From contig NZ_CP101620.1 in NCBI RefSeq assembly GCF_024399475.1, positions 1,965,608-2,029,607 on the forward strand: 64,000 nt of DNA, read 5' to 3'. Positions within the stretch are counted from its first letter, which is position 1. Each line of letters begins with the position of its first letter. The position numbers and the translations under genes were made by a program. The DNA comes from Allocoprobacillus halotolerans. Its GTDB lineage: Bacteria > Bacillota_I > Bacilli_A > Erysipelotrichales > Coprobacillaceae. Below are positions 1-64,000 of this stretch, piece by piece. Below the pieces are notes generated by a model, which saw only the letters and a program-made list of their open reading frames with translations, had not been told where the DNA came from and searched no databases.

Positions 1-1
1 A

Positions 2-580
2 GAACAATTGGATACACCGATTGGTTTTGATGAACTTGTCAAACTTGGTTCGATGATGGGATCAGGTGGAATGATTGTTTTAGATGAAGATAACTGTATG
101 GTTGATGTAGCACGTTTCTATATGGACTTTATTGTTGATGAATCATGTGGAAAGTGTACACCATGTCGTGTGGGAACAAAGCGTATGTTAGAATTGCTTG
201 AACAGATTTGTGATGGTGAAGGGACAATGGAAACATTGGATGAACTTGAAACTTTAGCTATGACAATTAAAGATACGGCATTATGTGGTTTAGGTCAATC
301 AGCGCCAAATCCTGTTCTTTCAACAATTCATCAATTTAGAGATGAATATTTGGCACATATTGTTGATAAACGCTGTCCTGCAGGTGTTTGTAAGAAGTTA
401 TTACGTTATGAAATTAATAAAGACGAATGTCGTAAATGTGGTCTTTGTGCAAGACAATGTCCAGTTGGAGCTATTAGTGGAAAAATTGGTAAAGAAGCCT
501 TTGAAATTGATCCAGAAAAATGTATCCGCTGTGGTTTATGTATGAAAGCTTGTCACTTTAAGGTTATAGAAAGAAAGTAG
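2..580 (+). CDS. hydB: Electron-bifurcating hydrogenase beta subunit (HydB/NuoF-like), C-terminal part
   Basis: The gene enters from the left edge already in frame, so its start is missing. What remains is the C-terminal third of a NuoF/HydB-type flavoprotein: the [4Fe-4S] site [12 protein letters not shown] with the later [11 protein letters not shown], followed by two ferredoxin-type clusters ([12 protein letters not shown] and [12 protein letters not shown]). In the HydABC family this subunit holds FMN and oxidises or reduces NADH, while the added clusters pass electrons to ferredoxin and HydA. The extra two-cluster tail separates it from plain complex I NuoF. It ends 9 bp before hydA, so the two are surely one operon; a HydC/NuoE subunit is expected just upstream, outside the window. 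Cytoplasmic. The identity as the bifurcating type is inferred from the tail and from the neighbour. Confidence 0.9.
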
Positions 581-589
581 GTGTAAAAT

Positions 590-2337
590 ATGTCAAAAAT
601 AAAAATAACTATTAATAATAGAGAAGTTGAAGCTTATGAAGGACAAACAATCCTTGAAGCTGCCAAAAACAATGGCATTCATATTCCTACTTTATGTTAC
701 TTTAAAGATATCACTGGAGCAGGTGCTTGTCGTGTGTGTCAAGTTGAAGTAGAGGTGCCAAAACATTATGTGCTGCTTGTGTTTATCCCGTTAGAGCAGG
801 CATGGTGATTAAAACCAATTCACAACGTGCATTAGATGCCAGAAGACGTGTTGTTGAATTAATTGTTTCTAATCATTCAAAAGACTGTCTTTCTTGTATT
901 CGTAATACCAACTGTGAATTACAACGTTTATGTCAAGAATTAGGTGTACGTGAAGATGCGTTTGCAGGTGAAAAGAGCGAACCAACATTTGATACCGTTT
1001 CACCAGGAATTGTTCGTAATACATCAAAATGTGTTTTATGTGGACGTTGTGTGGAAACATGTACAAAAGTACAGGGATTAGGTATTCTTGGTTATATGAA
1101 TCGTGGTTTTAAAACGAAAGTTGCACCAATTTATGATAAAAGTTTTGCTGATGTGAACTGTATGCAATGTGGTCAATGTATCAATGTTTGTCCAGTTGGA
1201 GCATTACATGAAAAAGAAGAAATTCATTATGTGATTGAAGCTTTGAATGATCCTCAAAAACATGTTGTGGTGCAAACAGCACCAGCTGTTCGTGCTGCAT
1301 TAGGTGAAGAATTTGGGATGAGTATTGGGACAAGAGTCACAGGTAAAATGGTTCATGCCTTAAAACTTGTTGGTTTTGATAAAGTTTATGATACAAACTT
1401 TGGAGCTGATTTAACAATTATGGAAGAAGGTTATGAATTTTTAGGACGTTTGAAAAATCAAGGAACTTTACCAATGATTACATCATGTAGTCCAGGTTGG
1501 GTAAATTATGTTGAACATGAATATCCAGATTTATTAGACCATCTTTCAACTTGTAAATCTCCACATATGATGCTTGGAGCAATGGTAAAATCAGTCTATG
1601 CTCAAAAAAATGGAATTGATCCACGTGATATTTTTGTTGTATCAATCATGCCATGTGTTGCTAAAAAAGGTGAAAAAATACGTCCCGAAAATAAAACGGC
1701 TGAATATCAAGATGTTGATGCTGTTTTGACAACACGAGAACTTGCCAAATTGATTAAAATGTTTGGTATTAATTTTAGAGATTTAAAAGATGATGACTTT
1801 GATCAGGATCTTTTTGGAGAATATAGTGGAGCTGGTGTTATCTTTGGTGCCAGTGGTGGTGTTATGGAAGCTGCTTTAAGAACAGTGGCTGATGTGATGG
1901 CACATGAAGATTTATCTATGATTGATTATTATGCTGTAAGAGGTGTTGAAGGTGTCAAAGAATCAACAATTAAAATTGGTGATCAAACATTAAAAGTAGC
2001 GGTTGTACAAAGCATGTCATTAGCTAAACCTCTATTAGATGATATTAGAGCCGGTGTTTCTCCTTATCATTTTATTGAAATTATGGGATGCCCAGGTGGG
2101 TGTATTAATGGTGGTGGACAACCATATGTCAATGCTACCATTAGAAATAATGGCTTTGATTTTAAACAGGCAAGAGCAAAAGCTTTATATGAAGAAGATG
2201 TTGCTTTACCAGTTCGTAAATCTCATAAAAACTCACAAATACAAGAGTTATACAAAAGCTATTTAGGTGAACCAAATAGCGAAAAAGCTCACCATTTACT
2301 TCATACACATTATTCTAAAAAAGCTAAGTTTAAATAG
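590..2337 (+). CDS. hydA: [FeFe]-hydrogenase catalytic subunit HydA, frameshifted in the sequence
   Basis: HydA makes or consumes H2 at the H-cluster and, with HydB, couples NADH and ferredoxin oxidation to hydrogen release. Domains in order: N-terminal [2Fe-2S] domain (CYFKDITGAGACRVC), His/Cys cluster (HSKDCLSCIRNTNC), two [4Fe-4S] clusters (CVLCGRCVETC, CMQCGQCINVCP), then the H-cluster domain with all three signatures: TSCSPGW, MPCVAKKGE and GCPGGCINGGGQP. The frame breaks near 751: the text reads GAGGTGCC, while the conserved protein (EGAKTLCAACVYP) needs GAGGGTGCC, so one G is missing. Downstream the protein is fully conserved, which argues for a sequencing error or a very recent mutation. 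Start ATG at 590 follows a GTAGGTG ribosome site. About 580 residues when repaired, normal for this family. Confidence 0.93.
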
Positions 2338-2352
2338 CTTTTGGAGGTTTTT

Positions 2353-3228
2353 ATGAAAAAGTTTTTAAAAATAAGTTTATGTATTTTGATGAGTTTACTC
2401 ATCACAGGATGTCAACAAGAATCATCAGTGCATATTTTATGTCCAACAGGTGCTCCCGCTTTAGCCCTTGTTGGAGAATATGAAAAAATAGTTGAAAATG
2501 GACAAATTCAATTGGTCGATGGAACAGATCAGTTGATTGCTGAATTAGCCAAAGCTGATAGTGAATATGAAATCATTATTGCACCTATTAATGTAGGCGC
2601 AAAATTAATCGCAAGTGGACAGACTGAATATCGTTTACAAAGTGTATTAACATGGGGTAATTTATATTATGTGGGAACATCTAAAGAAGCTTTGACACAT
2701 TCAGGTGAATTGGCTTTATTTGGTGAAGGGGCTGTGCCTCAAAAGATTGTTGAAACAGTCAATATGGAAACCAATCTTGAACCACATTACTATTCTTCAG
2801 CAACCCTTGTTCAACAACAGTTATTATCAGGTAAAGTGGAAGTTGGATTGTTGGCAGAACCACTTGCTAGTGCAACAATCGCAAAAGCGAAACAAAATAA
2901 TTTAAAATTATCAATTGTTGCTGATTTACAAACAGAATATGGCAAATCTGGTTATCCACAAGCAGCTATGTTTGTAAAAAAAGACTATCAAAATGATGAT
3001 TTGTTTCAAGCTATTGAGGATTTTACAGAAAACAATTATCCTGATTTAAAAGAAAAATTAGAAAGCATTGGGATTGAACAATTAGGTTTACCAAGTGTTG
3101 ATATAACTATTGCATCAATTGAACGTCAAAATGTTCACTATGTTCCAGCCAGTCAATGCGAAGATAACATTAAAGATTTTCTTCAATTATTTAACATCAC
3201 TTATGATTCAAGTATGTTAGCATCATGA
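2353..3228 (+). CDS. ABC transporter substrate-binding lipoprotein (SsuA/THI5-like)
   Basis: A 291-residue exported lipoprotein: lysine-rich start, hydrophobic stretch and the lipobox LITGC near residue 20, so it should be anchored outside the membrane. The rest looks like the nitrate/sulfonate/thiamine-precursor class of binding proteins (opening VHILCPTGAPALALVG and a periplasmic-fold layout). The ligand cannot be read from the sequence. Start at 2353 is chosen because TTGGAGG lies 8 bp upstream; a longer TTG-initiated frame from 2341 would bury that site. It follows hydA by 15 bp and overlaps the permease by 4 bp (ATGA), so it is probably co-transcribed with the hydrogenase. A link between its ligand and redox metabolism is only a guess. 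Confidence 0.8.
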   Translation: MKKFLKISLCILMSLLITGCQQESSVHILCPTGAPALALVGEYEKIVENGQIQLVDGTDQLIAELAKADSEYEIIIAPINVGAKLIASGQTEYRLQSVLTWGNLYYVGTSKEALTHSGELALFGEGAVPQKIVETVNMETNLEPHYYSSATLVQQQLLSGKVEVGLLAEPLASATIAKAKQNNLKLSIVADLQTEYGKSGYPQAAMFVKKDYQNDDLFQAIEDFTENNYPDLKEKLESIGIEQLGLPSVDITIASIERQNVHYVPASQCEDNIKDFLQLFNITYDSSMLAS

Positions 3229-3961
3229 AAAGAAAATTGATTCTCTTTCTTATTGTTTTAACCATATGGCAGATGGCTTCTTTAATGATTCAAAAAGAAG
3301 TCATCTTACCATATCCAAGTGATGTTTTTATGCGTATGATGAGTGATTTTACGCAGAAAGATTTTTATATCGCTATTTTTTATACAGTTATACGCATTAT
3401 GATAAGTTTTTTCTCGCCATGATCATAGGTGTATTTTTAGGCATTATGAGTGGAATTTCACATCGCTTATGTCAATATATAGAACCTGTCATGACCTTTT
3501 TACAAACCATTCCTCAAATTGGCTATATTTTGATTTTACTTGTTTGGTTTCATAGTACAACAGCTTTGATATTGATTGTCTTTTTGATGTTAGTACCAGT
3601 CTTTTATTTTAATGCTTTCCAAGGAATTTTGCATATAGATAGTGATTTGCAGGATATTATTCAATTATATCATCACTCTTTTTTCTATAATTTGCGTTAT
3701 GCTTATTTACCTTTGATTCAAGGATATATTCAATCTGCCATTCAAACAACATTACCATTAAGTTTTAAAGCAGGTGTCATGGCAGAAATTTTTGTATCTA
3801 CTCAATATGGCATTGGAAAAAAATTATATTATGCTAGAGTTCAAATTGATATGGTTGGTATCTTTGCATGGATTCTTTGGATGGTGATTATTGTTTTTGT
3901 GATGACAAAATTATCTGATTTATGGATTCATTATTTACAAAGGAAAAAACATTCTCTTTAA
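3225..3961 (+). CDS. ABC transporter permease (SsuC/TauC-like), frameshifted
   Basis: Membrane subunit of the importer that starts with the lipoprotein upstream (ATGA overlap). Two frames join near 3411: TCAGTTTTTTCTCGCC-type context has six T where the protein SFFLAMIIGVFLG needs seven. Repaired length is about 245 residues with five to six membrane spans and the binding-protein-dependent permease signature region around LPLSFKAGVMAEIF. A strong terminator overlaps the stop codon, so the operon ends here and there is no ATP-binding subunit next door; the ATPase must be encoded elsewhere or be shared. Confidence 0.8.
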
Positions 3962-3979
3962 AAAAGAAGAATGTTTTTT
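3944..3979 (+). terminator. Rho-independent terminator of the hyd-ABC operon
   Basis: Perfect 12-bp arms AAAAAACATTCT and AGAATGTTTTTT with a 12-nt loop; the 3' arm ends in six T. It begins inside the last codons of the permease gene. Confidence 0.8.
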
Positions 3980-4014
3980 GATGATTACGTCCATACTCTT
4001 AACGAGGTGAGAAT

Positions 4015-4617
4015 ATGGACTTTCGTAATAGTCAAACAAAAGATAATTTAATGAGAGCCTTTGCAGGTGAATCACAAGCGAGAAATCGTTATACTTTTGC
4101 TGGTGCTTTAGCAGCTAAAAAAGGTCATCATATGTTAGCTGATGTATTTTATTTTACAGCCAATCAGGAAAAGGAACATGCTGAAATTTTTTACAATCAT
4201 TTAAAGGAATTAACTGGTGAAACGATTGTTATTGATGGTGGTTATCCAGTAGATACTTATGATGATGTTTTATCATTATTAAAGAGTGCCAGACACAATG
4301 AGTATGAAGAATACGAAGATGTCTATCAAAATTTTGGTGAGATTGCTAAAGAAGAAGGATTTCATAAGGTTGCACAAGATTTTTTCAATATTGCAGAAAT
4401 TGAAAAAACTCATGGTGATCGTTTTGAAAAGATGGCAACTCTTTTGGAAAATGGACAACTCTATGCATCTGATCAACCTTGTTATTGGATGTGCTTGAAT
4501 TGTGGTTTTATTTTTGAAGGTACACGTGCACCACAGCTTTGTCCAGTATGTTCACATGATCAAGGATATTTTGTTAGATTAAAAGATGCACCATTTACTT
4601 GTGAACCGTCTCAATGA
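4015..4617 (+). CDS. rbr: Rubrerythrin
   Basis: Cytoplasmic peroxide-detoxifying diiron protein of anaerobes. The N-terminal ferritin-like four-helix domain shows the expected iron-ligand motifs (ESQARNRY and EKEHAE in the first half, then EGFHKVAQDF and EIEKTHGDRF). The C-terminal rubredoxin domain has two Cys pairs, CLNCG and CPVCS, which bind one iron. Length of 200 residues is typical. GAGGTG 8 bp upstream of the ATG is the ribosome site. It stands alone between two terminators. Electron donors are normally rubredoxin or an NADH oxidoreductase, neither of which is seen nearby. Confidence 0.95.
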   Translation: MDFRNSQTKDNLMRAFAGESQARNRYTFAGALAAKKGHHMLADVFYFTANQEKEHAEIFYNHLKELTGETIVIDGGYPVDTYDDVLSLLKSARHNEYEEYEDVYQNFGEIAKEEGFHKVAQDFFNIAEIEKTHGDRFEKMATLLENGQLYASDQPCYWMCLNCGFIFEGTRAPQLCPVCSHDQGYFVRLKDAPFTCEPSQ

Positions 4618-4966
4618 TAACGATTGATTATTTTACTATGATGAAAAAAGAGTTCATGAAGAAAAAACTATTGATTGTTAACTGATAAACTTGAAGAATA
4701 TGTTTTCACAAATGATTTTGATAAATGTTGTAAACAGGTATCAAAATCATTTTCAATGTTATGGAATAAGATTAAAAACAGATTCACAAAATTTAATGTC
4801 TTTGATCAATCAATGGAATGTGAGTCATCTTTATATTCATGAATAAATTTTTGTTAAAGAGCTTCTTTAAATATAAAGAACTCTTTTTGAGTTAGCACAG
4901 TTAGGCTATACGTATCTTAAAATTTAGTATATAATAGTAGTAATACTGTATGAAAAGGAGGCCTAT
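4618..4966. other. Intergenic region with inverted repeat and terminator
   Basis: No convincing gene. There is a perfect 11-bp inverted repeat (TGATTTTGATA at 4713-4723, TATCAAAATCA at 4739-4749) without a T-tract. A 48-codon open frame at 4700-4846 starts MFSQMILINVVN, has no good ribosome site and may be the relic of a lost gene. A terminator lies at 4856-4888. Just before the ABC gene is a good -10 box TATAAT (4930-4935), the likely promoter for the exporter operon. Confidence 0.5.
4856..4888 (+). terminator. Rho-independent terminator
   Basis: AAAGAG-C-TTCTTTA pairs with TAAAGAA-CTCTTT around a short ATA-rich loop, followed by T residues. It probably ends the rubrerythrin transcript, though it is about 240 bp beyond the stop codon. 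Confidence 0.65.
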
Positions 4967-6703
4967 ATGAAACTTATATTACATTATTTAAAAAGATATA
5001 AAAAGTTGTTAGTGTTGAATATTGTATCTGTCTTTGGTTTTGCCCTTGTTGAACTAGGTCTACCAACGATTATTGCAGATATGGTTGATAATGGAGTAAC
5101 AATGCAAAATGAGAGTTATCTTTATTCCATGTGGTTTTTAGCCATTGTAATTTCTATTTTAGGTGTAGCTGGAACGATTATTTTAGGGTATTGTTGCGCT
5201 AAAATTTCGACATCCATTACAAGAGATATGCGTAATGATATTTTTAGCCATATTCAAAGTTTTTCACCACATGAATTTAATCATTTTGGAATCTCATCAT
5301 TAATTACACGTACCAACAATGATGCTTTTCAAATTCAATTGTTTGTTAATGTTCTTTTAAGAACGGCATTATTAACACCGATTATGGTCATTATCAGTGT
5401 TTTTATGACCATGCGTACTTCATTAGAATTGTCGTTGATTATTGCTGCGACTTTACCGGTGATTGTGATAGGCGTTATTGTTGTTGCAAAGATTTCTGAA
5501 CCTTTATCACAAAAACAACAATTATCTTTAGACCGTTTAAATCGTATTACAAGAGAAAATTTATCAGGATTAAAAATTATTAGAGCATTTAATAATGATG
5601 ACTATGAACAATCACGTTTTAATTCAACAAATGATGAATTTACAGGATATACAAGAAAGATTTTTAAATTAATGTTATTAACGCAACCGATTTTTTATTT
5701 CTTAATGAATTTAGTGACATTAGTGATTTTTTATGTAGCGAGTCATATGATTGATATGGGAACATTACAAGTTGGAAAGTTAATAGCCTTTCAGGAATAT
5801 CTTTTCCATGCGATGTTTTCGATGATGTTATTTTGTAATGTTTTTGTAATGTATCCTCGTGCGGCTGTTTCAGCAAAACGTATTATGGATGTTCTGTCTA
5901 CAAAAAGTGTCGTTGAAGATCAAGGAACGAAAGGACAAGTAGTTTCTCATGGTGAACATCATCTTTCTTTTGAAAATGTGACTTTTGCATATCCAGATGG
6001 TGAAGAAGCAGTTTTAAAAAATATTTCTTTTGAAGCCCATGAAGGTGAAACCATTGCGTTTATTGGAAGTACTGGATCAGGTAAGAGTACATTGATTAAT
6101 CTGATACCACGTTTCTATGATATAAGTAGTGGAAAAATTCAAATTGATGGTTTGGATATACAGAACTATCATATTGATGATTTAAGAAATAAAATAGGAT
6201 TTATTCCTCAAAAAGCCATGTTGTTTACTGGAACGATTGGAGAAAATATAAAATATGGAAAAGCTGATGCGTCTTTAGAAGAATTGGAACATGCAGCGAA
6301 AGTTTCACAAAGCTATGATTTTATTATGGAAAAACCACTCGGTTTTGATGAAATGATTACCGAAAGTGCAACCAATGTTTCTGGTGGACAAAGACAACGT
6401 TTAAGTATTGCTAGAGCGTTAATTAGAAAACCGGAAATTTATATTTTTGATGATTCTTTTTCAGCTTTGGATTACAAAACTGATGCTGTTTTAAGACAAG
6501 CTTTAAAAGCGTAAACGAAACATTCTATTGTTTTGATTGTGGCTCAAAGAATTTCTACTATTAAAGATGCTGATCAGATTATTGTTTTAGATGAAGGACG
6601 TATTGTTGGACATGGGAAACATCATGAGCTTTTAAAGAATTGTTCTATTTATCATGAAATTGCTTTATCACAGTTAAGTGAGGAGGAATTGAATTATGAA
6701 TAA
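4967..6703 (+). CDS. ABC exporter half-transporter 1 (permease-ATPase), interrupted by an in-frame stop
   Basis: Fused membrane and ATPase half of a heterodimeric type IV ABC exporter (LmrCD/BmrCD-like multidrug or lipid exporters). About six membrane spans are followed by Walker A GSTGSGKST, Q-loop, signature VSGGQRQRLSIARAL and Walker B IYIFDDSFSAL. The D in place of E after Walker B (DD) marks the degenerate catalytic site typical of one half of such pairs. A TAA at 6512-6514 stops the frame after LRQALKA, yet the same frame runs on for 62 more codons with conserved sequence (IVAQRIST, the H-loop partner and D-loop region) to a stop at 6701 that overlaps the next ATG. So it is a nonsense change, not an indel. 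Losing the last 60 residues would remove the switch region; treat as a possible pseudogene or base error. No regulator gene is adjacent. Confidence 0.85.
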
Positions 6704-8477
6704 GAAATGGCAAACATTAAAAAAATCAATCCAACAGATTTCTCCTTTTTTAGCACCTTATAAATGGGGATTTATCATTGCAATTATGATGATTGTTGTG
6801 ACATGTTTTTCATTATCTACATCACCTATGATTGAAGGGATGATGACATCATTATTGATGGAAAATGCGATGGATATGATGCAAGGGATACCGGGTGCTC
6901 ATGTAGAATATGATCGTGTTATTGAAATTATTATCATGTTGTTAGGAATATATTTATTAAAAACTTTTTCACAATCTATTACGATTGTCACATTAACAAA
7001 TTCTATTCAAAAAACAATGCATGATTTAAGAAATGCTTTGCAAGATAAGATTAGAAAATTACCTGTGAGTTATTTTGACCAACATAAATATGGGGATGTT
7101 TTAAGTCGTATTACAAATGATGTTGATACATTGTCTAATGCTTTGCAACAGACTTTAACAGAAATGATTAGAGGCATTTTGATGATGATTTTAGCTATTG
7201 TTATGATGATGCGTATCAATATCACGATGACTTGTATTGTCTTATTGATTATTCCTGCGGCTTTATTGATTACAAGATTTATTGTCAAGCGTTCCCAAAA
7301 GAAATTCCAGGCTCAACAAGATGCATTAGGAAATTTAAATGGAGCCATTACTGAAATGTATAGTGGTTATCGTGAAATTCTATTGTTTAATAAGCAAAAA
7401 GATGCGATTGAAAAATTTAAAGGTATTAATCAAACATTATATCGCAATGCTTTTCAGGCACAATTTATGTCTTCTATTATTTCGCCATGTATATCATTAG
7501 TCACTTATATCATTATTGGTACAATTGGTTTTGTGGGAAGTTTATCTGTCTTAAATGGGACATTGCTAGTAGGAGAATTGCAGGCTTTTGTACGTTATAT
7601 TTGGCAAGTCAATGATCCGGTTTCTCAAGTCAGTAACTTATCTTCACAAATTCAATCAGCTTTTGCAGCCTTACATAGAATTTCTGAAGTCTTGAATGAA
7701 CCTGAAGAAAAACCAATAGATAATCCTCAATCTCTTACAAACACAAAAGGTCATGTCACGTTTGATCATCTTTGTTTTGGTTATCATGAAAAAGAAGTTC
7801 TTCATGATATTGATGTTGATATTCAAAGTGGACAGATGGTCGCTATTGTAGGACCAACTGGTTCTGGAAAAACAACGTTAATCAGTTTATTGTTACGTTT
7901 TTATGATGTGACATCAGGAAGTATTCGTATTGATGGTGTGGATATTAGACAAATTCCTAGAGAACAATTGCGTTCTATGTTTGGAATGGTTTTACAGGAT
8001 ACATGGTTATTTCATGGAACGATTTATGAAAATATTCATTATGGACGTTTGGATGCAAGAAAGGATGAAGTGATTGAAGCAGCTAGACAAGCTAATGTTG
8101 ATCATTTTATTAGAACGTTACCAGATGGATATGACATGATTGTTAATGAAGAAGCTAATAATATTTCACAAGGTGAAAAGCAGTTATTAACGATTGCAAG
8201 AGCAATGTTAAAAAATCCTCAAATTATGATTTTAGATGAAGCCACTTCATCAGTTGATACACGATTAGAGAAACGTTTGCAAGATGCGATGCAAAAAGTT
8301 ATGAAAGGACGTACTAGTTTTGTCATTGCACATCGTTTATCAACGATTAGAAATGCTGATTTAATTCTTGTAATTAAAGATGGTTATCTTGTAGAACAAG
8401 GGAAACATGAAGATTTATTAGCAAAGAATGGTTTTTATAGTCAGTTGTATAATGCCCAGTTCCAAGAAACAGCGTAA
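6696..8477 (+). CDS. ABC exporter half-transporter 2 (permease-ATPase)
   Basis: Partner of the preceding half, overlapping its true stop by 8 bp. 593 residues: about six membrane spans, Walker A GPTGSGKTT, signature [15 protein letters not shown] and Walker [13 protein letters not shown] with the full catalytic Glu, and H-loop IAHRLSTI. In heterodimeric exporters the half with the intact Glu does the ATP hydrolysis, which fits. Substrate unknown; related pairs export drugs, bile acids or lipids. Ribosome site GAGGAGG sits inside the end of the preceding gene. Close in sequence style and order to the second exporter at 15.2-19.2 kb, so the two pairs are probably paralogues. Confidence 0.92.
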   Translation: MNKKWQTLKKSIQQISPFLAPYKWGFIIAIMMIVVTCFSLSTSPMIEGMMTSLLMENAMDMMQGIPGAHVEYDRVIEIIIMLLGIYLLKTFSQSITIVTLTNSIQKTMHDLRNALQDKIRKLPVSYFDQHKYGDVLSRITNDVDTLSNALQQTLTEMIRGILMMILAIVMMMRINITMTCIVLLIIPAALLITRFIVKRSQKKFQAQQDALGNLNGAITEMYSGYREILLFNKQKDAIEKFKGINQTLYRNAFQAQFMSSIISPCISLVTYIIIGTIGFVGSLSVLNGTLLVGELQAFVRYIWQVNDPVSQVSNLSSQIQSAFAALHRISEVLNEPEEKPIDNPQSLTNTKGHVTFDHLCFGYHEKEVLHDIDVDIQSGQMVAIVGPTGSGKTTLISLLLRFYDVTSGSIRIDGVDIRQIPREQLRSMFGMVLQDTWLFHGTIYENIHYGRLDARKDEVIEAARQANVDHFIRTLPDGYDMIVNEEANNISQGEKQLLTIARAMLKNPQIMILDEATSSVDTRLEKRLQDAMQKVMKGRTSFVIAHRLSTIRNADLILVIKDGYLVEQGKHEDLLAKNGFYSQLYNAQFQETA

Positions 8478-8518
8478 TATGTGAAAATATGTGAAATGAA
8501 AACAAAAAAAGAAAAATG

Positions 8519-8551
8519 CCCTCTTACTTTCGTATATAAAAAGTAGGAGGG
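8519..8551 (+). promoter_or_regulatory. Hairpin that buries the ribosome site of the Rpn-type gene
   Basis: CCCTCTTACTTT (8519-8530) pairs over all 12 positions (one G-U) with AAAGTAGGAGGG (8540-8551), leaving a 9-nt loop. The Shine-Dalgarno AGGAGG (8545-8550) is entirely inside the 3' arm, 8 bp before the ATG at 8559. Read-through RNA from the ABC operon would carry the hairpin and have low translation of the Rpn gene. It could also serve as a weak terminator for the exporter operon, since TTATTTT follows. The pairing is seen; the function is inferred. Confidence 0.6.
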
Positions 8552-8558
8552 TTATTTT

Positions 8559-9494
8559 ATGTTAAAGGAAAAAAGAAGAATTGAAGATTTTAAGAATGAT
8601 GTTTTGTTTAAATTTACTTTAAGGGATGATCAGGACCCCGACTGCCTTTATCTTTTAAAATTGATTATTGAAAATATTGCAGGAATTGAATGTTGTTCAT
8701 TGAAAGTGCAAAATCCTGAATTGAATCCCCAGCATGTTGAAGATAAGGATATGATTCTTGATGTAAGAGTTACAAATGAAAAAGATGAAATCTGTGATGT
8801 AGAAATGCAAAATTCATCACTGGACCAGGAACAATATCAAAGATTTCAAATCTATGGAGCCAGATTGCTAGTTGAACAGCAAAAGCGAGGACAGGATTAT
8901 GTGTCCAATATTCATCATGTATTTCAATTGATTTTTATCGATGATCTAGATAAGGATAATCTTGTTTTGATAGACAGATATGTGAGCAAAAATGAAGAAG
9001 GGCATATAGAAAAATATCATTTAATAACAAGAATCTACATATATTTACCATATATCAATCTTTTGAAAAAAGAAAAGGGATTGGATAAATTTAATGAATT
9101 GGAAATCGCCATCTACATATTCAAAAATGGGATTGATGATGATATAATGAAAACGAAGAAAAAGGTGGTGGAGATCATGGAAAAGAAAGTAGAAAAGTTT
9201 AATGAAGATATTATTTTGCAGGATATGGCATTCAATCGTGACTTGAACAGAAGGGCGAGAAAGGCAAAGGAGAAAAGAGAACACGAGGAAGGATTGCGTA
9301 TTGGAAAAGAAGAAGGGAGAAAAGAAACCTTAAAGTATAATGTCGTTAAATTATTTATGAAAATGAATCCTAATCATGAAACAGATTTCCTTGATCACTT
9401 GTCATTAGAACAATATGAAAAGATATTTGACCTTTTGCTTGAAGAAGCAAGTTTAGAAGATATTTATAAAATAGCACAAAAAAAGCTTGATTAA
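8559..9494 (+). CDS. Rpn-family PD-(D/E)XK nuclease / putative transposase
   Basis: 311 residues of the recombination-promoting nuclease (Rpn) / PD-(D/E)XK family often labelled transposase. The N-terminal half carries the opening FKNDVLFKFTL and the nuclease core MILDVRVTNEKDEICDVEMQ, in which the usual catalytic Lys is replaced by Gln (EMQ), as is common in this family. The C-terminal part is charged and predicted helical, with GLRIGKEEGRKE resembling the family's repetitive tail. Such genes are multi-copy in gut Bacillota and Bacteroidota and are linked to DNA breakage and recA-independent recombination. No terminal inverted repeats were found, so I do not call a mobile element. Translation is probably restrained by the hairpin over its ribosome site. 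Confidence 0.85.
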   Translation: MLKEKRRIEDFKNDVLFKFTLRDDQDPDCLYLLKLIIENIAGIECCSLKVQNPELNPQHVEDKDMILDVRVTNEKDEICDVEMQNSSLDQEQYQRFQIYGARLLVEQQKRGQDYVSNIHHVFQLIFIDDLDKDNLVLIDRYVSKNEEGHIEKYHLITRIYIYLPYINLLKKEKGLDKFNELEIAIYIFKNGIDDDIMKTKKKVVEIMEKKVEKFNEDIILQDMAFNRDLNRRARKAKEKREHEEGLRIGKEEGRKETLKYNVVKLFMKMNPNHETDFLDHLSLEQYEKIFDLLLEEASLEDIYKIAQKKLD

Positions 9495-9579
9495 GGTGTT
9501 ATGTTAAATTTGTTTTATTAAAATGATTTTAATTTTAAGATTACTGATAATAAATGGAATGAACGAGGGCTAAATAATT

Positions 9580-9717
9580 ATGAAAACACAAATAGAACAA
9601 ATTGATGAAGATATATTCCAGTTCTTTTTTCGTGGTATGAGCTTGTATCCTTGCCATCTTCAAGGTCCAGATAGGCATGTAAGATTGGATGGGAAGGAAA
9701 TATATTATATTCAATAG
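9580..9717 (+). CDS. Possible small protein, 45 residues, unknown
   Basis: Open frame from ATG 9580 to TAG 9717, product beginning MKTQIEQIDEDIFQFFFRGM and containing a Cys and His (YPCHLQG). No clear ribosome site precedes it (GAACGAGGG is 12 bp upstream). The amino-acid mix looks protein-like, so it may be a remnant of a longer gene, perhaps joined once to the Rpn gene. I do not recognise it. Confidence 0.3.
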   Translation: MKTQIEQIDEDIFQFFFRGMSLYPCHLQGPDRHVRLDGKEIYYIQ

Positions 9718-9773
9718 ATAAAGTGAAATAAATTCTTAAAGTTGCTGATTTTCTATAGTTTGGAATGGATTTT

Positions 9774-9820
9774 AAAGAGATTTCTTAAATGACAGATATA
9801 GTCGTTTATGAAATCTTTTT
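9774..9820 (+). terminator. Rho-independent terminator
   Basis: Imperfect long stem: AAAGAGATTTCTTAAATGAC against GTCGTTTATGAAATCTTTTT around a 7-nt loop, ending in five T. Ends the Rpn transcript. Confidence 0.6.
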
Positions 9821-9903
9821 ATTTTAAATATTGTATTAAGTTTTTTTATCTTTTACTTTTAAGAATAACTTGTGTATAATGTTTTCAACGAGGAGATTAA
9901 TAT

Positions 9904-10758
9904 ATGAATATTCAAGAGATTAAACAACAATCAAATCAACTCTATCTTCGCTATCGACATCAGATTATACCAGAATTCTTTTATGTAGGATATGTGGGTA
10001 TTTTGGCTCAATATTTACAAAGTGGTATTTTTTCTTTCTTTGTATCACTCTTTTTATGTCCTATTAGTCATGGATATGTTAAATGTGCAATGAAGTTAGT
10101 GGATACAAAGCAACCAATATTAGATTATCATGATTCATTGGATGGCATTTTTAGCTTTGTTAAAGTAGCACCAGCATATTTAATGAGAAAGGCGATTATT
10201 TTGATGTGTATTTTGATTTGTTTAATCCCGTCTTTTTTGACAATTCAAAATTTAATTCCAGAATTTTCTATTGAATGGTTTTCATCATTAGGAAATGCTT
10301 TAATTCAAACAGAATATTTTATACCACAATTTGAATATATATCTTTAATTTTAGAAAATACATTTTTAGTTGTGAATATAATTGTGTGCATTTTTATTTA
10401 TCTTTTTTTAACAACATTATTTATACCTGTTCCTTATGTAATGGAATTAGAAGAATTTTCTTGGACAGAATGTATCACTTATTCTATTCGTTTGATGAAA
10501 AAATATTTTTTTCAATTTATTTACTTATATATTTTATATATGCCACGCCATATATTGTATTGGATGGTAACGGGGTGTATTGTTTTATGGATTGGTCATT
10601 TGAATGAATTTTTAATGCTATTTTGTATTGTTTCATCTTTATTTTTTTATATAGAAGTTTTTAAAGGAAGATTTGAAATTGCAAAATATTTGTTTTATCA
10701 AAAGATGAGAGGGGAATATCATGAGGAAGACGAAAAATATCAAGAGAGTGATTATTAA
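9904..10758 (+). CDS. DUF975-like integral membrane protein
   Basis: 284 residues, mostly hydrophobic with about five or six membrane spans and the N-terminal start MNIQEIKQQSNQ typical of the DUF975 group, which also has a member at 54.2 kb (MNIQKIKARAGQ). Function is unknown for the family. It has a clear GAGGAG ribosome site and its own TATAAT box. Its last 38 bp overlap the start of proB, suggesting translational coupling. No enzymatic motif is visible; proline synthesis has no evident need for it. Confidence 0.7.
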   Translation: MNIQEIKQQSNQLYLRYRHQIIPEFFYVGYVGILAQYLQSGIFSFFVSLFLCPISHGYVKCAMKLVDTKQPILDYHDSLDGIFSFVKVAPAYLMRKAIILMCILICLIPSFLTIQNLIPEFSIEWFSSLGNALIQTEYFIPQFEYISLILENTFLVVNIIVCIFIYLFLTTLFIPVPYVMELEEFSWTECITYSIRLMKKYFFQFIYLYILYMPRHILYWMVTGCIVLWIGHLNEFLMLFCIVSSLFFYIEVFKGRFEIAKYLFYQKMRGEYHEEDEKYQESDY

Positions 10759-11854
10759 AGTAGGATCATCATCTTTATGTCATCAAGATGGCTATATTGA
10801 TCAACAAAAAATATTATATTTAGTTATGCAGGTTGCCAAGTTAATTGAACAAGGAATGACGGTTGTCATCGTTTCATCAGGGGCGATTAGTGCTGGAATG
10901 GGAGCGATGGAATTGCCACGTAAACCAGAAACATTGCCTCAAAAACAGGCTTTAGCGGCGATTGGACAAGCTAAATTGATGCAGATTTATGAAGAAATCT
11001 TTCAATTATTTCATTTAAAATGTTCACAAGTTTTATTGAATCATGGAGATTTTGATGATCGTCAAAGACTTTTAAATTTATCTCATACAATGAATGCTTT
11101 AATTGATTATGGGGTTATTCCTATTGTCAATGAAAATGATGCTTTAGCAGTGGAAGAAATTAGAGTAGGGGATAATGATACTTTGTCAGCTTTACTTGTT
11201 CCTGTGATTGATGCTGACTTATTAATATTAGTGAGTGATATTGATGGGTTATATACTGATAATCCACATGTCAATCCTCAAGCGAAACTTTTAAAATATG
11301 TTGAACATATTGATGAAAAGATTGAAAAGATGGCATCTGGTTCGACTTCAAAGTTAGGAACGGGTGGTATGGCAACTAAAATTAAAGCTGCTAAGATTGT
11401 CAATGATTATGGAAAAGATATGGTTATTGTGAATGGGCAAAAAGCCAATAGTATTTTACATGTTTTTGATGAACATGAATCAGGAACATGGTTCAATGGT
11501 GGTAGTGGACAAAATCTGAAAGCTAAGGCACATTGGTTAACTTATCGTAGTCATTCAAAGGGTAAAATTATCGTTGATGATGGCGCTTGTCTGGCTTTAA
11601 AAGCACATAAAAGTTTGTTGCCCTCTGGCATTGTTGATGTCAAAGGACAATTTTTAGCGGGACAAGTTGTGGATGTTGTCAGTCAAAAAGGACAAAGAAT
11701 CGCAAAAGGGATTGTGCAATATTCAAGTTTAGAAATTATAATGATTAAAGGACATCAAAGCTATGAGATTAAGCATATATTAGATCGTCATGATTATGAT
11801 GAGGTTATACATGTCAATAATATGGTGATTTTAGGAGGGGATACCAATGAATGA
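10721..11854 (+). CDS. proB: Glutamate 5-kinase
   Basis: First step of proline synthesis: glutamate plus ATP to gamma-glutamyl phosphate, in the cytoplasm. 377 residues, the full-length form with an N-terminal amino-acid-kinase domain (IIKVGSSSLC, VSSGAISAGM, NENDALAVEE, GTGGMATKIKAA) and a C-terminal PUA domain from about residue 280. Start ATG at 10721 follows GAGGGG by 6 bp although it lies within the upstream gene. The stop overlaps proA by 8 bp, so the two enzymes are co-translated, as expected for a pair that channels a labile intermediate. Proline feedback inhibition is usual for the family. Confidence 0.96.
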   Translation: MRKTKNIKRVIIKVGSSSLCHQDGYIDQQKILYLVMQVAKLIEQGMTVVIVSSGAISAGMGAMELPRKPETLPQKQALAAIGQAKLMQIYEEIFQLFHLKCSQVLLNHGDFDDRQRLLNLSHTMNALIDYGVIPIVNENDALAVEEIRVGDNDTLSALLVPVIDADLLILVSDIDGLYTDNPHVNPQAKLLKYVEHIDEKIEKMASGSTSKLGTGGMATKIKAAKIVNDYGKDMVIVNGQKANSILHVFDEHESGTWFNGGSGQNLKAKAHWLTYRSHSKGKIIVDDGACLALKAHKSLLPSGIVDVKGQFLAGQVVDVVSQKGQRIAKGIVQYSSLEIIMIKGHQSYEIKHILDRHDYDEVIHVNNMVILGGDTNE

Positions 11855-13088
11855 AAAACTTTTAGAACAGCTTCATCAAGCAAAGAACGCAGCACGTCAA
11901 ATGATGAATATGTCTACAGAAATAAAAAATCAAGCATTAAGAAATATAGCTGAAACATTACAAAAACATGTTTTGGATATTATCAAAGAAAATCAAAAAG
12001 ATATTGAAAATGCAAAAGCATCAGGAATGTCAGAAGCAATGATTGATCGTCTTTTGTTGAATGAAGAACGCATTATATCCATGTCACAAGATGTTTTAAA
12101 ACTGATTGATTTAAGTGACCCAGTGGGAGAAATAATCAGAGAAATCAAAAGGCCTAATGGTTTACTCATTCGTCAAGTCCGTATACCGATTGGAGTGTTT
12201 GGTATTATTTATGAGTCACGTCCTAATGTGACAGTTGATATAGCAAGTTTATGCATCAAATCTGGAAATGTCTGTATTTTAAAAGGTGGAAAAGAAGCTA
12301 TTCATTCCAATCTCTTTTTAACTCGTTTGATGCAAGAAGCTATTGATGGAATTCTCCCTGTTGAATGTGTTCAATTGATTGATTATGGAGGACGAGAAAT
12401 GGTGGATGAATTGATTCATGCCTATGGTTATGTGGATGTCGTTGTGCCTCGAGGAGGAGCAGGATTAATTCAACATGTCGTTTGCAATGCAACTGTTCCA
12501 GTTATTGAAACAGGTGCAGGAAACTGTCATTTATATATTGATAAAGAAGCCAATATGAAAAAGGCTATTGATATTACGATTAATGCCAAAATACAAAGAC
12601 CATCAGTTTGTAATGCGATTGAAACGATTTTGGTTCATCGAGATATTGCTGATGTTTATTTGCCTTTGTTATATCAACATTTTCAAGAACGTGTAGAAAT
12701 ACGTGGTGATGCTTCTGTTCAAAAAATCATTCCATGTCAACCAGTGACAGATAAAGATTATGCAACTGAATATGATGATTATATTGTGGCAGTTCATGTT
12801 GTCAAAGATGTACAGGAAGCGATTGAACATATTTATCAATATTCAACAAAACATTCAGAAGCTATCGTGACTGAAAATTTAGAAACAGCATGTTTATTTT
12901 TAAAAACAGTGGATTCGGCTTGTGTTTACCATAATGCTTCTACTCGTTTTAGTGATGGAGGACAATTTGGTTTTGGGGCAGAACTAGGCATCAGTACCCA
13001 GAAATTACATGCCAGAGGTCCACTAGGACTTTTGGAAATGACATCTTATCAATACCAGATTCATGGCCAAGGTCAAGTTCGTGAGTAG
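11847..13088 (+). CDS. proA: Gamma-glutamyl phosphate reductase
   Basis: Second step of proline synthesis: NADPH-dependent reduction of gamma-glutamyl phosphate to glutamate semialdehyde, which cyclises. 413 residues, standard length. Aldehyde-dehydrogenase fold with the ProA signatures GVFGIIYESRPNVT, LKGGKEAIHSN, VPRGGAGLI and the catalytic Cys region KIQRPSVCNAIET; the C-terminal RGPLGLLEMTSYQY is also characteristic. Begins inside proB. proC is not in this window. Confidence 0.97.
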   Translation: MNEKLLEQLHQAKNAARQMMNMSTEIKNQALRNIAETLQKHVLDIIKENQKDIENAKASGMSEAMIDRLLLNEERIISMSQDVLKLIDLSDPVGEIIREIKRPNGLLIRQVRIPIGVFGIIYESRPNVTVDIASLCIKSGNVCILKGGKEAIHSNLFLTRLMQEAIDGILPVECVQLIDYGGREMVDELIHAYGYVDVVVPRGGAGLIQHVVCNATVPVIETGAGNCHLYIDKEANMKKAIDITINAKIQRPSVCNAIETILVHRDIADVYLPLLYQHFQERVEIRGDASVQKIIPCQPVTDKDYATEYDDYIVAVHVVKDVQEAIEHIYQYSTKHSEAIVTENLETACLFLKTVDSACVYHNASTRFSDGGQFGFGAELGISTQKLHARGPLGLLEMTSYQYQIHGQGQVRE

Positions 13089-13099
13089 GGAGGAAAAAG

Positions 13100-13243
13100 A
13101 TGATTTTAATACTTGCGCCAATTATAATCATTGTGTTGTTGATTGCTGCGATTGGGTTTAACAAACAATTTTTGATGCTGTTATCATTAGCATTACTGAT
13201 GGTTTTCCTTATATTTTATGGTGATATAATTGAACAATATTAG
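13100..13243 (+). CDS. Small membrane protein, 47 residues
   Basis: ATG at 13100 with a good ribosome site (GGGAGGAAAAAG), 11 bp after proA. The product MILILAPIIIIVLLIAAIGF... is almost wholly hydrophobic with two likely membrane spans, ending YGDIIEQY. The next gene's start overlaps its end. It is not recognised. It probably belongs with the damaged membrane-protein gene that follows, as small partner or as its detached beginning. Confidence 0.6.
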   Translation: MILILAPIIIIVLLIAAIGFNKQFLMLLSLALLMVFLIFYGDIIEQY

Positions 13244-14137
13244 CAAATTTTTTAGAACGTTGTTTGTTTTGGGTTATTGGAGCATTGATTTTATCATTGC
13301 TTATCAGTTTTCGCTGGCAGATGGTGCCTCGTTTAATCTTTTGTTGTGTTGTATGTGTCATAGGATGTGCGATTCCAATTATCCTTTCAAATCATTATAT
13401 AACATTAACATTTGTCGTTGAGCTTCAGGATATTCAGGAAGTGAATGTGTATCGTTCACAAAGAGATAGTGTGACACTCAATGAAACGCAAATTGAAGAA
13501 ATGACAACGATGTTTGAAAATTTAGATGTCAAAGAAGATATCATGGAAAAAAGTTTAAATATGGTTTTAAATAATTAGCATAGCTAGTCTTATGCGACTA
13601 TCAATTTCTCTAATGGTGAAACGATGCGTATTGTTTTCTTTTCACAAAATGATGATCAGCCTGATCTTATACGTGTAGAAGTTGATGATAAAAGAGATGT
13701 TATGTTGCCAGTCAGAATAATGTGGGTTCTGTAAAAACATGGATTAATCAGCAAGTCAATCAAGCCTTAAGAGATACGACAAAAAATCAATATGGAAGTG
13801 CATTAACATCATTAAAGAAAAGTTTTACAATCAATGGAACAAATTGTTCATTTGTTGTTCCAACTGGCTTACCAGATGATTTAGAAATCACAATTGTAGG
13901 ATTGCCTGATGAAAAAATACAGTTGTTTATTTTTTAGATGAAAATAACGAAGAACATACATGGAAAGCAAAACAAACTTATCGTTTTGATATTTCTCAAT
14001 ATCAATCTTATCGTTATCCTTATCTAGCAGTTAAAATCAATGGTCAAGGCTTTGATTTGGTTAATATTTTTGATATGTTACCAGATAATACGCAAAGCCG
14101 AAATCCTCAAAATCGTTTCTTTGATTCAGGATTTTAA
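13230..14137 (+). pseudogene. Multiply damaged membrane-anchored protein gene
   Basis: One protein of about 300 residues can be traced through several frames. It starts at TTG 13230 (MNNISKF), gains a T near 13246-13251 before the membrane segment LFWVIGALILSLLISF, then reads VVELQDIQEVNVYRSQRD. Two stops (TAG at 13576 and 13585) follow, then SYATINFSNGETMRIVFFS, a one-base loss near 13708, TWINQQVNQALRDTTKNQ, and an A loss near 13918 leading to YFLDENNEEHTWKAKQTYRF and the final stop at 14137. The external part looks like a beta-rich domain. I do not recognise the family. Most lesions are homopolymer slips and may be sequence errors, but the double stop at 13576-13587 would need at least two compensating indels, so real decay is possible. 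Confidence 0.6.
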
Positions 14138-14160
14138 TAAAAAATAAAATCATAAAGTAT

Positions 14161-14189
14161 AAAGGGTATCCTAAAATGGGTACCTTTTT
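14161..14189 (+). terminator. Rho-independent terminator after the damaged gene
   Basis: AAAGG-TA-CC pairs with GG-TA-CCTTT with two single-base bulges, then TTTT. Confidence 0.55.
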
Positions 14190-14700
14190 AGTATGAAATC
14201 TATTTCTAATGACCAAAAATGAATTTTTTCAATTTTAGTCAATAGGTTTAGCAAGTTAATATCAGGTAACAAGATTTGTGTTTATTGCTGTTTTGATTCT
14301 AATTGCTTGAAATCATAATGCTAAAAACATTAAATAATATGTGGAAAGAGCATAAATATGCTAAATTTTAAATAAAATCAATTAATGAATTGTAGTAGGT
14401 TATAGATTGGGTTATACAATAATCATATTAATTATCTAATGCAAAATGACATATTTAGAGCTGTTTGTAAAAAATTATAAATTGGTATGCTCTATTATAG
14501 ATGAAAAGAAGATTTACACGAACATTTGTCAATTCATAAAGAGATAAACATGAAAGAGTGAGGAGTTGAATAACTCCTCATAATTATTTTTGGAAAGGTT
14601 CTATATCAAAAATAATGATTCTCATGAGTTCCTTAAAGCTATACCATAAAAAATTCTAGAGCCTTTATTGATGCTTAATATAAAATATCGTTCTTTTATA
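14190..14700. other. Gene-free AT-rich stretch with an orphan terminator
   Basis: About 510 bp without a believable gene on either strand. A perfect terminator (9-bp arms TGAGGAGTT and AACTCCTCA, loop GAAT, at 14559-14580, followed by TAATTATTTTT) has no gene upstream of it. It may end a small RNA or the relic of a deleted gene. Short protein-like scraps occur at about 14500-14550 but are broken by stops. Confidence 0.45.
14559..14591 (+). terminator. Orphan rho-independent terminator
   Basis: Nine-base perfect stem TGAGGAGTT/AACTCCTCA with a GAAT loop and a T-rich tail. No gene ends nearby on the plus strand. Confidence 0.65.
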
Positions 14701-14743
14701 TTGACAATAGTTAGTCGACTAAGTATAATGGTTAGTGCGCTAA
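14701..14743 (+). promoter_or_regulatory. Sigma-A promoter with two MarR-type operators
   Basis: TTGACA (14701-14706), exactly 17 bp, TATAAT (14724-14729): a consensus housekeeping promoter. The perfect 12-bp palindrome TTAGTCGACTAA (14711-14722) fills the spacer, and a near copy TTAGTGCGCTAA (14732-14743) sits over the start point, 21 bp away centre to centre, two helical turns. This is the layout expected for autorepression by the MarR protein encoded just downstream. The ribosome site AGGAGG is at 14749-14754. Confidence 0.88.
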
Positions 14744-14761
14744 GTAATAGGAGGAAAGAAT

Positions 14762-15190
14762 ATGGAATATGAAAATTTTGGTCAATTGATGGAAGAAATG
14801 AGAGATATTCATAAATTGCTTCAAAAATTGACTTCACAAAAATGTCATCATTTGACAATGGAACAGGTGAAATTGATTTTTTTAATAGCACAAAATCAAA
14901 TGAATCAAAAGGAAATTGCTCAAAGACTTCGTATTACTGAGGCAACTCTTTCAGTAAGGATTAAACGTTTAGTGGATATGGGACTTATTGAAAGAAAAAT
15001 GAATGAAGATGATAAACGTTATTATCAGATTATTTTATCTTCCAAAGGGAAAGCTGTTATTGGTGAAATGAAAAATGATTTTCATCATGTTCATGATGTT
15101 GTCTGTAAAGATTTAACAGAAGAGGATTATCAGGCTGTTTTAAAAGTGATTAAAAAGATTAAAAGAAATTTAAAGGAGGAAATGCAGTGA
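14762..15190 (+). CDS. MarR-family transcriptional repressor
   Basis: 142 residues with the winged helix-turn-helix of MarR: QKEIAQRLRITEATLSVRIKRLVDMGLIERK followed by the wing NEDDKRYYQIILSSKGKA, here listed in two parts as the HTH (about residues 50-80) and the wing (about 83-105). It should bind the two TTAG...CTAA sites in its own promoter and release DNA when a small hydrophobic ligand is present. It is the first gene of an operon with a two-subunit ABC exporter (GTGA overlap), so it most likely controls a drug- or metabolite-inducible efflux system. Ligand unknown. Confidence 0.93.
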   Translation: MEYENFGQLMEEMRDIHKLLQKLTSQKCHHLTMEQVKLIFLIAQNQMNQKEIAQRLRITEATLSVRIKRLVDMGLIERKMNEDDKRYYQIILSSKGKAVIGEMKNDFHHVHDVVCKDLTEEDYQAVLKVIKKIKRNLKEEMQ

Positions 15191-17409
15191 TAAAATTACG
15201 CAAGTTTGCCTATAAATTTTGGTTACCTATTCTTTTGTGTATTGGATGTGTTTTTATTCAATCACAATCAGAATTAGCCTTACCGGATTATATGAGTGAT
15301 ATTGTCACAAATGGGATTCAGGCAGGTGGATTTGATACATCTATTGGAGATGTTTATAGTCCAGAAACTTTTGAACATTTATTGCTTTTTGCTGATGAAA
15401 AGCAACAAGAAACAATTCAATCAAGTTATACTTTGACATCTTATGAAGACTTATCACAAGATTTAAAAGATACGTTTCCAAAATTAGAAGATGCTTATGT
15501 TTTAAATGATTTGTCAACAAAACAGACAGAAGAATTAGAAAGTGCATTGATTAAACCAATGTTGATGGTTTCTTCTATTGATGCGATGGATCCTGAATCT
15601 ACTCAGTATCAACAGATGTTTCAAAATATACCAGAAGGTATGGATATTTATCAGGTTTTTGAAATGATGGATGAACAAACCAAAAATCAGATGACTGCTG
15701 ATATTGATGCTCAAATTGATACAATGGGTGAATCAACAATGTTAGTGGCTGCTGGAAATGGTGTCAAAAGTGAATATATAGCACTAGGTGCTGATGTCGA
15801 TCAAATGCAAACAGAATATATTTTCTTTGCTGGTTTTAAAATGTTAGGTATTGCATTATTAGGTTCATTAGCGGCGATGGCTTCAGCATTTTTATCATCA
15901 AGAGTTGGATCAGGTTTTGCCAGAAATTTAAGAAAAGCTGTATTTAAGAAAGTTGAAAGTTTTTCTAACAGTGAATTTAATAAATTTTCTACTGCTTCAT
16001 TAATTACCCGTACAACAAATGATATTACCCAAGTACAGATGTTGATGATTATGTTATTGCGTATTGTTTTATTTGCACCAATGATGGGGGTAGGGGCTTT
16101 AATTAAAGCTTTTACACATTCTTCATCTATGACATGGATAATATTGATGATTTTAATTGTCATTACAGTTGTCATTGGTGTATTGATGAAAGTTGTTTTA
16201 CCAAAATTTAAAATCATTCAATCATTAATTGATAAATTAAACTTAACAATGCGTGAAAATTTAACAGGGGTTCTTGTTATTAGAGCTTTTGGTAATGAAA
16301 AACATAGTGAAGAACGTTTTGATAAAGCCAATAACGATTTAACAACTGTCAATTTATTTGTCAATCGTGCAATGGCAACATTAATGCCAATTATGATGTT
16401 TATTATGAACTTTGCAACTGTTTTAGTTGTTTGGGTGGGTTCACAACAATTAGATTTAGGAAATATTGCGATTGGTGAAATGATGGCATTTATTCAATAT
16501 GCAATGCAAATTATTATGTCATTTTTATTCATTGCGATGATTTTCATTATGATACCTCGTGCCAGTGTCGCTGCTGATCGTGTTTATGAAGTATTATCAA
16601 CAGATTTAACAATTCAAGATCCTAAGCAACCTGTTGATTTTGATGACAGTCAAAGAGGTGTTGTGGAATTTAAAGATGTGTCTTTCCAATATCCAGGAGC
16701 GCATGAAGCTGTTTTAAGTCATATTAGCTTTCAAGCAAAACCTGGTCAAACGACAGCCTTTATTGGGTCAACGGGTTCAGGAAAAAGTACATTGATTAAC
16801 TTGATTCCAAGATTCTATGATGTCAGTGAAGGTGAAGTGCTGGTAGATGGTGTCAATGTCAAAGATGTTGTGCAACATGATTTAAGAGAACGTATTGGTG
16901 TTGTTCCTCAAAAAGGTGTTTTATTTTCAGGAACCATTCGTTCAAATTTAAAATATGGGGCACATGATGCAACTGATGAAGAATTAGATGAAGTGATTCG
17001 TGTAGCACAGGCTAAGGAATTCGTAGATGAAAAACCACAGGGATTGGACGAACCAATTTCGCAAGGTGGAACGAATGTGTCTGGTGGACAAAAACAGCGT
17101 TTAGCAATTGCCAGAGCGTTAGCCAAAAATCCTGAAATCTTAATTTTTGATGATAGTTTTTCAGCATTGGATTTTAAAACCGATGCGACTTTAAGAAAAG
17201 AATTAAGTCAGTTAATGGAAAAGAATAATAATACTGTTTTAATTGTTGGACAAAGAATTGCTTCTATCATGGATGCAGATCAAATTATTGTTTTAGATGA
17301 TGGAAAAATTGTTGGAAAAGGAACACATGATGAATTGATGAAAACTTGTCAAGTTTATCAGGAAATTGCTTATTCACAACTTTCAAAGGAGGAATTAGCC
17401 AATGCCTAG
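15187..17409 (+). CDS. ABC exporter half-transporter 1 (MarR operon) with large extracellular insert
   Basis: 740 residues, longer than the usual 580 because about 150 residues are inserted between the first membrane span and the second (residues about 35-205, containing TMGESTMLVAAGNGVKSEY). This insert should be outside the cell. The rest is a normal exporter half: membrane spans to about 480, Walker A GSTGSGKST, signature VSGGQKQRLAIARAL, and Walker B ILIFDDSFSAL with Asp in place of the catalytic Glu, marking the degenerate partner. GTG start overlapping the MarR stop. Similar to the heterodimeric exporter at 5-8.5 kb, whose matching half lacks the insert. Confidence 0.9.
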   Translation: MIKLRKFAYKFWLPILLCIGCVFIQSQSELALPDYMSDIVTNGIQAGGFDTSIGDVYSPETFEHLLLFADEKQQETIQSSYTLTSYEDLSQDLKDTFPKLEDAYVLNDLSTKQTEELESALIKPMLMVSSIDAMDPESTQYQQMFQNIPEGMDIYQVFEMMDEQTKNQMTADIDAQIDTMGESTMLVAAGNGVKSEYIALGADVDQMQTEYIFFAGFKMLGIALLGSLAAMASAFLSSRVGSGFARNLRKAVFKKVESFSNSEFNKFSTASLITRTTNDITQVQMLMIMLLRIVLFAPMMGVGALIKAFTHSSSMTWIILMILIVITVVIGVLMKVVLPKFKIIQSLIDKLNLTMRENLTGVLVIRAFGNEKHSEERFDKANNDLTTVNLFVNRAMATLMPIMMFIMNFATVLVVWVGSQQLDLGNIAIGEMMAFIQYAMQIIMSFLFIAMIFIMIPRASVAADRVYEVLSTDLTIQDPKQPVDFDDSQRGVVEFKDVSFQYPGAHEAVLSHISFQAKPGQTTAFIGSTGSGKSTLINLIPRFYDVSEGEVLVDGVNVKDVVQHDLRERIGVVPQKGVLFSGTIRSNLKYGAHDATDEELDEVIRVAQAKEFVDEKPQGLDEPISQGGTNVSGGQKQRLAIARALAKNPEILIFDDSFSALDFKTDATLRKELSQLMEKNNNTVLIVGQRIASIMDADQIIVLDDGKIVGKGTHDELMKTCQVYQEIAYSQLSKEELANA

Positions 17410-19224
17410 AGGACATATGGGTGGTAGACAGATGTCTAATGAAAAAGCTAAGGACTTTAAAGGAACAATGAAAAAATTGTTTGCTCATTTACAACCCTAT
17501 TATATTAAATTTATATTTATTTTTATCTTTGCTGGTGGTTCAACAGTCTTTTCAATCTTTGGACCAAAGGTTTTAGCTAAAGCAACAGATAAATTAAGTG
17601 AAGGAATTATGGCGAAAGTCACACATACCGGTGGGATTGATTTTGATGCAATCTTTGAGATTTTGTTTTTCTTGGTTTGTATTTATTTATTAAGTGCTTT
17701 ATTGAATTATGTCCAAGGATTTTTAACTTCAGGCATTTCTCAAAAAGTAGCTTATGATTTTAGAAAAGAAATTTCAGAAAAAATGGATCGTTTACCACTC
17801 AGTTATTTTGATACTCATTCCAGTGGTGATACTTTATCGCGTGTGACAAATGATGTGGATTTGATTGCACAATCATTAAATCAAAGTTTAACGCAGATTG
17901 TCACTTCTACTGTGACTGTTATTGGTATCTTTATTATGATGTTGACCATCAGTGTACCAATGACATTATTGGCCTTATGTGTTTTACCTATTTCTATGTT
18001 TTTAATGTCTAAGATTATGAAAAGAACACAGAAGTATTTTATTTCACAACAAACTAATTTAGGAAATGTTAATGGACACATTGAAGAAATGTATGGGGCT
18101 CATCAAGTGGTGAAAGCTTTTAATGGAGAAGAAGATTCCATAACAAAGTTTGAACAATATAATGATGAATTATATAATTCAGCATGGAAATCACAGTTCT
18201 TTTCAGGATTAATGCAACCATTAACAACTTTTGTAGGAAACATTGGTTATGTTGGTGTCTGTTTATTAGGTGGTTTTTTAGCAAGTGGTGAAATGATTTC
18301 GATTGGTGATATTCAAGCGTTTATTCAATATGTCCGTCAATTTAATCAACCGATTACACAATTGGCACAAATTATGAATCAGCTTCAATCAACGGCAGCG
18401 GCTGCTGAACGTGTCTTTGAATTCTTAGATGAACCAGAAATGGAAAAAGAACAGGCACTAGTAACCACTGAACAAGTTCAACAAATGCAAGGAAGCGTAA
18501 CATTTAACCATGTGAATTTTGGTTATACACCAGATAAAACAATTATTTATGATTTTTCAATGCATGTTCATGCAGGACAGAGTGTTGCGATTGTAGGACC
18601 AACGGGTGCTGGAAAAACAACTATCGTGAAGTTGTTAATGCGTTTCTATGAATTAAATGGTGGTCATATCTTAGTTGATGGTGAAGATATTACTCATTTA
18701 TCAAGAAGTGATTTAAGAAGTTTATTTGGTATGGTTTTACAGGATACTTGGTTATTTGGTGGCACAATTCGTGAAAACTTGAAATATGGAAAACTAGATG
18801 CAACGGATGAAGAAATGTATGAAGCTTGTCGTTTGGCTTATGCCGATCATTTTATTAATACATTAGAAGATGGTTATGATACTATCATTAATGAAGAATC
18901 TAGTAATATTTCACAAGGACAAAAACAATTGTTGACAATTGCTAGAGCTTTTTAGCCAATCCAAAAATCTTGATTTTAGATGAAGCAACATCTTCTGTTG
19001 ATACAAGAACGGAAGTGCTCATTCAACGTGGAATGGATAAATTGATGGAAGGCAGAACATGTTTTATCATTGCACATCGTCTTTCAACAATTAAAGATGC
19101 CAATACGATTATTGTGATGAAAGATGGAGATATTGTCGAATTAGGAAATCATGAATCTTTATTAGCTAAAGCTGGATTCTATGCTGATCTTTATCAATCA
19201 CAATTTGAATCTAGTCATGAGTAA
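17402..19224 (+). CDS. ABC exporter half-transporter 2 (MarR operon), frameshifted
   Basis: Catalytic partner of the previous half, starting 8 bp inside it. Membrane domain, Walker [10 protein letters not shown], signature [15 protein letters not shown] and Walker [13 protein letters not shown] with the catalytic Glu, then H-loop IAHRLSTI. The frame is broken at about 18950: GCTTTTTAGCC has five T where RAFLANPKI needs six, giving a false stop right between signature and Walker B. Everything beyond is conserved to the stop at 19224. Repaired length about 607 residues. The ATPase site would be lost if the shift were real. Confidence 0.9.
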
Positions 19225-19292
19225 GAAAGATGGAATGATCTAAAATACTGATAAAATCAAATAAATTTTATTATTAATTGTATAAAGCAATA

Positions 19293-19318
19293 AAAACAAG
19301 GTGAAAAACCTTGTTTTT
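19293..19318 (+). terminator. Rho-independent terminator of the MarR-ABC operon
   Basis: AAAACAAGG pairs with CCTTGTTTT around TGAAAAA, with further T after it. Confidence 0.85.
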
Positions 19319-19371
19319 ATTTACTTTAAAAAATTTATATAAAAAATTTTAAATAAATTAATAAAAACCTA

Positions 19372-19426
19372 TTTACAAATCATAAAAAGAGGTGTATAGT
19401 AACATTACTTCAAAAATTTGAAGTAA
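19372..19426 (+). promoter_or_regulatory. Promoter and palindromic operator of the fatty-acid operon
   Basis: TTTACA (19372-19377), 17 bp, TATAGT (19395-19400). Starting 4 bp after the -10 box is a 22-bp palindrome, TTACTTCAAA-AA-TTTGAAGTAA (19405-19426), with fully matched 10-bp arms, placed across the expected start of transcription. It resembles the TTTGA-centred sites of FabT-type MarR repressors, known to control fab genes in Lactobacillales. No fabT gene is present in this operon, so the repressor should be encoded elsewhere. Confidence 0.8.
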
Positions 19427-19465
19427 GAATATAAAAATTTTTAACTAAATACAGGAGGACATATC

Positions 19466-19690
19466 ATGTTTGAACAAGTAAAAGATGCATTAGTAGAATC
19501 TTTAAATATTGATGGAGAAGGAATTACATTAGAATCTAAATTAAAAGAAGATTTAGATATTGATTCTTTAGCAGCTGTTGAATTGTCTTTAGATTTAGAA
19601 ACAGAGTTTGATGTTGAAATTTCTGATGAAGAATTAGCTGCATTAGTTACTGTTGAAGATATCGTGAAATTAATTGAATCTAAACAATAA
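19466..19690 (+). CDS. acpP: Acyl carrier protein
   Basis: 74 residues, strongly acidic, with the phosphopantetheine attachment serine in DIDSLAAVEL. It carries the growing acyl chain between the enzymes encoded downstream. The ribosome site AGGAGG is 7 bp before the ATG. It is the first gene of the operon, and a hairpin terminator overlaps its stop codon, so a short acpP-only RNA is probably made in excess. Confidence 0.96.
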   Translation: MFEQVKDALVESLNIDGEGITLESKLKEDLDIDSLAAVELSLDLETEFDVEISDEELAALVTVEDIVKLIESKQ

Positions 19691-19716
19691 GCTAAGGTTT
19701 CACTTAGCTTATTTTT
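19688..19716 (+). terminator. Terminator/attenuator between acpP and accB
   Basis: Perfect 9-bp stem TAAGCTAAG (19688-19696) and CTTAGCTTA (19703-19711), loop GTTTCA, then TTTTT. The first three bases are the acpP stop codon. accB follows with its own AGGAGG, and no other promoter is evident, so the downstream genes depend on read-through. Confidence 0.8.
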
Positions 19717-19732
19717 CTAAGGAGGAATAGAT

Positions 19733-20140
19733 ATGGATACGGAAAAAATTAAATCAATTATGAAGATGTTTGAAGAAAGTCAAATATCAAAGATGGATTT
19801 AACTGATGGTGATTTACATATCACATTAGAAAAAGATATAGAAGTGAAGCAGGTTGTGGCACCTGTAAATATAGAAACACCTGTTCAAGAGCAAGAAGAA
19901 AAAGCTGGAACACCTATAAAAAGTCCAATTGTTGGAACATATTATCAATCAAGTGGGGCTGAAAAAGAACCTTTTGTTAAAGTGGGAGATATGATTCAAG
20001 AAGGAGATACGATTTGTATCATTGAAGCAATGAAAGTGATGAATGAAATCAAAGCAACTGTTTCTGGAAAAGTTTTATCTATTGAAGTTCAAGATGGTGA
20101 AACTGTTGAATATGATCAAACTTTAATGATGATAGGGTAA
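19733..20140 (+). CDS. accB: Biotin carboxyl carrier protein of acetyl-CoA carboxylase
   Basis: 135 residues: a short N-terminal region that should contact the carboxylase subunits, a linker near residues 45-60, and a C-terminal biotinyl domain with the biotinylated Lys in EAMKVMNE. It swings carboxybiotin between AccC and AccAD to make malonyl-CoA. Ribosome site AAGGAGG. Biotin must be attached by a BirA ligase not seen here. Confidence 0.95.
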   Translation: MDTEKIKSIMKMFEESQISKMDLTDGDLHITLEKDIEVKQVVAPVNIETPVQEQEEKAGTPIKSPIVGTYYQSSGAEKEPFVKVGDMIQEGDTICIIEAMKVMNEIKATVSGKVLSIEVQDGETVEYDQTLMMIG

Positions 20141-20149
20141 GGTGATAGC

Positions 20150-21517
20150 GTGATTGAAAAATTATTAATTGCCAATCGTGGTGAGATTGCAGTCAGAATT
20201 ATTCGTACATGTAAAGAAATGGGAATTCAAACAGTGGCTGTTTATTCGACTGCTGATCGACAATCTTTACATGTGCAATTGGCTGATGAATCAGTGTGTA
20301 TTGGTGGACCACTCGCCAATGATTCTTATTTAAATATGAATGCGATTATTCAAGCTGCATGTAATATAGGCTGTGATGCGATTCATCCAGGTTTTGGGTT
20401 CTTAAGTGAAAATAGCCAATTTGCTAGATTAGTTATCCAATGTGGGTTGATTTGGGTTGGACCATCACCAGAAATTATCGATATGCTAGGAAATAAGTCG
20501 GCGGCTAGAAAAATGATGAAAGAGGCTGGTGTTCCAGTAATCCCAGGTTCTAAAGAAGTTGTTGAAACTGTAGAACATGGAAAAGAGATTGCCAGTCGCA
20601 TTGGTTATCCAGTCATGATTAAAGCCAGCAATGGTGGCGGTGGACGTGGTATGCGTGTTGTAAGTCATGAAGATGAATTTGAAACACAGTATCAAAATGC
20701 CAAAGCAGAAGCTAAAGCATGCTTTGGGGATGATGATGTTTATTTAGAGAAGTTGATTGAAAATCCTAAACACATTGAAGTTCAGGTGATTGGAGATCAA
20801 CATGGTAATGTTATTCATTTATTTGAAAGAGATTGCTCATTCCAAAGACGTCATCAAAAAATGATTGAAGAAGCACCATGTCATATCTTAAAGAAAGATG
20901 TACGTCAAAAGTTATTTGAAGATGCTTTGAAAGCTTGTCGTCATGTTGGCTATAACAGTGTGGGAACAATTGAGTTTTTATTAGATAAACATGGAAATTA
21001 TTATTTCGTGGAAATGAACACACGTATTCAAGTTGAACATCCAATTACAGAAATGATTTGTGGTGTTGATTTGATTAAATTACAGTTAAAAGTGGCTGGT
21101 GGGTTGAAGTTACCTTATAAACAAGAAGATATTCAACAAAATGGTTATGCTTTAGAATGTCGTATTAATGCTGAGGATATGAATCGTGATTTTGCACCAA
21201 CACCAGGAAAAATTACATTTATGCATTTGCCAGGTGGACGTGGTGTCCGTGTGGATAGTGCTATGTATAGTGGTTGTGAAATATCGCCTTATTATGATTC
21301 AATGATTTTGAAATTAATCACTTTTGCCCCAACACGTTTAGAATGTATTAAAAAAATGCGTGCAGCTTTAAGTGAAGTGATTATTGATGGTATTTCTACC
21401 AATACAAAATTTCATTACTATGTGCTTCATTCTAAAGAATTTATTGAAGGAAGTTATGATACAAGTTTTTGTGAAGCGTTTATAAAGGAGTTGAAAGAGA
21501 ATGGATCAATTGTTTAA
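20150..21517 (+). CDS. accC: Biotin carboxylase subunit of acetyl-CoA carboxylase
   Basis: 455 residues, normal length. ATP-grasp enzyme that carboxylates biotin on AccB using bicarbonate. Motifs: N-terminal LLIANRGEIAVRIIRTCKE, the glycine-rich ATP loop NGGGGRGMRVV, ERDCSFQRRHQK, and the active-site block EMNTRIQVEHPITEM. GTG start at 20150, 9 bp after accB. Its last 17 bp overlap accD. Confidence 0.97.
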   Translation: MIEKLLIANRGEIAVRIIRTCKEMGIQTVAVYSTADRQSLHVQLADESVCIGGPLANDSYLNMNAIIQAACNIGCDAIHPGFGFLSENSQFARLVIQCGLIWVGPSPEIIDMLGNKSAARKMMKEAGVPVIPGSKEVVETVEHGKEIASRIGYPVMIKASNGGGGRGMRVVSHEDEFETQYQNAKAEAKACFGDDDVYLEKLIENPKHIEVQVIGDQHGNVIHLFERDCSFQRRHQKMIEEAPCHILKKDVRQKLFEDALKACRHVGYNSVGTIEFLLDKHGNYYFVEMNTRIQVEHPITEMICGVDLIKLQLKVAGGLKLPYKQEDIQQNGYALECRINAEDMNRDFAPTPGKITFMHLPGGRGVRVDSAMYSGCEISPYYDSMILKLITFAPTRLECIKKMRAALSEVIIDGISTNTKFHYYVLHSKEFIEGSYDTSFCEAFIKELKENGSIV

Positions 21518-22368
21518 AAAACGAAATGAAGAATTAAAAGAATTCTCATCTTGGTTAAAAAGACATAAGGTCAAAGAAAAAAGAAATTCCAGAAAATATT
21601 TTTAAGCAATGTGATCATTGTCATGAATCTATTCCTTATTTTTCATTGATTGAAAATGATTATGTTTGTCCAAAATGTGGTCATCATATGAAAATTAGTG
21701 CCAGACAACGTATTCGTGACTTCATTGATGAAGGGTCTTGGCGTGAATATTTTGAAAAAGATATAACAAAGAATATTGAAAATTTTCCAGGATATGATAG
21801 TAAATTAAAAAAAGCTCAAATGTCAACAGGTATGAATGAAGCTGTGATTTGTGGAATTGGTAAAATCAATCAAAGTGGTGTTGTTTTATGTGTCATGGAC
21901 TCTCGTTTTATGATGGGGAGTATGGGAAAAGTTGTTGGTGAAAAGATTTGTAAAGGTGTTGAACTTGCATCACGTAAAAAGTTGCCATTAATCATCAGTT
22001 GTACAAGTGGTGGAGCCAGAATGCAAGAGGGTATAGACTCATTGATGCAAATGGCAAAAATCAGTGCTGCTTTAAAACGCTTTTCTAATCAAGGTGGTTT
22101 ATATATTGCTTTATTAACACATCCAACAACAGGTGGAGTCAGTGCCAGCTTTGCCATGTTAGGTGATATTATTATTGCAGAACCACAAGCTATGATTGGT
22201 TTTGCTGGAAAACGTGTGATTCAAGATACAATTAAACAAGAATTACCTGAAGGTTTTCAAACAGCTGAGTTTTTACTCGAAAAAGGTTTTATTGATATGA
22301 TTGTTCAAAGACATGATTTGAAAAATGTTATTTCAGATTTATTAAAGTTACATGGAGGAAAATTATGA
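21501..22368 (+). CDS. accD: Acetyl-CoA carboxylase carboxyltransferase beta subunit, frameshifted near the N-terminus
   Basis: With AccA it transfers the carboxyl group from biotin to acetyl-CoA. The zinc ribbon CDHCHESIPYFSLIENDYVC and CPKCG is followed by the crotonase-like domain (SGGARMQEG, HPTTGGVSASFA). The start ATG at 21501 (MDQLFKKRNEELKEFSSW) has the site AAGGAG upstream and lies within the end of accC. Between it and the zinc ribbon the frame is off: near 21578-21583 a run of six A should be five (KEKEIPENIFKQC). If read uncorrected, the subunit would lack its first 50 residues including two zinc Cys. Length about 289 when repaired. Confidence 0.92.
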
Positions 22369-23285
22369 GCCTCATAGATAATGAAAAGAAGATAAAAGAG
22401 TTACAGGCCAAAAGAGCCTTAACGCAAGATCAAAAAGAATTTGATGAATTATCTTTACAAATAGATAATTTAACAAAAGAAACATATCAGAATTTAACGG
22501 CTTGGGATCGTGTGTCTATTGCTAGACATCCATCACGACCTAAAGCCAGTGATTTTATTGAGGGATTGTTTGATCATTTCTATGAATTGCATGGGGATAG
22601 ACGTTATGGAGATGATCAGGCCATTATTGGGGGAATTGGTTGTTTTCATTCAATGGCAGTGACAGTGATTGCACAGGCCAAAGGAAAGACTTTGGAAGAA
22701 AATTTAAATAGACATTTTGGAATGTGTAATCCAGAAGGTTATCGTAAGGCTTTAAGACTTGCGAAACAAGCTGAAAAGTTTCATCGACCAATTATTACTT
22801 TTGTCGATACAGCTGGAGCTTATCCTGGTATTGAAGCTGAGGAGAGAGGTCAGGCACAGGCCATTGCTGAAAGCTTATATGTTTTCTCTGATTTAAAAAC
22901 ACCAGTGATTTGTGTGGTTTTATCAGAAGGCGAAAGCGGTGGGGCTTTGGCTTTAAGTGTTGCCGATCGTATTTGTATGTTAGAAAATGCCATTTATTCA
23001 GTGTTATCACCTGAAGGTTTTGCAAGTATTTTATGGAAAGATGATAGTCGTGTTCAAGAAGCAGCTGAAGTCATGAAATTAACATCTTATGATCTTTATG
23101 AAAAAGGGATTGTTGATCATTTGGTGAAAGAACCAACAGGTGGTATGCAAAATGATTTAAAACTTGTATTAGATAATATAGATCAGTATTTACAAAAAGA
23201 ATTAGATATTTTAACACACACAAAAGAAAAAGATTTATTGGAAAAACGTTATCATAAATTCCGTAAAATGGGATTGATGTCATGA
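22365..23285 (+). CDS. accA: Acetyl-CoA carboxylase carboxyltransferase alpha subunit
   Basis: 306 residues. Coiled N-terminal helix pair (about residues 1-55), then the crotonase-fold core with LHGDRRYGDD, GRNHFGM-like segment NLNRHFGMCNPEGYRKALRL (positions about 105-125) and FVDTAGAYPGIEAEERGQA, which forms the oxyanion hole and CoA pocket. ATGA overlap with accD keeps the two subunits in balance. Confidence 0.96.
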   Translation: MSLIDNEKKIKELQAKRALTQDQKEFDELSLQIDNLTKETYQNLTAWDRVSIARHPSRPKASDFIEGLFDHFYELHGDRRYGDDQAIIGGIGCFHSMAVTVIAQAKGKTLEENLNRHFGMCNPEGYRKALRLAKQAEKFHRPIITFVDTAGAYPGIEAEERGQAQAIAESLYVFSDLKTPVICVVLSEGESGGALALSVADRICMLENAIYSVLSPEGFASILWKDDSRVQEAAEVMKLTSYDLYEKGIVDHLVKEPTGGMQNDLKLVLDNIDQYLQKELDILTHTKEKDLLEKRYHKFRKMGLMS

Positions 23286-24255
23286 ATTCAATTGAAATCT
23301 TAGGAACAGGGTTTGTCAGAGCCCAAAAGAAAATATCTAATTTAGATTTAGAAAAAGAGTGGACACAAGTGATAAATGGATTATACAAAGAACGGGTATT
23401 TCATCACGTTATGTCAGTGAAACTGAAAATACAAGTGATTTAGCCTATCAAGCAAGTTTACAGGCGATTGAAGATGCGAATATTCAAAGAGAAGATATTG
23501 ATGTGATTATTGTTGCGACAATGACACCGGATTGTATGACACCTTCAACAGCTTGTCTTGTCCAAGCGAAGCTTGGTTTAAATGATTGTCCAATTTTTGC
23601 ATTTGATATTAACGGAGCTTGCAGTGGCTTTTTATATGCTTTCCAGATTGCCAGTGATTTATTAAGCAGATATGAACATATTCTGGTGATTGGAAGTGAA
23701 ACAATTAGTAAAATGATTGATTGGAATGATCGTTCAACTTGTGTTCTATTTGGGGATGGAGCCGGTGCGATGATTCTTGGTCGTGGAGCAACTCAGTTAT
23801 ATCACTATGCTAATAGTGAAGGAGATACTCAGCAAGTATTACAAGCTGATGGTTTATCATTGGTTCAAGATTTACAAAACAATGAACCATCAACACATTA
23901 TTTAAATATGAAAGGTAATGATGTGTTTAGATTTGCAGTGAAGGTTTTAAAAGAATCGATTGAACATGTTTTGGCACAGTCTAATCTAACAATGGATGAT
24001 ATTGATTTGGTCATTCCACATCAAGCTAATTATCGTATTATCAGTCATGTTGCGAAAAAGATGAAAGTTGATCTTTCCAAATTTTATATGAATCTTCAAG
24101 AGTTTGGAAATACTTCAGCAGCAAGTATTCCAATTGCCTATGCCATGGCACAAAGAGAAGGAAAAATACCAGCCAATGGACGTGTGATTCTGGTTGGTTT
24201 TGGAGCTGGATTAACTTATGGTGCAACTCTTATTGACAATAGAGGAGGACAATAA
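23282..24255 (+). CDS. fabH: Beta-ketoacyl-ACP synthase III, frameshifted near the N-terminus
   Basis: Starts each fatty acid by condensing acetyl- or branched acyl-CoA with malonyl-ACP. Catalytic triad is complete: Cys in NGACSGFLYAF, His in IPHQANYRI and Asn in GNTSAASIP. The first residues MNSIEILGTGFVRAQKKISN begin at 23282, overlapping accA by 4 bp. Near 23363 one T is missing (GAGTGGACA for GAGTTGGACA, ELDTSDKW), which throws off the frame. Repaired length about 325 residues. Confidence 0.94.
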
Positions 24256-24256
24256 A

Positions 24257-25200
24257 GTGTTATTAAATCAATTATTAAATATTAAATATCCAATTATTCA
24301 AGGAGCGATGTCAAACATTGCAATCGCATCTTTTGCGGCTTGTGTTTCTAATAGTGGTGGTTTAGGAATTATTGCGACAGGATCAATGGATGCCAAACAA
24401 ACACGAGAAGAAATTCGTAAATGTAAAGCATTAACAACACAACCTTTTGGTGTCAATGTGATGTTGATGAATCCTTATGCTAGTGACATTATTGATGTCA
24501 TTGTTGAAGAAGGTGTGTCAGTGGTTACAACAGGAGCAGGGAATCCTGGGCCTTACATGGCTAAATTAAAAGAAGCTGGGATTAAAGTCTTTCCAGTTGT
24601 GCCAAGTGTTGGTCTTGCCAAACGTATGGAAAGAGCTGGGGCTGATGCTTTAATTGTTGAAGGTGGTGAATCAGGAGGTCATGTTGGTGAAATGACAACA
24701 ATGGCTTTGGTGCCACAAGTTGTTGATGCAGTCAATATTCCGGTTGTTGCTGCTGGTGGAATTGCCGATGGACGTGGGATGATGGCGGCTTTAAGTTTAG
24801 GTGCCATTGGTGTTCAGATTGGAACTTGTTTATTAGTGGCTGATGAATGTCCAATTCATGAAAACTACAAAGAAGCTGTCATGAAAGCTAAAGATACGGA
24901 TACTGTTGTAACAGGAAGAAGTGTCAATACGCCAGTGCGTATCTTAAAAAATCAAATGGCTAGAGAATATTTGAAATTAGAAGGTCATTTTGAAAGTCGT
25001 GAAGAATTAGAAAAATTAACATTGGGTGCTTTAAGAAAAGCTGTTCAAGATGGTGATGTCAAAACTGGATCTGTCATGATGGGACAAATTGCTGGAATGG
25101 TCAAAGAGAAAAACCATTAAAACAGATTCTTGATGAAATGATGACTTCTACAAAAACTGTTTATCACAACTTACAGAAAGTCATGGAGGAAATGGAATGA
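24257..25200 (+). CDS. fabK: Enoyl-ACP reductase II (FabK), frameshifted near the C-terminus
   Basis: FMN-dependent, NAD(P)H-using last step of each elongation cycle; replaces FabI and is insensitive to triclosan in known cases. TIM-barrel of the nitronate-monooxygenase superfamily with the FabK pattern PIIQGAMSNIAIASFAACVS, EGGESGGHVG, VVAAGGIADGRG and GVQIGTCLL. GTG start at 24257 has GAGGAGG 8 bp upstream; an earlier in-frame codon within fabH is unlikely. The frame ends early at 25120 because a run of six A near 25108 reads five; repaired, the protein continues PLKQILDEMMTSTKTVYH to a TGA at 25198 that overlaps the next ATG. About 314 residues. Confidence 0.94.
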
Positions 25201-26261
25201 TTCAAATACAAGAACGTTTGATGAAACTTCCCATTATTCAAGGTGGTATGGGTGTTGGTATTTCTTTATCATCACTAGCTGGACACGTGGCGAAATGTGG
25301 AGCAATGGGTGTGATTAGTGCCGCTCATCCTGGTTATAACTATGAAGGATTTAGAAAAGACCCTGTAGGTGTGAATTGTCAAGCATTAAAAGATCATATT
25401 CATCATGCCAAAGAAATTGCCAAAGGCAATGGTTTGATTGGTGTCAATATTATGGTAGCCAGTCAAAATTATGAAGCTTTTGTGAAAGCTTCAATTGAAG
25501 GTGGTTGTGATGCGATTATATCAGGTGCAGGATTACCTTTAGATTTACCTAAACATGCCAAAGGAAAAGCTTTGCTAGCACCGATTGTATCAAGTGGTAA
25601 AGCGATAAAACTGATCGCGAGAGTTTGGGATAAACGTTATCAGTATACACCTGATTTTGTAGTGATTGAAGGCAGTGAAGCTGGTGGACATCTTGGTTTT
25701 AAAAAAGAAGATTTATTAGCGAAAACATATCAAAAACTAAGTGATATTTTATCAGATGTGAAAAAAGAATTAAAAGTCTGGGAAGAAAAATATAAAAAGA
25801 CAATTCCTGTCTTTGTGGCAGGTGGTATTGATTCAGGTAAAAAAATGGCTGAATTCATTAAACTTGGTGCTACCGGTGTTCAAATAGCTACACCATTTAT
25901 TGCCACATACGAATGTGATGCTTCGCAACCATTTAAAGATATGATTATTCAATGTAGTGAAGAAGATATCGAACTTGTTTCTAGTCCAGCTGGACTTCCT
26001 GGTCGTGCGATTGTCAATGACTTTGTGAAAAAAACAAGACAAACGGGCGATATTTGTATGAAAAACTGTTTACATTGTATGATTCCTTGTACGCCTGAAA
26101 AGACACCTTATTGTATCAGTGAGGCTTTAATTCAAAGTGTCAAAGGAAATGTGCAACAAGGACTTGTCTTTGTGGGAAGTCAGGCAGCACGTATTCATGA
26201 AATGAAACATGTTGATCAAGTGATTCAAGAATATATGGATGAAATGGAGGAAAATCTATGA
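25197..26261 (+). CDS. FabK-like flavin oxidoreductase (nitronate monooxygenase family) with Cys cluster
   Basis: 354 residues, same FMN TIM-barrel superfamily as the upstream fabK (LPIIQGGMGVGISLSSLAG, VIEGSEAGGHLG, VFVAGGIDSGKKM, GATGVQIATPF). Near the end it has a tight cysteine group CMKNCLHCMIPCTP followed by YC, which FabK lacks; this could hold an iron-sulfur centre or be structural. Its place between fabK and fabD with 4-bp overlaps on both sides implies a role in lipid synthesis or in repairing a by-product such as nitronates, or a second enoyl reductase for unsaturated chain control. Exact reaction unknown. Confidence 0.85.
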   Translation: MIQIQERLMKLPIIQGGMGVGISLSSLAGHVAKCGAMGVISAAHPGYNYEGFRKDPVGVNCQALKDHIHHAKEIAKGNGLIGVNIMVASQNYEAFVKASIEGGCDAIISGAGLPLDLPKHAKGKALLAPIVSSGKAIKLIARVWDKRYQYTPDFVVIEGSEAGGHLGFKKEDLLAKTYQKLSDILSDVKKELKVWEEKYKKTIPVFVAGGIDSGKKMAEFIKLGATGVQIATPFIATYECDASQPFKDMIIQCSEEDIELVSSPAGLPGRAIVNDFVKKTRQTGDICMKNCLHCMIPCTPEKTPYCISEALIQSVKGNVQQGLVFVGSQAARIHEMKHVDQVIQEYMDEMEENL

Positions 26262-27172
26262 AAATAGGAATGATTTTTGCCGGACAAGGCAGTCAATATG
26301 TTGGTATGGCCCACGAATTCTATGATGCTTTTCCAGAAGCAAAAGATGTTTTTGATCAAGTTAACATCGATATTGATGTGAAAAAAGTATGTTTTGAAGG
26401 ACCAGAAGATGTTTTGAATGAAACATCATATGCACAACCATGTATTTTAACAACATCTTTAGCAATTGCGAAAGTCATTGAAGCACATGGTATTCGTCCA
26501 GATTATGTAGCTGGTTTATCTTTGGGTGAATATTCAGCTTTAGCTTATGCAGGAGCTTTTGATATTCAAGATGCGATTTCAATCGTTAGACGTCGTGGAC
26601 AAATCATGAGTGAAGCCTTACTGGCAGGAACAACATCAATGGCAGCTGTTTTAGCCATGGATGCTTTGAAGATTCAAGAAGTGATTGAACCTATTGATGG
26701 TGTGACTATTGCGAATTACAATTGTCCAGGACAAATTGTCATTACAGGGACAAAGGAAGCTGTTGAATTAGCTTCAGAAAAATTAAAAGAAGTTGGAGCA
26801 AAACGTGTTATTCCATTAAAAGTATCTGGTGCATTCCATTCTCCATTATTAGAAGAAGCTTCTCATCAATTAAAAGATGAATTAGAAAAATATGAGATTC
26901 ATCAGCCAAATATTCCAGTGATTTATAATGTATCTGGAAAAGAAGAAGATCGTGATTTAATTGAGATTTTAACTCAACAAATCAAATCAAGTGTTTATTT
27001 TTATCAATCTATTCAATATATGATTGAAAATGGAGTAGAAGCTTTTGTAGAAATTGGACCAGGAAAAGCATTGAGTGCATTTGTGAAAAAGACAGATAGA
27101 AGTGTTCCAGTTTATAGTGTTGATAGTATTGAAGGATTAAATCAAATGTTGGGAGCGTTAAAAAATGGGTAA
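26258..27172 (+). CDS. fabD: Malonyl-CoA:ACP transacylase
   Basis: 304 residues. Loads malonyl groups onto ACP. Catalytic Ser in GLSLGEYSAL, catalytic His in SGAFHSPLL, N-terminal IFAGQGSQYVGM; all conserved. ATGA overlap with the gene upstream and an 8-bp overlap with fabG. Confidence 0.97.
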   Translation: MKIGMIFAGQGSQYVGMAHEFYDAFPEAKDVFDQVNIDIDVKKVCFEGPEDVLNETSYAQPCILTTSLAIAKVIEAHGIRPDYVAGLSLGEYSALAYAGAFDIQDAISIVRRRGQIMSEALLAGTTSMAAVLAMDALKIQEVIEPIDGVTIANYNCPGQIVITGTKEAVELASEKLKEVGAKRVIPLKVSGAFHSPLLEEASHQLKDELEKYEIHQPNIPVIYNVSGKEEDRDLIEILTQQIKSSVYFYQSIQYMIENGVEAFVEIGPGKALSAFVKKTDRSVPVYSVDSIEGLNQMLGALKNG

Positions 27173-27899
27173 AGTTGCATTAATTACAGGAGCTAGTCGT
27201 GGAATTGGAAAAGCCATCGCTTTAAAATTTGCAAATGAAGGTTATGATATAGCGATTAATTATATTGGAAATCCAGATGAAGCTTTAGAAGTCCAAAAAG
27301 AATGTCAAGCTTTTGGGGTACAGGCCATCATTCATGAAGGTGATGTTACTGATTATGAAGCAATGGATGAAATGATGAAAACAGTTTTAGAAAAATTAGG
27401 GTCTATTGATGTTTTGGTTAATAATTCAGGGATTACAAAAGATCAATTATTATTAAAAATGAATACACAATCATTTATGGATGTTATTGATGTGAACTTA
27501 AAAGGAACTTTTAATGCGATTAAAGCTGTTTCACGTATTATGATGAAACAAAGATCTGGTGTTATTATCAATATGGCAAGTGTGATTGGTATTATTGGAA
27601 ATGTTGGTCAAGCCAACTATGCAGCTAGTAAAGCAGGTGTTATTGCTTTAACAAAATCAGTGGCTAAAGAATTGGCTCCTCGTCATATTCGTGCCAATGC
27701 GATTGCACCAGGGTTTATTGCGACAAAAATGACAGATGTTTTAAGTGATGATACAAAAACAGCAATTTTAAATAATATTCCTTTACAACATATGGGTGAA
27801 CCTGAAGATGTTGCCAATGTCGTATACTTTTTAGCAAGTGATCAGGCAAAATATATTACTGGTCAAGTCATCAATGTGGATGGCGGAATGGTCATGTAA
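27165..27899 (+). CDS. fabG: 3-oxoacyl-ACP reductase
   Basis: 244 residues, short-chain dehydrogenase. NADPH-binding TGASRGIGKAIA, catalytic Ser in MASVIGIIG and YxxxK in YAASK, plus NNSGIT in place of the commoner NNAG. Reduces beta-ketoacyl-ACP in each cycle. Overlaps fabD by 8 bp. Confidence 0.97.
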   Translation: MGKVALITGASRGIGKAIALKFANEGYDIAINYIGNPDEALEVQKECQAFGVQAIIHEGDVTDYEAMDEMMKTVLEKLGSIDVLVNNSGITKDQLLLKMNTQSFMDVIDVNLKGTFNAIKAVSRIMMKQRSGVIINMASVIGIIGNVGQANYAASKAGVIALTKSVAKELAPRHIRANAIAPGFIATKMTDVLSDDTKTAILNNIPLQHMGEPEDVANVVYFLASDQAKYITGQVINVDGGMVM

Positions 27900-27908
27900 G
27901 GAGGATCA

Positions 27909-29150
27909 ATGATGAAAAGAAGAGTTGTCGTTACAGGTATGGGTGCTGTGTCACCTATTGGAAATACTGTTGATGAAACATGGAATGGAATTTTAAATCA
28001 AGTATGTGGAATAGATGAAATTACACATTTTGATACAAGTGATTATAAAGTCAAATTAGCAGGAGAAGTCAAAGGTTTAGATTTTGAAAGCTATTTTACA
28101 AAAAGAGAATTAAAGTTTAATGATCGTTTTACACAATTTGCTAGAATTGTTGCGAAACAAGCCATAGCTGATGCGAAGTTAGATTTAGAATCAATCAATC
28201 GTCAACGTTTTGGTGTCATAATTGGTAGTGGTATTGGTGGTGTGGAATCTATTGAAAAAGCCGAGCAAAATTTATTAAATAGAGGATCATCAAAAGTTTC
28301 ACCATACTTTATTCCAATGACTTTAATTAATTTGGCAGCTGGTAGTGTTGCGATTGATTTAGGAGCTAAGGGTTATGTATCTTCTGTTGTTACAGCATGT
28401 GCTGCTGGAACAAATGCGATTGGAGAAGCTTTCCATAAAATTAGAGATGGCTATGAAGATGTTATGGTAGCAGGTGGAAGTGAAGCTTCGATTACACCAT
28501 TATCTGTAGCTGGATTTGCTTCAATGAAAGCATTACACACAGGTGATGATAAAGAACGTGCTTCTATTCCATTTGATAAAGATCGTAGTGGTTTTGTCAT
28601 GGGTGAAGGGGCTGCTGTTCTTGTGTTAGAAGAATTACAACATGCATTAGATAGAAATGCAACAATCTATGGTGAAGTTGTAGGTTATGGAGCAACTTGT
28701 GATGCGTATCATATTACAGCTCCATTAGCTGATGGAACAGGTGGTGGCGAAGCGATAAAACAAGCTTTAAATGATGCCTCTTTACAACCATCTGATATTG
28801 ATTATATTAATGCGCATGGAACTTCTACACCATTAAATGATAAAACAGAAACAACTGCTGTCAAATATGCTTTTGGTGAAGATGCATATCATCTTGCAAT
28901 GTCTTCAACAAAATCATATACAGGACATTTATTAGGTGCCAGTGGTGCTTTAGAATCAGTGATTTGTGTCAAAGCTTTACAGGATGGATATATTCCAGCA
29001 ACGATTCATTATCAAAATAAAGATGAAGATTGTGATTTGGATATTGTCGCTAATGAAGGTAGACAACAAGATATTCATTATGCAATGAATAACTCTTTAG
29101 GATTTGGTGGACATAATGCTTCATTAATCTTTAAAAAATGGGAGGATTAA
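27909..29150 (+). CDS. fabF: Beta-ketoacyl-ACP synthase II
   Basis: 413 residues. Chain-elongating condensing enzyme with the Cys-His-His triad: Cys in VTACAAGTNAIG, His in NAHGTSTPLND, His in YTGHLLGASG. Ribosome site AAGGAGG; either of two adjacent ATGs may start it. No FabB is present, so FabF probably makes all elongation steps after FabH. Confidence 0.97.
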   Translation: MMKRRVVVTGMGAVSPIGNTVDETWNGILNQVCGIDEITHFDTSDYKVKLAGEVKGLDFESYFTKRELKFNDRFTQFARIVAKQAIADAKLDLESINRQRFGVIIGSGIGGVESIEKAEQNLLNRGSSKVSPYFIPMTLINLAAGSVAIDLGAKGYVSSVVTACAAGTNAIGEAFHKIRDGYEDVMVAGGSEASITPLSVAGFASMKALHTGDDKERASIPFDKDRSGFVMGEGAAVLVLEELQHALDRNATIYGEVVGYGATCDAYHITAPLADGTGGGEAIKQALNDASLQPSDIDYINAHGTSTPLNDKTETTAVKYAFGEDAYHLAMSSTKSYTGHLLGASGALESVICVKALQDGYIPATIHYQNKDEDCDLDIVANEGRQQDIHYAMNNSLGFGGHNASLIFKKWED

Positions 29151-29152
29151 AG

Positions 29153-29584
29153 ATGTTATATAATTCTAATGATATTCAAAAAATTATTCCCCATCGTTAT
29201 CCATTTTTACTTGTTGATTGTATTGAAAGCATTAGTGAAGATGGAAAAACAATTGTTGGGAAAAAATGTGTCACAGCAAACGAAATGCAGTTTTTAGGGC
29301 ATTTCCCTGAAAAACACGTGATGCCTGGTGTTTTAATTATTGAAGCATTGGCTCAAACAGGATGTGTATTGTTGCTTTCTAAAGAAGAAAACAAAGGTAA
29401 AATTGGATTCTTTGCAGGAATTAATAAAGCACGTTTTAAAAGACAAGTGATTCCTGGTGATGTCTTAACAATGACTGTCACTTTAACTAAGGAAAAAGGT
29501 GGTATTTACTTTGCATCTGTTCAAGCAAAAGTTGAAGATGAAGTCACTGTAACAGGTGAAATTATGTGTGCTGTTGGTGAATAG
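29153..29584 (+). CDS. fabZ: 3-hydroxyacyl-ACP dehydratase
   Basis: 143 residues, hot-dog fold. Catalytic His in GHFPEKHVMPG and the Glu in IIEALAQ. Start at ATG 29153 right after GGGAGGATTAAAG; this is 2 bp past the fabF stop. Last gene of the operon. No FabM or FabA is present, so how double bonds are made is not explained by this locus. Confidence 0.96.
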   Translation: MLYNSNDIQKIIPHRYPFLLVDCIESISEDGKTIVGKKCVTANEMQFLGHFPEKHVMPGVLIIEALAQTGCVLLLSKEENKGKIGFFAGINKARFKRQVIPGDVLTMTVTLTKEKGGIYFASVQAKVEDEVTVTGEIMCAVGE

Positions 29585-29608
29585 CCAAAATAAAATAATC
29601 AAAATCAT

Positions 29609-29649
29609 GAGAAGATATTCTGGTGAATGTATCAGGTTTCTTCTTTTTT
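29609..29649 (+). terminator. Probable terminator of the fab operon
   Basis: AGAAGA (29610-29615) can pair with TCTTCT (29639-29644), with an inner CTG/CAG pairing, followed by six T. Confidence 0.5.
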
Positions 29650-29737
29650 ATATAAATCATTATTTTATTCATATATGTAAAAGTTGAATTTTATATGTAT
29701 AATTGAGGAAGAAAATACGCAAGATGGAGGCGATTCT

Positions 29738-30559
29738 ATGAGTGAATATAAACCATCTTTTACGTTGTCAAATGAGATACTTTTATATGTATCATCTATT
29801 AGCGAAAAAATTGGACGTATAACAGCTATCAATCATTTGAAATTGAAACCACATTTGAGAAAAAATAATCGCATAAGATCGATTCGTTCATCTTTGAAAA
29901 TTGAAGCAAATTCGCTTTCTTTTAATCAAGTGAGAGATGTTATTAAGGGCAAAATTGTATTAGGTGAACAAAAAGAAATACAAGAAGTTAAAAATGCTTA
30001 TAAAGCTTATGAACGCATTTTAGAAATTGATCCTTACAACATTGAGCATTTAAAAATGTTTCATGAGATTATGACAAAATATGTTGTAGAAGATTCGGGT
30101 GATTTTCGTAAAGGAGAAGATGGTAATGGACGAATGGCAAGATTGTGGCATACGGCTATTCTTTCTCCGTGGAAACCCATATTTGAATATATTCCTATTG
30201 AAAGTCAGATTGAAAAATTTCAGGAAGACTACTATGATGCCATTGCAAAGTGCCATGAGGCAAGAGAATCAACGATTTTTATTGAATTTATGTTGTCACA
30301 AATTGATAAAATTTTAGATGATATTGCTATTCAGTTTCATGATGAAAATGAATATTTGCCTGAATCAATTAAAATGTTGCTTTCTGTAATGGAATATGAT
30401 GTTCCATATACGAGTAAAGCATTAATGGAAAAGCTGGGATTGAAATCAAGAGAAGGGTTTAGGAGAAATTACTTGCAACCGGCAATTGAACGAAATCTTG
30501 TTTATATGACAATTCCAGATAAACCAAATAGTAAAAATCAAAGATATGTAAAAGTTTGA
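29738..30559 (+). pseudogene. Fic-family protein with in-frame deletion of the catalytic histidine region
   Basis: Class II Fic proteins use HPFxDGNGR to move AMP from ATP to target proteins, and an N-terminal helix with (S/T)xxxE(G/N) blocks them. Here the inhibitory helix is present (SSLKIEAN, about residue 50), as is a winged-helix-like C-terminus (LGLKSREGFRRNYL). But the core reads FRKGEDGNGRMARLW: the first half of the motif, including the His and Pro-Phe and the roughly 55 residues before it (the target-binding flap), is absent while the frame stays open. The junction is at about 30115-30125, next to GAGAAGATGG, consistent with deletion between short repeats. ATG 29738 is chosen because GGAGG lies 7 bp upstream. 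273 residues against about 330 expected. It cannot AMPylate as it stands. Confidence 0.75.
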
Positions 30560-30756
30560 TGATAAAATTACAGTTCTATTTTTAGGCAATACTAAGTTAT
30601 CATATTATAAAGTCGCAAGTTAGTCGCAAGTTAGTCGTGAGTTCGTTAATAAAGTTTTATAGAGAAGAATCAATTTATTGCAATGATGATAATGATAAAA
30701 AATCAAACAGGCAATAAGCCTGTTTGATATAATAGAAATTGTTTTCTATGACTCAT
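30560..30756. other. Short region between fic and rloB
   Basis: Holds a triple partial repeat AGTCGCAAGTTAGTCGCAAGTTAGTCG at 30612-30638 (unit about 10 bp, TTAGTCGCAAG), and a hairpin AAACAGGC-AATAA-GCCTGTTT (30703-30724) that can terminate rloB on the minus strand and fic on the plus strand. Confidence 0.5.
30703..30724. terminator. Bidirectional terminator between fic and rloB
   Basis: Inverted repeat AAACAGGC / GCCTGTTT with a loop of about 6 nt; A-rich on the left and T-rich on the right, so it can work in both directions for these convergent genes. Confidence 0.55.
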
Positions 30757-31430
30757 CTAAATATTTTTTAATTCTTGGACAAGTTCATGGACTTTTGTAC
30801 CTGGATCATATTCAGATGGTTTGTCAATACCTTCACGAAATGAAGCCATTCGTCTTTTGGCATTTTTGATAGCATTGTTGACACCGTCAAAAGTATTGAC
30901 AAGATCATATATGTTTTCTTCATTTTTTCTATAAGTGCAATTACCCAAATGATATTCTTTAAAAATTTCATCTAACTTATTGGTCCAAATATCTCTATGA
31001 AGTGCAGAATCACTATATTGAAAATGAAGATATAGCCAATATTCAAATGACTGATTGCTCCATGCTATGTTATAGCCTTTGTTTTTACCTTTATAAATTG
31101 CTTGATCAAAATCATGAAAATCATCTTTATCAAAGACAAGCCATATGTTTTGATAAATGAGTTTAGCATTTTTGATGATTTGATCAGCAATATCTATAAG
31201 TTTTTCTGTTGAACTCCCACTCCCACAAATATTAATAAGAGGTGCTTCTACAATATCTACATGTCCACCTATTTTCTTTTCGATTTGCTTTTTCAGTCCT
31301 TTGAAATATAGTGGTTCAGTGCATTCACCTTCAGTGACAATTAACAAAGAATTGATTTTAGGTTGTTTATAATCATGTTTTCTTTTCTTTCGTTCTTGTC
31401 TTCTTTTTTAAATAAATCGTCAGAACCCAT
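30757..31430 (-). CDS. rloB: RloB-like TOPRIM-type protein (AbiL-type defence), frameshifted
   Basis: RloB family, the partner of RloA ATPases; the pair corresponds to AbiLii/AbiLi type abortive infection. The TOPRIM-like acidic residues are visible: Glu in VTEGECTEPLYF and the acidic cluster in LVFDKDDFHDFD. Such proteins are thought to be nucleases released or directed by the ATPase. The repaired gene starts at 31430 with MGSDDLF, runs through a basic segment (RRQERKKRKHDYKQPK) and enters the conserved part at 31347; a run of seven T (plus strand, near 31404) reads six. It begins 2 bp after rloA. About 224 residues. Defence role is inferred from family and pairing. Confidence 0.82.
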
Positions 31431-31432
31431 AT

Positions 31433-32625
31433 TTATTCACCAACTTCCATATCAAATTCTTCAAAAGTTGGAATGCCTCCATATACACCAGCGAGATAAT
31501 CCTTTTCAAATGATGCATCTGATCTCACTTTGAAATCAGCTAATGATGATAATTGTGAATAGCCATATTCATCTTTTTGTACAAACCAAATTTGATCACG
31601 TCTAAAAAATCTTTTATCCATTAATGTTGTATCATGTGTTGTATAAATAAGTTGAGCTTGAGATTCTTCATTATAAAATAAGTCAATAAAGAATTTTAAC
31701 ATTAATGGATGTAATTTGACATTGAGTTCATCAATGAATAGCGTTTTGTGAGAAGTGAATGTAATTTTTGCATAAATAAATAAAAGAATACTTTTTATTG
31801 TTCCTTGTGATTCATTGTATAGATTTAATGGATATTTTTTTGGTCTTTTCCTTGATGGGATGTGATAAAGATAATATTGTTTTGAGTATCAATATAGTCA
31901 ATATCTTTAATACCTGTATCAATTGCAGTCAAATATTCAATTAATTCATCTTTATTTGAATCGATTATTTTAGGGAGAAGTTTTTCTAATAATTGTGTAT
32001 CTTCACAAAAGTCGCTAGGAACAATCAAAATATCCATGATACCAGAATATACAATTTTAAATTGATTGTTTGTTAGATTTAATCTATTAAAAAATGACAG
32101 GACAAGAGTGTCTTGGGGAATTTGATCTTTATATAAATCACATTCTTTTCTAATGGAAGCACCAAAGTCAATATTTTTGGTTGATCTTTCTAAAAGTGTT
32201 ATTGTTCTATTTGTTGTTAAATTTTTACGATATAACCATTCCATAACAATATGATGAGAATTGTATTCAAATCCATATTTATATTCGTCATTATTTAATA
32301 ATAAAATGATTTCAAATTCAGAATTTTCCATTTTTTCTTCAAAAGAAAAGGGATTATAATATTTTTCTAAGACAGTATGATCATTATCGTTTGTATTATT
32401 GAATGATTCCTTAACGATATTTTGAAAATACTTCATAGCATAGTATAAGTTGGATTTACCACTAGCATTAGCCCCATAAATAGAAGCGACTTTTACTAGA
32501 TTTTCATGATTTTTTGTTTGAATTAAATTGCAAGGATATTCTTTATAAGCATGAATTGCTGTCATATCAAAGACTGTTTCCTCTTTAAAAGATAAAATAT
32601 TTTTTAACATGAATTGTATAAGCAT
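31433..32625 (-). CDS. rloA: RloA-like AAA15 ATPase (AbiL-type defence), frameshifted
   Basis: ABC/SMC-like ATPase of the AAA15 (RloA, AbiLi, OLD-like) group. Starts MLIQFMLKNILSFKEETVF with Walker A GANASGKSN about residue 35; the far part has ESQG (signature-like), LFIDELNVKLHP (Walker B) and IYTTHDTTLMD (switch His). The two parts are in different frames: near 31833 a T run of eight (plus strand) reads seven; between them the missing frame reads YNESQGTIKSILLF. Start ATG at 32625 is chosen over 32634 because GGAG then lies 9 nt upstream. About 397 residues. Probably senses infection and controls RloB. Confidence 0.85.
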
Positions 32626-32645
32626 TGTCATCATCTCCTATAATT

Positions 32646-32674
32646 ATTATACCATTGATAAAATCTATATCAAT
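32646..32674 (-). promoter_or_regulatory. Promoter with inverted repeat for rloAB
   Basis: On the minus strand TTGATA, 16 bp, TATAAT, 5 bp before the AGGAG ribosome site. The inverted repeat ATTGATA-N7-TATCAAT (32654-32674) covers the -35 box and spacer, so a repressor could bind there. Confidence 0.6.
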
Positions 32675-32784
32675 ATTTTTGTGAAAAATTCACAATTTTA
32701 TACGTTTTATATTAAAAATAATACTTTTTTCGTGATTATAAAAGCTATTGATAATATATTGAAGTATATCACCAATAGCTTTTA

Positions 32785-34368
32785 TTAACGTTTTTTAAAC
32801 TTGTAAATAATCCTGCTGGCATATGGAATAGAAGAGAGTTCCTCAGGATGATCTGAATAGAAATAGAAGATAATCACAAAGTATATAATGACTCCCACAA
32901 TAACAGCGAGAACTAACGGAATGAAAACTTTTCTTGTTAAAGCAAAGATGCCGTAATAAACAATAGCCACAACAATTCCCATTAATAGAGAAGAAATAAT
33001 AGGAATGAGATAAGTTTTCTTGATTTCTTGTCTATACTTAGTCATTTTGCGTAACATTTTTTGATTTAAATAACAAACTTGTAAACCATAGAAACAGTTA
33101 GCAATCATTAAAGAATACAATCCTAATGGTGTAAACTTCAATAAAACAATAGCAATCACAATATGATAAATCAAAGCAATTGCAGCATTTTTTAAAGGCG
33201 CATTGACTTTACCTAAGGCTTGTAAAATACCGTTTGTTAAAGTTGATAAACCAAAGAACACAATACCAGGTGTTCCTAAAGCTAACATCATTGTTGAAAC
33301 AGCAACAGTTTCTTCTTGTGGGAAAAGAATACCAATGATAGGATGGGCTAAGACACTCATTCCAACAGATGCAGGAATTAAAAGCATCATTGTCACACGA
33401 ATACCTGAACGAATATGTTCTCTTGTTTCACGATAATTTTTTAATGACCATGATGAAGAAATGGCTGGAATAGAAGCTGTGGACATTGCTGAGGCTAAAG
33501 CTACTGGTACATTTTGTAAAACAATATATTGTCCTGAATAAACGCCATACATCGCAGCAGCATGAGGATCAGTTCCAATAATGAAAGAATAAATATATTG
33601 ATCAACAACAGTAATCAAATTATAAACACATGTAGCAAAGATAATTGGGGTAACGATATGCATAATCATTTTAAAGATATCTTGATAAGAATCTTCATAA
33701 TCATCCGGTGTGTCTTTAATAATTAAATGATTGTGATTCTTTAAATACATAATCGCCATAAAAATCAAACCAACTAGAACACCAACACCTGGTCCAACAG
33801 CACCACCAGCAGCACCAGCGGCAGCCATTTCACTACCACCAGTTTCCATTAAAGGACGAACAAACAAATAAGCACATCCAATTGCAACAATAGCATTGAA
33901 GATTTGTTCAACGATTTGTGATACAGAAGTATAAAAAGTTGTCTGATGAGCCTGGAAATAACCTCTAAATACACCTAACAAGCCTGATAAAAAGATGGTT
34001 GGACAAAGGATTCTTAAAGGTAATACAGCATGTCCAGTTACCAAGTATGGTGCTAGAATATAAGCAATAAGAGAAGCACTTCCACCTATAATACAAATAT
34101 AGATAAATGAACATTTTAGAATTTTTTGAACATTATTATATTGATGAATGGCTAGTTTTTCAGCAATCAGTTTTGAAATCGCTGTTGGAATACTATATGA
34201 AGACAAAAGTAAAATCAAAGCATAAATATTATATGCCATTGAATAATATCCAATCCCTTCAGCTGTAATTAAAGCTGTTAATGGACTTTTATATAAAGCA
34301 CCAATAATTCTGACTAATATGCCTGCCACAGCAAGTATGGATGCCTGTTTAACAATTGAACGTGACAT
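32785..34368 (-). CDS. MurJ/YtgP-like lipid flippase (polysaccharide biosynthesis protein)
   Basis: 527 residues with about 14 membrane spans, member of the MVF/SpoVB/YtgP group. N-terminal MSRSIVKQASILAVAGILVRIIGALYKSP region (spread over residues 1-30) and the glycine/alanine block AAAGAAGGAVGPGVGVLVGL are characteristic. In Bacillus and Streptococcus the YtgP group acts as a lipid II flippase; SpoVB variants are used in spore cortex. Which lipid-linked sugar is moved here is not proven. It is divergent from the SGNH gene. Ribosome site AAGTGGGG. A T/A-rich tail follows the stop. Confidence 0.85.
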   Translation of the reverse strand: MSRSIVKQASILAVAGILVRIIGALYKSPLTALITAEGIGYYSMAYNIYALILLLSSYSIPTAISKLIAEKLAIHQYNNVQKILKCSFIYICIIGGSASLIAYILAPYLVTGHAVLPLRILCPTIFLSGLLGVFRGYFQAHQTTFYTSVSQIVEQIFNAIVAIGCAYLFVRPLMETGGSEMAAAGAAGGAVGPGVGVLVGLIFMAIMYLKNHNHLIIKDTPDDYEDSYQDIFKMIMHIVTPIIFATCVYNLITVVDQYIYSFIIGTDPHAAAMYGVYSGQYIVLQNVPVALASAMSTASIPAISSSWSLKNYRETREHIRSGIRVTMMLLIPASVGMSVLAHPIIGILFPQEETVAVSTMMLALGTPGIVFFGLSTLTNGILQALGKVNAPLKNAAIALIYHIVIAIVLLKFTPLGLYSLMIANCFYGLQVCYLNQKMLRKMTKYRQEIKKTYLIPIISSLLMGIVVAIVYYGIFALTRKVFIPLVLAVIVGVIIYFVIIFYFYSDHPEELSSIPYASRIIYKFKKR

Positions 34369-34531
34369 TGATAGACCCCACTTTCGAATATTTCTTTGTT
34401 TATTATAACATTAATTCCAATAATTGCAAAAAAACTTATGGTTTTATACCGAAAATGACTTTTTTCATAGGTTTTACACATGATTATGGCAAAATGTTTG
34501 ATAGAAAAATAGTGAAAGTGCAGGTATATAT

Positions 34532-35508
34532 ATGAAAATAAAAAAACATAAAATTTTTACGCATACAATGATTGTGGCTTTATGTATAGGTGGTTTATTT
34601 TATTTTAATCGTCCAAAAAATAAAGTAGCTTTTAAAATTGAAGAATCACCAATTCAAGAAAATAATCAATCTGAACAAAAACCAATTATACAAGATCAAA
34701 GACGAAAGCTTTCATTGCTTTCCATTGGTAATAGTGACTTATATAGTGGACTCAATCCCATGCAATTGTGGCATGATTATGGTATCACAGCTTTTAATAT
34801 TTCTGCTCCCATGCAAAATATGAAATTATCTTATTATATGTTAAAGTATGCTTTGATGGTTCAAAAACCAAAATGCTTGCTGATAGAAGTTGACCAGTTT
34901 TTGAAGAAAGAGAGGCTCTTGAATATGATGGTTATGAATATACAGCATTAAGTTGTTGTTATCCATTATATCGAGGAAGTAAACAATGGGATAAAATAAA
35001 AACTGAAAAATTCATCAAAGAAGAAAATTCTACGCATCGTATTAATTATCTAGGATTTTATGACAATCGTGAAATTAAAAAATATCGTGGTGGCTTTGAT
35101 TATATGAAAAAAACGAATAAACGAGAAAAGTTACCCTCACTTACCAAAGAATATTTACCACAAATTATATCACTAGCTAAACAAAATGATTGTCAAGTTC
35201 TATTTGTGCAATTTCCATCTCAATCTTCTTGGAACTGGGCAAAATATAATACCGTTAAAGATATAGCGCAAGAATATCAGATTTCTTATTTGGATTTTAA
35301 TGTTTCACAGTATAATACTGGTTTTAGCTGGTTGACTGACTCACGTGATGGTGGGAATCATTTGAATTATTATGGTGCTCAAAAGATGACAAAATATATC
35401 GGAGAGTATTTAAAAGAGTATTATACGTTGGAAGATGATCGTCACAATCCTGAATATCAAGATTATGAGGAAATTTATAAAAAATATCAGCAAAATTTTA
35501 TGAAATGA
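34532..35508 (+). CDS. Membrane-anchored SGNH-type acyl esterase/transferase, frameshifted
   Basis: One N-terminal membrane span (residues about 10-27), then an extracellular domain with GNSDLYSGL (the Gly-Asn-Ser-Asp of AlgX/DltD-type SGNH proteins) and a late DGGNHLNYYGAQK with the catalytic His. Such proteins add or remove acyl groups on cell-wall polymers. The frame breaks near 34901: CAGTTTTTGAAG has five T where DQFFEEREALEYDGYEY needs six, giving a false stop at 34951 and a false restart at 35104. Repaired length about 325. It lies between the flippase and pyrF and near the polymer locus, whose own acyltransferase at 42.6 kb may be a functional partner. Confidence 0.75.
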
Positions 35509-35517
35509 GCTGAATTG

Positions 35518-35539
35518 TAAACAAATGTGAATTTGTTTA
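35518..35539 (+). terminator. AT-rich hairpin, probable terminator
   Basis: TAAACAAAT-GTGA-ATTTGTTTA, perfect 9-bp arms, followed by TAGATTTTT. Confidence 0.55.
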
Positions 35540-35557
35540 TAGATTTTTAATAATTTG

Positions 35558-35566
35558 TGCTATAAT
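35558..35566 (+). promoter_or_regulatory. Extended -10 promoter of pyrFE
   Basis: TGCTATAAT (TG at 35558-35559, TATAAT at 35561-35566), about 28 bp before the pyrF start. No good -35 box at 17 bp, as is common with extended -10 promoters. No PyrR-type leader hairpin was found. Confidence 0.6.
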
Positions 35567-35594
35567 ATATAAAAATATGTCTTGGAGGAAGGTT

Positions 35595-36305
35595 ATGAGC
35601 GAAAGTAGAATTTGTATTGCTTTAGATTTTCAAACAAAACAGGATGTAAAAGATTTCCTAGATAAGTTTGAAAATGAAAAATTGTATGTCAAAATAGGAA
35701 TGGAATTATTTTATGGTGAAGGAATAGAAATGATTAAAATGATTAAAGAAAAGGGACACAAAATATTTCTTGATTTGAAATTACATGATATTCCTAATAC
35801 TGTAAAAAGTGCTATGAAACAATTAGCAAAATTAGATGTTGATATGGTTAATGTTCATGCATCTGGAAGTATTGCTATGATGAAAGCAGCTATTGAAGGA
35901 TTAAATGAAGGTGCACAAGGTGGAAAACGTCCTTTATGTATTGCTGTGACATGTTTAACATCATTAGATCAAAAAGTTTTAGATGATGAGTTATTAATTC
36001 ATGAACCATTAGAAAACGTTGTTTTAAAATGGGCACAAAATGCTAAAGAAGCTGGTTTAGATGGTGTTGTCTGTTCACCATTAGAATCAAAAATTATTCA
36101 TGAAAATTTAGGAATGGACTTTTTAACAGTGACACCAGGAATTCGTTTAGCAAGTGATAGTGTCAATGATCAAAAACGTGTGACAACACCAGCTATGGCT
36201 AAAGAATTAACATCAAGTTATATTGTTGTCGGAAGAACAATCACAAATGCTGATGATCCAGTTGCAACATATAAAGAAGTCTATAAACAATTTCAAGGAG
36301 AGTAA
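35595..36305 (+). CDS. pyrF: Orotidine 5'-phosphate decarboxylase
   Basis: Last step to UMP. 236 residues with the catalytic Lys-Asp network in [13 protein letters not shown] and the phosphate-binding VTPGIRL and VVGRTIT. Start ATG 35595 is taken because TTGGAGG lies 8 bp before it, rather than the ATG at 35577 that precedes that site. Four bp from pyrE. Confidence 0.96.
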
Positions 36306-36309
36306 GAAC

Positions 36310-36942
36310 ATGGAAAAAACAATCGCAAAAGATTTATTAAGTATTAAAGCAGTCTTTTTAAGACCAAATGAACCATTTACTTGGGCATCAGGTATTAAAT
36401 CACCTATTTATTGTGATAATCGTTTAACATTATCATACCCTGAAGTGAGAAAAGATATTGAACAAGGATTAGCACAGTTAGTTAAAGAAAACTATCCAAC
36501 ATGTGAATGTTTAATGGGGACTGCCACAGCTGGAATTGCTCATGCTGCTTTAGCAGCTGATATTTTGGATTTACCAATGGGTTATGTTCGTGGTGGAGCT
36601 AAATCTCATGGTAGAAATAATCGTATTGAAGGATTAGTCAAACCAGGAATGAAAGTTGTTGTTGTGGAAGATTTGATTTCAACAGGTGGTTCATCTTTAG
36701 AATGTGTTGATGCTTTAAGAGAAGCAGGATGTGAAGTTTTAGGTATGGTTGCTATCTTTACATATGGATTAGAAGATGCATTGAAAAACTTTGGTACTAA
36801 AGAATGTAGTTTTCATACATTAACAAATTATGATACTTTAATTCAAGTGGCTGTTGATCATGAATATATTGAAGCAGCTGATTTAGAAAAATTAAAAGCT
36901 TGGAAAAAAGATCCTCATGATGAGTCTTGGATGAATAAGTAA
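36310..36942 (+). CDS. pyrE: Orotate phosphoribosyltransferase
   Basis: Adds ribose 5-phosphate to orotate using PRPP. 210 residues with the PRPP loop [14 protein letters not shown] and [13 protein letters not shown]. Start ATG 36310 follows CAAGGAG. Together with pyrF it forms a two-gene operon; the other pyr genes are not in the window. Confidence 0.96.
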
Positions 36943-36975
36943 ATAAAGATGCTATATTGGGCATAAATATAAGGG

Positions 36976-37010
36976 GAAAATGCTTAATGAAGTTGCATTT
37001 TTCTTTTTTT
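36976..37010 (+). terminator. Terminator of pyrFE
   Basis: GAAAATGC pairs with GCATTTTTC (one bulge), then seven T. Confidence 0.7.
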
Positions 37011-37055
37011 CGTGTATAACAGTAAAGAGTTATATCATCTTTGAGGAGGATAGCT

Positions 37056-37879
37056 ATGTTTAAGAGTATAAAATATGTGTTACAAGAGAATTTTCATAAC
37101 TTATTTAGAATTTATTCTATCTCTAAATATGAACTTCTTGGTGATATGAGAGATTCTAAATTAGGACTGTTTTGGAATTTTGCACATCCATTAATTCAAG
37201 TCTTAACATATTGGTTTGCATTTGGTATTGTTTTTGAAAAAAAGCAGTAACTTCCTATGGAGTTACAGTTCCTTATATTTTTTGGATGATGGGTGGAATG
37301 GTTGTCTGGTTTTTTATTTCACCATGTATTACGAATGGTTGTAATGCTGTTTTTTCAAAAGTCAATGTCATTACAAAAATGAAATTTCCAGTAAGTATTT
37401 TACCTGCTACTGTTGTATTAAAAGAATTATTTAATCATTTTTGTTTGATGGTTATTTTACTTATTATCTTTTTATTTGGTGGCATTTATCCAACATGGCA
37501 TTGGATAGGTTTAATCTATTATGCACTATGTGCTATTATTTTTTCAATTTCATTATCAATGACAACATCAGTTTTAAATATGTTAGCAAGAGATACAAGA
37601 AAACTCGTTTTAGCGTGTATGCGTTTATTATTATATTTAACACCCATTTTATGGGATATTAAACAATTAACACATATGCCAAAAATTGTTGGATTAGTTA
37701 TGAAAGCCAATCCTATTTATTATGTTGTACAAGGATATAGAGATTGTTTCTTTTATCATAAAGGAATTTTATTTTATTCTCATTCAATGATTGCTTTTTG
37801 GGTCATTACATTGATATTGTTTGTTTTTGGAAGTTATATGATGTATAAATTTAAACATAAGTTTATTGATTTGATTTAA
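37056..37879 (+). CDS. tagG: Teichoic-acid-type ABC exporter permease (TagG), frameshifted
   Basis: ABC-2 type permease that moves lipid-linked polymer chains across the membrane with the TagH ATPase. About six membrane spans. The N-terminal part RDSKLGLFWNFAHPLIQVLTY is typical. Broken near 37237-37243: an A run of eight reads seven (VFEKKAVTSYGVTVPYIF expected), which creates a stop at 37250. Start ATG 37056 follows GAGGAGG. Repaired length about 274 residues. Confidence 0.9.
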
Positions 37880-37891
37880 GAGAGGTAAATC

Positions 37892-38704
37892 ATGGAAAAA
37901 GAATATGCAATAGAATTTAAACATGTTTCTAAAATATACAGTTTAAAATCAAAAAATAAAAAGAATTCAAACGATAAAAGATTTTATGCCTTAAAAGATA
38001 TTAATTTTAAAATTCCTAAAGGTGAAGTCGTAGGAATTTTAGGAACGAATGGATCTGGAAAATCAACAATGTCAGTCATTTTGGCAGGTATTAGCGAAGT
38101 TGATGAAGGAGAAATGATTGTTAATGGAGAACAGGCATTAATAGCGATTAATACTGGTTTAAATCAACAGTTAACGGGTTTAGAAAACATTGAATTAAAA
38201 GGTGCTTTATTAGGTTTAAGTAAAAAGAGAATACAAGAAATTACAGCAGGAGTTATTGAGTTTGCAGAAATTGGAGATTTCTTATACCAACCAGTTAAAA
38301 AATATTCTAGTGGTATGAAATCAAGATTGGGATTTTCTATTAATTTATGTCTAGATCCTGATATTTTAATTGTTGATGAAGCTTTATCAGTAGGTGATAA
38401 AGGTTTTGCACAAAAATGTATTAATAAAATGAAAGAATTAAAAGCACAGGGAAAAACAATTGTTTTTATTTCACACTCTTTGCCACAAGTGAGAGATTTT
38501 TGTGATACAGCGATGTGGATTGAGGGTGGAATGTTAAAAGAATATGGAGATATTGATGAAGTATGTGATCATTATGCAGAATATGTTGATTATTATAATT
38601 CATTAAGTAATGCTGATAAGAAAAAAGAACGTGATGAGAAATTTAATAAAAGAATCATTCCTCATACAAAAAGAAAAGGTTTTTTTGATAGAATATTTGG
38701 ATAG
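37892..38704 (+). CDS. tagH: Teichoic-acid-type ABC exporter ATP-binding protein (TagH)
   Basis: 270 residues. Walker A GTNGSGKST, signature YSSGMKSRLGFS, Walker B ILIVDEALSVGD, H-loop FISHSLPQV. The short charged tail lacks the extra SH3-like domain that Bacillus TagH has, so it is nearer to the compact Wzt/TagH forms. Thirteen bp after tagG. Confidence 0.92.
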   Translation: MEKEYAIEFKHVSKIYSLKSKNKKNSNDKRFYALKDINFKIPKGEVVGILGTNGSGKSTMSVILAGISEVDEGEMIVNGEQALIAINTGLNQQLTGLENIELKGALLGLSKKRIQEITAGVIEFAEIGDFLYQPVKKYSSGMKSRLGFSINLCLDPDILIVDEALSVGDKGFAQKCINKMKELKAQGKTIVFISHSLPQVRDFCDTAMWIEGGMLKEYGDIDEVCDHYAEYVDYYNSLSNADKKKERDEKFNKRIIPHTKRKGFFDRIFG

Positions 38705-38722
38705 AAAAGAGGTATATCTAAA

Positions 38723-39112
38723 ATGAAGAAAGTTATTACATATGGAACATTTGATTTATTTCATGTTGGTCATCTTAATATTTTAAAACGTGCAAAAGCA
38801 TTAGGAGATTATCTTGTTGTGGCTGTATCAAGTGATGCTTTTAATGCTATTAAAGGGAAAAAATGTGCGATTCCTGATACAGAAAGAATGCAAATTGTAG
38901 AAGCCATTAAATATGTTGATGAAGTCATTCCTGAAAATTCTTGGGATCAAAAAATAGATGATATAAAAAATCATGATATTGATGTATTTGTCATGGGGGA
39001 TGATTGGACAGGAAAGTTTGATTATCTTAACGATTATTGTGAAGTTGTTTATTTACCAAGAACACCTGATATTTCTACAACGCAGATTAAACATGAGTTG
39101 AAGTTGAAGTGA
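38723..39112 (+). CDS. tagD: Glycerol-3-phosphate cytidylyltransferase
   Basis: 129 residues. Makes CDP-glycerol from CTP and glycerol 3-phosphate. Nucleotidyltransferase motifs TYGTFDLFHVGHLNIL (HVGH) and RTPDISTTQIK (a variant of RTxxISTT). Near-identical in design to the second copy at 53.35 kb. Confidence 0.95.
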   Translation: MKKVITYGTFDLFHVGHLNILKRAKALGDYLVVAVSSDAFNAIKGKKCAIPDTERMQIVEAIKYVDEVIPENSWDQKIDDIKNHDIDVFVMGDDWTGKFDYLNDYCEVVYLPRTPDISTTQIKHELKLK

Positions 39113-39144
39113 TTTGAAATAATCTATATTTGGAGGTCATGAAA

Positions 39145-42100
39145 ATGAGTAATATAAAAGTTTCTGTTATAGTTCCAATTTATAATGTAGAGGAATATTT
39201 AGAAGAATGTTTAATGTCATTGGTAAAACAAACATTAGAAGGCATAGAAGTATTAATGATAGATGATGGTTCTACAGATCATTCTGCTTTTATAGCTAAA
39301 AGATTTGAAGAAAAATATTCTAATTTCCATTATTTTTATAAAGAAAATGGCGGTTTGGGAAATGCAAGAAATTATGCTATTCCTTATGTTAAGGGAGAAT
39401 ATTTAATTTTTTTAGATTCAGATGATGTTGTTCCTGAATATGCTTATGAAAAAATGTACAATTTAGCAATCAAAACAGGAAATGATATGATTATAGGAAA
39501 TGTTAAAAGATTTAATTCGACAAAAGTTTGGGATTCAGGACTTCATAAAAAGGTTTTTGATGATGCTTATGAACATACACACATACTTGAGAAGCCTGAA
39601 TTGGTGTATGATACCACTTCTTGGAATAAACTTTTTAAAACAAGTTTCTATAAAAAAATAATTTTCAGTTTCCTGAAAAAATTCTTTACGAAGATATTCC
39701 GGTAACTATACCTGCGCATTTTAAGGCTAATTCAGTAGGTATTATAACAGATATATGTTATTTATGGAGAACAAGAGATGGAGTTAGTAAATCTATTACT
39801 CAGAATAGAACAGAAGTGAAAAATTTTACTGATCGTATTAAAATCATGGATATGGTTAATAGCTTTTATGATAAAAATGTAACAGATAGAACTGCTTTAT
39901 TAATGAAAGATTATAAATGGCTTGATGTCGATTTGAAATTATATGTAAACCAGTTTCCAGATGCAAGTGATGAATATAGAAAAATTGCTACTAAAGAAAT
40001 TCAAAGGTACTTAGACTCTATAAATCCTGATGCTTTTCAAATGTTAAGAAGTATTGATAAAATGAAATACTATTACATTAATAAAAATAAGATAGATAGA
40101 TTATTAGATTTATTGGAATATCAAAAGACTACATTTAAATCATTATCAATTCACAAAAAACAAAACTCATATATTGGAAATTTTCCAATGAAAGATATTC
40201 CTGATGATTTGAAAAATATGACAAAGGAATTAGAATTTTATCCACCTGTTGAAGCTGTTAGAAAGATTGAATTTTCTCAAAATACCCTTAAAATCCAATG
40301 TGTTTTTTATATATCAAGATTAAAAAAACAGGATGATTTCGAAGCTAAAGCATATTTATATAATAAAAAAAGGAATCAAAAAATACCTTTAAATATCATT
40401 AGAAAGTCATCTAAAGATTTGACAAATAAAAGAGGATACCGTTTTTGCAGGAAACCAATAAGAGTTGTTAAATATGATTACTCTCATTGTGCATATGAAA
40501 TTATGATAGATTTAAATAATGAAAAAGTTATTGATTTATTGAAAGAAAGTTGCTTTATTCAAATAAATTATACTAATGGGATTATCAATCAAACATTTCT
40601 TTTAGGCAAGTCCGATTCAGAGAGTATGAATTTAATACAACATTATGGATTGGATTGTAGCATAATAAAAACTCATTTGATGAATAATGGGAATTTACAG
40701 ATACAAAAAGAAGAGAATATATTATACGTTGATAAATATAATATTGAAAAAGGAAATGTTGTTTTTGAAAATATTCAGTCTCTAAATTTATATCATAATT
40801 ATTTGAATATAGAGTGTAATAGTATGATACCTCTTAAAGATTTGGATTGTGGAACGTACGATGTTTTAGCAGATTCAAAGTTTATATCTATAAAATGTCA
40901 ATCACAACAATTCAAAGATGAAAATAATATATATTTTATTGAAAATGGCTTGAATGGAAATTTACAAATTAAAAAGTACGTCTCACAAATTTTAGTTGAC
41001 GACATTCAATTTCAGAACAATAAGATAATTTTTGATCTTCAATATTCTAATTACTTATTTGATGAAATACCAAGTTTAGTTCTGTCTAATAAAAAATATA
41101 ATTATGATATATATATCGAACCTAAAGAATATGATAAATTTAAGGCAAAATTTTTAATACAATTAGATGATTCTGCTTTTATATCACAATTGGCTAATGG
41201 TGAATATACTTTTACTCTTCACAATAAATTTAAGAATGTTTATCCGTTGAAAGTATTATTGAAAGATAATGTATATAAATATAAGATATTTGATAGAATA
41301 TTATATTTCTCTTTTAGTAATAATGAAATAAATTTAAAAGTGGACCATGAATGGAAAGCATATGAAAATACGAGAAAAAAGAGAAGAATATTGAAGAAAT
41401 ACATCTATCCTTTATTAAGACTATTGCCACTTAATAAAAAAACAATTATATTTGAAGGATGGTGGGGTGCCAAGTATCATTGTAATCCAAAATATTTATA
41501 TGAGTATATAAATAAGCACTATCCTAAATATAGGTGTATTTGGTTCTTAAATGATAACTATATTCCTATTCATGGAAATGCAAAAAGAGTTCGTAGAAAA
41601 TCATTACAGTATTATTATTATTTATCAGTTGGAAAGTATTTTGTAAATAATGTTAACTTCCATGATGAATATGTAAAAAGAAAAGGTCAAATAGAGATTC
41701 AAACTATGCATGGAACACCTTTAAAAACACTTGGGTTGGATGTTCCAGGTGAGTTAGATGATCCTCAAGATAGAGAGAGATTTTTACGTAGACGTGCTAG
41801 ATGGGATTATTTAGTAGTTCAAAGTCATAGAGCTTCACAAATTACATCAAGTTGTTATGCGTATAATAAAGAATTTTTACGTACGGGGTACCCAAGAAAT
41901 GATATTTTATTTGAAAAGAATAACTTAAATGATATTAATAAGATTAAAGAAAAAATGGGAATACCTCTAGATAAAAAAGTTTTAATGTATGCACCAACAT
42001 GGCGAAAACGAAATTTTTTTGATATGCATATGAATATTGAAGATATGAAAAAAGCTTTAGGTGATAAGTATATTCTTATATTAAGAATACATCCTTTTGC

Positions 42101-42494
42101 CTATAAAGGATTTGATGAAACTATCTTAAATGATTTTGTTTATAATTTTTCTACATATGAAAGTGTTGAGGAATTATATTTAGTATCTGATATAGTAATT
42201 ACTGATTATTCATCGGTTATGTTTGATTATACTATATTAAATAGACCAATATTATTTTATACATATGATTTAAAAGAGTATCGTGATTATTTGAGAGGAT
42301 TTAACTTTGATTTTGAAAAAGAAGCTCCTGGTCCATTGATAGAAAATTATGAAGAATTAAAACAAGCTATCTTGGATATTGAGAATGTTTCAAAGAAATA
42401 TGATAATGCTTTACAGAAGTTTAGAAAAACATTCAATGAATATGAAAAAGGGACTGCTTCTGAACAGATATTTAAAAAAGTTTTTGAAAAATAG
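39145..42494 (+). CDS. GT2 glycosyltransferase fused to CDP-glycerol glycerophosphotransferase (TagF-like), frameshifted
   Basis: A bifunctional protein of about 1,116 residues. Residues 1-200: GT-A fold family 2 transferase (SVIVPIYNVEEYLEECL, DDGSTDHSA, FLDSDD). Middle 400 residues: Asn/Lys-rich beta-type region of unknown role. Residues about 750-1,110: GT-B glycerophosphotransferase (WWGAKYHCNPK, TMHGTPLKTLGLD, YAPTWRKRNFF, RIHPFAYKG, VITDYSSVMFDY). It should add a sugar and then extend poly(glycerol phosphate), or alternate the two. The frame breaks near 39655: an A run of eight reads seven (YKKNNFQFPEKILYEDIPVT expected). Start ATG 39145 has GGAGG 8 bp upstream; the nearer ATG at 39139 is too close. 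Confidence 0.88.
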
Positions 42495-42562
42495 AAGTAC
42501 ATTTATAGTACTTCTGTTTTTCCATATTTTAAGATATATTTTTAACCAATTATGGAGGAATT

Positions 42563-43571
42563 ATGAGTCATCAAAGAATAAAATATATTGATATCGCAAA
42601 AGGGATAGCAACGTTGTTAGTGATTATAGGACATCTTTCTTATACACCACCAGGAATCAAGGCATGGTTATATACATTTCATATTCCGTTATTCTTTTTT
42701 TATCAGGTTTTGTACTGAATTGTAATTTTCCTAAATTACTAGATTTTTTAAAACTCAAGATAAAAAGGATTTTGCTACCTTATTTATGGTTATCAATAAT
42801 TACATGGATTTTTGTAGAATGTATCTATCAATCTGTACTCAATTTAGATTACCATTCTTTTCAAAAAATTTTAGGGATTTTTATATGTGCTAAAAGTACA
42901 CCATATTATTTAACTTTATGGTTTATTATAAGTTTATTTTTTGCGCAAATAATAATATATTTATTGAGTAGGCTAAAAAACAAAAAAATAATATTAATGT
43001 TTTTAGCTATGTTGTTTTTGTTAGGGATATATATATCTAGTATCTATGAACCAGGTTGGATTTTAGTAAGTGATACAATTCCTATGGCTTCTTTTTTTGT
43101 TGGGTTAGGTTTTTCTCTAGGCAATATTATGATATAATCAAAAATTTTTTTAATATACCTTGTTTGATAATTTGTACTTGTATAAATTATATGGCAGGTA
43201 TGGTGAATTTGAATTATGTATCACGAGTCGATTTGTTTTATCAGGATTTAGGTAACCCAATTTTATTTTTGAGCTCTGCTATTAGTGGTATTTATATGAT
43301 TATTATTTTTTCTAAATTTATTCAAAATTTTAAACCGATTCAATATGTTGGTAAGAATAGCCTTTTATTTTATGCTTTTCATAGTCCTATATTTATCCCT
43401 ATAGCTGATAAAATTGTAGAGATACTAATTATACAAAATATTCCTTTAATATGTTATGATACTATAAAGATGTTTATTGCTTTGTTTACTGTGTGTATTG
43501 GAATGGTTATTGTATGTGAGATTGTTAACCGATATTTTTCATTCGTTTTAGGAAAAAAGAAATTAGTTTAA
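42563..43571 (+). CDS. Membrane acyltransferase (acyltransferase-3 family), twice frameshifted
   Basis: OafA/WecH-like O-acyltransferase with about ten membrane spans. The beginning YIDIAKGIATLLVIIGHL and FHIPLFFFLSGFVL (second part in the shifted frame) is the family hallmark, with the catalytic His in IIGHL. First break near 42701: eight T read seven. Second break near 43126: ATTATG should be ATTTATG. Together about 336 residues. It probably puts an acyl group, such as acetyl or succinyl, on the polymer or its sugars. Confidence 0.82.
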
Positions 43572-43626
43572 AAAGTACTATAAGTATATAAATGATTTAA
43601 AAGTACATCATAAATGAGGTGAGATA

Positions 43627-44826
43627 ATGTTTATTTTAAGGAAAATAAAAAAATTAGCAGGAAAGATTATTAGAATATTATATAAATTGACTTATAGATT
43701 TATTTCTATTGATGATAAATTAGTTATATTTATATCTTTTCATGGTAGAGGATATTCTGATAATCCAAGAGCTATTTATGAACAAATGAAAAAGGATGAA
43801 AGATTTAAGGATTATAGATTTATTTGGTTTATTAAAAATCATAAAAAGAAAGATATACAGATTGATGGGGCAGAAATTAAAGAATATTTTAGTTTACCTT
43901 ACTTTTATTATATGTCTAAAGCAAAGTATTGGATTATTAATTGTAAAATGCCTACATATATATGTAAAAAAGAAAATCAAGTTTATTTACAAACTTGGCA
44001 TGGGACACCTTTAAAAAGATTAGCACACGATATAATTGCACCGGAAGATGCTACATTTTATAGATCAGGTGTGTCATTTGAACAAATGACAAGATCATAT
44101 GATATAGATGTTGAAAGATACAATTATATGATTTCTCCTAATGCTTTTTGTACAGAAGTCTTTCAAACGTCATTTAGAATTAATCGCAAACGTTTAATTG
44201 AAACAGGTTATCCAAGAAATGATTTTATTACGAACGCAACTGAAGATGATATTAGAAATCTAAAATTAAAATACAATTTACCATTAGATAAAAAAATTGT
44301 TTTATACGCTCCAACATGGCGTGATAACTCATACGTGGCTTCTGGCTATACTTTTGAATTAGAAGCAGATTTCCATAAATGGAAAGAAATACTTGGAGAT
44401 GACTATATTGTTGTTTTTAAACCACATTATTTGATTATTAATAAATATGAGAATGATGATTCTTTAACAGGTTTTTTATATTCTATGAAAGCTGAAGCAG
44501 AAATTAATGAATTATATGTTTTAAGTGATATTTTAATTACTGATTACTCTAGTGTATTCTTTGATTATGCAGTTTTAAATAGACCAATTTATTTTTATAT
44601 GTATGATTTAGAACAGTATAAAGGTGAATTGAGAGGTTTTTATTTAGATATATATACTGAATTGCCTGGTAAGATTTATGAAGATGAATCAAATTTATTA
44701 TTAGATATTAAAAATCAAGTCTATGATTATTCTCATTTAGAAACTTTTAATCAAAGATTTAGTGCATGGCAAACAGGTGACTGTGCGAAGAAAGTCATTG
44801 ATATTGTATTTAAAGAATGTTTATAA
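43627..44826 (+). CDS. CDP-glycerol glycerophosphotransferase family protein
   Basis: 399 residues, GT-B TagF/TagB domain without any N-terminal GT2. Motifs TWHGTPLKRLAHD, TGYPRNDF, YAPTWRDNSYV, FKPHYLI and LITDYSSVFFDYA. Adds glycerol-phosphate units to a lipid-linked acceptor at the inner face of the membrane. Short, basic N-terminus with a membrane-binding helix. Followed by a strong terminator. Confidence 0.93.
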   Translation: MFILRKIKKLAGKIIRILYKLTYRFISIDDKLVIFISFHGRGYSDNPRAIYEQMKKDERFKDYRFIWFIKNHKKKDIQIDGAEIKEYFSLPYFYYMSKAKYWIINCKMPTYICKKENQVYLQTWHGTPLKRLAHDIIAPEDATFYRSGVSFEQMTRSYDIDVERYNYMISPNAFCTEVFQTSFRINRKRLIETGYPRNDFITNATEDDIRNLKLKYNLPLDKKIVLYAPTWRDNSYVASGYTFELEADFHKWKEILGDDYIVVFKPHYLIINKYENDDSLTGFLYSMKAEAEINELYVLSDILITDYSSVFFDYAVLNRPIYFYMYDLEQYKGELRGFYLDIYTELPGKIYEDESNLLLDIKNQVYDYSHLETFNQRFSAWQTGDCAKKVIDIVFKECL

Positions 44827-44838
44827 ATAAATCTAAAT

Positions 44839-44885
44839 GCGATGGATAAGAATAAATGAACTATTCTTATCTTTTCGCTCTTTTT
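44839..44885 (+). terminator. Terminator ending the first polymer operon
   Basis: GATAAGAATA (44845-44854) and TATTCTTATC (44862-44871) form a perfect 10-bp stem, capped outside by GCGA/TCGC, followed by CTCTTTTT. Confidence 0.85.
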
Positions 44886-45243
44886 AATAAATTTATTGTT
44901 GAAAATATAACAAATTAATTTTAACGCCGTTTTTTTAATATTAAAACGTTGTTTCTCTAATCATTATTATTAGTGAAAAAAGTTATTGATTTCTCATAAG
45001 TACAAAAGACATCAGCATTTAAGAATGAATTTGTCTTGGCAATACTAATGCCCATATCTTTTAAAGAAGTATATTATGAATATCGTTATGGTATCTTTGC
45101 AGAATAGTCATTTTAGCAACATTTTTCTTAAAAAGAGCGTATCTTTTTTTATTCTCAAAGAATATTAGAATTTTTAATTTGTACACAAATTTTACAAATC
45201 TTCTGTGTATACTTACTTTGGAAGTGTTTTAAGGAGAGTTATT
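44886..45243. other. Gene-free AT-rich stretch
   Basis: 358 bp. I see no credible gene, only a likely promoter zone before the Big2-PIG-L gene and the ribosome site AAGGAGAG at about 45231-45238. Confidence 0.5.
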
Positions 45244-46762
45244 ATGATAAAGAATTTTTCAAAATTAAAGATAAAAAATATATTGATTACCTTCTTTATT
45301 GTTTTGAGTGTCATATGTTGTATTTTTGTTCTATTTAAAAGTGTTAATCGTTTTTTTCTTTGAATCATCTTAAGATAGAATTGAAATCCACAAATTTAGA
45401 TTTGTATGAGCAAGATGTTGGAAAGTTGGATGTAGAATTATCAGATAATCAATTTATAGATAATTTAAAATATACGGTTGATGATAACGAAATACTTCAA
45501 ATAGATAATCAAGGAAATTATAAGGCATTAAAAGCTGGTACGACACATATAAGTGTTCAGGTAGAAGGGACAAATCAAAAAGTGGATTGTTATGTTCATA
45601 TTTTTCCTTTTATTAAAATACAAGATATTCAATTAAAAGATGTACCGCAATATGATTTATATCCAGGTATGAAATTTTCTTTAAAATTTAATATTTTACC
45701 TGAAGGAGCAACTCAAAAGGATATACATATAGTTTCCTCTAATTCTGATATTTTTGAGGTAAATAATCAGGGAAATATTGAAGTTAAAGGAATTGGAGAA
45801 GCCACAATAAAAATTTCTGTTAATAAGACATCTGTTAGTAAAGAAGTTAAGCTAAAATCAATTGAAAAGCCTAAAGTTGATGAAACATTATATTGTCGTC
45901 ATAATGACGAATTAAAAATAGAAACTCATAAAGGTTATCAGCTATCTTATAGTCATATAGAAAAAAATAAAGATATAATTTATGAGTCAGAAAATAATGA
46001 TATAGCAAGTGTGTCACCAGAAGGTTTATTATATGCAAAAAGGCCAGGTTATACTGTTATTAAATGGAGAGTAGGTAACAAAACATATAGATGCCAATTG
46101 ATTGTAAAATGTGACAATGGGCTGATTAATCTTTCTGATTTATCTCAGGCTGGCATTAACGAATCTCATAAACTTATGATTGTAGCTCATCCTGATGATG
46201 AAACGTTATGGGGTGGAGGACATCTTTTAGATGGAGGATGGTTTGTTGTTGTATTAACAAATGGATATAACAATCAAAGAGTTAAGGAATTAACAAATGC
46301 TCTATCAATAAGTCATACTCATTTCATTATTCTTAATTATCCTGATTTAAAAAGTAAAAAAGTCAAAGATGATTGGAATTATGTTCAAAAAGGAATGAGT
46401 AAAGATATTGAAACTCTTTTAAAATATAAGCAATGGGATCAAGTTGTTACTCATAATCCTAAAGGAGAATATGGACATATACACCATAAAATGACAAATC
46501 AACTAGTAAAAAAATTAGCTATAAATTTAAAAATTTATGATAAACTTTATTATTTTGGGAAGTTTTATAGTAATGATGGTAAATTTTATGGAAATCCAAA
46601 GATGCCCGATGGGTTGAAATCGACCTATAGTGGTGAAAAATTAAAAATGAAAAATATGATGATTGATAAATTTACTTCACAAAAAAAGCTATTCAAAAAT
46701 ATTGGGAACAAATGATTCCGTTTGAAGAATGGATAAAAGCATCAAGATGGGAGAATAACTAA
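45244..46762 (+). CDS. Membrane-anchored Big2-like plus PIG-L (LmbE) deacetylase, twice frameshifted
   Basis: One N-terminal membrane span (residues about 13-33), two or three bacterial Ig-like (Big2) repeats to about residue 290, each with the KAGTTHISVQV-type end, then a PIG-L zinc deacetylase domain: IVAHPDDETLWGGGH and the late HIHHKM supply the metal ligands. PIG-L enzymes remove N-acetyl groups from sugars, so this may deacetylate an exported glycan. Frame breaks: near 45351-45357 a T run of eight reads seven; near 46682-46688 an A run of eight reads seven, after which the true tail is AIQKYWEQMIPFEEWIKASR. About 506 residues. The Ig-like part is inferred from repeated pattern rather than an exact match. 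Confidence 0.8.
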
Positions 46763-46764
46763 TC

Positions 46765-47178
46765 ATGATAGAGAAAATAGAAAAAATAAGTATGAGTAAA
46801 AAAACAGAAATTATAAGATATGTTATTGTTGGAGGATGCACTACATTAGTTAATGTAATGATGTTTGCATTTATGTGCAAGGTTTTATATATTGATGTAA
46901 CGATAAGTAATTTTATTTCTGTAATGATTGCTATTTTGTTTGCCTATATTACAAATAAAATATTTGTATTTCAAGCAAAATGTAGTAATTTTAAAGAATT
47001 ATTGAATGAAGCTTCAAAGTTTATTGGAGCAAGGTTATTAACGATGATTATAGAAGTTGGAGGAGTTTTTTTACTTGTCAATATTATAGGACAAGATGAA
47101 CTTCTAGGAAAATTAGAAACACAAATTATTGTACTTATTTCAAATTATCTCATAAGCAAATATTTAGTCTTTAAATAG
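46765..47178 (+). CDS. GtrA-family membrane protein
   Basis: 137 residues with four membrane spans and the GtrA start RYVIVGGCTTLVNVMMF and end ISNYLISKYLVFK. In GtrABC-type systems GtrA helps move the lipid-linked sugar across the membrane. It is 2 bp after the deacetylase and 14 bp before the GtrB-like gene. Confidence 0.9.
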   Translation: MIEKIEKISMSKKTEIIRYVIVGGCTTLVNVMMFAFMCKVLYIDVTISNFISVMIAILFAYITNKIFVFQAKCSNFKELLNEASKFIGARLLTMIIEVGGVFLLVNIIGQDELLGKLETQIIVLISNYLISKYLVFK

Positions 47179-47192
47179 CGAGGAGGATGTAC

Positions 47193-48134
47193 ATGAAATT
47201 ATCAGTTATAGTACCATGTTATAATGAAGAAAATAATGTAGTACCATTTTATAATGCTGTAATGAAAGAACTAAAAAACATTGATTTAGAAATTTTATTT
47301 ATTAACGATGGAAGTAGAGATCAAACCTTTAATAAGCTTAAAAGTTTATTTTTGAAAGATAATGAACATGTGAGAATTGTTGATTTTTCTCGTAATTTTG
47401 GTAAAGAAGCAGCATTGTTAGCAGGACTTAAAGAATCTAAAGGAGATTTTGTTAGTATCATAGATGCTGATTTACAACAAAATCCAAAATATATTATTGA
47501 CATGCTAAAAATTTTAGAAAATAATCCCGATTATGATTGTGTGGCCGCATATCAAAATGTGCGTAAAGAAGGAAAAATATTAACTTTTTTTAAAGATTGT
47601 TTTTACAAACTTATTAATCGTATGACAGAAATTGAAATTGTTAGATCTGCGAGTGATTTTAGAACCTTAAAAAGGTGTATGGTAGATGCAATTCTTTCAT
47701 TACCAGAACAGTGTCGATTTTCTAAAGGAATTTTTTCGTGGGTTGGTTTTAATACATATTATATGCCTTATACAGTAGAAGAAAGAGCGAGTGGAGAATC
47801 AAAATGGTCTTTTTGGAAACTATTTAGATACGCTATAGATGGTATTGTAGCTTTTTCAACGACACCACTAGTTATATCTTCTATCATTGGAATTATTCTA
47901 TGCTTTGTGTCATTTATTTTTATAGCTATAATTGTTATAAAGACACTGTGTTTTGGTGATCCAGTAGCTGGTTTTCCAACTTTAGCAACTATTATTTTAT
48001 TGTTCTCAGGATTGCAATTGTTTTTTATAGGCGTGTTAGGACAATATTTAGCGAAAACATATACCGAAAGTAAGCATAGGCCTGTTTATATTGTGAAAAA
48101 TATATTAGAAAAGGAAAGTTTTAAAGATGAGTAA
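47193..48134 (+). CDS. GtrB/DPM1-like polyprenyl-phosphate glycosyltransferase
   Basis: 313 residues. GT2 domain (SVIVPCYNEENNV, FINDGSRD, DxD in IIDADLQQNP, SDFRTLKR) followed by two C-terminal membrane spans. Loads a sugar from a nucleotide donor onto undecaprenyl phosphate. ATG 47193 is preferred to 47187, which touches the AGGAGG site. Overlaps the YfhO gene by 8 bp. Confidence 0.93.
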   Translation: MKLSVIVPCYNEENNVVPFYNAVMKELKNIDLEILFINDGSRDQTFNKLKSLFLKDNEHVRIVDFSRNFGKEAALLAGLKESKGDFVSIIDADLQQNPKYIIDMLKILENNPDYDCVAAYQNVRKEGKILTFFKDCFYKLINRMTEIEIVRSASDFRTLKRCMVDAILSLPEQCRFSKGIFSWVGFNTYYMPYTVEERASGESKWSFWKLFRYAIDGIVAFSTTPLVISSIIGIILCFVSFIFIAIIVIKTLCFGDPVAGFPTLATIILLFSGLQLFFIGVLGQYLAKTYTESKHRPVYIVKNILEKESFKDE

Positions 48135-50859
48135 TTATTTATTAAAATGGAATGAATATAAAGAAAAACGTCCATTCAAAGCATATTTTATAATGTTTAC
48201 TCTTTTGTTTTTTATAACTATTTTTCTGTTTTATGCATCATTTATTTTTAATGAGAAATCATTTATTTGGAAAGGCTCAACAAAAGATGGATTAGTTCAG
48301 CACTATAATGCTTTAATGTATTTTGGAAGGTATCTTCGATCAATTTTATACAATTTATTTGTTAATCATCAGTTTGATATTCCTTTATATGACTTTAGTA
48401 TTGGCTATGGTTCTGATATTTTGACGTCTTTACATTATTATGTAATGGGTGATCCGTTGAATCTTTTATCAGTATTTGTTAGTTCAAAATACACTGAATA
48501 TTTATATGCTTTTTTAGTTGTTTTACGCTTATATCTATCAGGATTATCTTTTTCGTATTATTGTTTTCAATTAAAAAAAGATAGTAAGTCAACTTTAGTG
48601 GGTGCATTAACATACATTTTTTGTGGATATGTAATTTTTGCAAGTGTAAGACATCCTTATTTTATTAATCCAATGATTTATTTACCTTTATTGTTATTGG
48701 GAACTGAAAGAATATTACATAATCGATCTCCAAAATTGTTTATAATTGTATTGACAATATCAGCAATTAGTAATTTTTATTTTTTGTATATGTTATGTTT
48801 AGTGGTGTTTATATATGCTGTGATACGTTTCTTATTTATTTATCATTTTAAAGTTAAGCTTGGTATAAAATATTTTTTTAAATTTGTAACGAATGGAGTT
48901 ATTGCTTTATGTATGTCAGCATTCATTTTGTTGCCTGTAATATATTTTTTCTTTCAAACAGCAAGAAGTGAGTATAAAATAGCTTTTGATAGCTTTTATA
49001 GTTTATCTTACTATTTATCATGTTTTTTAAATTTTAATTCATACAATTTTGCTGAATATTGGACGATATTTGGTTATAATTCTTTAAGTTTATTATGTGT
49101 ATTTATACTTTTTATAAGAAAAGGAAATTATTCTTTAAAAATAGGGTTTATTATATCAACGTTATTTATATGTTTACCATATGCTGGATATGTGTTTAAT
49201 GGTTTTTCTTATGTGAGTAATAGATGGGAATTTGCATATTCATTTGTGATTGCTTTGATTACTTGTTCTATGTTTCAACGTCTTTTTACAATGGAAAAGA
49301 AGGAATGTATATTAACAGGACTTTTTGTTTTCATCTATATTTTTATAGCCGGTTTATTTTCGGAAACAAGAAATTTTAATTTTATAATATCTGCTATTAT
49401 TTTGATTATGACATACATTATACTACTTATTAGAAATAGATTATGGTTTAATCAGAAAATAGGTTTATCTTTAAATCGTATATCTTTGATCTGTATTATT
49501 GCTTTATTAATATCAAATGTTTCTGTTAATGCTTATTATAAATATTCACCACAACATTTAAATTATATAAAGGAATTTGTTGATGCGAAGAAGGGATTTT
49601 CAAATCTCACAAAGACAAGAGCTCAGGTTATTAAGAAACTTAATGACTCTACTTTTTATAGGTATGATGAAACGAATTTTGGTAAATATTATTTAACAAA
49701 TACTTCGTTACAGCAAAGACAAAAATCTATATCCTTTTTTTATAGTTTAGGAAGTGGATATATTACAGATTATTTTATGGAAATGCAAAATATAAATGCG
49801 TTGAGTTCAATATATACAGGAGTGAACTATCGTGCTTATTTAGATGCATTAGCATCTGTAAAATATTTTGCTGCAGAAAAAAATCAAGAACAGTATAGAC
49901 CTTATGGTTTTGATAAGAAAGTTTATGATTCAGAGAAATTTTCTGTTTTTCAAAGTGATTTATATTTACCATTAGGCTATACATATAATCAACAAATTTC
50001 ACAAAAAGATTTTAATAATGCTTCAGCTATAGAAAAACAGCAGATGCTTATGCAAGGTGTCTATATTGATGATGATATTCAGTCATTTCAGTTAAATAAT
50101 GCTCAAGTGTCTTTAGCTAATCAACAAGTTCCTTATCAAATTGTACATAGTGATGGTATTAGAAAAACAACGCAAGGTTTTGATGTTATAAAAAAGAATG
50201 CTAAATTAACAATACGTTTTAATCCTGTTGTAGAAAGTGAACTTTATTTATTATTCCATGATTTATCATTTTTGCCTTATAAGAACGAAAAAGAAAAATA
50301 TGTAAATCAAGCTAAAATAAGTATTTCGTCACATAATATCAAGGATACGATTATACTGAAGAATAAATATCATACATATTATAATGGAACGGAAAATTTT
50401 TTAATGAATTTAGGATATTCAAGAGAGAATAGGAATGAGATAACTATTGAGTTTAAGACTATAGGAAGTTATATTTGTAAAGATATGAGTGTAGAAACTT
50501 TACCAATGAAACAGTTTGATTATCAAGTCAAAGAATTAAAAGAAAATTGTTTAGAAAATGTAGAGATGGGCGTAAATACCGTTTCAGGTACTATTCATAC
50601 AGAGGAAAATAAATTTCTTTGTTTTTCTATACCTTATAGTGATGGCTGGAAAGCATATGTTAATGGCAAAGAAGTTGAATTATATCGAGCAAATATAATG
50701 TACATGGGATTACCATTAGAAAAAGGTAAACATACGATTCAATTAGTCTATTCTACTCCTTATTTAAAACAGGGAGTTATTATAAGTGGTATAGGTATTA
50801 TAAGTTTTCTTGGAATAATTTATTATGAAAGAAAAAAGAAAATTATTCGTATTTGTTAA
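48127..50859 (+). CDS. YfhO-family membrane glycosyltransferase-like protein
   Basis: 910 residues: about 12-13 membrane spans in the first 470 and last 40 residues, and a large external domain (about 480-870). YfhO-type proteins (GT-C-like) glycosylate lipoteichoic acid in Bacillus and Listeria using lipid-linked sugars made by a GtrB/CsbB protein and flipped by GtrA. The local order gtrA-gtrB-yfhO matches that pathway and supports decoration of the glycerol-phosphate polymer made by this locus. The exact sugar is unknown. Confidence 0.88.
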   Translation: MSNYLLKWNEYKEKRPFKAYFIMFTLLFFITIFLFYASFIFNEKSFIWKGSTKDGLVQHYNALMYFGRYLRSILYNLFVNHQFDIPLYDFSIGYGSDILTSLHYYVMGDPLNLLSVFVSSKYTEYLYAFLVVLRLYLSGLSFSYYCFQLKKDSKSTLVGALTYIFCGYVIFASVRHPYFINPMIYLPLLLLGTERILHNRSPKLFIIVLTISAISNFYFLYMLCLVVFIYAVIRFLFIYHFKVKLGIKYFFKFVTNGVIALCMSAFILLPVIYFFFQTARSEYKIAFDSFYSLSYYLSCFLNFNSYNFAEYWTIFGYNSLSLLCVFILFIRKGNYSLKIGFIISTLFICLPYAGYVFNGFSYVSNRWEFAYSFVIALITCSMFQRLFTMEKKECILTGLFVFIYIFIAGLFSETRNFNFIISAIILIMTYIILLIRNRLWFNQKIGLSLNRISLICIIALLISNVSVNAYYKYSPQHLNYIKEFVDAKKGFSNLTKTRAQVIKKLNDSTFYRYDETNFGKYYLTNTSLQQRQKSISFFYSLGSGYITDYFMEMQNINALSSIYTGVNYRAYLDALASVKYFAAEKNQEQYRPYGFDKKVYDSEKFSVFQSDLYLPLGYTYNQQISQKDFNNASAIEKQQMLMQGVYIDDDIQSFQLNNAQVSLANQQVPYQIVHSDGIRKTTQGFDVIKKNAKLTIRFNPVVESELYLLFHDLSFLPYKNEKEKYVNQAKISISSHNIKDTIILKNKYHTYYNGTENFLMNLGYSRENRNEITIEFKTIGSYICKDMSVETLPMKQFDYQVKELKENCLENVEMGVNTVSGTIHTEENKFLCFSIPYSDGWKAYVNGKEVELYRANIMYMGLPLEKGKHTIQLVYSTPYLKQGVIISGIGIISFLGIIYYERKKKIIRIC

Positions 50860-51182
50860 ATGTATGGGTTATTCATAAAAAGTTTTTGATAACAATTTTT
50901 GAATAAGGATATTGTATGAGAATCCTTTTTATTCAGAAATCTTATAAAATATTTCATGTAAAATTTAATTGATAATCAGCCAATATATACTAAAGAGATA
51001 AGAAATTATACTTTTCTTGTCTTTTTATTTTCTAGTGTAGCTATGATATTTTATATGAATTGTTTATTTTATTTAGCATATGTTTTAAGAAGAGTCATAG
51101 GAAATCATGTGAATTCATAATAAGTTCTTTTTTAATCATTCAAAAGATGTTAAAATAGATATAAAGTTATAGGAGATTGAAT
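50860..51182. other. Intergenic region with two hairpins
   Basis: A terminator at 50905-50930 (AAGGAT/ATCCTT then TTT) and a second, imperfect one near 50992-51029 (AAAGAGATAAGAAA against TTTTCTTGTCTTTTT). No gene seen. The end holds the ribosome site TAGGAGA for the next gene. Confidence 0.5.
50905..50930 (+). terminator. Terminator after the YfhO gene
   Basis: AAGGAT pairs with ATCCTT around an 11-nt loop, followed by TTT; AATA/TATT can extend the stem. Confidence 0.6.
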
Positions 51183-52294
51183 ATGGGATTACAGAAAATC
51201 ATATTAAATATTGTTTTAAAAATCGAAGCTTTTTTTATTTCTTTTTTAAGATAAAAAATAATAGAATAACATTCATTTCTTTAGAAGCAGATCACCTGGT
51301 ATCTGACTTTTTAAAAATTTATCAACAATTACCTCAAGAAGATTATGATATACGTTTATGTTTGATTCATTATCATAAGAATTTATGGGGACAGTTTTTA
51401 TATTTTATAAATTGTATGAAACAATTATATTATGTTTATACTTCAAGAATTATCTTTTTACATGACAATAACTATGTTGTTTCACACTTTAAAAGAGAAG
51501 GCGTTCAAGTCATTCAAGTATGGCATGCCTGTGGTGCTATTAAAAAGTTTGGAAATGTCATTGAAAGACAATACCCAATTCGTAACTATGATTATGTTTT
51601 AGCAACGTCATTATTTTGGAAAGAGCCTTATCACCAAGCTTTTTCTGTTGATGCTAATCATGTTTTACCTATTGGATTACCAAGAACAGATGAATTATTC
51701 GACCAAGAATGGATAGAAAAGAAAAAGCTTGAATTGTATCACAAATATCCATCTTTGAAAAATAAGAAAGTTATTTTATATGCACCAACATTTAGGGGAA
51801 ACATATATAAAGGTTTTTCTGCTATTGAATTTGATGCCAAAAAAATAATGGATTGTTTAGGTCATGACTATGTCCTTATCTATAAATTTCATCCTTTAAT
51901 GGGAAATTATATGTTAGGGGATGGAGATTCAATTATCAATATGAATCATGAAGATACTCATGAATTGTTTTGTATCAGTGATTATTTGATTTCTGATTAT
52001 TCGTCTATTGTTTTTGATTTTATGATTTTAGAAAAACCAATTCTTTTCTATGTCCCAGATTTAGAACAATATTCAAAGGATTTAGGTGTTTTTGTAGATA
52101 TTAGAGAATTGGGGTATCCAGTTTGTTATAGTGAAAAAGAGGCTGTTCAAGCCATTCAATCAAACTGGCAAGATACACATATATTAAAAACAATGAAAAA
52201 TCGATTTTTTGATATTCAAGATGGTAAAAGTACATTACGTGTTAAACAATTGGTAGAAAAATTATGTGGAATGGAGAATGATGAAAATGAGTAA
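51183..52294 (+). CDS. CDP-glycerol glycerophosphotransferase (TagB-like), frameshifted
   Basis: Compact GT-B enzyme of about 371 residues with WHACGAIKKFG, YAPTFRGNIYKG, IYKFHPLM, LISDYSSIVFDF. The WHACG form of the first motif and the short length are more like TagB (primer, adding the first glycerol phosphate) than TagF, but this is only suggestive. ATG 51183 follows TAGGAGA. Frame break near 51231-51237: a T run of eight reads seven (IEAFFYFFFKIKNNRITF expected), so an uncorrected call would start too late at 51362. Confidence 0.88.
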
Positions 52295-53338
52295 AGTAGC
52301 AATCATTGGGACAGGCACTTGGGGTATAGCTCTCGCAAATATGTTAAGTGAAAATCACCAAGTGAAAGCATGGTCAGCAATTCCAGAAGAAATTGAATAT
52401 ATTCAAAAATATCACAAACATCCTAAATTGAAAGATGTTCATATTTTTGAAAGTATTGAACTTTCTTTAGATTTATCTCAAACATTGGATGATGTTGAGG
52501 TCATTGTTATGGCTGTTCCTTCTGTATTTGTAAGACAAACAACTCAAAAAATTGTACCTTATTTGAAAAAAGAACACATTATTGTAGATGTCGCTAAAGG
52601 AATGGAAGCTAAGACATTGATGACAATGTCAGAAATTATATACTCTGAAATATCTAGTCAAATGGAGTTTGAGTATGGACATATTGTTGCTTTATCAGGA
52701 CCAACTCATGCTGAGGAAGTTTCAATAGGGTTACCATCCACAATTGTATCGGCTTCAACTAATGAAAATATCGCCAAAAGAGTACAAGATATTTTTACAA
52801 CGCCTTATATGCGTGTTTATACGAATCAAGATATTAAAGGTGTAGAAGTTTGTGGCTCTATGAAAAATATTATCGCATTGGCAGCCGGAATTTCACATGG
52901 CTTGGGTTATGGTGATAATGCTATTGCAGCATTAGTGACAAGAGGTATTCATGAGATTTCACGTTTAGGAATTGCCATGGGTTGTTCGATTCACACGTTT
53001 TATGGCTTGGCAGGATTAGGTGATTTGGTTGTTACTTGTACCAGCAAAAATAGTCGTAATAATCAATGTGGAACATTTATTGGACAGGGATATGAAGTGA
53101 GTGAAGCCATACAAAAAGTTGGGATGGTTGTAGAAGGGATTAATGCTTTAGATGCAGCTGAACTTTTAAGTGTTCGCTATCATGTGGAATTACCTATTAT
53201 TCGAGCAGTTTATGATGTTGTTAAATTTGGATTGAATCCAAAAGTTTCAGTACAAAGATTGTTCCAACGTAGAAGTAAATCTGAAATTCCATTTTCTATT
53301 TTGGAACTTGTTCATGAAAATATGGAAATGAAAAATAA
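52287..53338 (+). CDS. gpsA: Glycerol-3-phosphate dehydrogenase [NAD(P)+]
   Basis: Makes sn-glycerol 3-phosphate from dihydroxyacetone phosphate, the precursor for both phospholipids and CDP-glycerol. NAD fold IGTGTWGIALANML, KGMEAKTL, SGPTHAEEVS, catalytic Lys in VCGSMKNIIALAAG, and GLGDLVVTC. Its apparent fusion to TagD comes from a missing stop: ATGAAAAATAAAAG near 53328 should have one more A (MKK then TAA at 53336-53338), after which tagD has its own GAGGTG site and ATG. About 350 residues. The start at 52287 overlaps the preceding gene by 8 bp; ATG 52281 is also possible. Confidence 0.92.
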
Positions 53339-53351
53339 AAGAGGTGTAAAA

Positions 53352-53743
53352 ATGAAAAGAGTGATTACATATGGAACATTTGATCTTTTGCATTATGGAC
53401 ATATCAATTTATTAAGACGTGCGAAAGCTTTAGGAGATTATTTAATCGTTGCTTTATCAACAGATGAATTTGTCAAACTCCAAAAATATAAAGATTGTTA
53501 TTTTAGTTATGCTGAAAGAAAATCTTTATTAGAAGCGATGAGGTATGTTGATTTAGTTATTCCAGAAGAAAATTGGGATCAGAAAAAGAAGATTGTCAAC
53601 AATATCATATTGATGTTTTTGTGATGGGAGATGACTGGCAAGGACAGTTTGATTATTTACAAGATCAAGGCGTTGAAGTTATTTATCTGCCAAGAACACC
53701 AGAAATATCAACAACACGTATTAAAAACGACTTACATGAATAA
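53352..53743 (+). CDS. tagD: Glycerol-3-phosphate cytidylyltransferase, second copy, frameshifted
   Basis: Same protein type as the copy at 38.7 kb: TYGTFDLLHYGHINLLRRAK at the start (HYGH instead of HVGH) and RTPEISTTRIK at the end. The frame breaks near 53583: an A run of six reads five (DQKKEDCQQYHIDVFVMGDD expected). About 130 residues when repaired. Placed right after gpsA, whose product is its substrate. Confidence 0.9.
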
Positions 53744-53764
53744 AGACTTTTCGAAGTCTTTTTT
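53742..53764 (+). terminator. Terminator ending the polymer locus
   Basis: AAAGACTT-TTCG-AAGTCTTT with a stable TTCG loop, followed by TTT; overlaps the tagD stop codon. Confidence 0.85.
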
Positions 53765-53838
53765 ATATACAGATAATTATTCATTGTGTTCTATTTTTTG
53801 CAATTCTTCATATACTATTTGTATGACAGGAGGACATT

Positions 53839-54171
53839 ATGAATAGGGGAGAAATATATTATGCAGATTTATCACCAGTAATAGGCAGTGAGCAAGGTGG
53901 ATATAGACCAGTTTTGATACTGCAAAACAATAAAGGAAATAAATATTCTACAACTGTTATCGTGGCACCCATTTCTTCAAGAATGACCAAAAATGATTTA
54001 CCAACACATGTTATTATTGAAACACCTTTTTTAGAGAAAAAATCAGTCATTCTTTTAGAACAAATTCGTACTATTGATAAAAAAAGAATAGATGAACGTT
54101 TAGGCATATTATCAGAATCATTCATGGAAAAGGTTAATCAGGCTATTAAAACAAGTTTAGACATTAAATAG
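53839..54171 (+). CDS. mazF: MazF-type mRNA endoribonuclease toxin, no adjacent antitoxin
   Basis: 110 residues of the EndoA/MazF family: [48 protein letters not shown]. It should cut single-stranded mRNA at short sequences. Ribosome site AGGAGG. Antitoxin genes are normally directly upstream, but here the upstream neighbour is the end of tagD with a terminator between, and the downstream gene is DUF975. So the antitoxin is either elsewhere or this is a solitary copy under other control. Confidence 0.9.
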
Positions 54172-54210
54172 CAGATATGCTATAATGTTAGAAATACGAG
54201 GAGTGATAAA

Positions 54211-55080
54211 ATGAATATACAAAAAATAAAAGCAAGAGCCGGGCAAATTCAAAATCTCAATAGAGCTCAATATATGCGTATTCTCTTAATGCTTGTCTTA
54301 CTTGAGTTAATACCTAATTTATTTGATATAGGAGAAGATATTTTATCTCGCTTGCTTTATCTTATAATCAGCATTGCTTTTATAGCAGTGGCTCATGGTT
54401 ATGTTATAAGTTCACTAAAGATGGTTAGAAATCAATCACAGATGTTAGCAGATGATGATGCTTTTGTAGGATTCAAACGTTTTAAAGAATTGTTTTCTAC
54501 ATATTTATTAACAAATATCGTTACAATTGTATTAGGAATGGTTGCGATGTTTATTTTAACAGTTTTTTTAGGTATCATTATAGGTTCTACTGCAGGATTA
54601 CCTAGTGAAGCTGTTCTTTTGAATGATTATACACAGATTGTTTCTTATTTAACAAATTTACCTGTTTCAATTTTAGCAACTTTTATGCTATTTTACTTGT
54701 TGTTAATTGTTATTGTTTTTGTCATATCTTCATATATGTTTGCAGTTCCATATTTATTAGAAAGATATCATATGACAAACTTAAATGCGATTAAAGAATC
54801 ATTCCGTTTGATGAAAGGTCATATTTTAGATTTCATTAAATTGAATCTTTCATTTTTAGGATGGATGGTATTGATTATCTTGGTTCAAAGTTTCATAGGA
54901 GGATTTTTAGCTTTCTTGCCTGTTTTAGGTTCACTTATAGCAGCTATTATCGCAGGTGTCATCAGTGTTTATACTTATATGCCACGTTATCAGTTATCTA
55001 GAGCTATTTTCTTTGAAGAATTAGCATATTATCGTTATGAACAAAATCAGTCATATGATGGAGATGAACAACATGTTTAA
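54211..55080 (+). CDS. DUF975-family integral membrane protein
   Basis: 289 residues, about six membrane spans, starts MNIQKIKARAGQIQNLNRAQ and contains AHGYVISSLKMVRNQ, the family pattern. Function unknown. An extended -10 box TGCTATAAT (54178-54186) and GAGGAG precede it. It overlaps the CPBP protease gene by 8 bp. A relative at 9.9 kb adjoins proB. Confidence 0.8.
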   Translation: MNIQKIKARAGQIQNLNRAQYMRILLMLVLLELIPNLFDIGEDILSRLLYLIISIAFIAVAHGYVISSLKMVRNQSQMLADDDAFVGFKRFKELFSTYLLTNIVTIVLGMVAMFILTVFLGIIIGSTAGLPSEAVLLNDYTQIVSYLTNLPVSILATFMLFYLLLIVIVFVISSYMFAVPYLLERYHMTNLNAIKESFRLMKGHILDFIKLNLSFLGWMVLIILVQSFIGGFLAFLPVLGSLIAAIIAGVISVYTYMPRYQLSRAIFFEELAYYRYEQNQSYDGDEQHV

Positions 55081-55798
55081 TAAAAATTTTAGTAGAAGGG
55101 TTCCTTCACAAGCCAAATGGATGTTTATTCTTGTTATTTTACCTCTTTATGTTTATTGTGGTTCACTGATTTTAAGTGCTTTGTTTAAATTCTTGATTAT
55201 ACAATTTCATTTTGAATATGATTATAACCAGATTAATGCTTATCTAAATCTTGTTTTTGATCTTATTTTGCTGCTTTTAGCAGGATGGCTACTTAAAGAT
55301 AGTATGATAGCACAATGGAAGGACTTTAAGAAAAATATTAAGAATAATTTACTTCAAGGCTGTGTTATAGGTGTTTTACTGATTTATGCTTGTCAAATTA
55401 TTGGAGGATTATTAACACTGGCATTAGGTGGAAATCAATCAAGTGAGAATCAAGAACTGATTGAATCTATCACAGCATCTTATCCTATTTTAATGATTTT
55501 TGTATCGTGTGTTTTAGCACCAATTGTAGAAGAAATGTTATTTAGAGGTATTGTTTTTGGTTGGATTTATGAATGGAATCCTCAAATAGCCCATTTCATT
55601 TCGTCATTTATATTTGGATTTATTCATATTATGGCAGCTGTATTGACTGGAGATATGTCTGAGTGGGTACAGATTTTCTCTTATTGTTTTATGGGATTTG
55701 TATTAAGTTATTTATATGAAAAGAATAATAATATTTATGTCCCTATATTATCTCATATGATGAATAATATCATTTCTATGTGCATTGTTTTACTTTAG
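55073..55798 (+). CDS. CPBP-family intramembrane metalloprotease (Abi-like)
   Basis: 241 residues with about seven or eight membrane spans. Catalytic motifs EEMLFRG (the EExxxR box), FIHIM and HMMNN. Members process membrane proteins or self-immunity peptides in bacteria. Start ATG 55073 has GGAG 9 bp upstream and overlaps the DUF975 stop. Confidence 0.88.
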   Translation: MFNKNFSRRVPSQAKWMFILVILPLYVYCGSLILSALFKFLIIQFHFEYDYNQINAYLNLVFDLILLLLAGWLLKDSMIAQWKDFKKNIKNNLLQGCVIGVLLIYACQIIGGLLTLALGGNQSSENQELIESITASYPILMIFVSCVLAPIVEEMLFRGIVFGWIYEWNPQIAHFISSFIFGFIHIMAAVLTGDMSEWVQIFSYCFMGFVLSYLYEKNNNIYVPILSHMMNNIISMCIVLL

Positions 55799-55803
55799 AA
55801 GAT

Positions 55804-55833
55804 AAGGTTTTTGAATTATATCAAAAGCCTTTT
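55804..55833 (+). terminator. Terminator of the DUF975-CPBP operon
   Basis: AAGG(T)TTTTG and CAAAA(G)CCTT form a bulged stem, with TTTT following. Confidence 0.6.
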
Positions 55834-55842
55834 ATTATATCT

Positions 55843-55867
55843 AAAAAAAGAAACCAGCAAGGTTTCT
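55843..55867 (-). terminator. Terminator of the PAP2 operon (minus strand)
   Basis: On the minus strand AGAAACC-TTGCT-GGTTTCT then seven T; overlaps the PAP2 stop codon. Confidence 0.8.
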
Positions 55868-56387
55868 AAATACAATAAATAATGATACCAATACTGATAC
55901 CTAAAATCATTCCACAAATAACATCACTTAAAAAATGAACAAATAAATAAATTCTTGAAAGACCAGTTAAAAAAGCAAAGAGATAAGCAAAAATACCTAA
56001 AGTAGGAAAGAAGAGAAAAAGAACTGTACTACAAGCAAAAGCTGAAGTTGTATGACTGGAAGGAAATGAAGTGTCATGAGGTGTTGGGATAAGTAATTGG
56101 ATATCTGGATAAAGATGACAAGGACGTTTTCTTTGAATCAGTGATTTGATTGTGATTTGCCCTATCAGTGCAGAGGCTATTAGAGCCATTAATATATGAA
56201 TAGCCATGGAACGCATAGCAGGATTCAAAAAAGAGATGCCCGTTACAATCAACCATATAATACCAAAATTTCCACAAGAACTAATAAATTTCATGGTATT
56301 ATTTAAAATAGAATGCTGGTATAAATGGGTCATATAAAATGATAAACGAAGATCAAGGCGATGGATATTATGAAGTATGGTTTTCAT
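55866..56387 (-). CDS. PAP2-family membrane phosphatase
   Basis: 173 residues with four or five membrane spans. Complete PAP2 motifs: KSLIQRKRP, PSSHT and SRIYLFVHFLSD. It removes phosphate from a lipid such as undecaprenyl or phosphatidyl phosphates (possible BcrC or PgpB role). Overlaps the gene before it by 20 bp, AAGGAGAG is the ribosome site within that gene. Confidence 0.92.
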   Translation of the reverse strand: MKTILHNIHRLDLRLSFYMTHLYQHSILNNTMKFISSCGNFGIIWLIVTGISFLNPAMRSMAIHILMALIASALIGQITIKSLIQRKRPCHLYPDIQLLIPTPHDTSFPSSHTTSAFACSTVLFLFFPTLGIFAYLFAFLTGLSRIYLFVHFLSDVICGMILGISIGIIIYCI

Positions 56388-57894
56388 TGTCAGAATCTCT
56401 CCTTAAGATATAAATGATGATTTTAATAAAGCTAATAAGAATAATTTGGAAGATAAAGATGTTAAAGAGTTGAACACCATCTAAAGAAAACATTTGATTA
56501 TGGATTAGATAATTCTGATAATCTGGAATCATAGGAATTAATGTATGTAAACTATTGAAAAAGACTCTAAAACAAGATTCAACCATAGCATAATAACCTT
56601 GAAAAATCAAAGTGAGAATATGGAAAATATGTTCTTGGTTTTCAAATTGTGGAATAAAGGCAATATAAACAATAATACCTATAAAAATGATTAAAAAAGA
56701 AGTTGCTATAATATAAATCAAATTAAAAATAATATCAAGCCATGAAAAAGATGATTCTTCATCCCATTCTTCTTCATCTTCACTTAAATTAGTGAATTCC
56801 TCATCTTCTGTTTCAATAACAGGAGGTGATTTTTTCTTATAATTAATCTGTGATAATAGAGCTGTTAATTCCTCTTCTTCTTGAGCATTTAAAGCAGAAA
56901 AAGTTTTGGTTTTCATAGGTTCATCAGGCTTTTCATTGCTAGTTGTTTCTTGTGTTTGAATAGAAATTTCAGGCTCTTGTTCAACTTCCTCATCATCAAA
57001 ATGAAAAGTTTTTCGAGGATGTGTTTTTTGCATATAAACACTTCCATCTTTAACAACAGGTTCATTTAAATGTGATAAATGATAAGCATAAGTTTGATGA
57101 ACAATCTGATTTAATTGAGAATCATCAGGATAATCATTCTCCCATTTATCTTTGACTTGATCTAATTCTTTTTTAGACATATGTTTATTCATTCCTAAAA
57201 GCGCTGAATACATATCTATTTCATTATATCGGTCAAACAACAAAGTATTAAAAACTTCAAAAAAATTATGACAAGTCTGATAAGATGTTTCTTTTTCATA
57301 TGTACCCGCTGACTTTAAATCCTCACAGAAAATAACATTCATATGTAATCGATTGCTAGCTTTATTTAAAGCTTCAAATGAAGAAATAACTAAAGTGTTT
57401 TCAGGTTTTATTTGAAAATGTTCTATAACATTTTCAAGTATTTCAGTACTTGGAAGAGGCATACTAATCATGTCACTTCCAATAATATAGTCAACTTTAC
57501 GCACGATATTCGCCATTGATAAATATTTTTTGGCATCTTTACTACGATGGGTTGAGATAATTGCCACAGGAATATTTTTTTGATGAAGATATTCAACCAG
57601 CTCCAAGAATCCTTCTTTAGGTTTCAATCCTTTATATGTTAAATATTGCAACATTTCTCTTTCTATTTTCGCATTAAAGAGTCCTTCGCTCATGACTTGT
57701 TGGATAGGAGTGTTATGATACATATCATACATATTTGAAAGATGATGATAGAAATCATCAAGGGAATATTGAAGTTTATGACTTTCACAAAAATGGTGTG
57801 TGTAATTATATCTATATCTATTTAAATCAAAAATAGTACCATCCAATGGAATAATCACCAATTGAATATTTTCAATAGATTGCTTATACATCAT
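56368..57894 (-). CDS. HAD-like pseudo-enzyme with acidic linker and membrane tail
   Basis: 508 residues. N-terminal 200: HAD-hydrolase layout, but motif I reads VIIPLDGTIFDLN where active enzymes have D-x-D-G-T, so the nucleophile Asp is Pro; motif II is IISTHRS and motif IV LVISSFEALNKA lacks the expected acidic pair. Residues about 300-385 are an acidic low-complexity linker with several Glu runs (EEEWDEESS). Residues about 385-500 contain three membrane spans. So it appears to be a membrane-tethered, catalytically dead HAD protein, perhaps a sensor or scaffold for the PAP2 phosphatase with which it overlaps. Function unknown. Confidence 0.7.
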   Translation of the reverse strand: MMYKQSIENIQLVIIPLDGTIFDLNRYRYNYTHHFCESHKLQYSLDDFYHHLSNMYDMYHNTPIQQVMSEGLFNAKIEREMLQYLTYKGLKPKEGFLELVEYLHQKNIPVAIISTHRSKDAKKYLSMANIVRKVDYIIGSDMISMPLPSTEILENVIEHFQIKPENTLVISSFEALNKASNRLHMNVIFCEDLKSAGTYEKETSYQTCHNFFEVFNTLLFDRYNEIDMYSALLGMNKHMSKKELDQVKDKWENDYPDDSQLNQIVHQTYAYHLSHLNEPVVKDGSVYMQKTHPRKTFHFDDEEVEQEPEISIQTQETTSNEKPDEPMKTKTFSALNAQEEEELTALLSQINYKKKSPPVIETEDEEFTNLSEDEEEWDEESSFSWLDIIFNLIYIIATSFLIIFIGIIVYIAFIPQFENQEHIFHILTLIFQGYYAMVESCFRVFFNSLHTLIPMIPDYQNYLIHNQMFSLDGVQLFNIFIFQIILISFIKIIIYILRRDSDNENHTS

Positions 57895-57954
57895 CTCACC
57901 ACCTTTATGTGTAACATTATATCAAATATTATATAAATATTCCATTTAAATATC

Positions 57955-57983
57955 TTGATTTTTAATGAAGTTTAGTGTATTAT
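57955..57983 (+). promoter_or_regulatory. Promoter of the tRNA-Lys gene
   Basis: TTGATT (57955-57960), 17 bp, TATTAT (57978-57983), 15 bp before the tRNA. Confidence 0.55.
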
Positions 57984-57998
57984 ATATTCGTTAATCAT

Positions 57999-58074
57999 CT
58001 CTCCGTAGCTCAGCTGGCAGAGCATCTGACTCTTAATCAGAGGGTCCACGGTTCGATCCCGTGCGGGGAGACCA
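57999..58074 (+). tRNA. tRNA-Lys (anticodon CTT)
   Basis: 76 nt with encoded CCA. Acceptor CTCTCCG / CGGGGAG (one G-U), D arm GCTC/GAGC, anticodon arm TCTGA-CTCTTAA-TCAGA with anticodon CTT, T arm CACGG-TTCGATC-CCGTG, discriminator A. It stands alone. Confidence 0.97.
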
Positions 58075-58084
58075 GTAAACAAAT

Positions 58085-58125
58085 ACCGAAAAACATTGTT
58101 TATATCAGTGCTTTTCGGTTTTTAT
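58085..58125 (+). terminator. Terminator of tRNA-Lys
   Basis: ACCGAAAA (58085-58092) and TTTTCGGT (58112-58119) then TTTTATTT. Confidence 0.8.
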
Positions 58126-58560
58126 TTGCTTAAACATAACACGTGAAGTAGACTAAAGTTTATGAAAACTTGCTATTTTTTAGCTATTTTCCTTAAATGT
58201 TTTCTTATTTTTATAGAAATAATTTGAAATAAACAATAAGTAATGAATCTTAGATATTTACATAATCTTAATATAAAATTTATAAAAAATCGCTTTATAT
58301 AAAATCTAGTTTTGTTAGAATAAATATGGCTATTGTTAATCATCTTTTGTCAGTTCTATTTTACAATAGCCTTTAATCAAGAGAATACAGATTCTCACTA
58401 TCTCATGTTGTCAAAATCAATCTCTTAACACACATTAGGCAACCTTTAAAAAATCAGATAATTCTGATTTTTTATTTTTTTATACGAATTTATTTACAAC
58501 TATGAAAAAGAAGTTTAAACTATAAGTTAGCAATATTTAACTAAAAGAAAGAAGGATTAT
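58126..58560. other. Gene-free stretch with inverted repeat and orphan terminator
   Basis: 435 bp. Holds a perfect 9-bp inverted repeat GGCTATTGT (58328-58336) / ACAATAGCC (58363-58371) with a 26-nt loop and a terminator at 58450-58471 (arms AAAATCAGA/TCTGATTTT, loop TAAT) followed by TTATTTTTTT. No ORF lies upstream of that terminator. A small RNA of roughly 100-200 nt is possible. The ribosome site AAGAAGGA at the end serves map. Confidence 0.45.
58450..58480 (+). terminator. Orphan terminator upstream of map
   Basis: Perfect 9-bp stem with a 4-nt loop and a T-rich tail, not preceded by a gene on the plus strand within 370 bp. Confidence 0.7.
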
Positions 58561-59430
58561 ATGAAAAAATTAAGTCATGATGAATGTTGGTGTGGGAGTC
58601 ATAAAAAATATAAAAAATGTCATGAAAAATTTGATAAAAGATTACGTTATTTCAAAAAACAGGGATATGTGATTCCTAGTCATGCGATGATTAAAAATGA
58701 GAAACAGATTGAAGGCATTAAACAGGCCGCATTGATTAATAATGGTTTATTAGATTATATAGAAAGTCATATTTGTGCAGGAATGTCAACTTTACAAATA
58801 GATGATATGACAGTAGAGTATTTAAAGGCGCATGATGCGACTTCTGCTGATCTTCATTATCAAGGTTATCCCAAAAGTATATGTACTTCAGTCAATGATG
58901 AAGTTTGTCATGGGATTCCTAGTGAGGATGTGATTTTAAAATCAGGAGATATTATCAATGTGGATGCAACATCTTGTTATAAGGGATATTATGCAGATGC
59001 ATCGCGTATGTTTATGATCGGTGAAGTGAGTGAAGAAGCGAGAAAACTTGTCGCTGTAACAAGAGAATGTTTATACAAAGGAATAGAAGCTGTGCGTCCA
59101 TTTAAAAGTACGATTAGCGATATTGGTAAGGCCATTGAAACACATGCCCATCAACATGGTTTTTCTGTTGTAAGAGAATTTTGTGGACATGGTGTAGGTT
59201 TATCCATGCATGAAGATCCCTATGTTTTACATTATGATCCTCATTATCCAACAACGTTGCTTGTTCCGGGCATGGTTATCACTATCGAACCGATGATTAA
59301 TGCTGGAAAACGTTATGTTCATATAGGACCAAATGGTTGGTCAGCTTTTACGGATGATGGTTCATTATCAGCTCAATGGGAACACACTATCCTTGTCACT
59401 GAAACAGGTGTAGAAATATTATCTATGTAA
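58561..59430 (+). CDS. map: Methionine aminopeptidase with SEC-C zinc finger
   Basis: 289 residues. The first 25 hold the SEC-C metal motif (CWCGSHKKYKKCHEKF), which may bind ribosome or SecA-type partners; the rest is a type I enzyme with metal ligands in NVDATSCYKGYYADASRMF, GHGVGLSMHEDP and TIEPMI, and the His before GIP in CHGIP. Removes the start methionine from new proteins. Ribosome site AAGGA. A terminator directly follows. Confidence 0.95.
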   Translation: MKKLSHDECWCGSHKKYKKCHEKFDKRLRYFKKQGYVIPSHAMIKNEKQIEGIKQAALINNGLLDYIESHICAGMSTLQIDDMTVEYLKAHDATSADLHYQGYPKSICTSVNDEVCHGIPSEDVILKSGDIINVDATSCYKGYYADASRMFMIGEVSEEARKLVAVTRECLYKGIEAVRPFKSTISDIGKAIETHAHQHGFSVVREFCGHGVGLSMHEDPYVLHYDPHYPTTLLVPGMVITIEPMINAGKRYVHIGPNGWSAFTDDGSLSAQWEHTILVTETGVEILSM

Positions 59431-59432
59431 AG

Positions 59433-59460
59433 TACCGAAATGATTCGGTATTTTCTTTTT
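59433..59460 (+). terminator. Terminator of map
   Basis: TACCGAA-ATGA-TTCGGTA then TTTTCTTTTT. Confidence 0.85.
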
Positions 59461-59500
59461 ATGAAATTATTTTCATCCTAATGAAAAAAGAGTACAATAG

Positions 59501-60996
<1,496 letters not shown>

Positions 60997-60997
60997 T

Positions 60998-61029
60998 AAA
61001 AAAGTTTTAGGCGAACCTAAAACTTTTTT
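60998..61029. terminator. Bidirectional terminator
   Basis: Perfect 14-bp stem AAAAAAGTTTTAGG / CCTAAAACTTTTTT with the tetraloop CGAA. It ends the GH1 gene on the plus strand and overlaps the stop codon of the minus-strand gene. Confidence 0.9.
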
Positions 61030-61330
61030 ATTCAAATAAAGTAAATCCTAGATAATACACAAGTTCATGAAACATTTTGGTATTAAAACCATAACAAATG
61101 CAATCATCTGGTTCACCATCCCAATCGTTATTTAATTGATCTAATAAAGGTTGTACCTGTTCAGGTGTTATATCTCCTGTCGCATAAAATTCACTATGAT
61201 CTTTCATTCCAGCATATTCTCTAGCTGGAGAAATAGATAAATCTGGTTTGATTTGATACAGTAAATCTTTAATCAATTTTTCATCTTTTGCATCTTCACT
61301 TGAAATAATCACATGAAGTCTTAAAAACAT
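61028..61330 (-). CDS. Conserved-looking hypothetical protein, 100 residues
   Basis: Starts MFLRLHVIISSEDAKDEKLI after a good AAGAAGGGA ribosome site, acidic overall (MKDHSEFYATGDITPEQVQP, NDWDGEPDDCICYGFNTKMF), no membrane span and no known motif. The mix of residues and the clean ribosome site argue for a real gene. Between bgl and the GTPase, no functional clue. I do not recognise it. Confidence 0.6.
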   Translation of the reverse strand: MFLRLHVIISSEDAKDEKLIKDLLYQIKPDLSISPAREYAGMKDHSEFYATGDITPEQVQPLLDQLNNDWDGEPDDCICYGFNTKMFHELVYYLGFTLFE

Positions 61331-61433
61331 AATATCCCTTCTTTCATCCCTATTTTATCATATTTTTAACACATGAAAAGATGTATTTGATAAAAAAATA
61401 GTGTATAATATTTTTTCAAGATAGGAGGTCCAT

Positions 61434-63983
61434 ATGAAGAAAATTGTTATTGGTATATTAGCTCATGTTGATGCGGGAAAAACAACACTTTGTGAGAGTA
61501 TATTGTATCATTCAGGACAGATTCGACAATTCGGGCGTGTTGATCATCAAGATACTTTTTTAGATTATGATAGGCAAGAACGTTCACGTGGTATTACGAT
61601 TTTTTCTAAACAAGCTTATTTTCAATGGAAAAATACACAGTTTATTTTAATGGATACACCGGGTCATGCTGATTTTTCGGCTGAAATGGAAAGGACATTA
61701 CAAGTTCTTGATTATGCGATTATTGTGATTAATGGCATGGATGGTGTACAAGCTCATAGTGAAACAATTTGGCATTTACTTGGGCATTATCATATTCCTA
61801 CTTTTATCTTTGTCAATAAAATGGATCAGACAACTTATCATCAAGATGAACTTCTTTTCAATTTAACACAAAAATATAATGATCATTGTTTCGATTTTAC
61901 TTTACCTATCAGTCAGCTTTATGAAAACTTGGCTTTGGTTGATGATGCATTGTTAGAAGAGTATATGGAAACACAAAAGATTTCTTTAGAACATATTCAA
62001 ATAGCAATCCAACAACGACAGCTTTTTCCAGTGTTTTTTGGCTCAGCTTTAAAAAATCAAGGGATAGAAACTTTTCTTGATACCTTAGACACATATACTA
62101 TAGAGTCTACATATCCACAAGATTTAGATGGTTTTGTCTTTAAAGTGACTCATGAACAAGGAAGTCGTTTGACGCATGTTAAATTAACTGGTGGTGCATT
62201 GCATGTCAAAGATATGATTGGTGATGAAAAAGTGGATCAGATTCGTTTTTATAATGGTTTGAAATATACTTTGGTGTCAAGTGCTAAAGCAGGTGATGTT
62301 GTGGCTTTAAAAGGATTAAAAAATTTTTTACCAGGAATGTCTTTAATGAATCAAACATCAATCAAACCGGTTATGATTCCATATATGAATTATCGGATTG
62401 TTTTATCTCCTCAATGTGATCAGCATCAAATGTTGAAAAAATTACAAATGTTAGCTCAAGAAGATCCAACTTTACAAATTTCCTATATGCCTGAAACTCA
62501 GGATATTTATGTTCAATTGATGGGTGAAATTCAAATTGAAATCTTACAAAATATCATTCGTGAAAGATTTCAAGAAGAAGTGCATTTTGATCATGGTGAG
62601 ATTTTATATAAGGAAACTTTAGCAAAACCAGTTGAGGGAGTCGGACATTTTGAACCACTGCGTCATTATGCTGAAGTCCATGTTTTATTAGAACCACTAG
62701 AAAGCGGCAGTGGTTTGGTATATGAAAGTCAATGTTCAACAGATATATTACCACTCAATTATCAGCGTTTAATTGTGACTCATTTTCAAGAAATTGAGCA
62801 TCGTGGTGTTTTGACAGGTGCACCAATTACTGATATGAAAATAACCTTATTAACAGGAAAAGCCCATCAAAAACATACGGAGGGTGGAGATTTTCGTGAA
62901 GCGACTTATCGTGCGATACGTCATGGTTTAAAACGTGGAGAATCTATTCTATTAGAACCCTATTATGATATTCAGATGCGTATTCCTCAAGAATCCTTGA
63001 GTCGTGTGCTTTATGATATGGAAAAAAGGCATACAAAAGTGACGATGGAAGACAAACAAGGCATGGTGAATCTATATGGTGAAGGACCAGTTTCTTGTTT
63101 ACAAGATTATCAACAAGAAATTATTGCATTGACAAAAGGTAAAGGCTATATGTCTTGTTCATTAAAAGGCTATTTCCCTTGTCATAATCAAGAAGAAGTG
63201 ATTCTACAAAAACACTATGATAGTGAAGTTGATCAAGAATATCCTACCGGTTCTGTATTTTGTCAACATGGTGCAGGATTCTATGTGAAATGGCAGGATG
63301 TAGAAAAATATATGCATATTCCCTATCAATATAACAAACATAAAAAACGTGAAAATATATCTCAAGAAATGAAATCTTATCAAAATGAAGATGAAGAACT
63401 GGATGCTATTTTTCAACGCACCTATGGGCTAGTCAAACGTCGCTTGGCAGATGATTATTATCGTCCTCAACCTAAACAGGAATCTATGCAAGTTCAAGTG
63501 AAACCAGAATGCCTTTTGATTGATGGATATAATGTGATTCATTCTTGGTCGACATTAAAAGAAATCGCCCACGAGAATTTGGCTGTTGCTCGTGATCGCT
63601 TGATTGATATTTTAGGTAATTATCAAGGATATAAACAATGTCTTATGATTATTGTTTTTGATGCCTATAAAGTTAAACAAAATCCAGGGCATCAAGAACG
63701 ATTACATAATGTTTATGTTGTTTATACTAAAGAAGCACAGACAGCAGATATGTACATCGAGCGTGTGACACATCAGTTAGCAAGTGAATATCGTGTCGTT
63801 GTTGCGACTTCTGATGCATTGGAACAATCCATTGTGATTGGAAGAGGGGCACGTCGTATGTCATCAAGAGAACTAGCTTTAGAAGTAGAAGCTGTCAGTC
63901 GTGAACATTTTCAGGAGTTTCAAAGAAAACAACCAAAACATCATGAATTTTTATTAGAGGATGTTAAAAATTATAAAAAATAA
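61434..63983 (+). CDS. TetM-like ribosomal GTPase fused to a YacP/Rae1-type NYN domain
   Basis: 849 residues with two parts. Part 1 (about 1-640) is a translational GTPase of the EF-G/TetM group: AHVDAGKT (residues 10-17), RGITIFSK, DTPGHADF (74-81), NKMD (about 128), and EF-G domains II to V. The domain IV tip is TGKAHQKHTEGGDFREATYR, different from the tip of TetM/TetO proteins. Part 2 (about 690-845) is a NYN/PIN-like nuclease domain: LLIDGYNVIHSW, AVARDRLIDILGNYQGYKQ, IIVFDAYKV, YTKEAQTADMYIER, VATSDALEQSIVIGRGA. That is the YacP/Rae1 signature; Rae1 cleaves mRNA in the ribosomal A site. Both halves act at the same ribosomal site, so the fusion suggests a factor that enters stalled ribosomes and cuts mRNA or tRNA there. 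A linker (about 640-690) is charged. Ribosome site AGGAGG. Tetracycline resistance is not shown. Confidence 0.88.
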   Translation: MKKIVIGILAHVDAGKTTLCESILYHSGQIRQFGRVDHQDTFLDYDRQERSRGITIFSKQAYFQWKNTQFILMDTPGHADFSAEMERTLQVLDYAIIVINGMDGVQAHSETIWHLLGHYHIPTFIFVNKMDQTTYHQDELLFNLTQKYNDHCFDFTLPISQLYENLALVDDALLEEYMETQKISLEHIQIAIQQRQLFPVFFGSALKNQGIETFLDTLDTYTIESTYPQDLDGFVFKVTHEQGSRLTHVKLTGGALHVKDMIGDEKVDQIRFYNGLKYTLVSSAKAGDVVALKGLKNFLPGMSLMNQTSIKPVMIPYMNYRIVLSPQCDQHQMLKKLQMLAQEDPTLQISYMPETQDIYVQLMGEIQIEILQNIIRERFQEEVHFDHGEILYKETLAKPVEGVGHFEPLRHYAEVHVLLEPLESGSGLVYESQCSTDILPLNYQRLIVTHFQEIEHRGVLTGAPITDMKITLLTGKAHQKHTEGGDFREATYRAIRHGLKRGESILLEPYYDIQMRIPQESLSRVLYDMEKRHTKVTMEDKQGMVNLYGEGPVSCLQDYQQEIIALTKGKGYMSCSLKGYFPCHNQEEVILQKHYDSEVDQEYPTGSVFCQHGAGFYVKWQDVEKYMHIPYQYNKHKKRENISQEMKSYQNEDEELDAIFQRTYGLVKRRLADDYYRPQPKQESMQVQVKPECLLIDGYNVIHSWSTLKEIAHENLAVARDRLIDILGNYQGYKQCLMIIVFDAYKVKQNPGHQERLHNVYVVYTKEAQTADMYIERVTHQLASEYRVVVATSDALEQSIVIGRGARRMSSRELALEVEAVSREHFQEFQRKQPKHHEFLLEDVKNYKK

Positions 63984-64000
63984 AAACGCATAGTGCTATG

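Follow-up and report, generated by a model that had tools for sequence, protein, structure and literature searches.

Introduction

Transposase genes of IS10/Tn10 and IS200 are guarded against read-through: RNA running in folds over the ribosome site, and transcripts begun by the element itself are meant to avoid this. Rpn genes are widespread and were named for recombination. In the transposase leader of ISPpu9, a structure in the 5' UTR buries the ribosome binding site (RBS), and weakening it raises expression 26-fold (PMC8450116). Rpn genes have recently been shown to be phage-defence toxin–antitoxin genes, and their autonomous transposition has been argued against (PMC10327210). In pneumococcus, rpn-like pseudogenes are ComX-regulated (SPV_2082, log2 fold change 6.6), and the ComX motif is TTTTTNHNNNYTHTTMCGAATADWNWRRD-[TSS] (PMC6560143).

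The locus studied here lies in a 64-kb stretch of DNA, referred to below as the window, and consists of an rpn nuclease gene with a hairpin over its ribosome site. We consider it probable, at roughly two chances in three, that this gene is preceded by a promoter of competence type into which a shield against read-through is built. The device resembles the known protection of transposase genes; the new features are that the shield lies inside a competence-type promoter and is carried with a nuclease gene. As in IS10/Tn10 and IS200, it is carried by dispersed genes, and read-through RNA is predicted to bury the ribosome site. In contrast to these elements, the 5' arm is the spacer between the −35 and −10 elements of a competence-type promoter and the −10 element lies in the loop, there is no transposase, and no antisense RNA was seen. 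The device also serves ordinary genes of the competence regulon, so the comparison with transposases made in a preliminary description of the locus holds as to kind, but the device is not special to transposase-like genes. ISPpu9 differs in having a long own-mRNA leader that is opened by antisense RNA (PMC8450116). The locus has in common with the intragenic Rpn toxin–antitoxin systems a PD-(D/E)XK nuclease, a conserved internal start, variable C-terminal EG repeats and dispersed single genes, whereas the sections of that report used here describe neither an RBS hairpin nor a competence promoter and leave the regulation of the long form open (PMC10327210). As in pneumococcus, an rpn-like gene would be controlled by a competence sigma factor, which there induces it along with dprA, comGA and recA; the pneumococcal genes differ in being pseudogenes, in the upstream part of the motif and, in the passages cited, in having no reported leader hairpin (PMC6560143).

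The hairpin over the ribosome site

The features of the locus are as follows.

6696–8477, + strand: ABC transporter gene (open reading frame), co-directional with rpn, stop codon 8475–8477; presumed source of read-through
8478–8485 and 8488–8495, + strand: two copies of TATGTGAA, conserved in close rpn relatives and within the dispersed unit
8508–8538, + strand: promoter-like block AAAGAAAAAT-N-CGTATATA of competence sigma type, common to dprA, comGA, recA and other rpn genes
8519–8530, + strand: 5' hairpin arm, CCCTCTTACTTT, within the promoter spacer
8531–8539, + strand: hairpin loop of 9 nt, holding the −10-like element CGTATATA
8540–8551, + strand: 3' hairpin arm, AAAGTAGGAGGG, including the Shine–Dalgarno sequence (SD) AGGAGG at 8545–8550; putative transcription start near 8544
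8552–8558, + strand: U-rich spacer TTATTTT, the U tract if the hairpin acts as a terminator
8559–9494, + strand: rpn nuclease gene, 311 aa, PF12784, with conserved D68, E82 and Q84
9162–9494, + strand: internal SD-like AAGGTGGTGG with ATG 9177 and a 105-aa C-terminal product, an RpnS-like antitoxin by analogy

The two arms form a gapless stem of 11 Watson–Crick pairs and one G-U pair, a small correction to the 12-bp gapless hairpin first described. Through AAAAATG and TTATTTT, pairing in the RNA extends outward to about 18 pairs. When all 64 kb were scanned for gapless stems with 12 or more pairs, no more than one G-U, five or more G-C and a loop of at most 20, this stem was the sole match. 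The fold of 8478–8600 has an energy of −19.9 kcal/mol (z = −3.6 against dinucleotide shuffles, with 1 of 200 equally good). The SD, 8 nt 5' of the ATG at 8559, is situated wholly inside the 3' arm; its pairing probability, 0.999, exceeds that of every other gene among the 28 in the window whose SD is clear (the median is 0.22), which bears out the earlier claim of a fully hidden ribosome site.

The promoter block and its regulon

The 5' arm is located inside the conserved promoter-like block at 8508–8538. The motif AAAGAAAAA-N11..15-GTATATA occurs 17 times in the genome of the window, compared with once for the reversed control, and this exact block is present in 20 of 43 family genomes. The genes 3' of 144 block sites include dprA (TIGR00732, 250.9 bits, cut-off 191.2), a comGA gene identified by best match (280.6, against a cut-off of 300) and recA, recognised by sequence. 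The remainder comprise a C39 peptidase exporter, 53–60-aa peptides with a GG motif, rpn genes of PF12784 and PF04754, a 143-aa protein of MG284/MPN403 type and uncharacterised proteins of 173 aa and 103–106 aa. Judged by this gene content, the block marks a competence (SigH/ComX-like) regulon. The gene of a SigH-family factor lies at G000:1597740, and this factor may be the one that reads the block. Relatives of this factor are found in 38 of the 43 genomes, including genomes without the exact block; since the factor does not track the block, its presence alone is no evidence. No sigma-70-like promoter was found in 8478–8558. An ECF-type promoter was set aside by eye, the spacing being about 2 nt short and the regulon that of competence.

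When the ComX motif is laid on TTCGTATA (8529–8536), the predicted start is close to 8544. This point coincides with the SD within the 3' arm and leaves the entire 5' arm behind it, a position that rests on a pneumococcal motif with 6 of 8 positions in common and an upstream part that is T-rich, not A-rich. The gene's own mRNA would accordingly lack the 5' arm.

Several other features of the block sites were observed. The direct repeat of TATGTGAA lies just 5' of the block and is perhaps an activator site. Four PF04754/DUF4351 rpn copies in the genome of the window (L154, L157, L160, and L161) have the same block and a leader of about 100 nt; within this leader lies a conserved reading frame of 32 aa that has an SD of its own. 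The 143-aa MG284/MPN403-type gene starts a few bases after a 245-aa gene in all genomes seen, and all its copies (L153, L189, L219, L230, L256, L265, L268, L281, L285, L294, and L306) have an RBS hairpin with compensating changes, for example GACCTC/GAGGTC in L306. The block is also common to the C39 exporter and the short GG-motif peptides (L155, L303, L237; L166, L179, L196, L289), possibly a competence pheromone or bacteriocin system.

Presumed read-through from the ABC transporter gene

No terminator was found between 8478 and 8508. In two genomes of the same genus that have no rpn gene here (G004 and G002), a terminator directly follows the ABC stop codon (TAAGGTAGTTGTATTCAACTGCCTTTTTTTT; TAGGAGGAGTTAAATTTTGTTTAACTTCTCTTTTTT). 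In the three that have rpn (G000, G001, and G003), this terminator does not occur, and the stop codon is followed by the rpn hairpin as the first strong structure; G022 is arranged likewise as far as its contig end. Because the ABC gene adjoins co-directionally and its terminator is missing in the rpn-containing genomes, read-through is expected at the hairpin. Among short-leader sites of the competence-type block, a co-directional gene ends within 60 nt at 18 of 21 sites with a strong hairpin and at 13 of 44 without (p = 4e-5), and several of those 13, such as comGA, have a separate terminator just upstream.

RNA running in from the ABC gene would carry both arms, fold and bury the SD; its predicted fold has an energy of about −22 kcal/mol and an SD pairing of 0.999. 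The hairpin and the U-rich stretch may also halt part of the incoming transcription, and this could add to the masking, since hairpin sites have more T before the ATG. If a competence sigma factor uses 8508–8538, transcription would start near 8544, past the 5' arm. Only the read-through RNA would then fold, because the own mRNA would lack this arm, and its SD would be free or weakly paired and available for translation; for RNA begun at 8543–8545, the fold is −4.9 kcal/mol and SD pairing is 0.5–0.6, a moderate value. At whatever site the unit had landed, the nuclease would be made when the cell is competent, and stray transcription would not produce it. The preliminary description had proposed such a shield, which stands as the probable function, but had missed the overlap with the promoter, which accounts for expression of the gene despite the hairpin. 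Its proposal of read-through protection for Rpn gains support from the masking in relatives, the dispersed unit and the missing ABC terminator.

Relatives and the dispersed unit

The regions upstream of rpn relatives were compared in the 43 family genomes. Most window-type relatives have a block of fixed spacing followed by the SD and ATG some 17–22 nt on, and most of those with a short leader retain SD masking with different but complementary arms. The median SD pairing is 0.815 in 48 rpn leaders and 0.22 in control genes drawn from the 64-kb window (p = 4e-4), and pairing also exceeds that obtained when only the 5' arm region is shuffled (p = 9e-6); both values are optimistic, as are those for covariation, for the sequences are related. 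The arm pairs include GCCCTCTTACTTT/AAAGTAGGAGGG in the window gene, AAACCTCTTTTGT/ACAAAGGAGGTTT in L029, AATCCTCCTgATTATT/AATAATAGGAGGATT in L112, and ACCCTCC/GGAGGGT in L183. As stem registers vary between genes, arm-swap permutation was used instead of pair counting. Exchange of the 5' halves among 32 non-redundant rpn leaders, chosen without regard to folding, changes the mean energy from −8.0 (native) to −5.7 kcal/mol (swapped), a cost of 2.3, and in 20,000 permutations the native energy sum was never attained. The covariation before the ATG that had been suggested as a check is thus present in the relatives, where the pairing that masks the SD is kept and the arms are complementary. Masking is absent in some rpn relatives (L082, L084, L087, L088, L108, and L125). 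In the rpn leaders L122, L149, and L162, a small hairpin, AGTAG...CTACT, directly follows the promoter at the expected 5' end of the transcript, and the SD lies farther on.

Copies at unrelated loci have in common 60–80 bp before the ATG and no sequence farther upstream. Eight Thomasclavelia-type copies are 81–96% alike from −60 to the ATG and 25–44% alike beyond −70; two Longibaculum copies are near-identical from −80 and unrelated farther upstream. This comparison, which covers the 5' boundary, indicates that promoter, hairpin, and gene form a unit and have spread together. Hairpin and gene do travel together, as had been supposed, but the unit also holds the promoter.

Alternative explanations and implications of the probable reading

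The hairpin might chiefly be an intrinsic terminator for the upstream gene, with SD masking a by-product, since a short leader forces the 3' arm onto the SD. An A tract precedes the stem and a U-rich stretch follows it, the ABC gene lacks a terminator of its own at the place of the hairpin, strong hairpins are located behind close co-directional genes, and hairpin sites have a higher T content ahead of the ATG (p = 5e-9 when counted by site, 0.036 by family). Among the rpn genes, however, hairpin strength and T content are weakly related (rho −0.28, p = 0.056), and Thomasclavelia-type hairpins mask the SD fully despite a poor U tract. For some of the rpn hairpins (L186, L229, and L242, among several) there is no gene close by on the upstream side, and the window site, with 5 of 12 pairs G-C and its U-rich spacer, is not listed in the terminator scan. 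We regard termination as the chief role as unlikely.

Were the hairpin instead an own-mRNA switch, opened by temperature, an antisense RNA or a protein, transcription would have to start 5' of 8519. Own-mRNA leaders that bury the RBS are known, ISPpu9 being one (PMC8450116), but the sole conserved block of promoter type includes the 5' arm, which a transcript begun from it cannot contain, and no sigma-70-like promoter was found in 8478–8558; such a switch appears very unlikely. More improbable still is that a repressor binds the dyad as a DNA operator and that the RNA folding is incidental. Its centre does coincide with the promoter, at the −10-like element; an operator would nevertheless leave unexplained that the arms vary between genes yet remain complementary, and that G-U pairs fall on the coding strand, the reverse strand folding less stably in 29 of 30 cases (a set picked on the coding strand).

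A promoter with a built-in shield is very compact, the spacer serving as one arm and the SD as the other, and would keep a dispersed gene silent under foreign transcription and active from its own promoter. A promoter common to dprA, comGA, and recA offers a direct, testable answer to how rpn genes are switched on, in agreement with the ComX-induced rpn-like pseudogene of pneumococcus. A further prediction is that a large group of gut bacteria possesses a competence regulon; our literature search found none described, nor any paper that treats competence promoters of the family. More tentatively, and at somewhat less than even odds, competence promoter, shield, and intragenic nuclease/antitoxin gene may constitute a dispersed cassette of the Massilimicrobiota/Thomasclavelia/Longibaculum group; Rpn nucleases would in that case be a regular part of the late-competence genes and act on incoming transforming DNA or alongside it.

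The rpn gene and its internal start

The product of 8559–9494 matches PF12784 (Rpn/PDDEXK_2) with 49.2 bits, above the curated cut-off of 27.4, in agreement with the nuclease type first assigned to it; its score against NCBIfam TIGR01784 (41.6) is below the cut-off of 52.1. The PD-(D/E)XK catalytic residues D68, E82, and Q84 are invariant or nearly so among relatives. The long form is presumably a toxic nuclease. The internal start, AAGGTGGT...ATCATG, is kept in most close rpn relatives, and by analogy ATG 9177 fits the start expected for an RpnS-like antitoxin inside the gene. A promoter-like match is located at 9120–9148, 5' of this ATG. No rpn relatives were found in viral contigs. Between rpn and a conserved gene at 9904, a short open frame of 45 aa (MKTQIEQIDEDIFQFFFRGM..., 9580–9717) has the appearance of a remnant.
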